A stretch of 41,156 bases of DNA from Oscillospiraceae bacterium (lineage in GTDB: Bacteria; Bacillota; Clostridia; Oscillospirales; Oscillospiraceae). Positions 1 to 41,156 of the stretch are shown here, in pieces; within the stretch, counting starts at the first letter, position 1; the number at the start of each line of letters is the position of its first letter. The notes under the pieces were generated by a model that did no database searches, was not told where the DNA came from, and saw only the letters and a program-made list of their open reading frames with translations. Where the stretch lies: NCBI GenBank assembly GCA_017622295.1, contig JAGARK010000044.1:1-41156 (forward strand), written 5' to 3'. Position numbers and translations under genes: made by a program.

Positions 1-176
1 AACTTTCTCTTGTTCTTACGGGCAGCTTCAGACTTCTGCTTACGCTTCAGGCTGGGGCTGACGTAATGCTCGCGCTTCTTAACTTCAGCGATGACGCCCT
101 CCTTGGCGCAGCTACGCTTGAAACGGCGCAGAGCGCTTTCCAGAGACTCGTTCTCCTTAACGCGAATTTCAGACAT
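1..176 (-). CDS. rpsU: 30S ribosomal protein S21 (partial, 3' end outside window)
   Basis: This is a small basic protein of the 30S ribosomal subunit that helps base-pairing between mRNA and the 3' end of 16S rRNA. The minus-strand reading starts [19 protein letters not shown] and continues through the family-typical [18 protein letters not shown] and the basic [18 protein letters not shown] tail, where the window ends. At least 58 residues are present, and S21 is usually about 57-70, so only a few residues are missing. The ATG at 176-174 is preceded by a GGGGAGGGA ribosome binding site at about 182-190. It lies 133 bp downstream of leuS but has its own perfect consensus promoter, so it can be expressed independently. 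Confidence 0.95.
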
Positions 177-196
177 TGTTTTCCCTCCCCTCAATA

Positions 197-219
197 GCAT
201 CCGGCTTATTCCAGGATGC
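197..219 (-). other. stem-loop in the rpsU 5' leader
   Basis: GCATCC (197-202) and GGATGC (214-219) form an inverted repeat, extended by GG/CC with a bulge. It sits in the roughly 64-nt leader of rpsU, just upstream of the ribosome binding site. A second, shorter GCCA/TGGC hairpin lies at 227-239, next to the predicted transcription start. The structure is visible in the sequence. A role in translational control of S21 is only a guess. Confidence 0.45.
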
Positions 220-246
220 GTTCAGGGCCACATACTGGCTTGATAT

Positions 247-275
247 ATTATAGATGTGGTTTCGCCGTTTGTCAA
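247..275 (-). promoter_or_regulatory. consensus sigma-A promoter of rpsU
   Basis: On the minus strand the -35 box is TTGACA (275-270), the spacer is exactly 17 bp, and the -10 box is TATAAT (252-247). All twelve box positions match consensus. Transcription would begin near 240 and read into rpsU with a leader of about 64 nt. I saw no clear intrinsic terminator between leuS and this promoter, so read-through from leuS is also possible. Confidence 0.85.
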
Positions 276-309
276 GAAATAATTCTAAAATTTTTCAATT
301 TTTCTCGAA

Positions 310-2733
310 TTACTTCACAATCAGGTTGACCAGCTTGTTCTTGACCACGATGGTCTTACGGATCTCGCCGCCCTGCTTTGCCAGGAACTTGGAGATCTTT
401 TCGTCGGCAATGACATTTGCAATCACTTCGTCGTTTTCCAGATCTGCTGCCATCAGCACGGTGCCGCGCATCTTGCCGTTGACCTGAACAGCGATGTTGA
501 CCTCGTTGTCCTTGCACTTGGCCTCATCATAGGTGGGCCAGCTTTCGTAGGCGATGGTGTTTTCATGGCCCAGGATCTGCCAGATCTCCTCGCCCACATG
601 GGGAGTAATGCAGGAGATCATCTTGATGAAGCCCTCGGCATACTCTCTGGGGCAGGTACCGTTCTTGTAGACCTCGTTGACGAAGACCATCATCTGAGCG
701 ATGGCGGTGTTGAAGCCCAGCTGCTCAAAGTCGGAGGTGACCTTCTTGACAGTCTGGTGATAGATCTTGGTCAGCTTGCCGTCGTCGGTATCGGTGATGT
801 TGGCGGACTCGGTGAAGAAGTTCCACACACGGTTGATGAACTTCTTGGCGCCGGCTACAGCGGTGGTGGACCAGGGCTTGGAGACCTCCAGGGGGCCCAT
901 GAACATCTCGTACAGGCGCAGGGTATCGGCGCCGTAATCCCGGACAACGTCGCTGGGATTGACCACGAACTCGGGGAAACGCTTGCCCATCTTGATGCCG
1001 TTCTCGCCCAGGATCATGCCCTGGTGGACCAGCTTCTTGAAGGGCTCCTTCACAGGGCTCAGGCCCTGATCATACAGGAACCGGTTCCAGATACGGGAAT
1101 AGATCAGGTGACCCACAGCGTGCTCAGGGCCGCCGACGTACAGGTCCACGGGCATCCAGTGCTTCAGCAGCTCAGGATCGCAGAAGGCGTTCTCGTTCTT
1201 GGGGTCGATATAGCGCATGTAGTACCAGGAAGAACCGGCAGAGCCGGGCATAGTAGAAGTTTCACGCAGGCCCTTGATGCCGTTTGCGTCATACTGCTTC
1301 CACTCGGCTGCATTCTCCAGAGGAGCCTTGCCGCCGTGGCCCTTGTAGTCCTCCAGGACGGGCAGCACCAGAGGCAGCTCACTGTCAGGCAGGAAATGGG
1401 TTTCGCCGTCCTCAGTGTAGACACAGGGAACAGGCTCGCCCCAGTAGCGCTGGCGGGCGAAGATCCACTCACGGAAGTGGTAATTGTTCTTTCTTCTTGC
1501 AACCCCCTGCGCTTCCAGCTTGCAGGTGATGGCTTCCTTGGCTTCTTCCACGGTCAGGCCGGTGAATTCCTCGGAGTTGATCAGACGGCAGCCCTTGCCC
1601 AGGTAATCCTGCTTCTCAAAAGCGCACTCGGACACGTCCCGGCCCTCGATGACCTGGATCATGGGGATATTGTGGGCAACAGCGTACTCAAAGTCACGCT
1701 GGTCGTGGCTGGGAACCGCCATGACGGCGCCGGTGCCATAGTTACCCAGGACGAAGTCGCCGATGAACACGGGAACTTCTTTGCCGTTGACGGGGTTGAT
1801 GGCATAAACGCCCTTCAGGGGGCAGCCGGTCTTGGTCTTGCTGGCGTCGGTACGGTCGATCTCGCTCTTCTTGGCAGCCTCGGCAATGTAAGCTTCCACC
1901 TCTTCCCGGTTCTCCACCCGGTCCAGCAGGGATGCGGTGATCTTGCCGTCGGGAGCCAGAACCATGAAGGTGATGCCATAGATGGTCTCGATGCAGGTAG
2001 TGTAGATAGAGAAGGAACCGCCGCCCACCAGCTGGAAGTCCACTTCCACACCGGTGGACTTGCCGATCCAGTTGCGCTGGATCTCCTTGGTGGATTCGGG
2101 CCAGTCGATCTCGTCCAGGCCCTCCAGCAGTTTTTCAGCGAAGGCAGGCTGGTCAATGACCCACTGCATCATCATTTTCTTCACAACGGGATAGCCGCCG
2201 CGCTCGGACTTGCCGTCGATGACCTCGTCATTGGCCAGGACCGTGCCCAGCTCTTCGCACCAGTTGACGGGCATCTCGATGCGTTTGGCATAGCCTGCCT
2301 CCCACAGCTTCTTAAAGATCCACTGGGTCCACTTGTAGAAGTCGGGGTCGGAGGTAGCAATAACCTTGTCCCAGTCATAGTCGAAACCCAGTTCCTTCAG
2401 CTGACCGGAGAAGGTCTTGATGTTCTCCTGGGTAAAGCCGTTGGGATGGTTGCCGGTGGAGATGGCATACTGCTCAGCGGGCAGACCAAAGGAGTCATAG
2501 CCCATGGGATGCAGCACATTGAAGCCCTGCATGCGCTTCATACGGGACATGATATCGGTTGCGGTGTAGCCCTCGGGATGGCCTGCATGCAGACCCACGC
2601 CGGAGGGATAAGGGAACATATCCAGAACATAATACTTGGGCTTGGAGAAATCCCACACATCGGTGGCGAAGGTCTTATTCTCCTCCCAATATTTATGCCA
2701 TTTTTGTTCAATGGCGGAAAAATCGTAATTCAT
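310..2733 (-). CDS. leuS: leucyl-tRNA synthetase
   Basis: This cytosolic class I aminoacyl-tRNA synthetase charges tRNA-Leu. The protein has 807 residues, the normal bacterial length. The HIGH-type signature appears as HAGH at residues 49-52, after FPYPSG. The CP1 editing domain includes GAVMAVPSHDQRDFEYA, with the Asp that is important for hydrolysing misacylated tRNA. The class I KMSKS loop, near residue 580, reads KMGKR, followed by VVNPSDVVRDYGADTLRLYE. The C-terminal part carries the anticodon-binding and terminal domains. The ATG follows an AGAGGTG ribosome binding site. The gene lies 29 bp downstream of rsfS in what looks like one operon with nadD/yqeK. There is no T-box leader directly upstream. 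Confidence 0.97.
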   Translation of the reverse strand: MNYDFSAIEQKWHKYWEENKTFATDVWDFSKPKYYVLDMFPYPSGVGLHAGHPEGYTATDIMSRMKRMQGFNVLHPMGYDSFGLPAEQYAISTGNHPNGFTQENIKTFSGQLKELGFDYDWDKVIATSDPDFYKWTQWIFKKLWEAGYAKRIEMPVNWCEELGTVLANDEVIDGKSERGGYPVVKKMMMQWVIDQPAFAEKLLEGLDEIDWPESTKEIQRNWIGKSTGVEVDFQLVGGGSFSIYTTCIETIYGITFMVLAPDGKITASLLDRVENREEVEAYIAEAAKKSEIDRTDASKTKTGCPLKGVYAINPVNGKEVPVFIGDFVLGNYGTGAVMAVPSHDQRDFEYAVAHNIPMIQVIEGRDVSECAFEKQDYLGKGCRLINSEEFTGLTVEEAKEAITCKLEAQGVARRKNNYHFREWIFARQRYWGEPVPCVYTEDGETHFLPDSELPLVLPVLEDYKGHGGKAPLENAAEWKQYDANGIKGLRETSTMPGSAGSSWYYMRYIDPKNENAFCDPELLKHWMPVDLYVGGPEHAVGHLIYSRIWNRFLYDQGLSPVKEPFKKLVHQGMILGENGIKMGKRFPEFVVNPSDVVRDYGADTLRLYEMFMGPLEVSKPWSTTAVAGAKKFINRVWNFFTESANITDTDDGKLTKIYHQTVKKVTSDFEQLGFNTAIAQMMVFVNEVYKNGTCPREYAEGFIKMISCITPHVGEEIWQILGHENTIAYESWPTYDEAKCKDNEVNIAVQVNGKMRGTVLMAADLENDEVIANVIADEKISKFLAKQGGEIRKTIVVKNKLVNLIVK

Positions 2734-2762
2734 GGTTGATACACCTCTTATAGAATCGAAGC

Positions 2763-3128
2763 TTACTCTTCGATGATAATATCCTTCAGGTCAACGACCT
2801 CAGCGTCAGCCCACAGTCTTTCCAGATCGTAGAACTTTCTTGCCTCGTCGGTAAACACATGGACGACGACACTGCCGAAGTCCAGCAGCTCCCAGCTGTT
2901 GCCCCGGTGGCCTTCACGGCCCAGCAGAGGCTCGCCCAGCTGATCCACCATGGTGTACTCAGCGTAATCGCACAGGGTCTTGACATGGGTATTGGAAGTA
3001 CCGGTGCAGATCAGGAAATAGTCAGCCAGGCTGCTGATCTTTTCGATCCGCAGCAGCTTGATGTCCATACCCTTCTTGGAATCGAGAGCTTTGGTCACTT
3101 CCAGAGCGACTTCTTTTGCACTTAACAT
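2763..3128 (-). CDS. rsfS: ribosomal silencing factor RsfS
   Basis: RsfS-family proteins (also called DUF143 or YbeB) bind ribosomal protein L14 on the 50S subunit and block subunit joining when nutrients are scarce. The 121-residue protein matches the family along its length: DIKLLRIEKISSLADYFLICTG near the N-terminus, the GNSWELLDFGSVVVHVF segment, and a closing YDLERLWADAEVVD. An AAAGGA ribosome binding site precedes the ATG. It lies 23 bp downstream of nadD/yqeK and just upstream of leuS. The nadD-yqeK-rsfS order is a conserved arrangement in Firmicutes and supports the call. Confidence 0.95.
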   Translation of the reverse strand: MLSAKEVALEVTKALDSKKGMDIKLLRIEKISSLADYFLICTGTSNTHVKTLCDYAEYTMVDQLGEPLLGREGHRGNSWELLDFGSVVVHVFTDEARKFYDLERLWADAEVVDLKDIIIEE

Positions 3129-3151
3129 AGTATCTTATCCTTTCTGCGGAA

Positions 3152-4330
3152 TCAATGATTGTTCAGGAACTCCAGAGCCTCCCGGGTCTCGGGGCTGATG
3201 TCCAGCTCCCGGCTGACGAGATTCTCCAGAGTCATCTCCAGGCCCAGCTTCAGAGCAGCGTCGATATCAGAGAAGGCATACTCTCTGAGCTTCTCCACGC
3301 CCTGGAAATTGCGGCAGGGCTCCATATAGTCTGCTACATAAATGATCTTTTCAAGCAGACTCATGTTGGCTTTTCCGGTGGTATGGTGCCGGATGGCGGA
3401 AACCACCGCAGGGGATTCTCCGAAGATCCGCTCCGCCACCAGACTGCCCGTCAGCGCGTGGAGGGTCTTGGGATTGCTCCGTCCAAAATCATCCAATATC
3501 GTACCATATTCCCGGCACAATGTCAATTGCAGGGGGCCATCCAGGGCCTTGGTCACATCGTGCAGCAGGCCCGCTCTGGCAGCGTCATCGATGTTGGCAC
3601 CCCAGCGCTTTGCCAGCTCCATGGCCGTATCCCGGCAGCCCAGCACATGGGCCACCCGGTTGGGATTCAGCAGCCGGATCACGACTTTTTCAAGCTCCTC
3701 CATGGGAAGCTTCTTCCAGTCAGCAGTGGTTTCATACAGGCTGTGCTCCCGGATGTATTCTCCCACGCCCTGGGGCAGGAAGGGCTCGGCACACCGGAAT
3801 GCCAGCAAACGGCGCAGGTTGGTGGAAGAGATGGCCAGGATCTGATTCTTTACAATCCGGATCTTGCCACCTCTTGCTTCCAGATGCTCCTTCTGGGCAA
3901 AGATCGCATCCCGCTCGCCCTTTTCACCCCGGTAGAGGACGGAAATCACCGCATTGGCCATGATGATATCCGGCTCCATCCAGCTTTCAAAGGCCAGAAA
4001 CATGTCCGTTCCCATCAGCAAAAACAGCTGCGCCTTGGGATACTGCCTGCGCAGCTCCAGAATGGTCAGGTAGGTATAGCTCTTGCCGGGGCGCTTCAGC
4101 TCCCGGTCAGATACTTCGATCTTGGGATAGTCTGCCACGGCCAGCTTGACCATCTCCAGCCTCTGTTCGGGGCTGGGAGAGCCCTCGGGCAGCTCCTTAT
4201 GGGGCGCCACGTGGGCGGGGATGATGATCAGTTTATCCAGCTTCAGCGCTTCCACCGCGTCCTTGGCTGCCTGGATGTGGCCGGTATGGGGCGGATTAAA
4301 GGTACCGCCGTAAATGCCGATTCTTTCCAT
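3152..4330 (-). CDS. nadD: NadD-YqeK fusion: nicotinate-nucleotide adenylyltransferase plus HD-domain phosphohydrolase
   Basis: Residues 1 to about 200 are NadD, which converts nicotinate mononucleotide and ATP to deamido-NAD. The nucleotidyltransferase signature GGTFNPPHTGH is at residues 8-18 and ISSTNLRR is near residue 166. The rest is a YqeK-type HD domain with HVLGCRDTA, a metal-binding HD pair near residue 255 in GLLHDVTKA, and a later IRHHTTGK. YqeK proteins are symmetric Ap4A hydrolases and are usually encoded as a separate gene right after nadD. Here the two are one 392-residue chain. An upstream in-frame ATG at 4348 is unlikely to be the start, because the ribosome binding site AAAAGGAGGG (4336-4345) lies between it and the ATG at 4330. 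Confidence 0.93.
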   Translation of the reverse strand: MERIGIYGGTFNPPHTGHIQAAKDAVEALKLDKLIIIPAHVAPHKELPEGSPSPEQRLEMVKLAVADYPKIEVSDRELKRPGKSYTYLTILELRRQYPKAQLFLLMGTDMFLAFESWMEPDIIMANAVISVLYRGEKGERDAIFAQKEHLEARGGKIRIVKNQILAISSTNLRRLLAFRCAEPFLPQGVGEYIREHSLYETTADWKKLPMEELEKVVIRLLNPNRVAHVLGCRDTAMELAKRWGANIDDAARAGLLHDVTKALDGPLQLTLCREYGTILDDFGRSNPKTLHALTGSLVAERIFGESPAVVSAIRHHTTGKANMSLLEKIIYVADYMEPCRNFQGVEKLREYAFSDIDAALKLGLEMTLENLVSRELDISPETREALEFLNNH

Positions 4331-4350
4331 TCTTACCCTCCTTTTCATGA

Positions 4351-4367
4351 CTCCCTCTCAAAGGGAG
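4351..4367. other. short hairpin between yhbY and nadD/yqeK
   Basis: CTCCCT and AGGGAG form a 6-bp stem around a 5-nt loop in the 29 bp between the two coding regions. No T-tract follows on either strand, so it does not look like an intrinsic terminator. It may be a small dispersed palindrome or an mRNA-stabilising element. Confidence 0.4.
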
Positions 4368-4377
4368 GCCTGCATCC

Positions 4378-4848
4378 TCAATCCTTCTCCCGAAGCTGCT
4401 TCTCTCTTGCCCGCTCGATGGCCTGGTCAATTGCCTTCTGGCGGAAGTACTGGTTGCGCTGCTCACGCTGCTCTCTGGCTGCCTGACGGCGGGCGCGGGC
4501 GCCCTTACCCACAGGGTCAGCCTTGCTGGCGGGAGTTGCCTTTCTCTTGGCGCGGCCGGTCTGGTTCCGCTCCTCCTGGCACTTCTCGCTGAAACGGTAG
4601 ATCACAAACTTGGAGCCCACGCAGGAGATGCCCTCGGCACCGGTGGCCTCACAGATGGCATCGCTCACTTCCCGGGCGGACATCAGAGCGCTTTCAAGGA
4701 CCTTGCCCTTGATCAATTCCCGGGCGGTCAGCAGCTTATCTGCCTCGGCGATGACGTTTTCGGTCACGCCGTCCTTGCCCACCATCAGCGTGGTATCGAT
4801 GGAATTTGCCTGAGCGCGGTAGTTCGCTCTTTCTTTACTTGTCAGCAT
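4378..4848 (-). CDS. YhbY/CRM-domain RNA-binding protein
   Basis: The first ~95 residues match the CRM (YhbY) fold, which binds RNA and is linked to ribosome assembly. Visible marks are the opening LTSKERANYRAQA, VGKDGVTENVIAEADKLLTARELIKGKVL, and the closing GSKFVIYR strand. The remaining ~60 residues are a basic tail rich in Lys, Arg, Gln and Glu that is longer than in minimal YhbY proteins. The ATG overlaps the end of rdgB by 14 nt and has an AAAGGAGG ribosome binding site inside rdgB, which indicates translational coupling. Domain assignment is secure. The exact RNA target is unknown. Confidence 0.88.
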   Translation of the reverse strand: MLTSKERANYRAQANSIDTTLMVGKDGVTENVIAEADKLLTARELIKGKVLESALMSAREVSDAICEATGAEGISCVGSKFVIYRFSEKCQEERNQTGRAKRKATPASKADPVGKGARARRQAAREQREQRNQYFRQKAIDQAIERAREKQLREKD

Positions 4849-5440
4849 AACCTGCCTCCTTTAACTCCTCATAAAAAACTTTCAATGCGTTTGCCCGGTG
4901 GGAAACCTGATTCTTGTCCGCGGCGCTCATTTCGGCCGTGGTCATTCCCAGGGGCGGATAATAGAAAATCGGGTCATAGCCGAATCCGTTGACGCCCCGG
5001 GGCTCCCGAAGGAGCTCGCCATGGATCTCGCCCCGGGCCTGGATGGTCTGTCCATCCGGGGTGACCAGGGTGATGACGCAGACGAATTTGGCCTGCCGCT
5101 GTCCGTCGGGGACAGCTTCCGTATTCTTCAGCAGCAGCTGCAGTCTTCCCCAGTCGTCCAGAGTATCGTCGAAGCCGTACCGGGCGGAATAGATGCCCGG
5201 TTCCCCGTTCAGGGCGTCCACCGCGATGCCGGAGTCATCTGCCAGAGCCGGCAGGCCCGTAGCCTTCATGACCGCCTCGGCTTTGATGAAGGAATTTTCC
5301 TCAAAGGTGGTTCCGTTTTCCTCCACGTCGATGTCCACGCCCAGCTCCGACTGGAGCACCAGCTCCATGCCAAACCGGTCGGTGATCTGCCGGATCTCTT
5401 CCAGCTTGTGCCGATTTTTACTTGCCAATACGATCTTCAT
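4835..5440 (-). CDS. rdgB: RdgB/HAM1 family XTP/dITP diphosphatase
   Basis: This enzyme hydrolyses non-canonical purine nucleotides such as dITP and XTP to the monophosphate and diphosphate, keeping them out of DNA and RNA. Family marks in the 201-residue protein are the N-terminal SKNRHKLEEI, FEENSFIKAE, LADDSGIAVDALNGEPGIYSARY, GFGYDPIFY, and the C-terminal SHRANALK. The open frame extends upstream to 5482. The ATG at 5440 is preferred because it gives the canonical MKIVLASKN start and follows a GAGG ribosome binding site that overlaps the ftsY stop. It lies between ftsY and yhbY in a tight operon. Confidence 0.94.
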   Translation of the reverse strand: MKIVLASKNRHKLEEIRQITDRFGMELVLQSELGVDIDVEENGTTFEENSFIKAEAVMKATGLPALADDSGIAVDALNGEPGIYSARYGFDDTLDDWGRLQLLLKNTEAVPDGQRQAKFVCVITLVTPDGQTIQARGEIHGELLREPRGVNGFGYDPIFYYPPLGMTTAEMSAADKNQVSHRANALKVFYEELKEAGYADK

Positions 5441-5447
5441 AGGTTCC

Positions 5448-6353
5448 TCACAGCAGTGCGTCCACAAAGTCCTTGGCCACAAAGGGCATCAGGTCGTCGG
5501 CCTGCTCGCCCACACCCACGAACTTCACGGGGATCTGCAGGGCGTCGGACACGGCGATGACAATGCCGCCCTTGGCGGTGCCGTCCAGCTTGGTGACGGC
5601 CATGGCGGTGACGCCGGCGATCTCCTTGAACTGCTTGGCCTGGATCAGGCCGTTCTGGCCGGTGGTGCCGTCCAGCACCAGCAGCACCTCTCTTGCTGCA
5701 TCGGGCAGCTCCCGGTTGACGATACGGCTGATCTTGTTCAGCTCGTTCATCAAATTCTGCTTGTTGTGGAGCCGGCCGGCGGTGTCGATGATGATCACAT
5801 CCACATCCTTGGCTTTGGCGGACTGGATGCCGTCGAACACCACGGAGGCGGGGTCAGCGCCCTCATGCTGCCGGACGATGGCGGCGCCGCTTCTCTCGGA
5901 CCAGATTTCCAGCTGGTCAGCAGCGGCGGCACGGAAGGTATCGCCAGCCACCAGCAGAACCTTCTTGCCTGCTTCCACCTGCTGCTTGGCGATCTTGCCG
6001 ATGGTGGTGGTCTTACCGACGCCATTGACGCCGATGACCAGGATGACGCTGGGCTTGGTGCTGAGATTCAGCTCCGTTTCGCCCACATTCAGCATCTCTA
6101 CCAGGATCTCCTTCAGGGCCTCCTTGGCCTCCTCGGTGGTCTTGATGTGCTGCTCCCGGATGGCCTTACGCAGCCGTTCGGTCGCCTTGGTGGAAGTCTC
6201 CACGCCCAGGTCTGCCAGGATCAGGCTTTCCTCCAGCTCGTCGTAGAAATCATCGTCGATTTCTGTAAAGCCGGTGAAAACACTGCCCAGGGTGTTGCTC
6301 AGGGCGTCACGGGTCTTGGTCAGACCCGCCTTGATTTTATCAAAAAATCCCAT
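5448..6353 (-). CDS. ftsY: signal recognition particle receptor FtsY
   Basis: FtsY is the membrane-associated SRP GTPase that receives ribosome-nascent chain complexes and hands them to the translocon. The 301-residue protein has the NG domain only, starting MGFFDKIKAGLTKTRDALS, without the long acidic A domain of E. coli. The GTPase motifs are GVNGVGKTTTIGK (G1), the DTFRAAA segment, DTAGR (G3), and TKLDGTAKGG (G4 and its extension). The ATG at 6353 follows AAAGGAGAC. A longer start at 6377 would place that site inside the gene, and the smc stop at 6367 also favours the shorter form. smc-ftsY adjacency is conserved in Firmicutes. Confidence 0.96.
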   Translation of the reverse strand: MGFFDKIKAGLTKTRDALSNTLGSVFTGFTEIDDDFYDELEESLILADLGVETSTKATERLRKAIREQHIKTTEEAKEALKEILVEMLNVGETELNLSTKPSVILVIGVNGVGKTTTIGKIAKQQVEAGKKVLLVAGDTFRAAAADQLEIWSERSGAAIVRQHEGADPASVVFDGIQSAKAKDVDVIIIDTAGRLHNKQNLMNELNKISRIVNRELPDAAREVLLVLDGTTGQNGLIQAKQFKEIAGVTAMAVTKLDGTAKGGIVIAVSDALQIPVKFVGVGEQADDLMPFVAKDFVDALL

Positions 6354-6366
6354 TGAATTGTCTCCT

Positions 6367-9300
6367 TTATTCAACAATACCTAAGTATTGCTCCATCTGA
6401 TTCAGATCCAGCCGCAGCAGGGTGCTGATACCCTGCTCCTGCATGGTCACGCCGTAGAGCACATCGGCAGCCTCCATGGTGCCGCGGCGGTGGGTGATGA
6501 CGATGAACTGGGTCTTCTGGCTGAGGTTGCGCAGATACTTGGCGTAACGCTCCACATTCCGGTCGTCCAGAGCCGCGTCGATCTCGTCGAGCATACAGAA
6601 GGGCGTGGGCCGGACCTTGAGGATTGAAAAATACAGCGCTGTAGCCACAAAGGCCTTCTCGCCACCGGAGAGCAGCGTGATGGTCTTGACCTGCTTTCCG
6701 GGGGGCTGAACACGGATCTCGATGCCACAGGTCAGAGGGTTCTCGGGGTCCTCCAGAATCAGCTGACCTTTGCCGCCGCCGAACATCTCCTCGAAGACCT
6801 CACCGAAGTAGTGGTCGATCTTCTTGAATTCCTCCACGAAGATCACAGTCATCTCCCTGGTGATGTCCCGGATGATGCTCTCCAGCTCCCGCTTGGAGGT
6901 GAGCACATCATCCCGCTGGGAGGCAAGGTAAGTATAGCGCTCGTTGACCCGGGCGTATTCCTCGATGGCGCCCAGATTCGGTGTTCCCAGAGACGCGATT
7001 TTCCGCTTCAGCTCGCCGACCCGGCGGTTGCCTGCGGTGACGGATTCGATCTGGCCCCGGTGCTCGGGAGCAGTGCCGGGGGTCAGGCCGTAGGAATCCC
7101 AGAGCTTGTCAATGATCTGTTTTTCCTCCATGTTGGAGGTGATCTTCTTCTGCTCCAGCAGAGCGCAGGCGCGCTCCATGTTCAGGATGTCCTTGCTCTT
7201 TTCCTGGGCCTCCCGCTCGGAGCGGGTCTTGTTGGCCTCCACCTGGGAGCGGGCAGTCATGGTATCCTGCATCTGACGGCGCATCTGCTGGATCTCGCTG
7301 CTGTTGCCGATCTGGCGGTCCCGGAGCCGGGAGATCTCCCGCTCCAGTCGGGCGGATTCTTCTTCGATGGCAGCCTTCAGAGCCAGCTTCTTCTCCCGGT
7401 CGCCCTCCATGGCGGACTGAAGTCCCTTCAGATCCGCAATATGGGAACGGGCTGTGGCGCACTCTGCTTCCAGCGCCGCTTCTTCGGTTTTCAGGGCTGT
7501 CATCTGCTCTGTAAGCAGCGCGGAGGAAGCCGATGCCTCGCTCTGAGAGCCCTCCAACTGATTAATCTTCTGGCGGGTTTCGGCCAGCTGGGCTGTGAAG
7601 ATCTGGATCTTCGCCTGCTGGGCAGCGTACCGCTCCCGGTCGGAGCGGTCCCGGCTTTCCAGAGTGTCCAGCTCCCGCTGGGCGGATTCCTCCGCCTCTT
7701 CGATGGCATTCAGCAGAATCTCATGCTGCTTGACGATACCCTCGAACCGAAGCACCTGATCCTCTGCCCCACGGAGCTGATCCCGGGCAGAATCCAGCTG
7801 GAACTGGGTCTCATCAAACTGCCGCTGGGCCTCCTGAAGCTCTGCTTCGGTGGTCAGCCTGTTTTGCTGCAGGTCTTTCTCCTGGGCGGTGAGCTTCTCC
7901 AGCTCGTTGGCCCGGGACAGGATGCCTGCCTCCTTATTGACGGAGCCGCCGGTCATGGAGCCGCCGGGGTTCATGACCTGACCGTCCAATGTGACGATCT
8001 TGAAGCGGTTTCGATACTTGTTTGCCATGGCGATGGCTGCGTCCATATCCTGGACGATGACGGTTCTGCCCAGCAGATTCTCCACCACGCCCCGGTACTG
8101 GGCTTCGGATGTGACCAGCTGAGAGGCAATGCCCACAAAGCCCCGGCAGTTTTCCAGCCCGCTTTCCTGCAGAGTCTTGCCCTGAATGGTACTCAGCGGC
8201 AGGAAGGTGGCACGGCCGCCACCGGTGCGCTTCAGGTATGCAATGGCCGCCTTGCCATCCTGCTCATTGCCCACGACGATCTGCTGCATGGCAGCGCCCA
8301 GTGCGATTTCGATGGCCACGGTGTAGTTGTCCGCCGTCCGGATCAGGCGGGACAGGGGGCCATGGATGCCCCGCAGGGTGCCACGCTGGGCCTCCTGCAT
8401 GATCATGCGAACAGATTTGTTATAGCTTTCAAAATCCCGCTCCATGGCACGGAAGACCCGGGCCCTGGCGGTGACGGAATCCAGCTTGCTGGTGATATCC
8501 CGCAGCTTCTGCTGCAGCTCATCCCGGCGTTTGCCCCGGGTATTCTGACGCAGAGTGTAGCCTGCGATGGTGTTGTTTGCGGCGGTGACATTGTCCCGGG
8601 CGGAGCGAAGCTGCTTCCGGCTGGCGTCCAGATTGGACTTTGCCTCGGCACGGCGGCTCTCGCCGGAGGAAAGATCGGATTTCAGCTGGGTCATCCGTTC
8701 CTCGGTCTGCTTCCTGCTGTCCTCCAGACCGCGGATATCCGCCTCCCGACCGGCCAGATCGGCCGCCAGGGAAGTCTCTTTGCCCCGCAATTCCAAAAAC
8801 TGTCTGGTATAGCCCTGGGCATTGGCAGTCATCACCGTCAATTCGCGTTCCAGCGCTTCCAGCGCTTTTCGTTTTTGGGCCAGCGTCTGCTCGATCTCTT
8901 CGATTCGGGTATCGGCCTGACGGATCTGGGTGTAGATGCCACCGCTGCGGTCCTCATCACCCTGAAGCTCTTCCTCGATCCGGGCGATGTTGGCATTGTT
9001 GTTGTCCACATTGCCCCGGAGGACTGCCATCTGACCGTCCAGCTGCTGATGGGTGGCTTCCAGCATATTCACCTTGACCCGAACGGTTTCCAGCGCGCCG
9101 TCCTTCTGCCGGAGGGTCTCGCCCAGGGTCTCGGCCTGACGGTAGAGCTTGTCCAGATCATCGTGGGCCTGCTGCAGCACGAAGGATGCGGAGGCGTAGT
9201 CCTCCTCCGCCTTCTTGGCGGCGGCGGAGAGCCTATCCAGGGTATCCAGCCACACGGCCACTTCCACGCCCCGAAGCTCATCCTTCAGCTCCAGATACTT

Positions 9301-9939
9301 CTTGGCCTTTTCAGACTGGATCCTCAGGGGCTCCAGCTGGAGCTCCAGCTCGGACACCTTGTCGCCGATACGCAGCAGATTGTCCTCTGTATGGGCCAGC
9401 TTCCGCTCGGTTTCCTCCTTGCGGTGACGGTATTTGGAGATACCGGCGGCCTCTTCAAAAATCTCACGGCGGTCGCCGCTTTTCAGAGCAAGGATCTCGT
9501 CAATACGGCCCTGGCCGATGTTGGAATAGCCCTCCCGGCCCATGCCGGTGTCCATGAACATCTCATGGATATCTCTCAAGCGGGAGGACTGGCGGTTGAT
9601 ATAGTATTCACTGTCGCCGGAGCGGTAGTACCGGCGGGTGACCATGACCTCGTCTGCATCGTAAGGCAGCGCCCGGTCGGTGTTATCCAGCGTCAGGGTG
9701 GCTTCCGCGAAGCCCACGGCAGAGCGCTTCTGGGTGCCGCCGAAGATGACGTCTTCCATCTTGGCGCCCCGAAGAGTCTTGCTGCTCTGCTCACCCATTA
9801 CCCAGAGGATTGCATCGGAAATATTCGATTTACCGGAGCCGTTGGGACCGACGATGGCAGTGATGTCATCGCCGAACCGGATCAGGGTCTTATCCGGGAA
9901 GGACTTAAAGCCCTGCAATTCCAATGATTTTAAATACAC
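6367..9939 (-). CDS. smc: chromosome segregation ATPase SMC
   Basis: SMC is a long coiled-coil ATPase that dimerises and, with ScpA and ScpB, organises and segregates the chromosome. The 1190-residue product begins MYLKSLELQGFKSFPDKT and has Walker A GPNGSGKSN near residue 33. Two long Glu/Gln/Arg/Leu-rich coiled coils flank a hinge domain at about residues 510-650 (GTLRGIHGPLSRLI and GGGRATFLPL). The C-terminal head carries the signature LSGGEKAF and Walker B FCMLDEIDAALDD. The start codon is GTG at 9939-9937, preceded by AGAGGTT. scpA and scpB are not in the window. Its usual upstream neighbour rnc is about 15 kb away because of the intervening polysaccharide cassette. Confidence 0.98.
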   Translation of the reverse strand: MYLKSLELQGFKSFPDKTLIRFGDDITAIVGPNGSGKSNISDAILWVMGEQSSKTLRGAKMEDVIFGGTQKRSAVGFAEATLTLDNTDRALPYDADEVMVTRRYYRSGDSEYYINRQSSRLRDIHEMFMDTGMGREGYSNIGQGRIDEILALKSGDRREIFEEAAGISKYRHRKEETERKLAHTEDNLLRIGDKVSELELQLEPLRIQSEKAKKYLELKDELRGVEVAVWLDTLDRLSAAAKKAEEDYASASFVLQQAHDDLDKLYRQAETLGETLRQKDGALETVRVKVNMLEATHQQLDGQMAVLRGNVDNNNANIARIEEELQGDEDRSGGIYTQIRQADTRIEEIEQTLAQKRKALEALERELTVMTANAQGYTRQFLELRGKETSLAADLAGREADIRGLEDSRKQTEERMTQLKSDLSSGESRRAEAKSNLDASRKQLRSARDNVTAANNTIAGYTLRQNTRGKRRDELQQKLRDITSKLDSVTARARVFRAMERDFESYNKSVRMIMQEAQRGTLRGIHGPLSRLIRTADNYTVAIEIALGAAMQQIVVGNEQDGKAAIAYLKRTGGGRATFLPLSTIQGKTLQESGLENCRGFVGIASQLVTSEAQYRGVVENLLGRTVIVQDMDAAIAMANKYRNRFKIVTLDGQVMNPGGSMTGGSVNKEAGILSRANELEKLTAQEKDLQQNRLTTEAELQEAQRQFDETQFQLDSARDQLRGAEDQVLRFEGIVKQHEILLNAIEEAEESAQRELDTLESRDRSDRERYAAQQAKIQIFTAQLAETRQKINQLEGSQSEASASSALLTEQMTALKTEEAALEAECATARSHIADLKGLQSAMEGDREKKLALKAAIEEESARLEREISRLRDRQIGNSSEIQQMRRQMQDTMTARSQVEANKTRSEREAQEKSKDILNMERACALLEQKKITSNMEEKQIIDKLWDSYGLTPGTAPEHRGQIESVTAGNRRVGELKRKIASLGTPNLGAIEEYARVNERYTYLASQRDDVLTSKRELESIIRDITREMTVIFVEEFKKIDHYFGEVFEEMFGGGKGQLILEDPENPLTCGIEIRVQPPGKQVKTITLLSGGEKAFVATALYFSILKVRPTPFCMLDEIDAALDDRNVERYAKYLRNLSQKTQFIVITHRRGTMEAADVLYGVTMQEQGISTLLRLDLNQMEQYLGIVE

Positions 9940-9977
9940 AGTTTAACCTCTTGAAAACAAGTATAATGAATCACTTT

Positions 9978-10006
9978 ATTATACTGATTAAACAACGAAA
10001 AAGCAA
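9978..10006 (-). promoter_or_regulatory. probable promoter of the smc-ftsY operon
   Basis: On the minus strand TTGCTT (10006-10001) and a perfect TATAAT (9983-9978) are separated by 17 bp, about 40 bp upstream of the smc GTG. A second TATACT at 9965-9960 lacks a good -35 box. The polysaccharide operon terminator lies just upstream, so smc needs a promoter here. Confidence 0.6.
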
Positions 10007-10093
10007 GGATTTCTTTCAATTTCACCAAAACTGAAATATCCAGCGGTTTTTTTGGAGGCTGATCCTGTCTGTATTGCCGAATTTTCCTCACAA

Positions 10094-10126
10094 CGCAAAA
10101 CTGCCGCCCTCTTCGGGCGGCAGTTT
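10094..10126 (-). terminator. intrinsic terminator of the polysaccharide operon
   Basis: A 12-bp perfect stem (10098-10109 with 10115-10126, core CTGCCGCCC/GGGCGGCAG) has a 5-nt loop. In minus-strand RNA it is followed by a short U-run. It lies 9 bp after the stop codon of the epimerase gene, the last gene of the cassette, and separates it from smc. Confidence 0.85.
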
Positions 10127-10134
10127 GGAATATA

Positions 10135-11304
10135 TCAGAATTTTCTCCAGACCATCTTGTTGACGACGCCGGTGTAGCTCTGAATGATCTTCACGACCTT
10201 GGTGGAGACATTCTCCTCGATGTAGTCGGGGACGGGGATGCCGTAATCGCCGTTGCGGTTCATCTCAACGGCGGTGTCCACGGCCTGCAGGAGGGAATTC
10301 TCGTCAATGCCCGCCAGCACAAAGCAGGCCTTGTCCAGAGCCTCAGGGCGCTCCGTGGAGGTGCGGATGCACACTGCGGGGAAGGGATGGCCCACGGAGG
10401 TAAAGAAGCTGGATTCCTCGGGCAGAGTGCCGCTGTCGGAAACCACGGCAAATGCATTCATCTGCAGGCAGTTGTAATCGTGGAAGCCAAGGGGCTCATT
10501 CTGGATCACCCGCTTGTCCAGCTGGAAGCCGGAGGCCTCCAGGCGCTTGCGGCTGCGGGGATGGCAGGAATACAGGATGGGCATATCGTATTTTTCGGCC
10601 ATTTTGTTGATGGCGGTGAACAGGGACAGGAAATTCTTCTCCGTGTCGATGTTCTCCTCCCGGTGGGCGGACAGCAGGATATACTTGCCCTTTTCCAGAC
10701 CCAGACGCTCATGGACATTGGAAGCTTCGATCTTCTCCAGATTATTGTGCAGGACCTCTGCCATGGGAGAACCGGTGACGTAGGTGCGCTCCTTGGGCAG
10801 GCCACAATCCGCCAGATAACGGCGGGCGTGCTCGGAGTAGGCCAGATTCACATCAGAGATGATGTCCACGATCCGGCGGTTGGTCTCCTCGGGTAGGCAC
10901 TCATCCTTGCAGCGGTTGCCGGCTTCCATATGGAAAATGGGAATGTGCAGACGTTTGGCGCCGATGACGGACAGGCAGGAATTGGTATCGCCCAGAACCA
11001 GCACCGCATCGGGCTTGATGTCCACCATCAGCTGATAGGACTTGGCAATGATGTTGCCCATGGTTTCGCCCAGATCCTTACCCACGGCATCCAGATAGAC
11101 CTCAGGGTCCTCCAGCTGCAGATCGTGGAAAAAGACGCCGTTGAGGTTATAGTCGTAATTCTGTCCGGTGTGGGCCAGAATGGTGTCGAAATATTTGCGG
11201 CACTTTGTAATGACGGCAGCCAGGCGGATGATCTCCGGCCGGGTGCCGACGATGATCAGAAGCTTCAGCTTGCCGTTATTCTGAAAAGAAACCTTTTTAT
11301 CCAT
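10135..11304 (-). CDS. capG: UDP-N-acetylglucosamine 2-epimerase family, CapG/FnlC-like
   Basis: This is a non-hydrolysing UDP-HexNAc 2-epimerase of the WecB family. In the CapE-CapF-CapG pathway CapG makes the last step, giving UDP-N-acetyl-L-fucosamine. The 389-residue protein starts near VGTRPEIIRLA and contains HTGQNYD, VLVLGDTNS, HMEAGNRC, PEETNRRIVD, YVTGSPMAEVLH, LSAHREENID and SDSGTLPEESSF. All are typical of the family. The CapG assignment over plain WecB comes from the neighbouring capE and capF genes. The ATG at 11304 follows GGAGAGGATAAT. The longer open frame to 11346 would overlap the upstream gene and lacks a site. It is the last gene of the operon. Confidence 0.88.
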   Translation of the reverse strand: MDKKVSFQNNGKLKLLIIVGTRPEIIRLAAVITKCRKYFDTILAHTGQNYDYNLNGVFFHDLQLEDPEVYLDAVGKDLGETMGNIIAKSYQLMVDIKPDAVLVLGDTNSCLSVIGAKRLHIPIFHMEAGNRCKDECLPEETNRRIVDIISDVNLAYSEHARRYLADCGLPKERTYVTGSPMAEVLHNNLEKIEASNVHERLGLEKGKYILLSAHREENIDTEKNFLSLFTAINKMAEKYDMPILYSCHPRSRKRLEASGFQLDKRVIQNEPLGFHDYNCLQMNAFAVVSDSGTLPEESSFFTSVGHPFPAVCIRTSTERPEALDKACFVLAGIDENSLLQAVDTAVEMNRNGDYGIPVPDYIEENVSTKVVKIIQSYTGVVNKMVWRKF

Positions 11305-11317
11305 ATTATCCTCTCCA

Positions 11318-11833
11318 TTACAGCGGGTAAGTTCTGTTTGCCACAACTTCCCCTGCTTCTATTTTCATGCCCGCGGGGATGCGGTTTTCCGCCTTGATGA
11401 TGGCGCCGAGGCAGATGTGTGCCCCTTCGCCGATGACGCAGCCGTGATCCACGATGGCGCCCAGATTGATGATACAGCCTCTTAATATCCGGCAGTCTGT
11501 ATTGACCACCGCCTTCGGGAGAATCACGGTGCCGGTTTCAATCTTGGCGGTGGGGCTGACATAGGCAGTCGTATGCACAATGGCTGCAACGGAAAAGCCC
11601 TCCCCCACCAGGGTGTCGATCCAGTTCAGCCGGGCCTGGTTGTTGCCAAAGGCCGGGTAGAACCAGGTATTTTCATCGGCACAATGGCGGTAATCTCCGC
11701 ACTTGCCCAGAATGTCGCCGCCGGTCTGACCGTCGTCCAGAAACCGGATCTCGTCAAATTCGCCGCACTGGGCTGCCACATCGGCAACGGTCCGGCCATA
11801 GCCGCCCGCACCCAGAATGATCAGACGTTTCAC
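11318..11833 (-). CDS. PglD/NeuD-type sugar acetyltransferase
   Basis: The 171-residue protein has an N-terminal nucleotide-sugar binding region with ILGAGGYGRTVADV. It is followed by a left-handed beta-helix of hexapeptide repeats (AYVSPTAKIETGTVILPKA, VDHGCVIGEGAHICLGAII). The His in VDHG matches the catalytic base of PglD-like acyl-CoA-dependent acetyltransferases. It is shorter than typical PglD (about 195-215 residues). The start is GTG at 11833, overlapping the capF stop by four bases (GTGA), so translation is coupled. PglD relatives normally acetylate a UDP-4-amino sugar, but no aminotransferase is encoded here. The substrate is therefore unclear, and an O-acetylated sugar is an alternative. 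Confidence 0.8.
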   Translation of the reverse strand: MKRLIILGAGGYGRTVADVAAQCGEFDEIRFLDDGQTGGDILGKCGDYRHCADENTWFYPAFGNNQARLNWIDTLVGEGFSVAAIVHTTAYVSPTAKIETGTVILPKAVVNTDCRILRGCIINLGAIVDHGCVIGEGAHICLGAIIKAENRIPAGMKIEAGEVVANRTYPL

Positions 11834-13032
11834 TGCGTCACCTTCTCAAAAAACGTGTCGGGATGCTCCGGGTCGAAGGCCTCGTTGGCCCACATCACCG
11901 TCACCAGATTTTCCGTATCGCTGAGGTTGATGATGTTGTGGGTGTAGCCGGGCAGCATGTACACCGCCTCGATCTTTTCGCCGGAGACTTCAAAATTCAG
12001 CACTTCATCGGTGCCGACCTTTCGCTGCTGGATCAGGCCGTGACCGGAAACCACGATGAAAAACTCCCACTTGGTGTTGTGCCAGTGCTGGCCCTTGGTG
12101 ATGCCGGGCTTCGAGATATTCACCGAAACCTGACCGCAGCTGCTGGTTCGCAGCAGCTCCGTAAAGCTGCCCCGGTCATCCACGTTCATCTTCAGCGGGA
12201 AGCTCACCGCCTCCTTGGGAAGATAAGAAAGATAAGTCGAGTACAGCTTTTTGGCGAAGGAGCCGGCGGGAATCTCGGGCATCAGAAGACTCCTGGGCTG
12301 ATCCTTGAAGGAATCCAGCAGGTCCACGATCTCACCCAAAGTCACATGATGGGTCACAGGAGCGGCACAATAGCGCCCCGTTTCCGTCAGGACGGTCTCA
12401 ACGCCGTCAAATTCGCAGCGGTGGGGCTTACCTTCCAGGGCGTCCAGCATCTCCTCCACCAGATCGTCGATATACAGCAGCTCCAGCTGGGTGGAGCGGT
12501 CGTTTACCTGAATGGGAAGATCGTTGGCAATATTATTGCAGAAGGTTGCTACCGCGCTGTTATAGTTGGGACGGCACCACTTGCCGAAGAGATTGGGGAA
12601 CCGATATACCAGCACTGGAGCTCCGCTACGGCGGCTGTATTCGAAGAACAGCTCCTCGCCGGCCAACTTGGACTTGCCGTAATCGGACTGACCGTAGCGG
12701 CCGATGAGGGTGGCCTGAATGGAGCTTGCCAGCATCACGGGACACTTGTTTCCGTGGTGCTCCAGGGTATCCAGCAGCGTGGAGGCAAAGCCGAAATTGC
12801 CCTGCATAAACTCTTCCTGATTCTTAGGCCGGTTGACGCCCGCCAGATTGAATACGAAATCCGCTCTCTGGCAGAAACCGTCCAGCAGACCGGGATCGGT
12901 GTCGATATCGAACTCCATGATCTCGTCAATGAGGACTTTGCGGGTGCGGTTCTTCCCTTCCTGAATGTTGCGAAGATTGCATACCAGGTTCTTACCCACG
13001 AATCCCTTGGCGCCGGTAATCAGAATTTTCAT
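11830..13032 (-). CDS. capF: bifunctional capsular biosynthesis reductase/epimerase CapF (FnlB-like)
   Basis: CapF acts on the 4-keto product of CapE: its C-terminal cupin epimerises C3 and its N-terminal SDR domain reduces C4 with NADPH to give UDP-N-acetyl-L-talosamine-type sugar. The 400-residue protein starts MKILITGAKGFVGKNLV (nucleotide-binding GxxGxxG) and has the SDR YGKSK motif. From about residue 285 a cupin region follows with RGSFTELLRTSSCGQVSVNI, GQHWHNTKWEFF and PGYTHNIINLS, whose His residues would bind the metal. The ATG at 13032 overlaps the capE stop in an ATGA arrangement. The in-frame ATG at 13050 would put the GGGAG site inside the gene. Confidence 0.92.
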   Translation of the reverse strand: MKILITGAKGFVGKNLVCNLRNIQEGKNRTRKVLIDEIMEFDIDTDPGLLDGFCQRADFVFNLAGVNRPKNQEEFMQGNFGFASTLLDTLEHHGNKCPVMLASSIQATLIGRYGQSDYGKSKLAGEELFFEYSRRSGAPVLVYRFPNLFGKWCRPNYNSAVATFCNNIANDLPIQVNDRSTQLELLYIDDLVEEMLDALEGKPHRCEFDGVETVLTETGRYCAAPVTHHVTLGEIVDLLDSFKDQPRSLLMPEIPAGSFAKKLYSTYLSYLPKEAVSFPLKMNVDDRGSFTELLRTSSCGQVSVNISKPGITKGQHWHNTKWEFFIVVSGHGLIQQRKVGTDEVLNFEVSGEKIEAVYMLPGYTHNIINLSDTENLVTVMWANEAFDPEHPDTFFEKVTQ

Positions 13033-14081
13033 TTTTTGTCGTTCTCCCATGCCTTGAGCGCGTCACGGACATACTCGGTGGTCAGGATCTTGCGAACGGT
13101 GCCCTCCACATCCAGGCGGACGGTGTTGTGGCTGGTGTAGGATTCATCAGCCTCGGTCTGCACATTGCCCTTGACCACGAACTTGTCATAGTTCAGGTCA
13201 CGGCTGTCGGCGGCAACGCGGTAGTAGTTGCCCATGTCCTCGCTGCGCAGGCGCTCCTCACGGGTCATCAGGGTCTCATAGAGCTTCTCGCCGTGACGGG
13301 TACCGATGATGTTGGTGCCGGTGTCGCCGAAGAGCTGCTGGACAGCCTTGGCCAGGTCGCCGATGGTGGAGGCGTCTGCCTTCTGGATGAACAGGTCGCC
13401 GGGGTTGGCATGCTCAAAGGCAAACTTCACCAGGTCCACTGCCTCGTCCAGATTCATCAGGAAGCGGGTCATGTCAGGATTGGTAATGGTGATGGGGTTG
13501 CCATTCTTGATCTGGTCGATGAACAGGGGGATGACGCTGCCGCGGCTGCACATAACGTTGCCGTAGCGGGTACAGGAGATCACCGTGCCGCCCCGGTCCG
13601 CAGCCACACGGGCGTTGGCGTAAATGACATGCTCCATCATGGCCTTGGAAATGCCCATGGCGTTGATGGGATAGGCAGCCTTGTCGGTGGACAGGCAGAC
13701 AACCCGCTTGACGCCGGCGTCGATGGCGGCGTGGAGCATATTGTCGGTGCCGATGACATTGGTCTGGACCGCCTGCATGGGGAAGAATTCGCAGGAGGGA
13801 ACCTGCTTCAGCGCTGCGGCGTGGAAGATATAGTCAACGCCGGGCATGGCGTCGGCAATGGAGCGGGCGTCCCGGACATCGCCGATATAGAACTTGACCT
13901 TGCCTGCGTGCTCGGGGAAACGGGCCTGCAGATCGTGGCGCATGTCATCCTGCTTCTTCTCGTCACGGGAGAAGATGCGGATCTCGCCGATGTCAGTAGT
14001 CAGAAAATGCTTCAGAACGGTATTGCCGAAAGAACCGGTACCGCCGGTAATCATCAAAGTTGCTCCGGAAAAAGCAGACAT
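13029..14081 (-). CDS. capE: UDP-N-acetylglucosamine 4,6-dehydratase/5-epimerase CapE (FnlA-like)
   Basis: CapE removes water from UDP-GlcNAc and inverts C5, the first step towards UDP-L-FucNAc. The 350-residue short-chain dehydrogenase has the NAD-binding loop ITGGTGSFGNTVL near residues 11-23 and GDVRDARSI. It also has HAAALKQVPSCEFFPMQAVQTN, the family-typical stretch. The catalytic region LSTDKAAYPINAMGISK carries the Met-Lys in place of the usual Tyr-Lys pair (MxxxK), as is known for this dehydratase group. A strong AGGAGG site precedes the ATG. It is the first of four overlapping or closely spaced genes capE-capF-acetyltransferase-capG. Confidence 0.93.
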   Translation of the reverse strand: MSAFSGATLMITGGTGSFGNTVLKHFLTTDIGEIRIFSRDEKKQDDMRHDLQARFPEHAGKVKFYIGDVRDARSIADAMPGVDYIFHAAALKQVPSCEFFPMQAVQTNVIGTDNMLHAAIDAGVKRVVCLSTDKAAYPINAMGISKAMMEHVIYANARVAADRGGTVISCTRYGNVMCSRGSVIPLFIDQIKNGNPITITNPDMTRFLMNLDEAVDLVKFAFEHANPGDLFIQKADASTIGDLAKAVQQLFGDTGTNIIGTRHGEKLYETLMTREERLRSEDMGNYYRVAADSRDLNYDKFVVKGNVQTEADESYTSHNTVRLDVEGTVRKILTTEYVRDALKAWENDKK

Positions 14082-14108
14082 TTTGATTCCTCCTAATATA
14101 TGGTAAAT

Positions 14109-15434
14109 TTAAGATTTTTTGATGTGTAGTTTCTGTGCCGCAAACTGCAGCAGTTCCTTGAACTGGATATCCCGCAGGCACAGAGCCTTCAGCACATTGA
14201 TGGAATAGGCCCGGGTGTCCCGGAAGAAAAGCGGGAAGATCAGATTGGTCAGCACCTGGGTCAGCAGCGTGGCAAAGGCCGCGCCGTTGATGCCCCAGTG
14301 GGGGATCAGCAGGAAATTGATAATGAAATTTCCAACGGCGCCCATGGTACAAAACATCAGAACATATTTGTTCTGATGCTCACACAGAAGCCACAGATGC
14401 ATGGCGCTGCCCACATAGGAAAAGAGAGTATACCATACGCCGATCTGCAGGCAGGTGCTGGCGCCCATGTAAGCCTCGCCATAGAGAATATAGATGATCA
14501 GACGGGGAAATAGCGTCACACCCAGGGCATACAGGGCGCAGATCCACAGAATGCTGGCCGACAGCTGCCGGAACCGCAGCTGATACAGCTCGTTATTCTT
14601 CGCCTTGGCTTCCACCACCAGGGGGCGTCCCGACTCCAGGATCGCAATGGGAATAAAGCTGATCAGCACGCAGATATTCAGCGCGGCGGAGTAAAGTCCC
14701 ACCTCAGCGCTGCTGCCCAGCATCTGCTTGATCATGATGCGGTCCATCTGACCATAGGCAACGCTCATCACATTGGCCAGAATGAAGGGGCCGGAGATTT
14801 TCAGAAGATGCTTTGCCGTCCCGGCGGAGAAGCGCAGCCGAGGACCCTTCTGCTTCCAGTAGAGGGCCATATAGGCAATGCCGATAACGCTGATATCCAG
14901 CGTCATGGCAAAGGCAAACCACTCGACACTCTTGCCCGTGGCCAGCAGGAACACCTTATAAACGGAGGTGATCACATAGCCCAGGGTCTGAACCATCACC
15001 GGGTATTTGGACTGGTAATTGGACTGGTACCAATAGTTGATGGTATCCAGACACAAAAACGGCAGCTGAATAGCCTGCAGCACCGCCACAACCATCGTGG
15101 TTCTGTCACCGCCGTCGGCAAACCATACCACGCCGAAAAACGCTGCGGTGCAGATGATGCTGGTGATCAGCCGGAAGACAATGGCCGTTCCCAGAATGGT
15201 GCCGTTTTCCTCCCGGTGGTTCACCAGCTCATAGATGATGACGCCGTTGATGCCAAGGCCGATGATGGAGGTAAAGAAGGAAATATAGGAACTGATATAG
15301 TTGATGATTCCAAAATTGGAAGGGCCCAGATAGCGGGTGGAGATGGTACTGATGAAAAAGGAAACGATCAGTCTGAAGATCTGCCCGCCGATCAGCCAGG
15401 TTGTATTTTTAAAAAATTTACTGTTGTTGCTCAT
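14109..15434 (-). CDS. Wzx-like polysaccharide flippase (MOP superfamily)
   Basis: This multi-spanning membrane protein would move the undecaprenyl-linked repeat unit across the membrane. The 441 residues are strongly hydrophobic with about 12-14 predicted helices. The N-terminal WLIGGQIFRLIVSFFISTISTRYLGPSNFG is typical of polysaccharide biosynthesis transporters. Further marks are ISGPFILANVMSVAYGQMDRIMIKQMLG and GINGAAFATLLTQ. The ATG overlaps the end of the upstream glycosyltransferase gene by 17 nt. Position between glycosyltransferase and nucleotide-sugar genes supports the Wzx role. Substrate specificity cannot be read from the sequence. Confidence 0.9.
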   Translation of the reverse strand: MSNNSKFFKNTTWLIGGQIFRLIVSFFISTISTRYLGPSNFGIINYISSYISFFTSIIGLGINGVIIYELVNHREENGTILGTAIVFRLITSIICTAAFFGVVWFADGGDRTTMVVAVLQAIQLPFLCLDTINYWYQSNYQSKYPVMVQTLGYVITSVYKVFLLATGKSVEWFAFAMTLDISVIGIAYMALYWKQKGPRLRFSAGTAKHLLKISGPFILANVMSVAYGQMDRIMIKQMLGSSAEVGLYSAALNICVLISFIPIAILESGRPLVVEAKAKNNELYQLRFRQLSASILWICALYALGVTLFPRLIIYILYGEAYMGASTCLQIGVWYTLFSYVGSAMHLWLLCEHQNKYVLMFCTMGAVGNFIINFLLIPHWGINGAAFATLLTQVLTNLIFPLFFRDTRAYSINVLKALCLRDIQFKELLQFAAQKLHIKKS

Positions 15435-16668
15435 TCATTGTTCCTGTTTCTGCTGTATTCATGATTTCTTCATACAGCGCAACATATTCCGCAAAGCGGT
15501 CGTACATATTGAATTGCTCCGCCCTTGCGCGGCAGGCGTCGGCGCCATAGAGACTGCCCTCCGCCACCCGGCGAACCGCCTGCTCAAAAGCGTCGATATC
15601 ATCCGTTTCAACCACGCAGCCGCAGGTGTCGTCAATGCACTCGGGGCTTCCGCCGGTGCGGAAGGTGACCACCGGAGTACCGCAGGCCAGGGCCTCCAGA
15701 TTCACCGTGGGGAAATTGTCCTCCCGGGTGGGATTCAGGAAGCAATCCGCCGCAGAATAGATTTCCGCCAGCTCCTGCTGATTCTGGGTGGTGTGGATGG
15801 AAATGATGTTGTCCGGCAGCTGAGCGTCGGTGGCCTCACTGGTTCCCACGAGTACGATCTGGAACCGGCTGTCAAGCCGTTGGGACAGCTCGATGAACAC
15901 ATCCAGACCCTTTCTCCTGCCCCAGCCGAAGGCTACGCCCAGGAGAATGATTTTATCCTCGCAGCGGTATTTTTTACGGAAATCGCTGTCGGTCTTCGTA
16001 AAAACGGACAGGTCGATGCCGTTGTGGATCACTCTGATGGGATAGCCGCCCATGTAGGACTGGGCTGTCAGCTCCGCCAGCCAGCGCGATGGCGTCACCA
16101 GCACCAGATCCCGGATCCCCAGGAACCACTCCTGCTTTTTACGGTACATCTGCCGGGAGCGGTCAATCTTCGTTTCGGGATATACATCGCACTGGGGGCA
16201 GTCATGGCAGCCGGTCTTCCACTTGTCACAGGCCACCATGTCAAAATAGGGGCACTGGCCGGTAAAGGTCCAGCAGTCGTGGAGCGTCCAGACCACCTTC
16301 GCGCCGCTCTCTTTGATGTAGCGGAACAGCATCGGGAAATTCAGGCTCCAGTTGTGGATGTTGTGCAGGTGGATGATATCCGGTTGAATTTCTTTCAGCC
16401 GGCGCACCAGCTGCCAGGTCGTAATCTGGGAGAAATAACCGTTTCGGCCCGTGTATTTGCCCAAAACATAGTGCACGGCATGCTCAAAGGGCGTACCCAC
16501 ATACTGATGTCCCGGATGCTCCACCAGCTTCTCCGGATGCCGGATAGAAAATCCGGGCACGGAAAAGGTATAAGTTTCATGGCCCCGTTCCCGGCCGCAC
16601 CGGGCGATCTGCAGCATGATCTTGCCGGTAGAGCTGGTGGATACCATATTGATCTGCGCTATTTTCAT
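15418..16668 (-). CDS. GT4-family glycosyltransferase with cysteine cluster
   Basis: This cytosolic or membrane-peripheral glycosyltransferase has a GT-B fold. The 416 residues begin MKIAQINMVSTSSTGKIMLQI. A C-terminal Rossmann domain carries the retaining GT4 donor site as NPTREDNFPTVNLEALACGTPVV. Between about residues 115 and 155 is a cysteine-rich segment starting WTLHDCWTFTGQCPYF and going on to CPQC, with six cysteines. Five are shared with the paralogue at 19315-20415. A GAGGA site precedes the ATG. It follows the Wzy-like gene by 18 bp. Donor and acceptor are unknown; the acceptor is presumably the growing lipid-linked repeat unit. Confidence 0.9.
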   Translation of the reverse strand: MKIAQINMVSTSSTGKIMLQIARCGRERGHETYTFSVPGFSIRHPEKLVEHPGHQYVGTPFEHAVHYVLGKYTGRNGYFSQITTWQLVRRLKEIQPDIIHLHNIHNWSLNFPMLFRYIKESGAKVVWTLHDCWTFTGQCPYFDMVACDKWKTGCHDCPQCDVYPETKIDRSRQMYRKKQEWFLGIRDLVLVTPSRWLAELTAQSYMGGYPIRVIHNGIDLSVFTKTDSDFRKKYRCEDKIILLGVAFGWGRRKGLDVFIELSQRLDSRFQIVLVGTSEATDAQLPDNIISIHTTQNQQELAEIYSAADCFLNPTREDNFPTVNLEALACGTPVVTFRTGGSPECIDDTCGCVVETDDIDAFEQAVRRVAEGSLYGADACRARAEQFNMYDRFAEYVALYEEIMNTAETGTMNEQQQ

Positions 16669-16686
16669 AAGGAAATCCTCAAATTA

Positions 16687-18036
16687 TCATTTTGCTGGTT
16701 CGATAAACAGGTACATCGCCAGCCACAGCATCAGCGAAACCGCAAAGAAACATGTCACCAGAGGCTGGAAGAAGCTGAAGCCGAAAATCGCCAGCATCAC
16801 CAGCAGGAAATTTGCCTTCCTACTGATGGAAAGCTTGCTCAGCAGCACCTTGAAGGCGCACAGGGCAATCATCAGAAGATACACGAGCATACCCGGCAAT
16901 CCCAGGGCCAGCCACATCTCCAGGATAAAATTGTGGGGGCTTTCGATGATGGTGTGGACCTCACCGGTCTCACCGAAGGTGAACTCGGCATCAATATCGA
17001 TGGTATGCCGGCCGAAAATGGGATTCTGCCGGATATAGAAAATGGACTTCTCCCACAATATGGCGCGCATATTGTCGCTGTCCGCAGCATTCTGGGCAGC
17101 AGAGGCCTGAGCCTCGTTCATCTGTGTCTCTTCGGTGACGTCCGGAATCTGCTCACCGAGTGTCTCGTCAGAATGGTCGATTCGCTGCTCCAGATGCAGA
17201 GCGGGGAACATGGTATCCGTCACCCGGTAGAAATTGTACTCAGCGTCATAGATGTTCAGCGCGATAATGGAAGCCACCAGCGCAGCCACTGCCGCTGCCA
17301 TAATCAAAAACACTTTCACAGACTTCCAGGTGATTCGATTGACCAGGAAGTAGGACACAGCAGCAATCACGGGACACAGACACACAGCAATTCTCGAACC
17401 GGAGAACAGGGAGAAGCAGGTGATGGCGAGCACATTGAAAATGCCCATCGCCTTCACTGCAATGACTTTTTTTCTGCACTCGCTCTGGTAGGACGCCAAA
17501 AAAGCGATGAGCATCGGCAGCGCCGCCAGAGCGAAGCAGAGGTAAATATTGATGTTTTTCAGACCCTTGATCTGCCGGAAGCTGTGAGAAACCCCAAACA
17601 GGCTGTAGATCTGATAAAGATTGACAAGCGTCAGAAAGAAAAACACAGCCAATGCCACCGTTTTTCTCTCGATTTTATACTGTCTTAACAGCAATACCAG
17701 AATGATCGGGAACACCAGAACGCGGAACACGATGAAGCCGCCGGTAATGGTACCGGCATAGACATAGCGATAGAGCGTCAGGACCACAAACCAGACCCCG
17801 AACAGCGCCAGAAGCACAAATTCCAGGGCCTTGAGCTGTATTTTCTGTTTTGTGATCAGAATATGCACACACGCGCCGCAGAAGAGCGCAATCAGAAAAT
17901 ACTCCACCACATAAATGTGCATGGTGCTGCCCGCCAGGGACAGGGGCTGAACAAGCTGCGTAAAGAGCAGACTGAGGAACACAACCAGGAACCCCCAGGT
18001 CTGACGCTGCTTCAGATGATCCCACAATTTCGGCAT
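16687..18036 (-). CDS. Wzy-like O-antigen/polysaccharide polymerase or ligase family
   Basis: This polytopic membrane protein of 449 residues has about 10-12 hydrophobic segments and one large extracytoplasmic loop. That loop has acidic, Gln-rich sequence in the middle (about residues 270-330) and ends in ENPHN-like text, here ESPHNFILEMWLALGLPGML. This His-Asn motif before a helix is typical of the Wzy_C/O-antigen ligase superfamily. In this setting it most likely joins repeat units. An earlier in-frame start at 18069 would overlap the upstream gene by 26 nt. I prefer the ATG at 18036, with AGGAAAGGA upstream, though the spacing is long. Confidence 0.82.
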   Translation of the reverse strand: MPKLWDHLKQRQTWGFLVVFLSLLFTQLVQPLSLAGSTMHIYVVEYFLIALFCGACVHILITKQKIQLKALEFVLLALFGVWFVVLTLYRYVYAGTITGGFIVFRVLVFPIILVLLLRQYKIERKTVALAVFFFLTLVNLYQIYSLFGVSHSFRQIKGLKNINIYLCFALAALPMLIAFLASYQSECRKKVIAVKAMGIFNVLAITCFSLFSGSRIAVCLCPVIAAVSYFLVNRITWKSVKVFLIMAAAVAALVASIIALNIYDAEYNFYRVTDTMFPALHLEQRIDHSDETLGEQIPDVTEETQMNEAQASAAQNAADSDNMRAILWEKSIFYIRQNPIFGRHTIDIDAEFTFGETGEVHTIIESPHNFILEMWLALGLPGMLVYLLMIALCAFKVLLSKLSISRKANFLLVMLAIFGFSFFQPLVTCFFAVSLMLWLAMYLFIEPAK

Positions 18037-18043
18037 AGCTGCT

Positions 18044-19282
18044 TCAATCCTTTCCTCGATAGCCCACAAGATTCAAAATCCGTCCGGACTGGGCCACATT
18101 ATTCTTCCGGTTCAGCACAAACTCTCTTGCCGCGATGCCCTTTTCGTGAAGAGTGGCGGGAGTCGCCGCCAGCACCTTCTCCAGGGCAGCGGTCACATCC
18201 GCGGCGGTATTGCCGTCAATGGTATAGACATAGTCGTAATACTCCTGGGGCATGCCCAGCAGTCTGGTGGTCAGCACTGGGGTGCCGGAGACCATATACT
18301 CCATATTCTTGGAGGGGAAGGAATACCGGGCAAACTCCATATCCGCCGGTCTGGCGTTGACCAGCACCGTGGCCCGCAGCTCCTTCTCCACCGCCGCTTG
18401 CAGCGGGATCATGCCGCCGAAGCAGATTCGGTTGTCGATCTGAGCTGCCTGCTCGATATCCCCGGCATAGTCGCCGGCACCGAAAATCCACAGCCTGACA
18501 TCCGGATTGGGATATGCCATAAAGCCCTCCACCAGATTCTTCAGGCCATACTGGGCCCGCAGTGCGCCGGCGTACATAACCGTTTTATAGGGCTCCTTGT
18601 TTTCCAGATGGTTGGGCATTTCCTGCATGTTGACGTCCACAAGACCCTCCATGACAATATAGGGCTTGCCCAGCTTGTTCACGACGGGATTCATCTGCTC
18701 CGTCAATAGGATGAAGGAGTCCAGCTTCCTGTAGCTGTTCACCGCGATCTTGCGGACCATGCGTCGCAGGAAGCTGACCTTGCCGGTACTGCTGGCATCC
18801 TGCACATCTGCCATATACTCATAAAGATCGCAGAAGATGGCGGAAACATGGCAGCCGGAGGCACCCCTTGCCGCCAGGACGAAGGGATGGGCCGTCACAT
18901 AGGCGGCGTCCATCACGATGGCCCGCTCCTTGCCCCGGGTAGCTTGCAGCCACTTGCGGGTCTTGAAGAAGAAGCCCAGACCCACCATCAGATGCTTGGC
19001 AACGGGCAGGTTGATGAAGCTAAGATGCTCATAGCTCAGGTTATCCGCCGCCCGCTCCTTCCGGTTGGGCCAGAAAAAGCCTCTGTGGCTTCTGCTGCCC
19101 ACATTTCTGCCGACCAGGGAGGTAATATTCACATCCTCACGGGTCCGCATACCGTTCAGAATCAGCGTATGGAATTTGAAGCCGGATTCGTTCATGCCAT
19201 AGACAAATCCGCTTTTATACTGTGCTTTGATGTGTTCAAACTCACCCGGAGACGGGACTGAAGAAATATACAGGATCTCCAA
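18044..19282 (-). CDS. GT4-family glycosyltransferase
   Basis: The 412-residue protein looks like a GT-B glycosyltransferase. It has an N-terminal MEILYISSVPSPGEFEHIKAQ and a middle segment VMYAGALRAQYGLKNLVEGF, where the C-terminal donor-binding domain starts. After it come LWIFGAGDYAGDIEQ, FGGMIPLQAAVEKELRATVLVNARP and FPSKNMEYMVSGTPVLTT. The Ser-Lys-Asn-Met-Glu-Tyr portion stands in for the usual E-x7-E donor motif region. The start codon is TTG at 19282-19280, supported by GGAGG eight bases upstream; no in-frame ATG lies nearby. It shows no close similarity to the other three GTs here, so it probably adds a different sugar. Confidence 0.85.
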   Translation of the reverse strand: MEILYISSVPSPGEFEHIKAQYKSGFVYGMNESGFKFHTLILNGMRTREDVNITSLVGRNVGSRSHRGFFWPNRKERAADNLSYEHLSFINLPVAKHLMVGLGFFFKTRKWLQATRGKERAIVMDAAYVTAHPFVLAARGASGCHVSAIFCDLYEYMADVQDASSTGKVSFLRRMVRKIAVNSYRKLDSFILLTEQMNPVVNKLGKPYIVMEGLVDVNMQEMPNHLENKEPYKTVMYAGALRAQYGLKNLVEGFMAYPNPDVRLWIFGAGDYAGDIEQAAQIDNRICFGGMIPLQAAVEKELRATVLVNARPADMEFARYSFPSKNMEYMVSGTPVLTTRLLGMPQEYYDYVYTIDGNTAADVTAALEKVLAATPATLHEKGIAAREFVLNRKNNVAQSGRILNLVGYRGKD

Positions 19283-19314
19283 ATCCGTTTCCTCCTTTTA
19301 TGAATAATCTAATT

Positions 19315-20415
19315 TCAGCAGTTTTTTACGATCTCGTAAACGCTTTCCACATTGGCGTCCACTGCCGTTCCGCCATATTGATTGACGATCTCCTCGCAGG
19401 CAGTGCCCTTGTACACCACCGCCGGTGTGCCGCAGTACAGAGCCTCCACCGTAGTCATGCCGAAGGTCTCCTCCTGGCTGAAATTGACGAAGAGGTCTGC
19501 GGTCGTATAAATGGCCGCCAGCTGGGCGGCATTGTTGGTCCGCTGAATGCCCAGCACATTTCCCGGCAAGCCTGCGCACTGCTGCTGGCTCAATCCCACC
19601 AGGACGATCACGAACCGGTCATCAAGCATCCCGGCCAGACGCATGAAATCACGCAGACCCTTGCGCTCATCCCACACACTGGCAACACCCAGGATGATTT
19701 TCTTGTTTTCAAGACCATGGTCCTCCCGGAATGTACCGGGGGTGGGCTTAAAAATGCTCCGGTCGATCTTGTTGTAGTGAACCTCCACCGGGTACTGCCC
19801 CAGGAAGCTCTGACGCACCAGATCCGCCAGCCAATGAGATGGGGTGATCAGGGTCATGTTCTGCACCCCGGTAAAGCTTTCGCGCTTTGTTTCAAAATTA
19901 TGGTAGCTGTTGTCCCGCAGGACACTGGCGGGATAGCTGCCCTTCTGGGGACATTCCCGGCAGTGATCCTTCCACCGATCGCATCCGGCCATGGTGAAAT
20001 AGGCACAGTGGCCGGTAAAGGCCCAGCAATCGTGGAGCGTCCATCTGACCTGCAGCTGCTGATGCTTCTTGATCCAGTGGAAGAGCATTTTATAATTGAT
20101 ATAATAGCCGTGAAGATTGTGCAGCCACAGCAAGTCCGGCCGGTAATCCTCCGCCCACTTCAAAAAGGCAGCCGTGGCTGCGCGGGAGCCCAGACCATGG
20201 TCATCGAGCAGTCTGGACCGGACACCATGTACCTTCACGTCCAGATCCGAACCAATGCGAACCGCGTATTTTCTGTATTTTTCAGGCACAAAAGCATCCC
20301 GGCCATAGGCAATTTTACATTCATGACCCTGGGCCTCCAGCTCTGCGGCCAGATCCACACAGATTTTTCCCGTGCTGCCGATGCCGCAGACGGAATTGAT
20401 AAACAATACCTTCAT
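19315..20415 (-). CDS. GT4-family glycosyltransferase with cysteine cluster, short C-terminus
   Basis: A paralogue of the gene at 15418-16668. It starts MKVLFINSVCGIGSTGKICVDL and has the same WTLHDCWAFTGHCAYF cysteine-rich segment with five matching cysteines. It also shares ITPSHWLADLVRQSF and the GT4 donor motif as FSQEETFGMTTVEALYCGTPAVV. At 366 residues it ends soon after this motif and lacks roughly 40 residues of terminal helices present in the paralogue. The stop follows an A6 run; the adjacent frame stays open for ten more codons to 19298. The ATG lies one base after the stop of the upstream WbuB-like gene, so translation is probably coupled. Confidence 0.87.
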   Translation of the reverse strand: MKVLFINSVCGIGSTGKICVDLAAELEAQGHECKIAYGRDAFVPEKYRKYAVRIGSDLDVKVHGVRSRLLDDHGLGSRAATAAFLKWAEDYRPDLLWLHNLHGYYINYKMLFHWIKKHQQLQVRWTLHDCWAFTGHCAYFTMAGCDRWKDHCRECPQKGSYPASVLRDNSYHNFETKRESFTGVQNMTLITPSHWLADLVRQSFLGQYPVEVHYNKIDRSIFKPTPGTFREDHGLENKKIILGVASVWDERKGLRDFMRLAGMLDDRFVIVLVGLSQQQCAGLPGNVLGIQRTNNAAQLAAIYTTADLFVNFSQEETFGMTTVEALYCGTPAVVYKGTACEEIVNQYGGTAVDANVESVYEIVKNC

Positions 20416-20416
20416 C

Positions 20417-21604
20417 TCAGGTACAATGCTCCTTCAGTACACTTTCCAGGTGATCCATAAACATATCCCGGGTAAAATGCTCCAGATAGAACTGCCGGGC
20501 ATTGCGTCCCAGCTGCTCCTTGTTTTCGCAGTCCAGGAACTGCTCCACTGCCCCGGCAAAGCCCCGGGCATCTTCTGCCTTTGCACAGAAGCCGCAGCCG
20601 CTGTCCCGGATCACATTGGGAATTTCTCCGATGGCCGCCGCCACAATGGGCTTCCCCGCCGCCATATAGGTCTGGACCTTTCCGGGCAGGGTCATGGAAA
20701 TAAAGGGATCGGCGGTCAGCGTCACGATCATGGCATCGGCCATGGCGTAATACTTCGGCATCTCCTCCAGGGGCTTGCGTCCGTGGAAGATCACATTTTC
20801 CAGCCTCATATCAGAAGCCAGCTTTTTCAGGTTTTCAAGCTCAGAGCCGTCGCCGACGATGTGCCAGCGCAGATTTCTGCGGTGCTCCAGAAGCTTGGCT
20901 GCCTCCAGCACCGTACCCAGACTCTGGGCAGCGCCCACATTGCCCGCAAAGACCAGATTCACGAAGCCGTCCTCCTCCCGGGCGGGCTGAACGCCGAACA
21001 GGGAGTCCGCATATTGGGGCAGATATTCCACCCGGTCACCGGAGATTCCGAACTGATCCTCGAAATACTCCGTAAACATCCGGGAGGTAACCAGAATCTT
21101 GTCCGCCTTGCGGTAAAGCTTCCGGGAAATCCATCCGAACACTTTATAGATCGGAGAGGACTCCTTCACACCGCCGGCCGCCAGACTGGCGGGCCAGAGG
21201 TCCATGCAGTAAAGCACTGTCTTTTTACCGTGCTTTTTGCCATAGGCCAGCGCAGCGTTTACCATCATCACCGGGGAAGTCTGGTTGGTGTACACCACGT
21301 CAAAGTCTTCCTTCAGCCCCAGCACATGGAGCGTAGAAGAGATCGGATAGCTGAAATAATTCAGCAGCCGAAACACCAGATTCTGCCTTCTGCCGATGGT
21401 GAAGGTCCGGGTGATCTTGACGCCGTTTCGGACCTGACTGCGGTTTCTGCCCCGGCGGTATTCGTTATAAATATATCCCATGGGATAATTGGGAACGCCG
21501 GTCACCACATGGACGGTGTGTCCCCTCTTTACCAACTCCTCACAGGTATCCTCCAGAGGATAGGGCTCCGGCCAATAGTGCTGGCAGACCACAAGAATCT
21601 TCAT
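20417..21604 (-). CDS. WbuB-like GT4 glycosyltransferase, candidate L-FucNAc transferase
   Basis: The 395-residue protein opens MKILVVCQHYWPEPYPLEDTC and has TGVPNYPMGYIYNEYRRG, VYTNQTSPVMM and YCMDLWPASL. The C-terminal half has VFAGNVGAAQSLGTVLEA and TLPGKVQTYMAAGKPIVAA. These are marks of the WbuB/CapL-like subfamily of GT4. WbuB of E. coli O26 transfers L-FucNAc to a lipid-linked amino sugar. Because the same operon makes UDP-L-FucNAc, I infer that this is the L-FucNAc transferase acting second in repeat-unit assembly. The ATG follows AAGGAAAAC. The family is secure, the sugar is inference. Confidence 0.88.
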   Translation of the reverse strand: MKILVVCQHYWPEPYPLEDTCEELVKRGHTVHVVTGVPNYPMGYIYNEYRRGRNRSQVRNGVKITRTFTIGRRQNLVFRLLNYFSYPISSTLHVLGLKEDFDVVYTNQTSPVMMVNAALAYGKKHGKKTVLYCMDLWPASLAAGGVKESSPIYKVFGWISRKLYRKADKILVTSRMFTEYFEDQFGISGDRVEYLPQYADSLFGVQPAREEDGFVNLVFAGNVGAAQSLGTVLEAAKLLEHRRNLRWHIVGDGSELENLKKLASDMRLENVIFHGRKPLEEMPKYYAMADAMIVTLTADPFISMTLPGKVQTYMAAGKPIVAAAIGEIPNVIRDSGCGFCAKAEDARGFAGAVEQFLDCENKEQLGRNARQFYLEHFTRDMFMDHLESVLKEHCT

Positions 21605-21615
21605 AAGCGTTTTCC

Positions 21616-23052
21616 TTACTTTCCGGAAGTGACCATCTGATTCTCTTCCGTTTTTTCCCGGTTCAAATCGTCCAGCATCTCCTGCTTCAGCCGCTCCAGC
21701 TCCTGAAGCTTGTCGAAACCTTCGGTACTTTCCTTCTTCAGCATGATCCGGATGGTCATCAAAATCAGCTTGATATCCATCATGAACGAATAATTCTCGA
21801 TATACAGCAGGTCCAGGCGCAGCTTATCGTAGGGAGACGTGTTATACTTGCCGTAAATCTGGGCATAGCCCGTCAGACCGCCCTTGACCTTCAGCCGGAA
21901 GTCAAACTCAGGGATCTCCCTGGAGTACATTTCCATGTGCTCCACCCGCTCGGGCCGGGGACCGACAATGCTCATATCGCCCTTGAGAATGTTGATCAGC
22001 TGAGGCAGCTCATCAATTCGGGTAGCGCGAGTGAAGGCGCCGACCTTGGTGATTCTGGGGTCATGGTCCGTGGCGGGGATGGAATGGCCTTCCTTTTCCG
22101 CATTCACGATCATGCTTCTGAACTTCAGGATATCAAAGACCTTGCCGTCCAGGGACATGCGCTTCTGGGTATAGAACACAGGTCCGCCGTCCTCGATCTT
22201 GATGGCAATGGCCACGCACAGCATAATGGGCGCTGCGACTACCATCGCCAGAGAGCAGACCACCACGTCAAATATTCTCTTATAAACCCGCTGGGGCAGC
22301 GTCATGCCTCTGCCCTTGACCAGCAGCAGGGGCGTGTCGAACAGATTGATGCTCTTGGCGCCACGGATGATGATGTCGGACACCTTCGGGGCAACATAGG
22401 CTCTGATGCCGTTGCGGTAGCAGAACTTCAGAATATCATTGCGCTTTTCGGCGGAGATGTCGTTGATGACCACCGCGTCATACTGAAGGATCTGCTCACA
22501 GATATAGTCCATGCCCTGCTCTACGCTGATCAGCTTTCTGATCCGATACTTGTCGGAACGGGTGTCCATCTTCAGCTTCAGAGTCAGCGCCTCGCTGCTG
22601 CCGTAGATCATTACCATCTTCTTGGGGACATACAGTCTGTGGTAGACCACGGAATAGCAATAGCAGCAAACCAGGGCAACCACCACCTCGATCACCAGCA
22701 GCACTATCATGGGCAGGGGATTGATAACCACATTGGCAATCAGGCAAAGCTGCCAATAGGTAATGAAATTCGCAATCGCCAGGGCAATGCACTGGGAGAT
22801 CAGAACATTCGACAGACGCAGATAGCCGAACTTAAAGCCGTCGTAATTAAAAAACAGCACCAGCGTCAGCATCGCGTAAATGCCGACCAGGACATATTTT
22901 CCGTTGCCGTAGTAGGCAGGGAACGTACCTTCGGCATAGCCATGACGCCAAATAAAGTAGTAAAGCAGTGTTACAATCGTGACCTCCAGGAAGCCTTCGA
23001 CACCGCGGATCGTACTCTTGACGCCATCCAGGTTTCTCTTATGTGTATACAC
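21616..23052 (-). CDS. polyprenyl glycosylphosphotransferase (priming sugar transferase)
   Basis: This membrane enzyme starts the repeat unit by moving a sugar-1-phosphate from a nucleotide sugar to undecaprenyl phosphate. The 478-residue protein has four to five N-terminal hydrophobic helices and a central CoA-binding-like domain (about residues 130-250). The catalytic bacterial sugar transferase domain contains KRIFDVVVCSLAMV, FDILKFRSM, RATRIDELPQLINILKGDMSIVGPRPE and GLTGYAQIYGKYNTSPYDKLRLDLLYI. The length and architecture match WbaP/WcaJ-type enzymes. The start is GTG at 23052-23050 with a weak GAGAGA site, so the start is less certain than the rest. It is the first gene of the operon. 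Which sugar it uses cannot be decided. Confidence 0.92.
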   Translation of the reverse strand: MYTHKRNLDGVKSTIRGVEGFLEVTIVTLLYYFIWRHGYAEGTFPAYYGNGKYVLVGIYAMLTLVLFFNYDGFKFGYLRLSNVLISQCIALAIANFITYWQLCLIANVVINPLPMIVLLVIEVVVALVCCYCYSVVYHRLYVPKKMVMIYGSSEALTLKLKMDTRSDKYRIRKLISVEQGMDYICEQILQYDAVVINDISAEKRNDILKFCYRNGIRAYVAPKVSDIIIRGAKSINLFDTPLLLVKGRGMTLPQRVYKRIFDVVVCSLAMVVAAPIMLCVAIAIKIEDGGPVFYTQKRMSLDGKVFDILKFRSMIVNAEKEGHSIPATDHDPRITKVGAFTRATRIDELPQLINILKGDMSIVGPRPERVEHMEMYSREIPEFDFRLKVKGGLTGYAQIYGKYNTSPYDKLRLDLLYIENYSFMMDIKLILMTIRIMLKKESTEGFDKLQELERLKQEMLDDLNREKTEENQMVTSGK

Positions 23053-23145
23053 AGGAATCTCTCACTCTCTTATTGTTCTCTCGACACGGATTGATATCAT
23101 GGGCACTTATAGTCATCCCATTATGGTCATACAATCCTAGGGTAT

Positions 23146-23174
23146 AGTTTAACTCATTCTTATGTTATTGTCAA
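23146..23174 (-). promoter_or_regulatory. sigma-A promoter of the polysaccharide operon
   Basis: On the minus strand TTGACA (23174-23169), a 17-bp spacer and TAAACT (23151-23146) lie about 95 bp upstream of the priming transferase. The predicted leader of about 87 nt contains a GGATTG/CAATCC inverted repeat and a CCATTATGG dyad, but no terminator-like structure. The eleven downstream genes have gaps of about 30 bp or less and no further strong promoter that I can see, so this probably drives the whole locus. Confidence 0.8.
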
Positions 23175-23275
23175 CAAGAGCACCCCGTCTTATCAGGGGC
23201 AAACATTTGTCTTTAATGGAAAATTAAGAATTTTGACACATATTTTGCGCTGCTGCCTGCGAAAGATTCCCAATT

Positions 23276-23320
23276 ATAAAAAGCAGCCTCCGCGGATGGT
23301 CTCATCGGCGAAGGCTGCTT
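23276..23320 (-). terminator. intrinsic terminator of the NahK-like gene
   Basis: AAGCAGCCT (23281-23289) pairs with AGGCTGCTT (23312-23320). The inner CGC-GATG/CATC-GCG portion extends this to one long hairpin with a 4-nt loop. In the minus-strand RNA a U5 run follows directly. It lies a few bases after the stop codon and isolates the kinase gene from the polysaccharide promoter. Confidence 0.88.
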
Positions 23321-23324
23321 TATA

Positions 23325-24428
23325 TTATGATTTTGCTTTGGCGTGTTCAACACACTGTCTGACGATCTGCTCCATCTCAGCCATGTGCAGCTGCATATCC
23401 TTGGCCAGCGCGATCTGGCAGCGGGTGCGAACCAGATTGTGCTCCTCATACTTGATGTTGAAGTAGGGATCGCCCAGAATATAGTCCGCCAGGAATCTGG
23501 TGGACAGCTCGGCGGTCAGCGTAAAGCAGCTCAGCGCCAGCGTGTCAATCTCAGCGGGAGTCAGGGTATCGGCGGTCATCTCCAGGAAGCCCTCGGCAAA
23601 GGAACGGAAAACCTCCAGGTCCACGCCTGCCTTTTCATACCCGGGGAAATCCTCGGAAACCTTGTTCGCGGCAAAGCGGATGGCATCACCGAAGTCGTGA
23701 CCCACCAGACCGGGCATCACGGTATCCAGATCGATAACCACCAGTGCGGTGTTGTCATCGGGATTGAAGAGGACATTGTTGATCTTGGTATCGTTGTGGG
23801 TGACCCGCAGAGGGAGTTTGCCCTCATTGAACAGGTCCGTCAGCTTGCAGGCCAGATCCTCCACGCTCAGCAGATACGCGATATCCTCCTGTACCTCTGC
23901 CACACGGCCCACGGGGTCCGCCGCAATGGCCTGACGCAGCTGCTCATAGCGCTGACGGGTGTTATGGAAGCCGGGGATGGTCTCATAGAGCTGGGTGATG
24001 TCAAAATCGGACAGCTGCATCTGGAATTCACCGAAGGCCTTGCCGGCATTGCAGACCACCTGCTGGTCAATAACGGAGCTGTAGGTGACGGAGGGAATGA
24101 AATTGATCATTCTCCAGAAATTCTTGCCGTCGATGACATAGGTTTTGCGGTCAGCGGTGTGATGGAAATGCAGCGCGATCTTGCCGGTCTTCTTGCTGCG
24201 GATATGCTCGGTAACCTTGTCGATATTCTCCATCAGCTGAACGGGATTGCGGAATGCATAGGTATTGACGTTCTGAATCAGGAAGGACTTGGGCTTGCCG
24301 TTGGGCAGAATGAAACGCACCTCGTAGGTCTTGTTGACATTGCCGACCTGAATGGTCCGGTAACCGACGAAGGTACCTTCAATGCAGAACAGCTTACTGA
24401 CCTGGGCCAGTTTTTTATTCATATCCAT
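23325..24428 (-). CDS. N-acetylhexosamine 1-kinase-like APH-fold phosphotransferase
   Basis: The 367-residue protein has the aminoglycoside phosphotransferase/choline kinase fold. The catalytic loop is HNDTKINN at residues 211-218 and the metal-binding motif is DLDTVMPG at 233-240. This pattern, with the N-terminal YEVRFILPNGKPKSFLIQNVNTYAF, resembles Bifidobacterium NahK, which phosphorylates GlcNAc or GalNAc at C1. Its product could be turned into UDP-HexNAc, the precursor pool for UDP-L-FucNAc, but that link is inferred from position only. It is a single-gene unit with its own promoter and terminator. Either ATG, 24428 or 24422, could be the start. A related sugar or choline kinase activity cannot be excluded. 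Confidence 0.8.
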   Translation of the reverse strand: MDMNKKLAQVSKLFCIEGTFVGYRTIQVGNVNKTYEVRFILPNGKPKSFLIQNVNTYAFRNPVQLMENIDKVTEHIRSKKTGKIALHFHHTADRKTYVIDGKNFWRMINFIPSVTYSSVIDQQVVCNAGKAFGEFQMQLSDFDITQLYETIPGFHNTRQRYEQLRQAIAADPVGRVAEVQEDIAYLLSVEDLACKLTDLFNEGKLPLRVTHNDTKINNVLFNPDDNTALVVIDLDTVMPGLVGHDFGDAIRFAANKVSEDFPGYEKAGVDLEVFRSFAEGFLEMTADTLTPAEIDTLALSCFTLTAELSTRFLADYILGDPYFNIKYEEHNLVRTRCQIALAKDMQLHMAEMEQIVRQCVEHAKAKS

Positions 24429-24507
24429 AGATATCGAAACCTTTCATTAATAAGACTCATTTACAGATCGTTGCCCACATTATCATTGGAGTCTCGGCAA
24501 TTTCGGC

Positions 24508-24520
24508 GGGACAATGTCCC
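24508..24520. promoter_or_regulatory. 13-bp dyad in the NahK leader, candidate operator
   Basis: GGGACAATGTCCC is a perfect palindrome around a central base. It sits roughly 20-30 bases after the predicted start site, a common place for repressor binding. It is followed by a C-run on the plus strand. No regulator gene is nearby, so the assignment is tentative. Confidence 0.4.
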
Positions 24521-24544
24521 CCCCCTTTTCCAGGCAACGCTTTT

Positions 24545-24573
24545 ATTCTATACTATTTCTTCGGTTTTGTCAA
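24545..24573 (-). promoter_or_regulatory. sigma-A promoter of the NahK-like gene
   Basis: On the minus strand TTGACA (24573-24568), a 17-bp spacer and TAGAAT (24550-24545) form a near-consensus promoter. Transcription would start near 24538, giving a leader of about 110 nt before the ATG. Confidence 0.82.
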
Positions 24574-24677
24574 TCAAACGGTGAAATACTGTCATTTTGC
24601 ACCAGAAATTGTTTTGTGCCCCATCGCATTTGATAATTTTTTTGTCAATACATATACGAACCATCTTTTATGTCAAT

Positions 24678-24716
24678 AAAAAAGCAACCCCGGCGGGCTG
24701 GTGAGCGTCCGCCGGG
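24678..24716 (-). terminator. intrinsic terminator of the dprA-to-rnc operon
   Basis: CCCGGCGG (24689-24696) and CCGCCGGG (24709-24716) form a GC-rich 8-bp stem. In the minus-strand RNA a short GGUUGC and then a U6 run follow. It lies about 20 bp after the rnc stop codon and closes the housekeeping operon before the cassette region. Confidence 0.82.
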
Positions 24717-24735
24717 AGGAAAAATACGGGATGTA

Positions 24736-25422
24736 TCAGGCTTTTTCCGGAAAGAGCTTTTCAATGGCCACCCGGGCGGCGTCCTGCTCGGCGCGCTTTT
24801 TGCTGCTGCCGGAGCCCAGGCCCACCACCTTGCCGTTGAGCTTCACTTCCACTTCAAAATGCTTGTCGTGATCCGGTCCGGATTCACCCACCAGGGTGTA
24901 ACTAAGGACCTGATTCTTCTTCTGCTGTACCAGCTCCTGCAGAGCGGTCTTGTAGTCGGCGTTGTGCATTCTGGTCACAGGCACTTCCACCAGAATAAAC
25001 TTCTGAATAAACTGCTTCGCCGCCTCCATGCCGCCATCCAGGAAGGATGCGGCGATCACGGACTCCACGGCGTCAGCCAGAATGGAATTGCGGCTGCGGC
25101 CGCCGCCCTGCTCCTCGCCGTTGCCCAGCAGCAGATGTTTGCCAAGGTCGATCCGGTTTGCCACGGCAGCCAGGGTCTTCTCGCAGACCATGTCCGCCCG
25201 CATCCGGGTCAGCTCGCCTTCCGGCCGGTCGGGGAAGGTCCTGTAAAGGAATTCCGCCACACACATGCCCAGAATGGAGTCACCCAGAAATTCCAGCCGC
25301 TCATTGCTCATCAGGCTGTTGTGCCAGCGCTCATTGGCGTAAGAGGAATGGGTCAGGGCGTTCTGAAGCAGGGTGATATTCCCGAATCGATAGCCAATGG
25401 CGGCTTCAAGATCCTTAATCAT
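24736..25422 (-). CDS. rnc: ribonuclease III
   Basis: This double-strand-specific endoribonuclease processes rRNA precursors and other structured RNAs. The 228-residue protein has the signature ERLEFLGDSILG with its acidic catalytic residues, a second acidic site in ADAVESVIAA, and a C-terminal double-stranded RNA-binding domain ending GSGSSKKRAEQDAARVAIEKL. The ATG at 25422 follows AAGGAG with 7-nt spacing and overlaps the plsX stop by eight bases. An in-frame TTG at 25428 is less likely. In many Firmicutes smc comes next; here the cassette intervenes. Confidence 0.96.
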   Translation of the reverse strand: MIKDLEAAIGYRFGNITLLQNALTHSSYANERWHNSLMSNERLEFLGDSILGMCVAEFLYRTFPDRPEGELTRMRADMVCEKTLAAVANRIDLGKHLLLGNGEEQGGGRSRNSILADAVESVIAASFLDGGMEAAKQFIQKFILVEVPVTRMHNADYKTALQELVQQKKNQVLSYTLVGESGPDHDKHFEVEVKLNGKVVGLGSGSSKKRAEQDAARVAIEKLFPEKA

Positions 25423-26443
25423 TGGCAATCTCCTTCATCTTCGCCAGCTGCTGCTCCAGCTCGGCGGAGAAATCAGCCTTGACAGCGTCCACGGCCTGTC
25501 CGATGGCGCTCTGGAATGCCAATGCATCGGAGGCGCCGTGGGCCTTGATGACGGGCTTCTTGATGCCTAAGAACTGGGTACCGCCGATGGTACGGTAGTC
25601 CAGCAGCTTCTTGAAAGCCTTGATATCCTTCATGACGAGAGCGGCAGCCAGCTTGCTGACGGCGTTCTTCTTGAACATCCTGGAAATCAGACTGCCCATG
25701 AACATGGCAGTGCCCTCGATGGTCTTGAGCATCACATTGCCGGAGAAGCCGTCGCAGACAACCACATCCACAGCGCCCATGGGAACATCGCGGCCTTCGA
25801 CATTGCCCACGAAATTGATCAGGCCGTTGTCATGGGCCTTCTGCAGCAGCGGATAGGTCTCCAGCTGCAGCTTGGTGCCCTTGGAATCCTCGGTGCCGAT
25901 GTTCAGCAGGCCAACCCTGGGATTGGCAACCCCCAGATTCTTCTTTGCAAAAAGGGAGCCCACCAGGGCAAACTGCAGCAGAAATTCGGGGGTACACTCG
26001 GCATTGGCGCCGCAGTCGCAGATAACGGTCTTGCCGCCTGCCTTGTTGGGGAACGCGGGACCCATGGCGGCCCGGCGGATGCCCCGGACACGCTTGACGA
26101 TCAGGGTCGCACCGGTCAGCAGTGCGCCGGTGGAGCCGGCGGAAACGAAGGCGTCGCCCTGACCCTCGGCCAGCATCCGCAGACCGATGATCATGGAAGA
26201 ATTCTTTCTCTTGTGGATCACGGAGCCGGGATCGTCGTGCATGTCCACCACATCGTCTGCGTTGGCGATCTCCATGCCCTCGGGCAGATTCTCGATGCCG
26301 TTTTTGCGCATGACGCTGAGGATCTCCTCTCCCCGGCCAACCAGCGTGATCTGGACTCCGGTGGCTTTTGCAGCTTCAATGGCGCCCAGCACTGCTTGCT
26401 CAGGAGCATTGTCGCCGCCCATTGCGTCAAGAATGATCTTCAT
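25415..26443 (-). CDS. plsX: phosphate acyltransferase PlsX
   Basis: PlsX makes acyl-phosphate from acyl-ACP for PlsY, starting phospholipid synthesis. The 342-residue protein begins MKIILDAMGGDNAPEQAVLGA and contains RKNSSMIIGLRMLAEG, SAGSTGALLTGA, DCGANAECTPEFLLQFA, GLLNIGTEDSKGT and VCDGFSGNVMLKTIEG, all family-typical. The ATG at 26443 has AGAGGT upstream; the open frame begins at a GTG three codons earlier. It lies 17 bp after trmFO and overlaps rnc. The fabD, fabG or acpP genes often found between plsX and rnc are absent. Confidence 0.96.
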   Translation of the reverse strand: MKIILDAMGGDNAPEQAVLGAIEAAKATGVQITLVGRGEEILSVMRKNGIENLPEGMEIANADDVVDMHDDPGSVIHKRKNSSMIIGLRMLAEGQGDAFVSAGSTGALLTGATLIVKRVRGIRRAAMGPAFPNKAGGKTVICDCGANAECTPEFLLQFALVGSLFAKKNLGVANPRVGLLNIGTEDSKGTKLQLETYPLLQKAHDNGLINFVGNVEGRDVPMGAVDVVVCDGFSGNVMLKTIEGTAMFMGSLISRMFKKNAVSKLAAALVMKDIKAFKKLLDYRTIGGTQFLGIKKPVIKAHGASDALAFQSAIGQAVDAVKADFSAELEQQLAKMKEIAND

Positions 26444-26460
26444 ATGCCACACCTCTTTCT

Positions 26461-27765
26461 TTAGATACCCTTGGAAATCAGCTCGTCGATGATTTCCAGG
26501 GAGCGATTGGCGATTGCCAGGTTTTTCTCTGCTTTCTTCCGGATCCGCTTTTCCAGCGGAGCGATGATGCTGAAATTGATGTTCATGGGCTGGAAATTTT
26601 CCACGGTCTCATCGCTGATGTACAGACCCAGGGCACCAATGGCGGTGGTCTTGGGGAACTCGGGAATGTCCCTGCCCTGCACCTTGGCGGCCATGGCCAC
26701 AGCGGCCAGATAGCCGGAGGCTGTGGACTCCACATAACCCTCCACACCGGTCATCTGTCCGGCAAAGGCCACCAGAGGATTGCGGCGGTCGGCATAGTAC
26801 TTATCCAGCAGCTTGGGGCTCTGGAGGAAGGTATTGCGGTGCATGACGCCGTAACGGACAAATTCCGCGTTTTCCAGGCCGGGGATCATGGAGAATACCC
26901 GCTTCTGCTCACCGAATTTCAGATGGGTCTGGAAGCCCACCAGATTGAATACGGTCTTCTCGGCATTGTCCTGCCGCAGCTGAACCACCGCGTAGGGCTC
27001 TTTACCGGTATTGGGATCCGTCAGGCCGACGGGCTTCAGGGGGCCATAGCGCAGGGTCTCAAACCCCCGGCGGGCCATGACTTCCACAGGCATGCAGCCT
27101 TCGAAGACATTGTTGTCCTCAAAGCCGTGAACCTCTGCCGCCTGAGCCGCGACCAGCTCCTTGTGGAATGCCTCATACTGCTCCCGGTCCATGGCGCAGT
27201 TGATGTAGTCTGGGGTCCCCCGGTCATAGCGGGACTGCCACCAGGCCTTGGTCATGTCGATGGACTCGGCAGTGACCAGAGGGGCAGCGGCATCAAAGAA
27301 GTGGAGGTAGTCAGTTTGACCAAAGTACCTGCCAATGGCGTCGCTCAGGGCATCGGAGGTCAGAGGGCCGGAGGCCACGATGACGGGACCTTCGGGAACC
27401 TCGGTCACTTCGGCTTCGATGACAGTGATATTGGGATGGCTTCTGACCTTCTCCGTGACCATCCGGGCAAAGCCCACCCGGTCCACAGCCAGGCAGCCGC
27501 CGGCTTCCACACGGGTAGCCTCGGCGCACTGCATGATCAGGCTGCCAACCCGGCGCAGCTCTTCCTTTAAGAGGCCCACGGCATTTTCCAGCCGGTCGCC
27601 CCGGAGAGAGTTGGAGCACACCAGCTCGGCGAAATACTCGGTATGATGGGCGGGGCTCTTCTTGGCAGGGCGCATCTCATAGAGCTCCACTTCGATGCCC
27701 CGGTTTGCCAGCTGCCAGGCAGCTTCGCTGCCTGCCAGACCCGCACCGATGACTTTTACTTTCAT
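26461..27765 (-). CDS. trmFO: folate-dependent tRNA (uracil-54-C5)-methyltransferase TrmFO
   Basis: TrmFO uses methylenetetrahydrofolate and FADH2 to methylate U54 in the T-loop of tRNAs. The 434-residue protein starts MKVKVIGAGLAGSEAAWQLA with the FAD dinucleotide-binding glycines. It then has HHTEYFAELVCSNSLRGD, with the Cys that is part of the active site, ATRVEAGGCLAVDR, and DNAEKTVFNLVGFQTHLKFGEQ. It also has FAGQMTGVEGYVESTASGY near the C-terminal FAD-contact region. The ATG overlaps the topA stop as ATGA, with an AAAAAGGAGG site inside topA. dprA-topA-trmFO order is conserved in Firmicutes. Confidence 0.97.
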   Translation of the reverse strand: MKVKVIGAGLAGSEAAWQLANRGIEVELYEMRPAKKSPAHHTEYFAELVCSNSLRGDRLENAVGLLKEELRRVGSLIMQCAEATRVEAGGCLAVDRVGFARMVTEKVRSHPNITVIEAEVTEVPEGPVIVASGPLTSDALSDAIGRYFGQTDYLHFFDAAAPLVTAESIDMTKAWWQSRYDRGTPDYINCAMDREQYEAFHKELVAAQAAEVHGFEDNNVFEGCMPVEVMARRGFETLRYGPLKPVGLTDPNTGKEPYAVVQLRQDNAEKTVFNLVGFQTHLKFGEQKRVFSMIPGLENAEFVRYGVMHRNTFLQSPKLLDKYYADRRNPLVAFAGQMTGVEGYVESTASGYLAAVAMAAKVQGRDIPEFPKTTAIGALGLYISDETVENFQPMNINFSIIAPLEKRIRKKAEKNLAIANRSLEIIDELISKGI

Positions 27766-30035
27766 GCGTCAGCCTCCTTTTTCTTGGCAGAAGACTTCTT
27801 TGTGGTGGTCTTCTTGGCTGTTGTCTTTTTCTCTGCCGTCTTTTTTGAGGCAGTCTTCTTGGCGGTCTTCTTCTCTTCCTGAACGATCTCGCCCTCGGGC
27901 TCGCCGGGGACGGATTCGACCGTTTTCTTCTTATAATAGCCCCGCTTATCCTCCGGCAGGAAGTTCTCGCAGGTTTCGTTGATACAGAAGGGCTTCATTC
28001 TGCCCCGACCGGATTTCTTATACAGGGAGAAGCCGCACTTGGGGCAATCCTCAGCTGTGGGCACATCCCAGGTCATGAAGCCGCAGTCCATGCCCCGCTC
28101 ACAGGCGTAGAAGGCAAAGCCCCGCTTACTCTTACGCTTGAGCATTCCGCTGGCACACTTGGGGCACCGGCCGGGCATCCGTTCCACCAGAGGCTTGGCG
28201 TTCTTGCACTCCGGGAAGCCGGGGCATGCCAGAAATTTGCCGAAGCGGCCCATCTTGATGACCATATTCCGGCCGCACAGCTCGCAGACCTCGTCGGTGG
28301 GCTCATCGGGTACCTTCAGGTGAACACCCTCCAGCGCAGCCTCGGCGTCAGCCAGCTCCTTGCTGAAGCCGCCGTAGAATTCACCCAGCAGCTCCTTCCA
28401 GTTGCGCTTGCCCTCTTCCACCTCGTCCAGCTTGGACTCCATGTTGGCGGTAAAGTCAACGTCAACAATGTCGTTGAAACGCTCCAGCATCAGGCCTGTG
28501 ACGATCTCGCCCAGAGCCGTGGGAGCCAGGCGCTTGTCCTGCTTGACCACATATTCCCGGTCCTGAATGGTGGAAATGGTGGCCGCATAGGTGGAGGGAC
28601 GGCCAACACCCTTTTCCTCCATGGCCTTGACCAGGGTCGCCTCGGTATACCGGGCGGGGGGCTGAGTGAAGTGCTGTTCCTTACTATATTTGTCAGCCAG
28701 CGCCTTGTCCCCCACCTGCAGATCAGGCAGCGGGGAACCGGCAGCCTCGGTCTCCTCGTCCTTACCCTCCTCATAGACGGCGATGAAGCCGGGGAAGCGC
28801 ATGGACTGGTGGGAGGACCGGAATACATGGCCGGCACACTCGGTGTCGATGGACACGGTATCGTAGACGGCACAGGCCATCTGGGAAGCCAGGAAGCGGC
28901 TCCAGATCAGCTTGTAGAGCCGGTACTGATCCTTGTTCAAGCTATCTTTGATCCGCTCGGGATCCAGCTCCACATGGGTGGGGCGGATGGCTTCGTGGGC
29001 ATCCTGAGCGCCGGATTTGGTCTTGAACACATGGAACTTACCATAATAATAGGGATCGCCGTAGCGATGCTTGATGAAGCTTGCGGCAGCGGCCATGGCC
29101 TCATCGGAAAGCCGCAGGGAGTCGGTACGCATGTAGGTGATCAGACCCAGGGTCCCCTCCCCCGCCACGTCCACGCCTTCATACAGCTGCTGGGCAATGG
29201 CCATGGTGCGCTTAGGGGTCATCCCCAGCTTCCGGGATGCCTCCTGCTGCAAAGTGGAGGTAGTGAAAGGAGGTGCGGCGGTGCGCTTCTTCTCCGCTTT
29301 CTTGACGTTGGTGACGGTAAATTCCTTGCCGGTGATGTCATCGATGACGGCCTGAGTCTCGGCCTCGTTTTCCAGCTCCCGCTTCTTCTCCTCACCCCAG
29401 TAATGGGCCAGGAAGGAGCCGGGCTTACCGATCCGGTTCAGGTTCACATCCAGCGTCCAGTATTCCCGGGGCTGGAAGGCACGGATCTCGTTTTCACGGT
29501 CCACCACCAGACGGGTAGCCACGGACTGGACACGGCCGGCGGAGAGGCCTCGTCTGACCTTTTTCCACAGCAGCGGGGACAGCTGGTAGCCCACGATGCG
29601 GTCGAGAATACGTCTTGCCTGCTGGGCGTCCACCAGATCATAGTCGATGTCTCTGGGATTCTGGATGGATTCCCTGACCACCTTCTGGGTGATCTCGTTA
29701 AAGGTGACCCGGTGGGCCTTGGAGTCCGGGAGATTCAGAAGTTCCTTCAGGTGCCAGGAAATGGCCTCTCCCTCCCGGTCCGGGTCAGTTGCCAGGTAGA
29801 CGGTATCTACCTCTTTGGCCGCGGCCTTCAGTTCCTTGATCAGGTCTTCCTTGCCCTTGACGGGGATATAGTGGGGATCGAAATTGCCCTCCAGATCCAC
29901 ACCCATGGTGGACTTGGGCAGGTCCCGCAGGTGACCCATGCTGGCCTTGACGGTATAGTCAGGGCCCAGATATTTGCCAATGGTCTTCGCCTTGGAGGGG
30001 GACTCCACGATGACCAGATTGCTTGGTTTGCTCAT
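27762..30035 (-). CDS. topA: DNA topoisomerase I
   Basis: This type IA topoisomerase relaxes negative supercoils. The 757-residue protein starts with the Toprim domain (LVIVESPSKAKTIGKYLG and TDPDREGEAISWHL) and has the active-site Tyr in GLITYMRTDS near residue 300. It continues with RYTEATLVKAMEEKGVGRPSTYA and carries three four-Cys zinc ribbons (CELCGRNM, CPKCASGM and CPKCGFSL) at about residues 575-700. It ends in a 45-residue Lys/Thr/Ala tail made of repeated KKT units, likely DNA-binding. GGAGAT precedes the ATG. Such lysine tails vary between species. Confidence 0.97.
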   Translation of the reverse strand: MSKPSNLVIVESPSKAKTIGKYLGPDYTVKASMGHLRDLPKSTMGVDLEGNFDPHYIPVKGKEDLIKELKAAAKEVDTVYLATDPDREGEAISWHLKELLNLPDSKAHRVTFNEITQKVVRESIQNPRDIDYDLVDAQQARRILDRIVGYQLSPLLWKKVRRGLSAGRVQSVATRLVVDRENEIRAFQPREYWTLDVNLNRIGKPGSFLAHYWGEEKKRELENEAETQAVIDDITGKEFTVTNVKKAEKKRTAAPPFTTSTLQQEASRKLGMTPKRTMAIAQQLYEGVDVAGEGTLGLITYMRTDSLRLSDEAMAAAASFIKHRYGDPYYYGKFHVFKTKSGAQDAHEAIRPTHVELDPERIKDSLNKDQYRLYKLIWSRFLASQMACAVYDTVSIDTECAGHVFRSSHQSMRFPGFIAVYEEGKDEETEAAGSPLPDLQVGDKALADKYSKEQHFTQPPARYTEATLVKAMEEKGVGRPSTYAATISTIQDREYVVKQDKRLAPTALGEIVTGLMLERFNDIVDVDFTANMESKLDEVEEGKRNWKELLGEFYGGFSKELADAEAALEGVHLKVPDEPTDEVCELCGRNMVIKMGRFGKFLACPGFPECKNAKPLVERMPGRCPKCASGMLKRKSKRGFAFYACERGMDCGFMTWDVPTAEDCPKCGFSLYKKSGRGRMKPFCINETCENFLPEDKRGYYKKKTVESVPGEPEGEIVQEEKKTAKKTASKKTAEKKTTAKKTTTKKSSAKKKEADA

Positions 30036-30051
30036 GAATGATCTCCATTCC

Positions 30052-31305
30052 TTACTTATTCATCGCGATGCGTCTTCCGGGCAGACGCCTGACCACGCCC
30101 TTTACTTCCAGCATGGTCAGCATCGCCAGGACCCTTCCCGCAGGAAGGCCCGCCCGGGCGATCACATCGTCAACCAGACTGTCCACATCGCCAATAGCTG
30201 TAACGATGGATCTTTCCTCCGGGGACAGACCGGTCAGAATATTGTTTAAGTCAATATACGGCGAGTTTTCTTCATTGTCAATGGTTTTTTTGTCAACTTT
30301 TTGTTCGGCAGCCGACTTTTTTCCAAAAATCCGGGGTTTCTGGGCCACTTTGGCTGCCAGATGCGCTCCTTCTTCCGGCGCTTCACCGGCGTATGCCGTC
30401 TGCTTCGCCGGAGCATCTTCCCGGTGAATTTTATCCGGGAACAGGGCCTCATATTCGCTGAGTATGTCCCAGCCGGAACTAATTGCAATGGCACCGTCCC
30501 GCAGAAGGCGGTTGCTTCCGATGCAGCTGGGCATGTCGATGTTTCCGGGAACCACGAATACGTCCCGGCCCTGGTCCGCCGCCTGATGGGCGGTGATCAA
30601 AGCGCCGCTCTTTTCCGGCGCTTCCACCACCAGCACACCACAGCTCAGTCCGCTGATGATGCGGTTTCGTTTGGGGAAATTGTATTTCATCGGCGGAGTT
30701 CCCGGCGGGAATTCCGATAAAATGCAGCCGTAGCGTTCCGTATCCTCAAACAGGCTCCGGTTGGACAGCGGATACACGATATCCGCACCGCAGCCGAGAA
30801 CACCCACCACGCTGCCGCCGGCCGTCAGAGCTCCCTTCATGGCCACGCCATCGATGCCGCTGGCCATGCCGGACACCACAACGCCGCCGCATTTTGTGAT
30901 CTGATAGCCCAGCCGCTTGGCAACGGTCATGCCGTAGGGTGTGGCACTGCGGGTGCCCACCACACCGATGAGAGGCTGTCCGTCAAAATCCGGCAGCCTT
31001 CCTTTATAATAGAATACCAGAGGCGGGTCGGCAATATTCTGAAGCCGCCGGGGATAGGCCGCGTCCGCATAGGTCAGGATCCGCAGGTTTTTCCGCTCAC
31101 AGTCCTCCAGAATCTTCTGAGCCTGACGCAAATTCTTGTCCGCCAGTGCGTCCTTTCCCTCCGGCGTCAGTCCCTCCACCCGGTCATAGCTCTCTTTATC
31201 GGCATAGAAAACCGTCTCCGGATCCTGAAACTGCCCCAGCAGCTCCACCTTCACCCGGTCGTGCATACAGGGCCTCGTGGCCAGCCATATCCAGTGAACC
31301 AGCAT
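30052..31305 (-). CDS. dprA: DNA-processing protein DprA
   Basis: DprA binds incoming single-stranded DNA and loads RecA during transformation. The 417-residue protein has a SAM-like N-terminal part and a Rossmann core with IGVVGTRSATPYG and VVSGMASGIDGVAMKGAL. It also has GVLGCGADIVYP, SEFPPGTPPMKYNFPKRNRIISGLS, and GALITAHQAADQGRDVFVVPG. After a low-complexity linker at about residues 278-335, a C-terminal winged helix follows (LSPEERSIVTAIGDVDSLVDDVI). A GGTGG site precedes the ATG. It heads the dprA-topA-trmFO-plsX-rnc gene string. Confidence 0.96.
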   Translation of the reverse strand: MLVHWIWLATRPCMHDRVKVELLGQFQDPETVFYADKESYDRVEGLTPEGKDALADKNLRQAQKILEDCERKNLRILTYADAAYPRRLQNIADPPLVFYYKGRLPDFDGQPLIGVVGTRSATPYGMTVAKRLGYQITKCGGVVVSGMASGIDGVAMKGALTAGGSVVGVLGCGADIVYPLSNRSLFEDTERYGCILSEFPPGTPPMKYNFPKRNRIISGLSCGVLVVEAPEKSGALITAHQAADQGRDVFVVPGNIDMPSCIGSNRLLRDGAIAISSGWDILSEYEALFPDKIHREDAPAKQTAYAGEAPEEGAHLAAKVAQKPRIFGKKSAAEQKVDKKTIDNEENSPYIDLNNILTGLSPEERSIVTAIGDVDSLVDDVIARAGLPAGRVLAMLTMLEVKGVVRRLPGRRIAMNK

Positions 31306-31386
31306 TTTCTATCCCACCTTTTCTCTCTTTATTCATTCTATTTTTAGCCCTGTCCAAATCGTCGCACCCAACCGCCGACTGCCACT

Positions 31387-31493
31387 GTCATTGCGGGGAG
31401 CCCGAAGGGCGACGGGGCAATCCCCTTCTGATGTGGGAAATGCGCAATACCGGGGAGATTGCCACGCCAATGTGCGCACCGGCTCGCAATGAC
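31387..31493. repeat. dispersed-type palindromic repeat, about 107 bp
   Basis: The element has outer arms GTCATTGCG (31387-31395) and CGCAATGAC (31485-31493). Inner arms are GGCAATCCCC (31416-31425) and GGGGAGATTGCC (31452-31463). The arms are partly imperfect. I recognise this pattern as an intergenic repeat common in Oscillospiraceae-type genomes. It has no open frame and lies between the rRNA methyltransferase gene and dprA. It resembles a miniature mobile element or a transcribed hairpin. Copy number cannot be judged from one window. Confidence 0.75.
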
Positions 31494-31538
31494 GTGCATT
31501 ATTGTTACAGTGTGCTAAACTGCAATTTACAGCATCTG

Positions 31539-32288
31539 TCACTTCATCTCCCACATGCAGATCGTTGCCGCAATGGCGGCGTTCAGGGATTCACATCTGG
31601 GATTCATGGGAATGATCAGCTCTGCGTCTGCCGCGTCCAGGATCTCCTGCCGGACACCCCGGCCTTCGCTGCCGATGACCACAGCCATTTTTCGCAGGTC
31701 GGCATTGCGGATATTCTCTGCCCGGTCGGAAAGGGCCGTCACCGCCACGGGAATGCCCGCCTCATCGCAGGCTGCCTTTGCCTCCGCCCAGGTGGTCTGG
31801 ATCACCGGAGAACGGAACACCGCGCCCATGGAGGAACGGACCACCTTGTGGCTGTAGGGATCAGCACAGCCCTCCAGCAGGGCCACCGGGATTTCCAGGG
31901 CATCGGCCGTTCTCAGAATGGTTCCGATGTTGCCCGGGTCCTGAATACCGTCCAGCAGCAGCATGCCGGGTTTCGGCGTAAAGGCCGTCTTTTCCGGCAG
32001 ACGGCACAGGAACAGCGCCCCCTGGGGCGTCTCCATGGGAGAGATGGACACCATCACATCCTCCGGCACCCGGATCAGCCGCACATGGTCAGGAGCCTCC
32101 GCCTCCACGCCCTCGGACAGGATCACCGTATCCAGTCCGGGGTAGTATTTCACGGCCTCCTGCAGCAGCTTCGTGCCGTCCGCCACAAACAGGCCTTCCT
32201 TTTCCCTCTCCTTTTTGGAGCTCAGCAGCTTCTTAACCTGCTGCAGCAGGGGGTTCTTTCGGGAAGAAATTTTCATTTCCGTCATCAT
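31539..32288 (-). CDS. TrmH/SpoU-family RNA 2'-O-methyltransferase
   Basis: The product is a SPOUT methyltransferase that methylates a ribose in rRNA or tRNA using S-adenosylmethionine. About 249 residues are expected. The N-terminal substrate-binding domain has NPLLQQVKKLLSSKKEREKEGLFVADG. The knotted catalytic domain has LLLDGIQDPGNIGTILRTADA, VVIGSEGRGV and IPMNPRCESLNAAIAATICM, the three SpoU motifs. ATGs at 32288 and 32285 are both possible; the open frame extends to 32321 but without a good site. The exact RNA target, rRNA or tRNA, cannot be determined. Confidence 0.92.
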   Translation of the reverse strand: MMTEMKISSRKNPLLQQVKKLLSSKKEREKEGLFVADGTKLLQEAVKYYPGLDTVILSEGVEAEAPDHVRLIRVPEDVMVSISPMETPQGALFLCRLPEKTAFTPKPGMLLLDGIQDPGNIGTILRTADALEIPVALLEGCADPYSHKVVRSSMGAVFRSPVIQTTWAEAKAACDEAGIPVAVTALSDRAENIRNADLRKMAVVIGSEGRGVRQEILDAADAELIIPMNPRCESLNAAIAATICMWEMK

Positions 32289-32342
32289 ATCTGCACCGCC
32301 TTTTCCGGGAATCCCGGACAAACACTTTCCATAATATATACT

Positions 32343-32370
32343 ATTATACCAATTTTACACCCTTTTTCAA
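32343..32370 (-). promoter_or_regulatory. sigma-A promoter of the TrmH-family gene
   Basis: On the minus strand TTGAAA (32370-32365), a 16-bp spacer and a perfect TATAAT (32348-32343) lie about 55 bp upstream of the methyltransferase start. It points away from the adenine deaminase promoter. Confidence 0.72.
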
Positions 32371-32436
32371 GACCGTTTTCCCCCATACTCCCGCAGCTCT
32401 TTCGACTCTTTTCACAAATTCTTCATGAAATACCAT

Positions 32437-32465
32437 TTTACATTTGGTCAAAGTTGTGATATACT
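32437..32465 (+). promoter_or_regulatory. sigma-A promoter of ade
   Basis: TTTACA (32437-32442), a 17-bp spacer and TATACT (32460-32465) lie just upstream of ade. The leader would be only about 22 nt, consisting mostly of the AAAGGAGGGA ribosome binding site, so no purine riboswitch fits here. Confidence 0.78.
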
Positions 32466-32493
32466 TGATAAAATTTAAAGGAGGGATGAAACT

Positions 32494-34227
32494 ATGAGCT
32501 ACACCGAAACCTGGTCCGGTAAAATCAACCGGAAACTCATCAACAAGCTCCGCGTCATCAATGTCGCCGCAGGCCGCGAAAAAGCCGATCTCGTCCTGAA
32601 AAATGCCACCTACGTCAACGTATTCTCCGGTGAACTGGAAAACAATGACATCGCCGTAGCCGAAGGCCTCATTGTGGGTCTGGGCCAATATGACGGCGTC
32701 ACCGAAGTGGATATGACCGGCAAGGTGGTCTGCCCCGGCTTCATCGATGCCCACATCCATCTGGAATCCAGCCTGGTCAGCCCCAGTGAATTTGCCCGGG
32801 CCGTCATTCCCCACGGCACCACCACCGTCATCACCGACCCCCATGAGATCACCAACGTTATGGGCACCGACGGCATCGACTATATGATGGCCGCCACCGA
32901 AGGTCTGCCTGTGGATACGCTGTTTATGATTCCCTCCTGCGTCCCCGCCTCTCCCCTGGACGAAAGCGGCGCAGACCTGGATTACCGGGACATCGACAGC
33001 TTCTTCACCCATCCCAGAGTCCTGGGCCTGGCCGAAATGATGAACTTCCCCGGCATCATCTCCGCTGACAGCTCTACCGTTGCCAAGATTGTGGCCTCCC
33101 AGGCCCATCACAAAAAGATCGACGGCCATGCTCCCGGCCTGGCCGGCAAGGATCTGAACGCCTACATCGCCGCCGGCGTCTACTCCGACCATGAATGCGC
33201 CACCGTGGAGGACGCCATGAACAAGCTCCGTCTGGGCCAGTTCATCATGGTCCGGGACGGCACCGCCGCCCGGAATCTGGAAGCCCTGATCCCCCTGATC
33301 AAGTCCCCCAAATACTTCGACCGCTGCATGTTCTGCACTGATGACAAGCACCCCAGCGATCTGCTGGAAAAGGGTCATATCGACTACATCTGCCGGGAGG
33401 CCGTCCGTCTGGGCGCCGATCCCATTCAGGTGGTCCAGGTGGCCTGCCTCCATGCCGCCCGGTACTTCCTGCTGAACAACAGGGGCGCCATTGCCCCCGG
33501 ATACCTGGCGGACTTCGCCATTGTAGAGGACCTGAAGGACTTCAATGTGGTCATGGTCTACAAGCGGGGCGATCTTGTCTATGACAAGGGCCAGGTGGAC
33601 GATTTCGCCGTTCCCTTTGTCCCCTCCCATCTCTACACCCAGGCCCACAACACCTTCCACCTGCCGGTGCTCTCCGCCGCAGACTTTGCCGCAGAGGGTA
33701 GCAAAGCCGTCATCGGCATGATCGATGGTCAGATCATCACCGAGGACCGTGGCCGGGCCGAGGCTGTGGATATCGCACAGGACATCCTGAAAATGGCCGT
33801 TGTAGAGCGCCATAAGAACACCGGCCATATCGGCATCGGTTACATCCATGGTTACGGTCTGAAGGCCGGTGCTGTGGCAACCTCCGTCTCCCACGACAGT
33901 CACAACATCATCTGCGTCGGCGCCAATGACGAGGATATGGCCTTCGCCGTCAACCGCATTGCCCAGAACAAGGGCGGCATCGTGGTGGTAAAGGACGGCC
34001 AGGTCATCGCCGAGCTCCCTCTGGAAATCGCCGGCATCATGACCGAAAAGCCCCTGACAGAGGTCAACAACCTGCTGGAGCAGGCCAAGGATGCCGCCTA
34101 CTCCCTGGGTGTGGGCAAGGGCATCGATCCCTTTATGACCCTGTCCTTCATGGCGCTGCCGGTGATCCCCACACTGCGCCTGACCACCCTGGGTGTCGTG
34201 GATGTCAATACCCAGCAATACGTATAA
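32494..34227 (+). CDS. ade: adenine deaminase
   Basis: The enzyme deaminates adenine to hypoxanthine in purine salvage or breakdown. The 577-residue amidohydrolase has VVCPGFIDAHIHLESSLVSPSEFA with metal-binding His residues. It has TTTVITDPHEITNVMGTDG, GLAEMMNFPG, GHAPGLAGKDLNAY and CTDDKHPSDLLEKGHID with the catalytic Asp, and closes with FMALPVIPTLRLTTLGVVD. Length and motif order match bacterial Ade. It is a single-gene plus-strand unit with its own promoter and a shared terminator with the convergent xdhC-like gene. C-ending codons are strongly favoured, and the antisense frame is open for 629 codons as a consequence. Confidence 0.96.
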   Translation: MSYTETWSGKINRKLINKLRVINVAAGREKADLVLKNATYVNVFSGELENNDIAVAEGLIVGLGQYDGVTEVDMTGKVVCPGFIDAHIHLESSLVSPSEFARAVIPHGTTTVITDPHEITNVMGTDGIDYMMAATEGLPVDTLFMIPSCVPASPLDESGADLDYRDIDSFFTHPRVLGLAEMMNFPGIISADSSTVAKIVASQAHHKKIDGHAPGLAGKDLNAYIAAGVYSDHECATVEDAMNKLRLGQFIMVRDGTAARNLEALIPLIKSPKYFDRCMFCTDDKHPSDLLEKGHIDYICREAVRLGADPIQVVQVACLHAARYFLLNNRGAIAPGYLADFAIVEDLKDFNVVMVYKRGDLVYDKGQVDDFAVPFVPSHLYTQAHNTFHLPVLSAADFAAEGSKAVIGMIDGQIITEDRGRAEAVDIAQDILKMAVVERHKNTGHIGIGYIHGYGLKAGAVATSVSHDSHNIICVGANDEDMAFAVNRIAQNKGGIVVVKDGQVIAELPLEIAGIMTEKPLTEVNNLLEQAKDAAYSLGVGKGIDPFMTLSFMALPVIPTLRLTTLGVVDVNTQQYV

Positions 34228-34231
34228 CGCC

Positions 34232-34261
34232 AAAAACCCACTCCTTTCGGAGTGGGTTTTT
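34232..34261. terminator. bidirectional intrinsic terminator between ade and the XdhC-family gene
   Basis: A 13-bp perfect stem, with core CCCACTCC/GGAGTGGG and A5/T5 ends, has a 4-nt loop. A T5 run follows on both strands. It lies immediately after the ade stop and just after the end of the convergent minus-strand gene, so it serves both. Confidence 0.9.
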
Positions 34262-34265
34262 CCTG

Positions 34266-35066
34266 TTATATACCTGCCAGGAAGCCGCCCCTGCGGCCGT
34301 TTTTCACTGCCAGGATCTCACCAACGATGGCGACGGCCAGCTCCTCGGGAGTCTCACCGCCCAGATCCAGGCCGATGGGAGAATGGATCCGGTCCAATGC
34401 CGCCCGATCGACGCCCGCCTCTTCCAGCTTGGCGAAAATCGCTTTGATCTTCTTGTAGCCGCCCAGCATACCGATGTACTTGGCATCATTCCGGGCCAGA
34501 ACGCCGCCCAGCGCTGCACCGTCCACCATGTGACCGTAGGTGGAGACCACATAGTAAGGATCCCGGGGCAGCTGAATCTTCGCCACATCGCCGAAGGAAT
34601 CCACTTTAATAAAGCGTTCAGCGCAGCGGATGGAGTCGCCGATGTCGGTTTCGTCCCGGGTGTCCACCAGGGTAACGGTGAAGCCCACCACGCTGGCAGC
34701 ATGGATCACGGCATTGCCCACATGGCCGCCGCCCACCACCACCAGCTGCAGGGAATCATTGCGGCAGACCTCGATAAAGGCGGTCATCTCGCCGCTGCAC
34801 TGGAAGCCTGCCTTGGCGAACTCACTTCCGAAATTATAGACCTTCACCGCATTTTCACCGGTTTTCAGGGCCTCCCGGGCGTCATGGATGGCAGCCTGCT
34901 CCCAGATACCGCCGCCAACGGTGCCGCTGATGGTGCCGTCTTCGTAAACGATCATCTTGCCGTTGGTGCGGGCCAGCTGATTCGACTTAACAATGGTGAC
35001 CACTGCATAATCCCGTCCGTTTCGCAGGCTATCCGCCTGCTCCTGGAGCAAATCACAAAGCTTCAT
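34266..35066 (-). CDS. XdhC/CoxI-family molybdenum hydroxylase accessory protein
   Basis: XdhC-type proteins insert the sulfurated molybdenum cofactor into xanthine dehydrogenase-like enzymes. The 266-residue protein has the N-terminal XdhC/CoxI motif (SGTVGGGIWEQAAIHDA near residue 47 and CSGEMTAFIE). It is followed by a Rossmann-like second domain with VVVGGGHVGNAVIHAA near residue 130 and STYGHMVDGAALGGVL. It closes with RIHSPIGLDLGGETPEELAVAIVGEILA, a signature of the family. GGGAGGT precedes the ATG. It follows the phosphoesterase-NTPase fusion by 17 bp. No molybdenum hydroxylase is encoded nearby. Adenine deaminase on the other side suggests purine catabolism. Confidence 0.9.
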   Translation of the reverse strand: MKLCDLLQEQADSLRNGRDYAVVTIVKSNQLARTNGKMIVYEDGTISGTVGGGIWEQAAIHDAREALKTGENAVKVYNFGSEFAKAGFQCSGEMTAFIEVCRNDSLQLVVVGGGHVGNAVIHAASVVGFTVTLVDTRDETDIGDSIRCAERFIKVDSFGDVAKIQLPRDPYYVVSTYGHMVDGAALGGVLARNDAKYIGMLGGYKKIKAIFAKLEEAGVDRAALDRIHSPIGLDLGGETPEELAVAIVGEILAVKNGRRGGFLAGI

Positions 35067-35083
35067 AATTACCTCCCTGTTTG

Positions 35084-36190
35084 TTACCAGCCGCTTTCCA
35101 GCAGCACACGGGGCAAGCTGTCCCGGTTGTTTTCATCCACAACGATCACCTGCACGTCCTCCCGGGCGGCAACCTGATCGAGAAAATCACTGTCTGCCAT
35201 CTGCAGCACGCCATAGACGGGAACATTCCCCTCCAGCGTATCAATGACCTTCTGCCGGAATTTCATTGCCTCAGCCTCCGTGGGGCCCAGCTCATCCATC
35301 AGCACAAGATCAAAATCTCCCGCATTTTCCAGCAGATTACAGCCGATCCGGTCGAAATCCGCCGCGTCCAGATGCAGTTCGCCATTACTCCGGTAGAAAA
35401 TCCGGTTTTCGTCCGTAAATTCCAGCTCCTGCGGGCGGATCATATGAACGGACGCCCCGTTTTCTGTTTTGATCCTCACCGTGCGGAAACCGCCCACTGA
35501 AATATCCCGCTCCTCCAGCAGCCGACGCAGAACGGTGGACTTTCCGATCCGTTTGGGGCCGGTCAGGAACAGATGCTTCGGGTGTTCTGCTGGTTTCGGC
35601 GGAATGGGACGGAAGTCCGCCTTGCCGGGCAGCAGCCCCTTGCCCTGACGATGGTAGGGCTTCCCTTCCACGGGCTCGCTGTAAAATCTCCTGTTGTTCT
35701 CAATCAGCTGCTCCAGCGTCACCGGGTGGAAATCATTGACATCCACGCCGGCATTCAGCACCCGGGGCATGGCACCCAGGATATCATGGAACTGGCCGCT
35801 TCCGTGCAGATGGCCGTGGAGCATGTAGCCGTTGGGCTTGGAATAGAGCATGGGATAATGGGACAGGAAAATGTGATGAACTCCGTCATCGATCTCCAGA
35901 AAATCCGACACCGATTCAAAATAACGATGCAGCAGCGGCGCATCCTCATAGGCCGTATCGTGATTGCCCCGGATCAGATGCTTGCGGCCATTGAGCCGGG
36001 ACAGAATCCGGCAGGGCACCCGGCCGTCGTTATAGCCGATGTCGCCCAGAAGATAGACCGTATCGTCCTCCGAAACCACCGCATTCCAATTGGCTATCAG
36101 CGCCTCGTCCATCTTGTCCACCGAACCAAAGGGCCGCTTATCGGCCATGGGCTCATAGCGAAAATGGGTATCAGCAGTATAGAAAATCAT
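35084..36190 (-). CDS. metallophosphoesterase fused to a THEP1-like P-loop NTPase
   Basis: Residues 1 to about 165 form a calcineurin-like phosphoesterase with all usual metal motifs: DTH at residue 7, GDIGYN near 49, GNHD at 75-78, SHYP near 110, and GHLH at 126-129. A 40-residue Lys/Pro-rich linker follows. The rest is a nucleoside triphosphatase with Walker A GPKRIGKST at 211-219, the THEP1-type GGFRTVR, and Walker B DLVLMDELGPTE. I do not know a described protein with this pairing. ATG 36190 gives the standard MIFYTADTHF opening; a GTG at 36199 is possible. It lies just upstream of the XdhC-family gene, so a role in cofactor handling is conceivable. Confidence 0.85.
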   Translation of the reverse strand: MIFYTADTHFRYEPMADKRPFGSVDKMDEALIANWNAVVSEDDTVYLLGDIGYNDGRVPCRILSRLNGRKHLIRGNHDTAYEDAPLLHRYFESVSDFLEIDDGVHHIFLSHYPMLYSKPNGYMLHGHLHGSGQFHDILGAMPRVLNAGVDVNDFHPVTLEQLIENNRRFYSEPVEGKPYHRQGKGLLPGKADFRPIPPKPAEHPKHLFLTGPKRIGKSTVLRRLLEERDISVGGFRTVRIKTENGASVHMIRPQELEFTDENRIFYRSNGELHLDAADFDRIGCNLLENAGDFDLVLMDELGPTEAEAMKFRQKVIDTLEGNVPVYGVLQMADSDFLDQVAAREDVQVIVVDENNRDSLPRVLLESGW

Positions 36191-36259
36191 GGCTTTCACG
36201 CTTTCTCAGTGTTTTCGGATATTTTATCACATTCCTGCTCAAAAAGAAAGCAGAACATG

Positions 36260-36295
36260 AAAAAGGCGACTCTCCTTTCGGAGAGCCGCCTTTTT
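36260..36295 (-). terminator. intrinsic terminator of the feo operon
   Basis: GGCG-A-CTCTCC and GGAGAG-C-CGCC form an 11-bp stem with one mismatch and a TTTC loop, flanked by A5 and T5. The minus-strand RNA ends in a U-run. It lies about 35 bp after the stop codon of the small cysteine-rich gene. Confidence 0.88.
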
Positions 36296-36329
36296 GTAAG
36301 GAAAGCTATATGGAAGTATCCTGAAAGCA

Positions 36330-36503
36330 TTATTTGGATTGGCCATTGCCGCAGCTGCATCCACCATTGCAGCCGCCGGAGCCGCAGGTCTCACTGAAGG
36401 GACAGCCCACGCATTTGACGCCCCGCTTCTTTTCCTTATAAATAAAGCGGACAGCCAGGCCGATGACCATCAGCACCACGACGATAATAATGGCGTTTTC
36501 CAT
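36330..36503 (-). CDS. FeoB-associated cysteine-rich membrane protein
   Basis: This is a 57-residue protein, MENAIIIVVVLMVIGLAVRF in front, with one transmembrane helix at about residues 4-22. A basic stop-transfer KEKKRG follows, then a cysteine-rich tail (CVGCPFSETCGSGGCNGG and CSCG), seven Cys in all. Small proteins of this design are commonly encoded right after feoB in Firmicutes and are thought to help the Fe(II) transporter. The ATG lies one base after the feoB stop, so it is translationally coupled. The sequence order and position make the call firm; its biochemical role is not established. Confidence 0.9.
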   Translation of the reverse strand: MENAIIIVVVLMVIGLAVRFIYKEKKRGVKCVGCPFSETCGSGGCNGGCSCGNGQSK

Positions 36504-36504
36504 A

Positions 36505-38502
36505 TTACTTCTTGCCGCTCAGAGCGTACTCTGCGGCCAGATTGCTGTTGGTCTTCTTAATCAGATAAACCACAACGGCAACCATCACAGCAACTGCGAT
36601 CAGGCCGGGCAGGAAGCCTGCGCCCAGAGCGCCGGTAGTGATCAGAGTACCGATCTGATAAACCAGGTAAGCAACGGCAAAGCCGGTAGCGAACTGCAGC
36701 GCCACACCGCCCCAGAACCACTTGCGGTCGTTGATCTCGGAGTTCATAGCACCCAGAGCTGCGAAGCAGGGAGGAGTGTACAGGTTGAACATCAGGTAAG
36801 CCAGAGCAGCAACCTTGGTGATGGCCATGACGCCTGCGACCTCAGCGCCGGCACCTTCCATCATAGCCAGCTCTTCGGTGTCGATCAGGTTCTCCAGGCC
36901 GACGAAGCAGACAGCCAGAGTACCGACAACGTTCTCCTTGGCGATAAAGCCGGTGACAGCGGCAGCTGCCAGCTGCCAGGAAGCAACACCGACAATGGGA
37001 ATCAGCAGGACTGCGATGGGGCTTGCGATGGAAGCCAGGATGGAATCGCTGGCGACCTCAGCCTCGACAAAGCTCCAGGTGAAGGTCTGCATGATCTGAA
37101 CAACGGTGTTGCAGACCAGGATGACGGTACCAGCCTTGACGATGTAGGCCCAGCCGCGGGAGCACATATCCTTGAATGCACGCTTCAGGGAAGGAACCTT
37201 GTACTCGGGCAGCTCAATGATGAAGAAGGACTTGCGGTTCTTGTGGCCGGCGATCTTGTTGACCAGCAGAGCGCCCAGCAGGATCAGGGCGATACCCACG
37301 AAGTACATCAGGGTGCCCACCCAGGAAGCATCCTCGAAGAATGCGCCTGCGAACAGGGCAATAACGGGCAGCTTTGCGCCGCAGGGCATGAAGGGAGTCA
37401 GCATAGCGGTAGCGCGGCGCTCCCGCTCATTGCGGATGGTGCGGCAGGCCATGACGCCGGGGATGGCGCAGCCGGTGCCGACGACGAAGGGGATAACGGA
37501 CTTGCCGGACAGGCCTACCTTCTTGAAGATGGGGTCCAGAACGATGGTGGCACGAGCCATGTATCCGCAGTCTTCCAGCAGGGAGATCAGGAAGTACATG
37601 ACCATGACCAGAGGCAGGAAGCCGATAACAGCGATGACGCCGCCGATGACGCCGTCAACCAGCAGAGCCTGCAGGATGGGAGCAGCATCAGCAACCAGTT
37701 CACCGACCCAACCCTGGAAGGATTCCAGCCAGGCAACCAGAGTGTCAGCCAGCAGGGGGCCAAAGGAGGACTGAGAAATATCAAACACCAGGAACATGAC
37801 GGCGGCAAAGATCACCAGGCCACCGATGGGATGGGTCATAACAGCGTCGATCTTATCCTGGACGTTCTTATCCTTGGTCAGGACCTTACGGGTCTCGACC
37901 TTGTCAACGATCTTATTGACGAATTCAAAGCGCTTGCGGTCAGCCGCCTCAACTTCCAGCTTGCTGGTCAGATCCACATTGCCCTGGTCATAGGGAGCCT
38001 TCTGGGTCTTACCATTCAGCGCAGCAGCCGCATGAACAACCTCCTTCAGACCGTCGCCGGTGGTGGAGGTGGTGTCCACAACGGGGCAGCCCAGCTTCTC
38101 ACTGAGCAGCTGGGTGTTGATTCTGGTTTCCTTCTTGTTGTTGATGTCATGCTTATTCAGGGCAACGACAACAGGAATACCAAGCTCCAGCAGCTGGGTG
38201 GTGAAGAACAGGCTGCGGCTCAGGTTGGTGGCGTCCACGATGTTGATGATGACATCGGGATTTTCGTTCTTAACATAGCCGCTGGTGATGCTCTCTTCGG
38301 AAGTGAAGGGAGACATGGAGTAAGCGCCGGGCAGGTCAACTGCGATCAGTTCCTGCTCACCAGCATAGGCCTTCTTGATCAGAGCCTCTTTCTTGTCAAC
38401 GGTAACACCTGCCCAGTTGCCGACCTTTTCGTTGCGGCCAGTCAGAGCATTGTACATGGTGGTCTTACCGGAGTTAGGATTGCCCGCAAAAGCAATTCTC
38501 AT
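36505..38502 (-). CDS. feoB: ferrous iron transport protein B
   Basis: FeoB is the membrane Fe(II) transporter with a cytosolic GTPase domain. In the 665-residue protein the G motifs are GNPNSGKT at residues 7-14 (G1), DLPG at 56-59 (G3) and NKHD at 116-119 (G4). The membrane part has both Gate-like regions, VVGTGCAIPGVMACRTI and FMPCGAKLPVIALF, with their conserved cysteines. It ends in about eight hydrophobic helices. The ATG follows GAGGAGG. It lies 141 bp downstream of feoA. That gap contains a stem-loop and two of the GRTTAG palindromes, so expression may be set apart from feoA. Confidence 0.97.
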   Translation of the reverse strand: MRIAFAGNPNSGKTTMYNALTGRNEKVGNWAGVTVDKKEALIKKAYAGEQELIAVDLPGAYSMSPFTSEESITSGYVKNENPDVIINIVDATNLSRSLFFTTQLLELGIPVVVALNKHDINNKKETRINTQLLSEKLGCPVVDTTSTTGDGLKEVVHAAAALNGKTQKAPYDQGNVDLTSKLEVEAADRKRFEFVNKIVDKVETRKVLTKDKNVQDKIDAVMTHPIGGLVIFAAVMFLVFDISQSSFGPLLADTLVAWLESFQGWVGELVADAAPILQALLVDGVIGGVIAVIGFLPLVMVMYFLISLLEDCGYMARATIVLDPIFKKVGLSGKSVIPFVVGTGCAIPGVMACRTIRNERERRATAMLTPFMPCGAKLPVIALFAGAFFEDASWVGTLMYFVGIALILLGALLVNKIAGHKNRKSFFIIELPEYKVPSLKRAFKDMCSRGWAYIVKAGTVILVCNTVVQIMQTFTWSFVEAEVASDSILASIASPIAVLLIPIVGVASWQLAAAAVTGFIAKENVVGTLAVCFVGLENLIDTEELAMMEGAGAEVAGVMAITKVAALAYLMFNLYTPPCFAALGAMNSEINDRKWFWGGVALQFATGFAVAYLVYQIGTLITTGALGAGFLPGLIAVAVMVAVVVYLIKKTNSNLAAEYALSGKK

Positions 38503-38560
38503 TTTAATTTTCCTCCTCTTTCATTGGGTATCTTTAACAGGTAATTTTGCTACAAATTCT

Positions 38561-38578
38561 GGTTAGTTTGCGCTAATT
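38561..38578. promoter_or_regulatory. operator palindrome 1 (feoA-feoB gap)
   Basis: GGTTAG-TTTGCG-CTAATT. One half-site is perfect and the other is partly matched. It starts exactly 20 bp from palindrome 2, two helical turns, so both could be bound on the same face. Confidence 0.65.
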
Positions 38579-38580
38579 TT

Positions 38581-38598
38581 GGTTAGTTTTCGCTAACC
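38581..38598. promoter_or_regulatory. operator palindrome 2 (feoA-feoB gap)
   Basis: GGTTAG-TTTTCG-CTAACC is a perfect 6+6 inverted repeat with a 6-bp centre, between feoA and feoB. With palindrome 1 it could control feoB separately from feoA or act as a roadblock to read-through. Confidence 0.75.
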
Positions 38599-38606
38599 TC
38601 GCAGGG

Positions 38607-38628
38607 AAGACAATCAGCGGATTGTCTT
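38607..38628 (-). other. stem-loop after feoA
   Basis: AAGACAATC and GATTGTCTT form a 9-bp perfect stem with a 4-nt loop, 16 bases after the feoA stop. No U-run follows in the minus-strand RNA, so it is not a standard terminator. It could stabilise the feoA message or cause partial attenuation before feoB. A third GACAATC copy lies at 38639-38645. Confidence 0.55.
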
Positions 38629-38643
38629 TGGCTTTTCAGACAA

Positions 38644-38856
38644 TCAGATCTGAATTGCCTCGGCCAACTGATCGTCGATGCTGTATCTTCCGTCCTTCAC
38701 TGAGATCACACAGCTGCCTCTGCGGCGGGAAACCACCGTAATCGGCTCACCAGTGTAACAGCCCAGAGAAAACAGGAATGCATTCAGATCTTCGTCATCA
38801 GTATCGATCCGCTGAATGATGTACTCCTTGCCTTCCAGTGCGTTCTTCAAATTCAT
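38644..38856 (-). CDS. feoA: ferrous iron transport protein A
   Basis: FeoA is a small SH3-like cytosolic protein that works with FeoB. The 70-residue product has the family pattern of a basic N-terminus (MNLKNALEGKEYIIQRIDTDD). It is followed by LFSLGCYTGEPITVVSRRRGSCVISVKDGRYSID and QLAEAIQI, with the typical LGCYTGEPI turn. The ATG at 38856 follows AGGTG with good spacing; a GTG three codons upstream overlaps that site. It is the first gene of the feo operon. Its promoter and operator are shared across the divergent region with the DUF3793 gene. Confidence 0.93.
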   Translation of the reverse strand: MNLKNALEGKEYIIQRIDTDDEDLNAFLFSLGCYTGEPITVVSRRRGSCVISVKDGRYSIDDQLAEAIQI

Positions 38857-38887
38857 ATTTTTCACCTGATTCAGATTCTCTACAGTC

Positions 38888-38905
38888 GATTAGTTTCCGC
38901 TAACC
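38888..38905. promoter_or_regulatory. operator palindrome 3 (feoA leader)
   Basis: GATTAG-TTTCCG-CTAACC lies in the feoA leader, about 35 bp downstream of the predicted transcription start. Confidence 0.72.
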
Positions 38906-38921
38906 AACAGTCTGTAATAAC

Positions 38922-38939
38922 GATTAGCTCTCGCTAACC
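38922..38939. promoter_or_regulatory. operator palindrome 4 (feoA start site)
   Basis: GATTAG-CTCTCG-CTAACC lies immediately after the predicted start site of feoA (8 bp past the -10 box), a classic repressor position. Confidence 0.78.
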
Positions 38940-38947
38940 GCTTTATT

Positions 38948-38976
38948 ATAATATCGCTCCAGCTTTCATTTGTCAA
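38948..38976 (-). promoter_or_regulatory. sigma-A promoter of feoA-feoB
   Basis: On the minus strand TTGACA (38976-38971), a 17-bp spacer and TATTAT (38953-38948) are followed by AAT. It shares TTGACAAATGAA and TATTATAAT with the opposite promoter at 39036-39064. Confidence 0.85.
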
Positions 38977-39035
38977 TACTTTTTTTGAAAAAACAGTATT
39001 TCATGGAAATTTTTGAAAATAATAAAAATTCCCTC

Positions 39036-39064
39036 TTGACAAATGAAGGTGGATGTCATATTAT
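39036..39064 (+). promoter_or_regulatory. sigma-A promoter of the DUF3793-flavodoxin operon
   Basis: TTGACA (39036-39041), a 17-bp spacer and TATTAT (39059-39064) lie upstream of the DUF3793 gene. The box sequences and the bases next to them repeat those of the divergent feoA promoter, which lies 59 bp away. Confidence 0.85.
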
Positions 39065-39070
39065 AATCGC

Positions 39071-39088
39071 GGTTAGCGGCTGCTAACT
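39071..39088. promoter_or_regulatory. operator palindrome 5 (DUF3793 start site)
   Basis: GGTTAG-CGGCTG-CTAACT begins 6 bp after the -10 box, over the expected start site of the plus-strand operon. Confidence 0.78.
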
Positions 39089-39104
39089 ATTCTTTCCTTT
39101 CTTC

Positions 39105-39122
39105 GGTTAGCAGCAACTAACC
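39105..39122. promoter_or_regulatory. operator palindrome 6 (DUF3793 leader)
   Basis: GGTTAG-CAGCAA-CTAACC is a perfect inverted repeat in the leader, about 20 bp upstream of the DUF3793 start codon. It could block elongation or translation as well as transcription. Confidence 0.75.
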
Positions 39123-39144
39123 AAATTCCGGGGAGGTGTTTTCC

Positions 39145-39708
39145 ATGTCCGAAGATATTCTGGTGCGCCACGGCGCCCCTACCCTGGCGGGGATCAAAAC
39201 CGCCAGTCTGTTTACCTGCCCCTGCACCAACCGTCAGGAGCTTCTGGATGATATTCGCCAAATGAACCGGCGTCTGCATCCCAAGGGCCTGCGGATTCTT
39301 CCCCTTCGCTTCTCCGAGAACAAGGCACTCATCTACATTTACCGGCCCAGAAAGCTGACCCGCGACCTGGCCGATTCCGATGCAGCAAACATCCTCCGCC
39401 GGGAAGGTTACGACACCGGCAGCTGCGAAAAATGCGTGGTGAAGCTGGTGCAGAAGCTCCGCCAGGACGGTGTTTTTCCCCATGAGATCGGTCTCTTCCT
39501 GGGGTATCCCCCGGAGGATGTGAAGGGCTTCATCGAAAAGGGTCCCGATTGCTGCAAAGCCAGCGGCTGCTGGAAGGTTTACGGCGATGAGGAGTCCGCA
39601 AAAAAGAAATTCGCCCAGTTTAAAAAGTGCACCCAGGTCTACTGCGACCAGTGGGCCAGGGGTAAAGGTATTGATCGGCTTGCAGTCAAAGACCGCGCCG
39701 CCGGATAA
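39145..39708 (+). CDS. DUF3793 family protein, iron-regulated candidate
   Basis: This 187-residue cytosolic protein belongs, as I recognise it, to DUF3793, a Clostridia family without known function. Nine cysteines (residues 25, 27, 94, 97, 136, 137, 142, 162 and 167) come in groups (CPC, CEKC, CC-x4-C and C-x4-C). The most family-like stretch is FPHEIGLFLGYPPEDVKGFI at 111-130. The cysteine groups suggest metal, heme or cluster binding, but no known binding motif is certain. The ATG at 39145 follows GGAGG with 8-nt spacing; a GTG three codons earlier overlaps that site. It leads the flavodoxin operon and is controlled by the operators shared with feoA. Confidence 0.82.
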   Translation: MSEDILVRHGAPTLAGIKTASLFTCPCTNRQELLDDIRQMNRRLHPKGLRILPLRFSENKALIYIYRPRKLTRDLADSDAANILRREGYDTGSCEKCVVKLVQKLRQDGVFPHEIGLFLGYPPEDVKGFIEKGPDCCKASGCWKVYGDEESAKKKFAQFKKCTQVYCDQWARGKGIDRLAVKDRAAG

Positions 39709-39744
39709 TATATTGATTTTTTGATTGAAAGGTTGGAACATTCT

Positions 39745-40167
39745 ATGAGCAAAATTGCAGTAGTATACTGGAGCAGCACCGGCAACACCGAAGCAATGGC
39801 AAATGCCGTTGCCGAAGGCGCCAGAAACGCAGGCGCCAACGTTGCCCTCTATACCCCCGAGGATTTTAACGCATCCATGGTCGATCAGTTTGACGCCATT
39901 GCATTCGGCTGCCCCGCCATGGGCGCAGAGGTTCTGGAAGAGAGCGAATTCGAGCCCATGTTCAGCGATTGCGAGAGCAAGCTCTCCGGCAAGAAGATCG
40001 CCCTCTTCGGCTCCTACGGCTGGGGCGACGGAGAATGGATGCGGACCTGGGAAGATACCTGCCGCAATGCCGGTGCAAACCTGGCCTGCGACAGTGTGAT
40101 CTGCCAGGAAGCCCCCGATGACGACGCCGACGCTGATTGCAGAAGCCTGGGCGCCGCTCTGGTATGA
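39745..40167 (+). CDS. flavodoxin
   Basis: This small FMN protein carries electrons and often replaces ferredoxin when iron is short. The 140-residue product has the FMN phosphate loop WSSTGNTEAMA near residues 9-19. It also has FGCPAMGAEVLEESEFEP, and FGSYGWGDGEWMRTWEDTCR near residue 90, where the aromatic residues and Gly would contact the flavin. It is a short-chain flavodoxin in length. The ATG at 39745 is preferred over a TTG at 39721, though the AAAGG site upstream has long spacing. It follows the DUF3793 gene by 36 bp and shares its promoter, which fits an iron-sparing role. Confidence 0.93.
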   Translation: MSKIAVVYWSSTGNTEAMANAVAEGARNAGANVALYTPEDFNASMVDQFDAIAFGCPAMGAEVLEESEFEPMFSDCESKLSGKKIALFGSYGWGDGEWMRTWEDTCRNAGANLACDSVICQEAPDDDADADCRSLGAALV

Positions 40168-40215
40168 TGAGATAAAATAACACAATACCTCCTAAGAACA
40201 GCAGGTTCAAACCAC

Positions 40216-40254
40216 AAAAACCGTCTGAATTCCCCCGGGAATTCAGACGGTTTT
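40216..40254. terminator. bidirectional intrinsic terminator of flavodoxin and PlsC-like genes
   Basis: A long inverted repeat with core CCGTCTGAATTCCC/GGGAATTCAGACGG is flanked by A5 and T4. On the minus strand the stop codon of the PlsC-like gene (40245-40243) lies inside the stem. On the plus strand it follows the flavodoxin gene by about 50 bp. Confidence 0.88.
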
Positions 40255-40968
40255 ACCTTCTATTTCATCGAGCTTCTGCTGGATCCGTTCCTTTACAAGC
40301 GCTGCGACCTGGACGGTTTTCAGCTCCTTGTATTCATCATAATAGATAGGCTCCAGGAAATGTACCTGAGTGGTCACCGGCTTCAGCTGCCAGCTGTTGA
40401 ATACCTTATAAGAGTCATACAGCACCACCGGTACGATGGGCGTTCCGGACCGCAGGGAGATCCGGAAGCAGCCAGGCTTGAAATCTCCCAGGGTGTTTTT
40501 CTGGTCCTTTCCATAACCCCCCTCCGGGAACAGGATATACCGCCGTCCCTGGGACACCTCCTCGGTAATCTGGTTGATGATGGTCAGCCCCTGCCGGGCG
40601 TCGTGGATGTTCATCCGTTTGCCCCGGAGCATATCGATGATCTCCCGGATGAAGATCATGTGGGATTTGGCATCATCCATCACCACCGTGCAGGGCTTGG
40701 AATGCACGGAAATAAGCCCGTAAGCATCATATTTTCCCTGGTGGTTGGGATAGAGCATATATCCCCCCTCCGCAGGCAGATTTTCCATACCAAACCCTTC
40801 CGTGCGGATATGACCGGTTTTCTGCATCCGGCTGACGATGCCTTTCGCATATTCATAGCAGTTTTCATCGGAGTATTCTTCCGGTTTCTGAATCCGAAGC
40901 CGCATTCCTGAAACATACTCCATAACTTTGAAGATGTTTCTGGCAATGGTATAATGCATTCGCCACAT
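40243..40968 (-). CDS. PlsC-like lysophospholipid acyltransferase
   Basis: The 241-residue protein is a 1-acylglycerol-3-phosphate acyltransferase-type enzyme, which adds an acyl chain to lysophosphatidic acid or a related lipid. The HX4D motif reads NHQGKYD with His and Asp in the correct spacing. The second motif is LFPEGGYGKDQ, with the FPEG core. GCFRISLRSGTPIVPVVLYDS corresponds to motifs III and IV. The ATG at 40968 (MWRMHYTIARN) is preferred; AAAGAGAGAA upstream is a weak site. The open frame extends to 41037 without a better one. Its end overlaps the terminator stem. Substrate is not certain. Confidence 0.88.
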   Translation of the reverse strand: MWRMHYTIARNIFKVMEYVSGMRLRIQKPEEYSDENCYEYAKGIVSRMQKTGHIRTEGFGMENLPAEGGYMLYPNHQGKYDAYGLISVHSKPCTVVMDDAKSHMIFIREIIDMLRGKRMNIHDARQGLTIINQITEEVSQGRRYILFPEGGYGKDQKNTLGDFKPGCFRISLRSGTPIVPVVLYDSYKVFNSWQLKPVTTQVHFLEPIYYDEYKELKTVQVAALVKERIQQKLDEIEGKTV

Positions 40969-41051
40969 AGTCGTTCTCTCTTTCTTTTTTCTGCATTCTA
41001 TCAATCCCATGTTGTGGTTATCGGCTTTAGTAAGCAAACCACAAAATATAG

Positions 41052-41156
41052 TTATCGGGCGACAGCAACCAATAAGCGGTCAAAAATACCGCCATGGAAA
41101 GATCTGCGGTTGAAGCGGTAGCAGAACTCGCTGAGATACATTTGCAGATGCTTGGT
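41052..41156 (-). pseudogene. C-terminal fragment of an IS1595/ISXO2-type transposase (cut by window edge)
   Basis: The last 34 codons on the minus strand read TKHLQMYLSEFCYRFNRRSF and then HGGIFDRLLVAVAR before a stop codon at 41054-41052. The HLQxYLxEFxxRFNRR pattern followed by FDRLL is, as I recognise it, the C-terminus of DDE-type transposases of the IS1595 group. The start is outside the window, so it may be an intact gene rather than a broken one. The terminal inverted repeat of the element should lie between here and the PlsC-like start; I cannot define it. Confidence 0.6.

Follow-up and report, generated by a model that had tools for sequence, protein, structure and literature searches.

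Introduction

According to a passage of a 2023 review (PMC10317159), low-GC Gram-positive bacteria rely on Fur to control iron and on DtxR proteins to control manganese. The same review, where it treats the DtxR family, places IdeR boxes over the transcription start site or the -10 element and reports that Met and Cys ligands raise Fe(II) selectivity, while MntR has Asp/Asn and Glu at these positions. In the DNA-contact part of an IdeR study (PMC8464063), repeats 1 and 3 of the box are assigned to a single IdeR dimer, which can also bind a lone half-site; the occurrence of IdeR half-sites in other species and their role is named as an open question in the review passage (PMC10317159). Those family members reported to lack the SH3-like domain do not respond to Fe(II) in vivo, according to an excerpt of PMC7762939.

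Here we describe six TTAG-N6-CTAA palindromes at a feo locus of the Clostridia. Judging from sequence and gene context, we consider it highly probable that they are operators of a short, SH3-less, Fe(II)-activated repressor of the DtxR family, two of them covering the predicted start sites of two operons, feoAB and DUF3793-flavodoxin.

Results

Palindromes of the feo locus

The window (the whole stretch of 41,156 bases) was searched with the pattern GRTTAG-N6-CTAAYC, allowing one mismatch. Six matches were found, all identical with the palindromes of the original prediction and none elsewhere, and their coordinates were verified (Table 1). The count is far above chance, since 100 dinucleotide shuffles of the window gave 0.11 matches on average and at most one. 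The described placement was confirmed as well: sites 4 and 5 follow the -10 boxes of divergent promoter-like sequences, sites 3 and 6 lie in the leaders, and sites 1 and 2 fall within the feoA-feoB gap. The flavodoxin gene begins 36 nt downstream of the DUF3793 gene in the same orientation. The two divergent promoters are themselves inverted copies of each other, with 78% identity over 32 nt (38945-38976 versus 39036-39067).

Table 1. Genes, predicted promoters and putative operators at the feo locus of the window
Feature	Position	Strand	Description
feoB, ferrous iron transporter	36505..38502	-	PF02421, PF07670, PF07664
Putative operator 1, GGTTAGTTTGCGCTAATT	38561..38578	.	feoA-feoB gap; pattern match
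Putative operator 2, GGTTAGTTTTCGCTAACC	38581..38598	.	feoA-feoB gap, offset by 20 bp relative to operator 1; pattern match
feoA	38644..38856	-	PF04023, 51.6 bits; ATG start; listed and scanned ORF begins at GTG 38865
Putative operator 3	38888..38905	.	feoA leader, 34 bp downstream of operator 4 (feoA direction)
Putative operator 4	38922..38939	.	covers predicted start site of feoA; begins 8 nt past the -10 box
Predicted feoAB promoter	38948..38976	-	TTGACA-N17-TATTAT
Predicted DUF3793-flavodoxin promoter	39036..39064	+	TTGACA-N17-TATTAT
Putative operator 5	39071..39088	.	over predicted DUF3793-flavodoxin start site, 6 nt after -10 box
Putative operator 6	39105..39122	.	DUF3793 gene leader, 34 bp downstream of operator 5
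DUF3793 protein	39145..39708	+	PF12672, 195.5 bits; ATG start after GGGGAGG picked by eye; listed and scanned ORF begins at GTG 39136
Short flavodoxin	39745..40167	+	PF00258; TIGR01753 over cut-off; start picked by eye

Sites 1 to 4 had been regarded as directional because of a CG before CTAA. The CG is common to these four sites, but the flanks are nearly symmetric in 205 related sites (C after TTAG in 60%, G before CTAA in 62%), so the CG is mostly part of a palindrome GTTAGC-N4-GCTAAC. A mild asymmetry was seen one position farther inward (G 34% versus C 14% at the mirror place). In such site sets the near-invariance of TTAG and CTAA is partly by construction, being required by the search pattern.

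Comparison with known DtxR-type sites

The half-site had been likened to that of DtxR/IdeR, and this likeness holds, TTAG/CTAA being the common core. The proposal of an altered spacing (6 bp in place of 1 bp) was refuted by the IdeR/DtxR 19-mer TTAGGTTAGSCTAACCTAA itself, in which TTAG-N6-CTAA begins at position 1 and again at position 6, giving two overlapping sites 5 bp apart. N6 is thus the normal geometry of one dimer, and the 1-bp centre came from comparing the 19-mer's inner half-sites, each of which is bound by a different dimer. With as many as 3 mismatches allowed, the IdeR 19-mer had no match in the window, and an overlapping second site at the 5-bp offset of a two-dimer box accompanied 4 of the 205 related sites. 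The sites of the window are of the one-dimer half-site type, TTAG-N6-CTAA without an overlapping second site.

The system is like the actinobacterial IdeR/DtxR regulon in its TTAG/CTAA core, N6 dimer geometry, start-site operator and iron-uptake targets. It differs in having single-dimer sites instead of the 19-bp box, in the base before CTAA, which is mostly G (GCTAA, 62%; C 4%) and not C (CCTAA), in a short regulator without SH3 domain, and in its clostridial host. To explain the GCTAA preference, a Gln43-to-Arg change in the recognition helix was considered, but it was rejected, since regulators with Ile or Val at that position adjoin the same kind of sites. The nearest single-site precedent is the half-site TTAGGNNNNCCTAA of Saccharopolyspora erythraea IdeR, with one dimer per 14-bp site and equal spacing; as described in the relevant part of PMC8464063, it stands beside full boxes at the nuo promoter, whereas here half-sites are nearly the sole class found and are often paired 33-36 bp apart.

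Recurrence in related feo loci

For the FeoB type of the window, sites were present in 29 of the 30 best genus loci (own locus included) and in 73 of the 80 best among 586 named loci. Pooling these 110 loci and removing 5 duplicates left 105 nonredundant regions ahead of feoB from related Clostridia, all of the window's FeoB type and not of the more distant one. Sites occurred in 97 of the 105 (217 sites; reversed pattern, 0), and none was found in the remaining eight (L208, L219, L221, L225, L241, L251, L253 and L105). A site lies more than 250 nt upstream of feoB in 84 loci and 20-140 nt before feoB in 80, with both in 67.

When RTTAG/CTAAY was scanned with gaps of 0 to 15, gap 6 gave 238 matches, gap 1 gave one and the others 0-3, except gap 10 (13 matches, mostly extended gap-6 sites); the reversed control reached at most 10, at gap 4. 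Promoter-like sequences scoring at least 10 numbered 99, and 80 of these had a site between -30 and +60 nt. The distance from the -10 box to the start of the first site is 6-8 nt in 66 of the 80 promoter-site pairs. Two sites lie no more than 60 bp apart in 42 cases, and in 35 of these the spacing is 33-36 bp.

The proposed DtxR-family regulator

No regulator gene had been seen in the window, and indeed no PF01325 (DtxR N-terminal) match was found in the whole assembly, window included; this assembly is 75.6% complete and gave no DtxR homologue. Homologues are present in 55 of 61 genus genomes and in all 18 of good quality, the six genomes without one being at most 82% complete, and the PF01325 score exceeded its cut-off in 26 of 30 genomes, the window's own being one of the 30. 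The regulator of the window's species is presumably encoded in the unassembled part of its genome.

A dtxR gene is divergent from feoA in 22 of the 110 feo loci (16 of 80 named, 6 of 30 genus). With one duplicate dropped, sites lie between both genes in 17 of 21 such loci, and in 15 of 19 when two near-duplicates are left out. In four loci with divergent dtxR (L189, L192, L193 and L212) a site was found only between feoA and feoB; the regulator of each of these four carries Asn in place of Met. The original proposal, a compact iron regulon controlled by a DtxR-like metal repressor, is supported by recurrence of the sites beside iron genes and by the frequent physical linkage of a DtxR-family gene.

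The regulators could be aligned by sequence to DtxR, IdeR and MntR of known structure, with homology to the DtxR N-terminal helix-turn-helix and dimerisation regions. The 14 aligned regulators have 119-133 residues, end 15-29 residues after the ligand His and lack the C-terminal SH3-like domain, as does MntR. In length, two-domain build and best solved-structure match they are like Bacillus subtilis MntR and other short DtxR-family proteins; their closest solved structures and best NCBIfam models are MntR, the NCBIfam scores lying below the curated cut-offs. This build and these matches, together with the missing in vivo Fe(II) response reported for SH3-less members in the excerpt of PMC7762939, count in favour of an MntR-like alternative, in which a DtxR-family repressor acts at the sites with Mn(II) or another divalent metal as the cellular metal. 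The ligands argue against it. The primary metal site is of the Met10-Cys102-Glu105-His106 type of DtxR/IdeR in 35 of the 40 distinct genus regulators tabulated, a set in which close relatives of the query are favoured since 30 of the 40 were the best-scoring matches of the genus search. The selectivity pair of MntR (Asp/Asn with Glu) was not found: 35 regulators carry Met and Cys in place of Asp8 and Glu99 of B. subtilis MntR, three carry Asp and Cys, and two are divergent, one of these being Val-Glu-Glu-Gln. Met with Cys favours Fe(II) according to the review passage (PMC10317159). Among all regulator rows, 64 of 94 have Met-Cys-Glu-His and the remainder mostly Asp or Asn with Cys-Glu-His; the latter type is common outside the genus, where several such regulators are feo-linked, and one of the three Asp-type genus regulators (L044) adjoins feoA-feoB with a site. 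These Asp/Asn ligands speak for the manganese alternative. The targets include iron genes, unlike those of MntR, and feoA, feoB and flavodoxin make up an iron-limitation set. We regard a repressor serving Mn(II) or another metal as unlikely, and iron as the probable metal.

The ancillary ligands of DtxR are His79, Glu83 and His98. His79 is retained in most regulator rows. Of the 40 genus regulators, 38 have Thr, Ser or Arg at position 83 and the other 2 have Lys or Cys there, and none has His at position 98, so the ancillary set is not conserved.

An unrelated regulator using a similar half-site had also been considered in the original prediction. It could be, for example, a Fur-family protein, with the dtxR linkage incidental. 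In its favour, a Fur-family match was found in 19 of 21 genomes, 18 of them with a single one. The only match of the window's own genome (L267) adjoins rubrerythrin- and ferritin-like ORFs (by eye), a neighbourhood that PerR often has. The site motif, which differs from the Fur box, is the DtxR/IdeR half-site at single-dimer spacing, and dtxR is repeatedly divergent from feoA with sites in between. This explanation is now very unlikely.

Sites beyond the feo loci

A genome scan had been proposed to see whether sites lie ahead of iron genes. The strict pattern RGTTAG-N6-CTAACY matched 70 places in 21 genus genomes, against 4 for the reversed control, and the sites recur beside feoA, feoB, DUF3793, a CydD-like ABC exporter and dtxR. 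One genome (G011) gave no strict-pattern match, yet it has variant sites at its feo locus. By raw count, 44 of the 70 strict sites have a FeoA, FeoB, DUF3793, CydD-like exporter or DtxR start no farther than 350 nt away. For the CydD-like exporter, the second types of FeoA and FeoB, and the enzymes, the query sequences had themselves been taken from site loci; this count excludes the enzymes but includes the exporter and these Feo types. A Feo gene start is within 350 nt of 23 sites (raw count) and a DUF3793 start within 350 nt of 16, while for 26 of the 70 none of these core genes was found within 350 nt.

In the window's own genome, a site pair 34 bp apart precedes the CydD-like exporter (L015; best NCBIfam match CydD, below cut-off). 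A further pair, 33 bp apart, precedes a 47-aa ORF (L017), and its first site fills the spacer between -35 and -10. This placement bears on the idea that the sites act as RNA, with 5'-end GGUUAGC-N4-GCUAACC hairpins controlling transcript stability and the DNA palindrome incidental: four of the six window sites are in predicted leaders and the palindrome can give a stem of 6-7 bp, but the L017:4060 site would not be transcribed from that promoter, and in a gap search that covered stems of this sequence it was gap 6 with exactly this sequence that was enriched. We consider an RNA role extremely improbable, and DNA operators of a DtxR-type repressor remain our preferred reading.

Several short transcripts may follow such sites. 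At L016:3706-3960 (G000:C4, same genome) a putative operator begins 7 nt past the -10 element of the promoter-like TTGACA-N17-TATATT. Behind it comes a 254-nt stretch that has no convincing ORF and ends in a terminator-like stem. The folding of this stretch is much better than that of shuffled sequences (z -6.5), and its unpaired parts include C-rich segments complementary to Shine-Dalgarno sequences, a likeness to iron-sparing small RNAs. A conserved small RNA behind G000:C4:72705 was rejected, since 135 other genus genomes gave one weak 41-nt match with no operator within its 3-kb locus. Rfam searches of L015-L017 returned nothing but tRNAs over gathering scores. At L017:4060-4303 (G000:C4) and L154:1559-1720 (G049), putative operators in or just after promoter-like sequences are followed by ORFs of 47 aa and 36 aa (the latter by eye), each with a hydrophobic stretch; these are possible iron-regulated small membrane proteins. 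In two genomes (L136:1130-1483 and L155:993-1346) a small protein with an N-terminal hydrophobic stretch is encoded directly behind a putative operator, and it carries the heavy-metal-associated domain PF00403 (domain match shown for L136).

Discussion

In the proposed mechanism, each TTAG-N6-CTAA palindrome would take up one dimer of the DtxR-type repressor. When iron is plentiful, dimers at operators 4 and 5 would cover both start sites and exclude RNA polymerase. Those bound at the partner sites, 34 bp farther downstream, and between feoA and feoB may reinforce this block or serve as roadblocks. Under iron shortage, the metal would leave the repressor and both operons would be switched on, providing ferrous uptake (FeoAB) and an iron-free electron carrier (flavodoxin). 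By analogy with IdeR, start-site repression by the iron-loaded dimer, with a second dimer 34 bp downstream reinforcing it, is the most likely mode. Since 34 bp (about 3.2 turns) places the two dimers on different faces, direct contact is not assumed. What the sequences show is the sites, their placement relative to promoter-like sequences, their recurrence and, in relatives, the linked dtxR gene, mostly with iron-type ligands; repressor binding, iron as the co-repressor and the direction of the response are inferred.

Several findings count against this reading: the statement on SH3-less members (PMC7762939), the DtxR search that found no gene in the window's own assembly, the 8 of 105 feo regions without a site, the 26 of 70 strict sites with no core gene nearby, the four loci with divergent dtxR whose only site is between feoA and feoB, the Asp/Asn-type and divergent regulators, and the replaced ancillary ligands. 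The first, as worded in the excerpt of PMC7762939, either speaks against an iron response or makes it more interesting.

DUF3793, a family whose function is not known, directly precedes the flavodoxin gene under the same putative operators (window 39145-40167). Together with the 16 strict sites near a DUF3793 start, this suggests a role of DUF3793 in iron limitation. The open-access full texts searched contained nothing on DUF3793 beyond a single paper, on a fungus, and the putative operators give a handle on this family.

DtxR-type regulation itself is known; a DtxR-type iron regulon in Clostridia that consists almost wholly of half-sites would be new, and by the terms tried, no open-access title or abstract dealt with such a single-dimer system. 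As a tentative extension, which is doubtful as a whole, a clade of gut Clostridia may have replaced Fur in iron control by a short SH3-less DtxR-type repressor acting on single-dimer start-site operators, often in 34-bp pairs, and in the window's species the same switch may also drive an iron-sparing small RNA that is not conserved, along with very small membrane proteins. What these loci of gut bacteria offer is a putative half-site regulon whose promoter geometry is fixed, together with an SH3-less regulator bearing iron-type ligands. Several hosts are named strains and not MAGs (L203, L207, L217, L226 and L229), among them the cultured Angelakisella massiliensis (L217) and Fournierella massiliensis (L229), so the occurrence and role of half-sites, and an iron response of SH3-less regulators, are now directly testable.
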